The notes under the pieces: generated by a model
What the model saw: the letters and a program-made list of their open reading frames with translations, nothing else
The model's database searches: none
Told to the model about the DNA's origin: nothing
Program-made: the position numbers and the translations under genes
Assembly: GCA_024278555.1 (NCBI GenBank)
Contig: JAJRSX010000080.1
Coordinates: forward strand, 1 to 6,594
Reading direction: 5' to 3'
DNA from: a bacterium
Lineage (GTDB): Bacteria; CG2-30-53-67; CG2-30-70-394
DNA: 6,594 nt
Part shown: positions 1 through 6,594 of the stretch, in pieces
Position numbering within the stretch: position 1 is the stretch's first letter
Layout of the letters: every line of letters begins with the position of its first letter

Positions 1-302
1 ACCACGACCACGCCGGAGACCGCCGCCCGGGCCATGGTCTCGGCCACCTCGGTGAGCAGCATGGCCGGGGTGACGGTCACCACGTCGCGGACCATCACCT
101 GGCGCGCCAGGAGCCCGTGGGTGAGGCGGCTCACCGCGTGGGCGTAGGCGAGCTCGTAGAGCTCACGAAAGTCGCCGGTGGTGATGTCGAGGTAGCCGGG
201 GAGACCGCGCATCGCCGCGACCACGTCTTCGTCGGTGATCTCCAGCAGCCGCGCCAGGCCGCGGCAGAGGTCGTTCTTCGGTCGATCCACGGGCTCCGTC
301 AT
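1..302 (-). CDS. CBS-domain protein, 5' part only (runs off the left edge)
   Basis: The first 100 codons are present, starting MTEPVDRPKN; the rest is outside the window. Residues about 10-63 form a predicted helical N-terminal module that includes the stretch MRGLPGYLDIT (31-41). From about residue 66 the sequence ARQVMVRDVVTVTPAMLLTE, followed by an alternating hydrophobic SGVVVV, is a typical start of a CBS domain (beta strand, helix, beta strand). CBS pairs usually bind adenosine nucleotides or SAM and act as sensory modules in cytosolic or membrane proteins. The start is well fixed: an ATG with GGAGGT eight bases upstream. The gene lies 371 bp downstream of the kinase stop on the same strand, with its own candidate promoter and a palindromic element between, so it is probably transcribed separately. 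What follows the first CBS motif, and therefore the full function, cannot be seen. Confidence 0.85.
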   Translation of the reverse strand, partial: MTEPVDRPKNDLCRGLARLLEITDEDVVAAMRGLPGYLDITTGDFRELYELAYAHAVSRLTHGLLARQVMVRDVVTVTPAMLLTEVAETMARAAVSGVVV

Positions 303-310
303 CGGGCACC

Positions 311-316
311 ACCTCC
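311..316 (-). promoter_or_regulatory. Shine-Dalgarno site of the CBS-domain gene
   Basis: On the minus strand this reads GGAGGT, eight bases before the ATG whose first base is at 302. It is a near-perfect ribosome binding site and supports the chosen start for a gene that is cut off by the window edge. Confidence 0.85.
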
Positions 317-420
317 GTTCAAAGCCGTCTGCTGCGCCCACCTCGTGCGGCCTGCGCGACGACCGGAAAGAAAACAACGTAGATCCAATCGCCTTTTGTT
401 TGCAATGGGTACGGGGTCTA

Positions 421-440
421 CCTTCGGATTATGTCCGAGG
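421..440. promoter_or_regulatory. Imperfect dyad, possible operator of the CBS-domain gene
   Basis: The plus strand reads CCTTCGGA, TTATG, TCCGAGG. The two arms pair with one extra base in the left arm. It lies 10-30 bases downstream of the candidate -10 box on the minus strand, so it would span the first transcribed bases, a usual place for a repressor operator. The regulator is unknown and a chance palindrome cannot be excluded. Confidence 0.3.
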
Positions 441-450
441 AAGCGCCCCT

Positions 451-478
451 ATTGTCGGTATGTGCACCCTGTTGGCAA
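451..478 (-). promoter_or_regulatory. Candidate sigma-70 promoter for the CBS-domain gene
   Basis: On the minus strand a TTGCCA box (five of six matches to TTGACA) is followed after 16 bases by GACAAT (four of six matches to TATAAT). It lies about 150 bp upstream of the CBS start codon, in a stretch (about 360-480) that is clearly richer in A and T than the surrounding genes. This is a consensus match by eye only. Confidence 0.35.
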
Positions 479-506
479 AGGGCGAGGGCACCCCACTGTG
501 AGCATG

Positions 507-655
507 GACGCATTGGGGTCAGACGCATTGGGGTCACAGACGCATTGGGGTCAGGTCTTGCTTTGCAACATTTCTCGCCGAAATGTTGCAAAGCAAGACC
601 TGACCCCAATGCGCCTGGACCCCAATGCGTCCCACAAAGCAAGACCTGACCCCAA
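507..655. repeat. REP/BIME-like array of GACGCATTGGGGTCA units in both orientations
   Basis: The 15-mer GACGCATTGGGGTCA occurs three times on the plus strand (507-521, 522-536 directly abutting, 539-553). In inverse orientation it returns as TGACCCCAATGCG (601-613), GACCCCAATGCGTC (618-631) and a shortened TGACCCCAA (647-655). A 20-bp stretch of the right arm (590-609) is also repeated directly at 636-655. From memory, the GGGGTCAGGTCTTGC motif recurs as a dispersed palindrome in many proteobacteria, often beside REP-associated Y1 transposases (RAYT, IS200/IS605-like). No such transposase is present here, so this would be a non-autonomous copy. It sits 18 bp past the kinase stop codon. Confidence 0.75.
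541..613. repeat. Perfect long hairpin, 33-bp arms, at the centre of the array
   Basis: The left arm 541-573 and right arm 581-613 are exact reverse complements, with a 7-base spacer CTCGCCG whose outer C and G can add a 34th pair. Such a perfect stem implies recent origin or active maintenance. In the kinase transcript it would form a stable 3' structure about 60-130 bases after the stop codon. No T-run follows on the minus strand, so it is not a typical intrinsic terminator, but it could stop exonucleases or slow RNA polymerase. Confidence 0.9.
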
Positions 656-673
656 ACGATCCTGCGGTGGCGA

Positions 674-3600
674 TCAACCGCGCGGTTCCGCCTTTGGCTC
701 CACGGTCCACCGGGCGAGGGCCTCGACGATCACTTCACGCTTGACCGGCTTGCTCACGAAGTCGTCCATGCCGGCGTCGAGGCACCTCTCGCGATCGCCC
801 TGCATGGCGTTGGCGGTCATCGCGATGATCGGCGTGTGGCGCCCCTGCCCCTGGCGGCGGCGGATCTCGCGGGTCGCCTCGTAGCCGTCCATCTCCGGCA
901 TCTGGCAGTCCATGAAGATGGCGTCGTAGCGGTTCGCCTCCACCGCCGCCACCGCCTCGACGCCGTTGGCGGCGGTCTCGACCCGGTGGCCGAGCTTGTT
1001 GAGCAGGGCGAGGGCGACCTTCTGGTTCACCACGTTGTCCTCCACCACCAGGATCCGCAGCCCCTCCGACGGTGACCGCGCTCCGTCGCCGACCTCCGAT
1101 GTGGGGGCGCTCGCGGTCGGGATCGAAGGCGGGGCCGGCGCCCCCTCGGTCCCCCCGTCCGGATCGTGGGAGAGGGCGCCGCCCGCGAGGAGCGCATCGC
1201 GTAGCTGCGACGGTTTGAACGGCCGGGTGATCCGCCGGACCGACTTGCACCCATCCTCCTGCACCACCTGCCCGGCCAGGGGGACGGACGCCACCACCCG
1301 CGTGTCGCTCAGCCCGGTGTCACAGGCCACGGTGCGGGCCAGGGGTGTACCGCCGTCGTCGGTCATCCGGCTGTCGATCACCGCGAAGCCGAAGGGGGCG
1401 CCGCCCTCGGCCGCACCGCGCAGTACCTTGATGGCCTCGGCGGTGGTGGCCACCTGCTCGGGGGAGAGCCCCCAAGCGGTAAGCTGGGTGGCGATGGCGC
1501 GGCGATGGGTGACATTGGCATCGGCCACCAGGACCTGGACGCCACGCAGATACTCGGGCAGACCGGCGGCCGGGGCGGCGCTCTCCGCCCGGCCACAGCG
1601 CACGGTGAACCAGAAGGTGGAGCCTACCCCCGCCTCGCTCTCCACCCCGATGTCGCCGCCCATCAGCTCCGCAAGCTGCTTGGAGATCGCCAGCCCCAGG
1701 CCGGTGCCGCCGTACCTGCGGGTGGTGGAGGCGTCGACCTGGGAGAAGGTGGCGAAGAGGCGGTCGCGCCGATCCTCGGGGATGCCGATGCCGGTGTCGC
1801 GCACCTCGAAGCGCACCACCACCGCGTCCGGTCGAGTGGAGACGCACCGCACGCGGATCTCCACCTCCCCCGCCTCGGTGAACTTCACCGCGTTGCCCAC
1901 CAGGTTGTTGAGGACCTGGATGAGGCGGCCGGGGTCGATACGCAGGAGGCTCGGCAGGTGGGGGTCGATGGAGCAGATGAGCTCCAGCCCCCTCTCCTGG
2001 CACCGGTGGGCGAGGAGGTCGAGGTTGTCCTCCAGGAGGGTAGTGAGGTCGCAGTCGATCGACTCGATCTCCAGCTTGCCCGCCTCTACCTTGGAGAAGT
2101 CGAGGATGTCGTTGATCACCGTCAGCAGCGACTCGGCCGACTGGGCCACGCTCTCCGCGAAGTCGCGCTGGGTCTCGTCGAGGGCCGTCTCCAGGAGGAG
2201 GTTGCTCATCCCGAGAACGCCGTTCATCGGGGTGCGGATCTCGTGGCTCATGTTGGCGAGAAACTCCGCCTTCATCCGGCACGCCTCGACCGCCTCGTCG
2301 CGTGCCGCGGCCAGCTCCTGGTTGGCGGCGGCAAGCGCGGCCGCGGCGCGCTCGCGCTCCGCCTCCGCCGCCTTGCGCTCGGAGGTGTCGCGGAAGACGA
2401 AGACCGCCCCCTCTATCTCGCCGTCGTCGTTGCGAATCGGGTTGCTGGTGTACTCCACCGGGAAGCTGCCCCCATCGCGCCGCCCGAAGATGTCGTCCTC
2501 CACCCGGTAGGTCTGGCCGTCCCGCGGCGCGGTACAGATGTGGCACGTCTGCCCGCACCGATCCTTGTCTGCGCCGCACTCGGGACGAAAGACCTTGCCC
2601 ACCGGCTTGCCGGCCATCGCCCCCGTGGTCCACCCCAACATCTGTGCCGCCGCCGGGTTGGCGAAGGTGATCCGTCCCTCACGATCCACGCCGCAGATCC
2701 CCTCCCCTGCCGACTCGAGGACCTGGCTGTTGCGACCGCGCAGGGTGGAGAGGGTACGGAGCTGGCGCTGGATGGCATGGCCGATAAGAACTGCGAGGAA
2801 GACGACGATGCAACCGCCGGTCGCCGCCAGAGCCACCATGCTGCGCCACGCCTCCGCCACCCGCGCCTCAACCTCGGCGGAGAGGGCGTTCATGTGCTCG
2901 CGCACGAGACGGCTGAGCTCCGCACGCGCCGACTCCATCCGCCCGCGCAGGAGGTTGAGGCGGCCCTCCAGGCGGCTCCGCTCGGCCGACAGGTCGAGAT
3001 AGGCCTGCCGGAGGGTGTAGAGGCCACCGGTGCCCGGCATCAAGGGTTGACCCTCTGCCCCCTCCACCCAACCGTGGCCGAAGAGGGAGTCCACCACCGC
3101 CTCCACCAGCCCGGCGGGGATCGCCTCGTCGAGGTCGTCTCTCCCCTGGAGGAGGTTGATCTCCCGACGCAGTCGATCGAGACTCGGCCGGATCCGGTTC
3201 TCCTTCAGGTCGACGAGGCCGTCCCTGTTGTCTTCGCCCGCCAGCCGTTCGGTGAGGCGACCGAGCTCGGCCAGCTCGCGCTGGATCGCGTCCAGGCTGT
3301 GCAGCGGCCCACCCCCTTGGGCGGCGACCAGGTCGCGGGCGAGGCGGTTGGCCTGGTCGCCGGTGGCGTGGCGAAAGCGGCGGACCATCACCGCCTCACG
3401 CAGGCGCTGCCGCCCCGCCAGGGAGTCAAGCCACGCCTGGAGCTCGGCGAGCCGCTGGCGCCCATCATTGAGGGTGGTGTGGTGGTCCACGTCCGCCGCC
3501 ACCGGCGCAAAACGGCTCCTCCAGCCCCGTGCCGCCTCGCGCAGGGAGGTGAGCTCGGTGACGATCTCGTCGACCTCGCGGGCGGCGACGGTGGGGGTGC

Positions 3601-3925
3601 CGGCCCCGAGGGTGGCGCGCAGGAGGGCAACCTGTTGTCTGAGGGCGGCGATGGGATCGCCTTCACCGGCCACCTCCTCACCGCCATTGGGGTCGAGGAG
3701 GTGGTCCACCTCGGCCATCGCCCGGATGGTGAGGACGCGTATATGGTTGAAGGTGGCGGTGGCATTCCGCTGCTGTTCCAATAGCGCCTCGCCCTGGCGG
3801 TGCAGGTCGGCGTTGAGCCAGCCGACCGTGGCGTAGACGAGGGCGCCGGTGGCCAGGACACACCCGACCATGCCCCAGAAGAGGGTAAGGACGTGGTGCT
3901 CGCCCACCGGCCGCAAGCAGGTCAT
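674..3925 (-). CDS. Membrane hybrid histidine kinase, TorS-like layout (PAS, HisKA, HATPase, two receivers)
   Basis: An inner-membrane sensor kinase of 1083 residues. Membrane segment 1 spans about 12-35 and segment 2 about 363-385. Between them lie about 325 mostly helical, Arg/Leu/Glu-rich residues, taken as the periplasmic sensor. A PAS domain follows (about 398-515) with no room for a HAMP domain, then a coiled coil (about 516-550). HisKA carries HEIRTPMNGVLGM with phospho-acceptor H561. The HATPase has its N-box Asn at N678, DTGIGIP (710-716) and GGTGLGL (739-745). Receiver 1 (about 795-915) has D851 but a weakened acidic pair (D802, A803) and R901 where Lys is expected. A Pro/Ala/Ser linker (about 917-953) leads to receiver 2 (956-1073), which is intact: E962/D963, D1006, T1037, K1059. 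No Hpt domain follows. The ATGA overlap with the upstream binding-protein gene means translational coupling and suggests that protein delivers the signal, as TorT does for TorS. The ligand and output regulator are unknown. Confidence 0.93.
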   Translation of the reverse strand: MTCLRPVGEHHVLTLFWGMVGCVLATGALVYATVGWLNADLHRQGEALLEQQRNATATFNHIRVLTIRAMAEVDHLLDPNGGEEVAGEGDPIAALRQQVALLRATLGAGTPTVAAREVDEIVTELTSLREAARGWRSRFAPVAADVDHHTTLNDGRQRLAELQAWLDSLAGRQRLREAVMVRRFRHATGDQANRLARDLVAAQGGGPLHSLDAIQRELAELGRLTERLAGEDNRDGLVDLKENRIRPSLDRLRREINLLQGRDDLDEAIPAGLVEAVVDSLFGHGWVEGAEGQPLMPGTGGLYTLRQAYLDLSAERSRLEGRLNLLRGRMESARAELSRLVREHMNALSAEVEARVAEAWRSMVALAATGGCIVVFLAVLIGHAIQRQLRTLSTLRGRNSQVLESAGEGICGVDREGRITFANPAAAQMLGWTTGAMAGKPVGKVFRPECGADKDRCGQTCHICTAPRDGQTYRVEDDIFGRRDGGSFPVEYTSNPIRNDDGEIEGAVFVFRDTSERKAAEAERERAAAALAAANQELAAARDEAVEACRMKAEFLANMSHEIRTPMNGVLGMSNLLLETALDETQRDFAESVAQSAESLLTVINDILDFSKVEAGKLEIESIDCDLTTLLEDNLDLLAHRCQERGLELICSIDPHLPSLLRIDPGRLIQVLNNLVGNAVKFTEAGEVEIRVRCVSTRPDAVVVRFEVRDTGIGIPEDRRDRLFATFSQVDASTTRRYGGTGLGLAISKQLAELMGGDIGVESEAGVGSTFWFTVRCGRAESAAPAAGLPEYLRGVQVLVADANVTHRRAIATQLTAWGLSPEQVATTAEAIKVLRGAAEGGAPFGFAVIDSRMTDDGGTPLARTVACDTGLSDTRVVASVPLAGQVVQEDGCKSVRRITRPFKPSQLRDALLAGGALSHDPDGGTEGAPAPPSIPTASAPTSEVGDGARSPSEGLRILVVEDNVVNQKVALALLNKLGHRVETAANGVEAVAAVEANRYDAIFMDCQMPEMDGYEATREIRRRQGQGRHTPIIAMTANAMQGDRERCLDAGMDDFVSKPVKREVIVEALARWTVEPKAEPRG

Positions 3926-5175
3926 CGCCGCCTCCCCACCAGCCTCGCCACGGTCGCCCAGTCGATGGGGACAAAGCGGCCGTCACGCAGAACGGTGGGC
4001 CACACCCGGTGGCACGCCTGGTGCTCCGTCGGGCCGAGGCGCAGGGGGGTGCCGAGGCCGAGGTCGAATTCGCCGAGCCCCTCCAGTGCGTTGATCAGGA
4101 CCTCCCGCGACGGCACCCCGCCGATGCGCTCGAGGGCGGCCAGGAGGATGCGTGTGGCGATGTACCCCTCCAGGGCACCGAAGCTGTCCGTACCGTTCGG
4201 GTCGATGCGCTCCATGTCGGCGTGGAAGTCGCGCACCAGGGGGAGGTCGGTATCGCCCGGGTAGGGCACCACCTGGGTGGTGACCACCCGGGCGTGGGTC
4301 CGGCCCAGGGCGAGGGCCAGCGGTGCGCTCCCCACGAAGGAGACGTTGAGGAAGAGGGCGTCGAGACCCGACTCCTCGGTCAGGCGGATGAACTTGGCAC
4401 ACGGCTGGTACGCCCCCACCATGATCACCGCCCGCGGCGACGGCTCGACCAAGAGCAGCTCCGCCAGGGCGTTCTCCACCGCGTCCGTGTTGCGCTCGTA
4501 GCGCACATGGTGGATCCGGTTCTCGTCGGCCAGGCCGTGGCGCTTGAGGGCGGCGATCCCGCCGGCGAAGCCGGCGTCGCCGTAGCCGTCGCGCTGGGTG
4601 AAGAAGGCGATCTCCTCCGGCCGCAGACGGCCGCGGTCGATCAAGGTGTCGACCATCGCCGCGGTCTCCTCCGCGTAGCTGGCGCGGTAGTTGATCACGT
4701 AGCGCTCCGGCGGCCTCCGTCGGAGGATTCCGGCACCGGTGAAGGGGGCGAACAGCAGGGTCTTGCGCTGCACCGCGATCGGCATAGCGGCGATCGCCGT
4801 GGGCGTGCCCACGTTGCCGATGACCGCCACCACCCCCTTCTTCTCGATCAGCCGCCGCATGTTCGGGGCGGTGCGCGACGGCTCGTAGCCGTCGTCGAGG
4901 GCGATCAGGCGAAGCCGCCGGCCGTTGACCCCACCGGCCTCGTTCGCCCGCGCCAGCCCCGCCTGGACGCCGTGGAGCATGTTCTGCCCGAGGTCCATGG
5001 CCGGCCCGCTGAGGGCGGTGGACATGCCGAGGAGGGTCTCCGCCCTCGCCGCCGCGGAAGGCAGCGAGAGGGTAGCGACGAGAAGGAGCGACAACACCAC
5101 CCGGCGGCTACCGCACGGCCCCCTCGGAACGGCGCCGGCGGCCCGCTCGCGTGGATGCACAAGGATGGGCCACAT
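3922..5175 (-). CDS. Periplasmic ABC-type substrate-binding protein (LivJ/Peripla_BP_6 type), probable sensor partner of the kinase
   Basis: A 417-residue exported binding protein. An N-region with SRR (23-25), a hydrophobic core about 26-40 and the cleavage site ARA|E after residue 45 form a signal peptide. There is no lipobox Cys, so the product should be soluble in the periplasm. The mature part starts like the leucine/amide-binding family: TALSGPAMDLG (53-63), ANEAGGVNGRRLRLIALDDG (77-96), then a VIGNVGTPTA loop (118-127) and FTGAG (145-149), regions that line the ligand cleft in this fold. RASYAEE (164-170) and FFTQRDGYGDAGF (191-203) follow. No permease or ATPase gene is adjacent; the kinase gene overlaps it by 4 bp, which favours a TorT-like role in signalling rather than uptake. 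The start is uncertain: no Shine-Dalgarno precedes the ATG, and the N-region before the double Arg is unusually long, so a GTG at codon 6, 26 or 27 is possible. Confidence 0.9.
   Translation of the reverse strand: MWPILVHPRERAAGAVPRGPCGSRRVVLSLLLVATLSLPSAAARAETLLGMSTALSGPAMDLGQNMLHGVQAGLARANEAGGVNGRRLRLIALDDGYEPSRTAPNMRRLIEKKGVVAVIGNVGTPTAIAAMPIAVQRKTLLFAPFTGAGILRRRPPERYVINYRASYAEETAAMVDTLIDRGRLRPEEIAFFTQRDGYGDAGFAGGIAALKRHGLADENRIHHVRYERNTDAVENALAELLLVEPSPRAVIMVGAYQPCAKFIRLTEESGLDALFLNVSFVGSAPLALALGRTHARVVTTQVVPYPGDTDLPLVRDFHADMERIDPNGTDSFGALEGYIATRILLAALERIGGVPSREVLINALEGLGEFDLGLGTPLRLGPTEHQACHRVWPTVLRDGRFVPIDWATVARLVGRRR
3931..3937 (-). promoter_or_regulatory. Shine-Dalgarno site of the hybrid kinase, inside the upstream gene
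   Basis: The minus strand reads GGGGAGG five bases before the kinase ATG (first base 3925), inside the last codons of the binding-protein gene. It fixes the kinase start and shows that the 4-bp overlap is a real reinitiation arrangement. Confidence 0.8.
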
Positions 5176-5181
5176 GAATCA

Positions 5182-5242
5182 AGTTATCGGCACGCCGCGC
5201 CGCGAGGTGAACCGGCCCGCCACCCGATTCGGACCGATAACT
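5182..5242 (-). promoter_or_regulatory. Inverted repeat reaching into the translation start of the binding-protein gene
   Basis: The arms AGTTATCGG (5182-5190) and CCGATAACT (5234-5242) are exact 9-bp inverse complements 43 bases apart. In the minus-strand transcript the near arm covers bases about -7 to -15 before the ATG, where a ribosome binding site would lie. The far arm overlaps a GGGAG purine run (5241-5245). It could be a pair of operator half-sites or an RNA stem that controls translation. Confidence 0.4.
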
Positions 5243-5330
5243 CCCTATTACTACAACCATTTCGAAACAATGCAGCTACGCAGGCAGGTATCGAAGAACA
5301 AGCCCGCACAGGGGCATGAACCGGCCCGCC
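5208..5330. repeat. Pair of 14-bp direct repeats TGAACCGGCCCGCC
   Basis: Exact copies lie at 5208-5221 and 5317-5330, 109 bp from start to start, upstream of the binding-protein gene. On the transcribed strand they read GGCGGGCCGGTTCA. They may be binding sites for a regulator of the operon or the ends of a small duplication. The flanking bases differ, so only the 14-mer is shared. Confidence 0.5.
5233..5280 (-). promoter_or_regulatory. AT-rich island, likely promoter region of the binding-protein/kinase operon
   Basis: This is the only stretch between 5176 and 5454 with about half A and T. On the minus strand it contains TTGTTTCGAAATGG followed by TAGTAATAGGG. The TAGTAA/TAATAG hexamers are weak -10 candidates, and no -35 box with good spacing stands out, so an activator-dependent promoter is possible. 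It lies 60-105 bp upstream of the start codon. Confidence 0.3.
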
Positions 5331-5373
5331 GCGGCGGCCGGAGGAGGAAAAACCACCCACCCCCGGCACACCG

Positions 5374-5458
5374 GTCGGAGCGAGCTCCCGCTCGCGAAAC
5401 AGGCCCGAAGGGCCTGCCGCGCCCGCGGCACGGATCGCCGGCGGGAGCCGGCTCCTAC
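5374..5458. repeat. Pair of inverted REP sequences (BIME) with intervening hairpins
   Basis: One 25-base REP lies on the minus strand (5458-5434, GTAGGAGCCGGCTCCCGCCG then GCGAT). The other lies on the plus strand (5374-5398, GTCGGAGCGAGCTCCCGCTC then GCGAA). They match at 19 of 25 positions. Both fold into a 6-bp stem with a TCCC loop, and four of the six differences are two compensating base-pair changes, so the fold is conserved. Between them lie two more hairpins: CAGGCCC-GAA-GGGCCTG (5400-5416) and GCCGCG-CC-CGCGGC (5416-5429). The GTAGGAGC head resembles the REP families of Pseudomonas and other Gammaproteobacteria. The TAG stop of the SAM hydrolase gene is the TAG of that head. No T-run follows, so it is not a standard terminator. 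Confidence 0.8.
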
Positions 5459-6237
5459 CAGCGGACCGCCACCGGTGTGCCGCGGTTGATGCCGAGGACG
5501 GCGCCCGCGGCGCCGTTGCGCGCGGCGATCTCCAGGCGGCCGGTGGCGCCGATGAGGGCGACCAGCGCGCCGTCGGCCACCTCGCCGTAGGTGCGGGCGA
5601 GGCCGCGCACCTCCCGGCCGGCGACGGTGACCCGCACGGCGGCCGGGTCCGGGCTGGCGAGGGCGGCGGCGGGGATGGAGGTGGTGCAGTTGCCGAACCG
5701 GTCCACCTGCACCACCTCGCCGTCGACGCCGCCGGCCAGCAATTGCGCGGCGGGCAGCGCCACGACCACCGGCGCGGCCACCGGCGGGCCGAGGTCGTCG
5801 AGGCTCCCCCCGGCGAGGAGGTGGGCGGCGGCCGGGGCGAAGAGGTCGCGGCCGTGGAAGGTGGGGGCGACGATGGCGCGGGCGAAGCGGCCGGCGCGGA
5901 TCGCGTGGGCCCGCGCCCCGGGGAGGGCGAGGAGCGGGGTGAGCAGGCCGTTGTCCGGGCCGACCGCGAGCTGCCCCTCGGCGGCCACCGCCAGGGGCAG
6001 GCGCGCCGTGCCGACCCCCGGGTCGACCACCGCCAGGTGGACGGTCCCCTGCGGGAAGTGGGGGAGGATCGACTCCAGCGCCAGGCAGCCGCCGAGGATG
6101 TCCCCCGGCTCGATCGCGTGGGTCGCGTCGACCACCGTGGCCGCCGGGACCAGGGAGAGGAGCACCCCCTTTACCTGCGCCACGTAGGTGTCAGCGAGGC
6201 CGAAGTCGGTCAGAAGGGTGACGAGGGGCGGGGCCAT
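5455..6237 (-). CDS. SAM hydrolase (S-adenosylmethionine hydroxide adenosyltransferase, DUF62 family)
   Basis: A 260-residue cytosolic enzyme, close to the usual length of the family, whose members use an activated water to split S-adenosylmethionine into adenosine and methionine. Family motifs appear in order: TLLTDFGLADTYVAQVKG (7-24), VVDPGVGTARLPL (70-82), VGPDNGLLTPL (92-102), TFHGRDLFAPAAAHL (126-140) and VDRFGNCTTSI (178-188). D72, R79 and H128 match the Asp-Arg-His triad of the hydrolases, and at 260 residues it is shorter than the fluorinases and chlorinases (about 280-300). Threonine-serine replaces the common Thr-Asn in the C-terminal FGN motif. The start follows the first family motif closely (MAPPLVTLLTDFG), but the ribosome site is weak (GGGTG, 11 bases upstream). 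It ends inside a REP pair 279 bp before the binding-protein gene, so a shared function with that operon is not implied. Confidence 0.93.
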   Translation of the reverse strand: MAPPLVTLLTDFGLADTYVAQVKGVLLSLVPAATVVDATHAIEPGDILGGCLALESILPHFPQGTVHLAVVDPGVGTARLPLAVAAEGQLAVGPDNGLLTPLLALPGARAHAIRAGRFARAIVAPTFHGRDLFAPAAAHLLAGGSLDDLGPPVAAPVVVALPAAQLLAGGVDGEVVQVDRFGNCTTSIPAAALASPDPAAVRVTVAGREVRGLARTYGEVADGALVALIGATGRLEIAARNGAAGAVLGINRGTPVAVRW

Positions 6238-6247
6238 GGGAGCGATT

Positions 6248-6442
6248 TCACCCGAACGGCGCGAAGAGGCAAAGCCCTCCGTCTTCGTGGAGCTCGCACT
6301 TCACCACGGGGGACACGGGGGGATTTTGGGGGCAGGGGCACACGGCGGTGAAGCCGCAGGAGCTGTCGCGGGATGGGAGGGTGGTGGCAGGAAGGCCGAT
6401 CTCGCGCAGAGATGGGATGAGGAGGCCGCTCTCCTCGCGAGC
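6248..6442 (-). other. Orphan open frame just upstream of the SAM hydrolase gene, possible gene remnant
   Basis: After a stop at 6443-6445 the minus strand is open for 64 codons, ending in TGA at 6248-6250, ten bases before the SAM hydrolase ATG. The frame reads in a protein-like way, for example LREIGLPATTLPSRDSSCGF (12-31) and KCELHEDGGLCLFAPFG (48-64), with five Cys residues. There is no ATG, and the first GTG is at codon 34 with no ribosome site. It may be the 3' end of a gene cut by the insertion sequence to the right, or chance, since open frames of this length are common at this GC content. I do not recognise a family. Confidence 0.25.
6308..6338 (+). other. G-quadruplex motif between the SAM hydrolase and transposase genes
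   Basis: Four G-runs of 5, 6, 5 and 4 are separated by loops ACAC, ATTTT and CA. This satisfies the standard quadruplex pattern with at least four tetrads. The motif is flanked by a 7-bp inverted repeat, CTTCACC (6299-6305) and GGTGAAG (6347-6353). The left part, CCACGGGGGACACGGGGGGA, is a two-copy repeat that resembles the dispersed CACGGAGGA-type sequences seen in many bacterial genomes. It lies about 70-100 bp upstream of the SAM hydrolase start, with the G-rich strand opposite the coding strand of that gene. Confidence 0.6.
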
Positions 6443-6486
6443 TCAGGTTCTCACCTGGCTCAATGCTAACCACGGGCCCGGAGCCC
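6399..6486 (+). ncRNA. Hairpin-rich leader of the IS110-family gene, possible bridge RNA part
   Basis: Four hairpins stand in a row upstream of the transposase. They are ATCTC-GCGCA-GAGAT (6399-6413); GAGGAG-GCCGCT-CTCCTC (6419-6436); GAGC(T)CAGGT-TCTC-ACCTGGCTC (6439-6461, nine pairs with one bulge); and GGGC-CCGGA-GCCC (6474-6486). IS110-group elements carry a non-coding bridge RNA upstream of the recombinase gene, with loops that pair to donor and target DNA. Position and structure fit, but the boundary of the element is not visible, and in the IS1111 group the RNA lies at the other end. The hairpins might instead be transcript leader structure. Confidence 0.3.
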
Positions 6487-6494
6487 ACAAGCAA

Positions 6495-6499
6495 AGGAG
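6495..6499 (+). promoter_or_regulatory. Shine-Dalgarno site of the IS110-family transposase
   Basis: AGGAG within AAAGGAGA, seven bases before the ATG at 6507, supports this start in a gene of which only the first 29 codons are present. Confidence 0.8.
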
Positions 6500-6506
6500 A
6501 GCGACC

Positions 6507-6594
6507 ATGAAGCGGGCTACCACGCAGACGATCGGAGTGGACGTGAGCGACCGGAAGAGCCGGATTTGTGTCCTGCCGGTGGAGCTGCGTGATC
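6507..6594 (+). CDS. IS110-family transposase (DEDD recombinase), 5' part only
   Basis: The 29 visible codons begin MKRATTQTIGVDVSDRKSRI and continue CVLPVELRD. The TIGVDVSDRKS...CVL pattern is the first strand of the RuvC-like DEDD domain at the N-terminus of IS110-family recombinases; D12 would be the first catalytic aspartate. These enzymes excise and insert their element through a circular intermediate, guided by a bridge RNA in the IS110 type. The gene diverges from the SAM hydrolase gene and is the only one on the plus strand in this window. No terminal inverted repeats are expected for the family, so the left end of the element cannot be fixed; it must lie between about 6238 and 6500. 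Whether the full gene is intact cannot be seen. Confidence 0.85.
   Translation, partial: MKRATTQTIGVDVSDRKSRICVLPVELRD

Follow-up and report, generated by a model that had tools for sequence, protein, structure and literature searches.

An overlapping gene pair for a Peripla_BP_6 solute-binding protein and a hybrid histidine kinase with a predicted TorS-like sensor domain: a probable sensing system independent of transport

The stretch of DNA analysed here (the window; 6,594 bp) is one entire contig (C49) of a 3.06-Mb genome, 100% complete, from a rare phylum, so that its gene neighbourhood is truncated at the contig ends. It contains, both on the reverse strand, a gene for an exported solute-binding protein of 417 aa (3922-5175) and a gene for a hybrid sensor histidine kinase of 1083 aa (674-3925), which share the four nucleotides of an ATGA stop/start overlap (3922-3925, reverse strand), as the initial annotation had reported. 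Its description of the two as fused was loose, because they are separate genes. The strong Shine-Dalgarno site that it placed inside the overlap does exist (GGGGAGG, 3931-3937, reverse strand, 5 nt before the kinase ATG), but it is located within the end of the binding-protein gene, just upstream of the overlap. The overlapping arrangement is more than chance, because it recurs in dozens of relatives. The other seven genomes of the phylum that were examined lack the gene pair, which suggests its acquisition or loss rather than an origin within the phylum.

A search for RNA families in the window found none. Upstream of the gene pair lies a gene for a SAM hydroxide adenosyltransferase (5455-6237, reverse strand; PF01887, PF20257). 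The contig ends cut a CBS-domain protein fragment (3-377, reverse strand; E 1.1e-4, narrowly short of the curated threshold) and the apparent start of an IS110-type transposase (6507-6594, forward strand; 29 aa, no Pfam match). Just 3' of the kinase stop, positions 494-655 hold direct and inverted copies of GACGCATTGGGGTC and CAAAGCAAGACCTGACCCCAA, nested within one another, together with a hairpin of 38 nt; similar repeats occur on contig C171 of the same genome, and the whole looks like a dispersed REP-like element.

The binding protein matches Pfam Peripla_BP_6 with an E value of 1.9e-50 and 172.9 bits, against a gathering cut-off of 31.7, and carries the motifs VGTPT, RASYxxET, SFVG and TQVVP of the sensory subfamily described below. 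Its N-terminus (5041-5175, reverse strand) is signal-peptide-like, with a hydrophobic stretch (hydropathy peak at residues 25-43) and an ARA/ET cleavage-like site, in keeping with the export that had been claimed for it. The best relative in the PDB is 4kv7 (E 1.8e-115, about 54% identity in alignment A1), the closest relative of solved structure, a 'probable leucine/isoleucine/valine-binding protein' of Rhodopirellula baltica. That structure contains the binding protein alone, and no description of it was found in the openly accessible literature. The genome has one other Peripla_BP_6 match, a long open frame (G000:C156:12284-13420) that possibly encodes an LpoA-like protein.

The kinase, all of whose features lie on the reverse strand, has two hydropathy-predicted transmembrane segments (residues 12-30, 3836-3892, and residues 363-381, 2783-2839), 333 residues apart, which enclose a periplasmic sensor domain (residues 36-362; 2840-3820). 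Pfam recognises a PAS domain (residues 400-513; 2387-2728), a HisKA domain with an MSHEIRTP box (2078-2275), an HATPase_c domain with N, G1 and G2 boxes (1598-1936) and a C-terminal receiver domain (residues 958-1070; 716-1054), and the catalytic motifs of HisKA, HATPase and receiver are those of a hybrid histidine kinase. A region at about residues 796-915 (1181-1540), which has no Pfam match, is probably a degenerate receiver, as its motifs keep the D and K positions.

When the sensor domain was searched on its own against Pfam and PDB sequences, nothing beyond chance was obtained, and the Pfam TorS_sensor_domain model (PF21689) matched neither the window sensor, even at an E value of 10, nor anything else in its genome. 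However, a template-free AlphaFold2 model, built from a 30-sequence alignment, is all-helical with a pLDDT of 90.1, as had been predicted for the region between the two membrane segments. The top six Foldseek matches of this model among PDB structures are all TorS. VIA-align superimposed the model on TorS 3o1j with a Z-score of 17.4 and an rmsd of 2.7 over 262 residues, ahead of McpS (HBM; 14.2), the second-ranked family, and of designed bundles (14.0); helical bundles reach middling Z-scores by chance, but the TorS match is higher than the rest and spans the domain. When a profile built from 17 sensors like that of the window was aligned with one of E. coli TorS plus MCP sensors, the result was 98.2% (E 3e-14). 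In a second model, for which the sensor of a Thalassolituus MCP partner was used, TorS was again the leading match (Z 17-18), although here the designed bundles followed more closely (16). On these models the periplasmic region has a TorS-like fold, and the TorS layout noted in the initial annotation is thus supported by structure prediction and not by topology alone. The conserved loop FGxGxxxxxxxQxxxxGxGGLY (residues 282-303, 3017-3082; alignment A4), a loop also in the AlphaFold2 model, stands before the last long helix; because of the helix lengths in that model it would form the membrane-distal tip, and it is a candidate docking site.

Relatives of the binding protein were collected by a scan with a six-sequence profile and one motif (RASYxxET), and the best 80 of at least 587 were kept, which span about a dozen phyla. 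The conservation of the gene pair across genomes, which the initial annotation had proposed as a check, is borne out: a receptor gene is located directly downstream in about 56 of these 80 (counted by hand and including ones cut by contig ends), and the median spacing between binding-protein and partner genes is -1 nt (52 pairs). Besides the partner in the window, 50 partner proteins were classified, namely 23 histidine kinases, 18 MCPs, one GGDEF-EAL protein and eight others (three CheA-like Hpt/HATPase proteins, one with an Hpt domain, two truncated proteins and two sensors with no recognised output domain). At twelve further loci a Ser/Thr kinase and the binding protein are encoded together as one fused gene, and another three loci have DUF4388-membrane-binding-protein fusions. 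The deposited annotation of a Terrarubrum plasmid shows the same layout, with overlapping genes for a binding protein and an MCP, and MCP versions are also present in cultured Chromohalobacter, Vreelandella and Bradyrhizobium. No relatives were found in viral contigs. Six of the 51 partner proteins match the Pfam TorS sensor model outright, and in most partners the two transmembrane segments are about as far apart as in E. coli TorS. Nevertheless, a TorS-like partner is not universal, because the partners of the early-branching relatives L043, L096 and L125 have short sensors, their membrane segments lying about 130-140 residues apart.

On the binding-protein tree the window protein groups with the Nitrospirota and Desulfobacterota kinases. 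Outputs cluster on this tree, yet at least 11 output changes are needed, so that a strict descent of the outputs with phylogeny was rejected. Distances between binding proteins correlate with those between the partner sensors (r = 0.77, 43 pairs, in part a reflection of common descent), and none of 2000 permutations gave a value as high.

Several of the loci are unusual in their own right. The Ser/Thr kinases that have the binding protein as their extracellular half (L042 6992-9280, L088, L097, L098, L100, L102, L104, L105, L108, L114 and L115) fall within one starred group of the tree, and the DUF4388 fusions (L086, L090 and L091) are their neighbours. A Legionella operon (L074 7959-14190, and L075) encodes the binding protein, a hybrid kinase, a single receiver and a HisKA-receiver-adenylate/guanylate cyclase protein. 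Two loci (L066 3582-4760 and L123 1527-3449) have genes for TorS-like sensors with no recognised output domain adjoining the binding-protein gene, and at L072 (7974-10454) a single hybrid kinase gene is preceded by a tandem pair of binding-protein genes of the family.

Alignment to LivK places Thr124, Gly147 and Ser279 of the window protein at the positions of LivK Ser79, Thr102 and Glu226; the roles of the LivK residues are those established for LIV-binding proteins, Glu226 being the residue that holds the amino group. The Glu226 position is Ser and the Thr102 position is Gly in all 85 of 85 sequences, and thus, judged from the alignment, the canonical alpha-amino-acid site is absent from the clade. 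In spite of the replacement of Glu226 by Ser, the pocket is unusually conserved, the mean identity being 87% at 13 pocket positions (placed by homology) versus 57% in the other columns, across all output types. This suggests a single, non-canonical type of ligand that is common to the phyla and to the outputs.

The interpretation that is considered highly probable is that the two genes encode a dedicated, transporter-independent solute-sensing pair, in which the binding protein signals through the TorS-like kinase. The exported binding protein would bind a small solute in the periplasm, and one of its liganded states would dock, in the manner of TorT on TorS, at the membrane-distal portion of the sensor with its two storeys of helices. 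The resulting shift of the membrane-spanning helices, transmitted via the PAS domain, would set the autophosphorylation of HisKA. The phosphate would then pass to the attached receiver and probably on to an Hpt protein and a response regulator encoded elsewhere, since no Hpt domain was found in the kinase itself; such an external phosphorelay is possible, because several other proteins of the genome contain Hpt domains.

In a variant of this mechanism, different solely in the signal's sign, the kinase would be locked in one state by the apo form of the binding protein until ligand frees it. The sign cannot be fixed from sequence, in which nothing speaks against the variant, and TorT-TorS complexes have been crystallised both with and without ligand (according to the titles of 3o1h and 3o1i). 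It is regarded as the less probable version, though a serious one. It is improbable that the helical sensor binds the ligand itself, like McpS (HBM) or NarX, and that the binding protein only modulates the response or delivers the ligand. The structural matches that come next after TorS, the sensor domains of McpS and PilJ, are indeed direct binders of small ligands or close to such binders, but TorS structures rank first for both sensor models, and the binding protein has stayed with the sensor while output and phylum changed.

Evidence on the role of the binding protein also comes from the transporter genes. None was found in the window, in agreement with the initial annotation, although the neighbourhood is cut at the contig ends. 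The complete genome has no match to PF02653 (BPD_transp_2, the LivH/LivM permease family), while the same search gave matches in 12 of 14 control genomes; as far as gene content tells, the binding protein cannot serve a LIV-type importer in this organism, because the LivH/LivM permease is missing. Homologues are not regularly accompanied by ABC permease and ATPase genes either: no LIV transporter gene occurs within 2.7 kb in any of 84 relatives, whereas among more distant Peripla_BP_6 genes 18 of 26 lie within 1.5 kb of one, a comparison that is conservative because these control genes were taken from other genomes with short flanks. It should be noted that adjacency alone does not prove interaction, because in the assays applied to AgtS and AruS of P. 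aeruginosa neither kinase was bound by the binding protein encoded next to it (PMC11113362). The proposal that the protein is an ordinary LIV-type ABC component, with permease genes elsewhere and an incidental position before the kinase gene, could appeal to this precedent, to the usual role of Peripla_BP_6 proteins as transporter components and to the records that name relatives 'ABC transporter substrate-binding protein', but it is very improbable and largely refuted for the window genome by the missing permease, the absence of LIV genes near relatives, the several kinds of receptor that adjoin or are fused to the binding protein, and the replacement of the LivK Glu and Thr throughout.

Beyond the single locus, the highly conserved pocket together with the repeated output changes raises the possibility of an ancient module, a Peripla_BP_6 protein with a TorS-like receptor, that would sense the same non-amino-acid type of ligand across about a dozen phyla while its output was repeatedly exchanged between histidine kinase, CheA-like kinase, chemoreceptor, c-di-GMP enzyme and Ser/Thr kinase. 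This broader proposal is put forward tentatively, with a chance somewhat short of even. The relatives are annotated as ABC transporter components, which would be wrong for the whole clade. Receptors that sense through a binding protein are technically hard to identify (PMC11113362), and the motifs VGTPT, RASYxxET, SFVG and TQVVP could be used as a marker for finding them. With MCP versions present in cultured Chromohalobacter, Vreelandella, Bradyrhizobium and Terrarubrum, screening ligands against just one purified protein could be enough to deorphan a large number of receptors.

Branched-chain amino acids are the ligands mostly predicted for Peripla_BP_6 proteins (PMC9602780). LivJ and LivK share this Pfam fold family with the window protein, but the latter has no transporter neighbours, occurs in a genome with no LIV permease and has lost the Glu and Thr of amino-acid binding. 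Binding-protein-dependent receptors of the output classes found here are known singly (PMC9602780), and the genes of known binding-protein-kinase couples are adjacent in 10 of 11 cases (PMC11113362). The openly accessible literature yielded nothing on TorS-like sensors outside TorS or on binding-protein/MCP operons of this clade. Nor was any account found there of a wholly sensory Peripla_BP_6 subfamily with a TorS-type receptor and repeated changes of output. In LuxP/LuxQ and other binding-protein-dependent kinases, the binding protein likewise reports its ligand state to the kinase, but LuxQ senses by tandem PAS-like (PDC) folds and not by helical bundles (PMC8534201).

The closest parallel is TorT/TorS, which senses TMAO in E. 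coli and Vibrio and likewise combines a periplasmic binding protein with a hybrid kinase that has a two-storey, all-helical sensor. The sensor of TorS, which detects its signal through TorT, consists of two stacked four-helix bundles, and signalling proceeds by piston-like shifts (PMC8534201). In both systems the membrane segments are about 310-330 residues apart, and TorS is the best structural match to the model of the window sensor. In contrast, TorT belongs to Peripla_BP_1 and has no BLAST similarity to the window protein, which is consequently not placed in the TorT family; TorS of E. coli has HAMP and Hpt domains and no PAS domain, whereas a Pfam search of the window kinase found a PAS domain and neither HAMP nor Hpt; E. 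coli TorS also lacks the conserved loop before the last helix; and torS and torT are divergent genes, while the window pair forms one overlapping operon. The pair is not filed as a member of TorT/TorS because it departs from that system in binding-protein family, HAMP, Hpt and Pfam sensor model. Thus, the likeness to TorT/TorS drawn in the initial annotation does not extend to membership, but as an analogy it appears largely right: the window pair would work like TorT/TorS without belonging to it.
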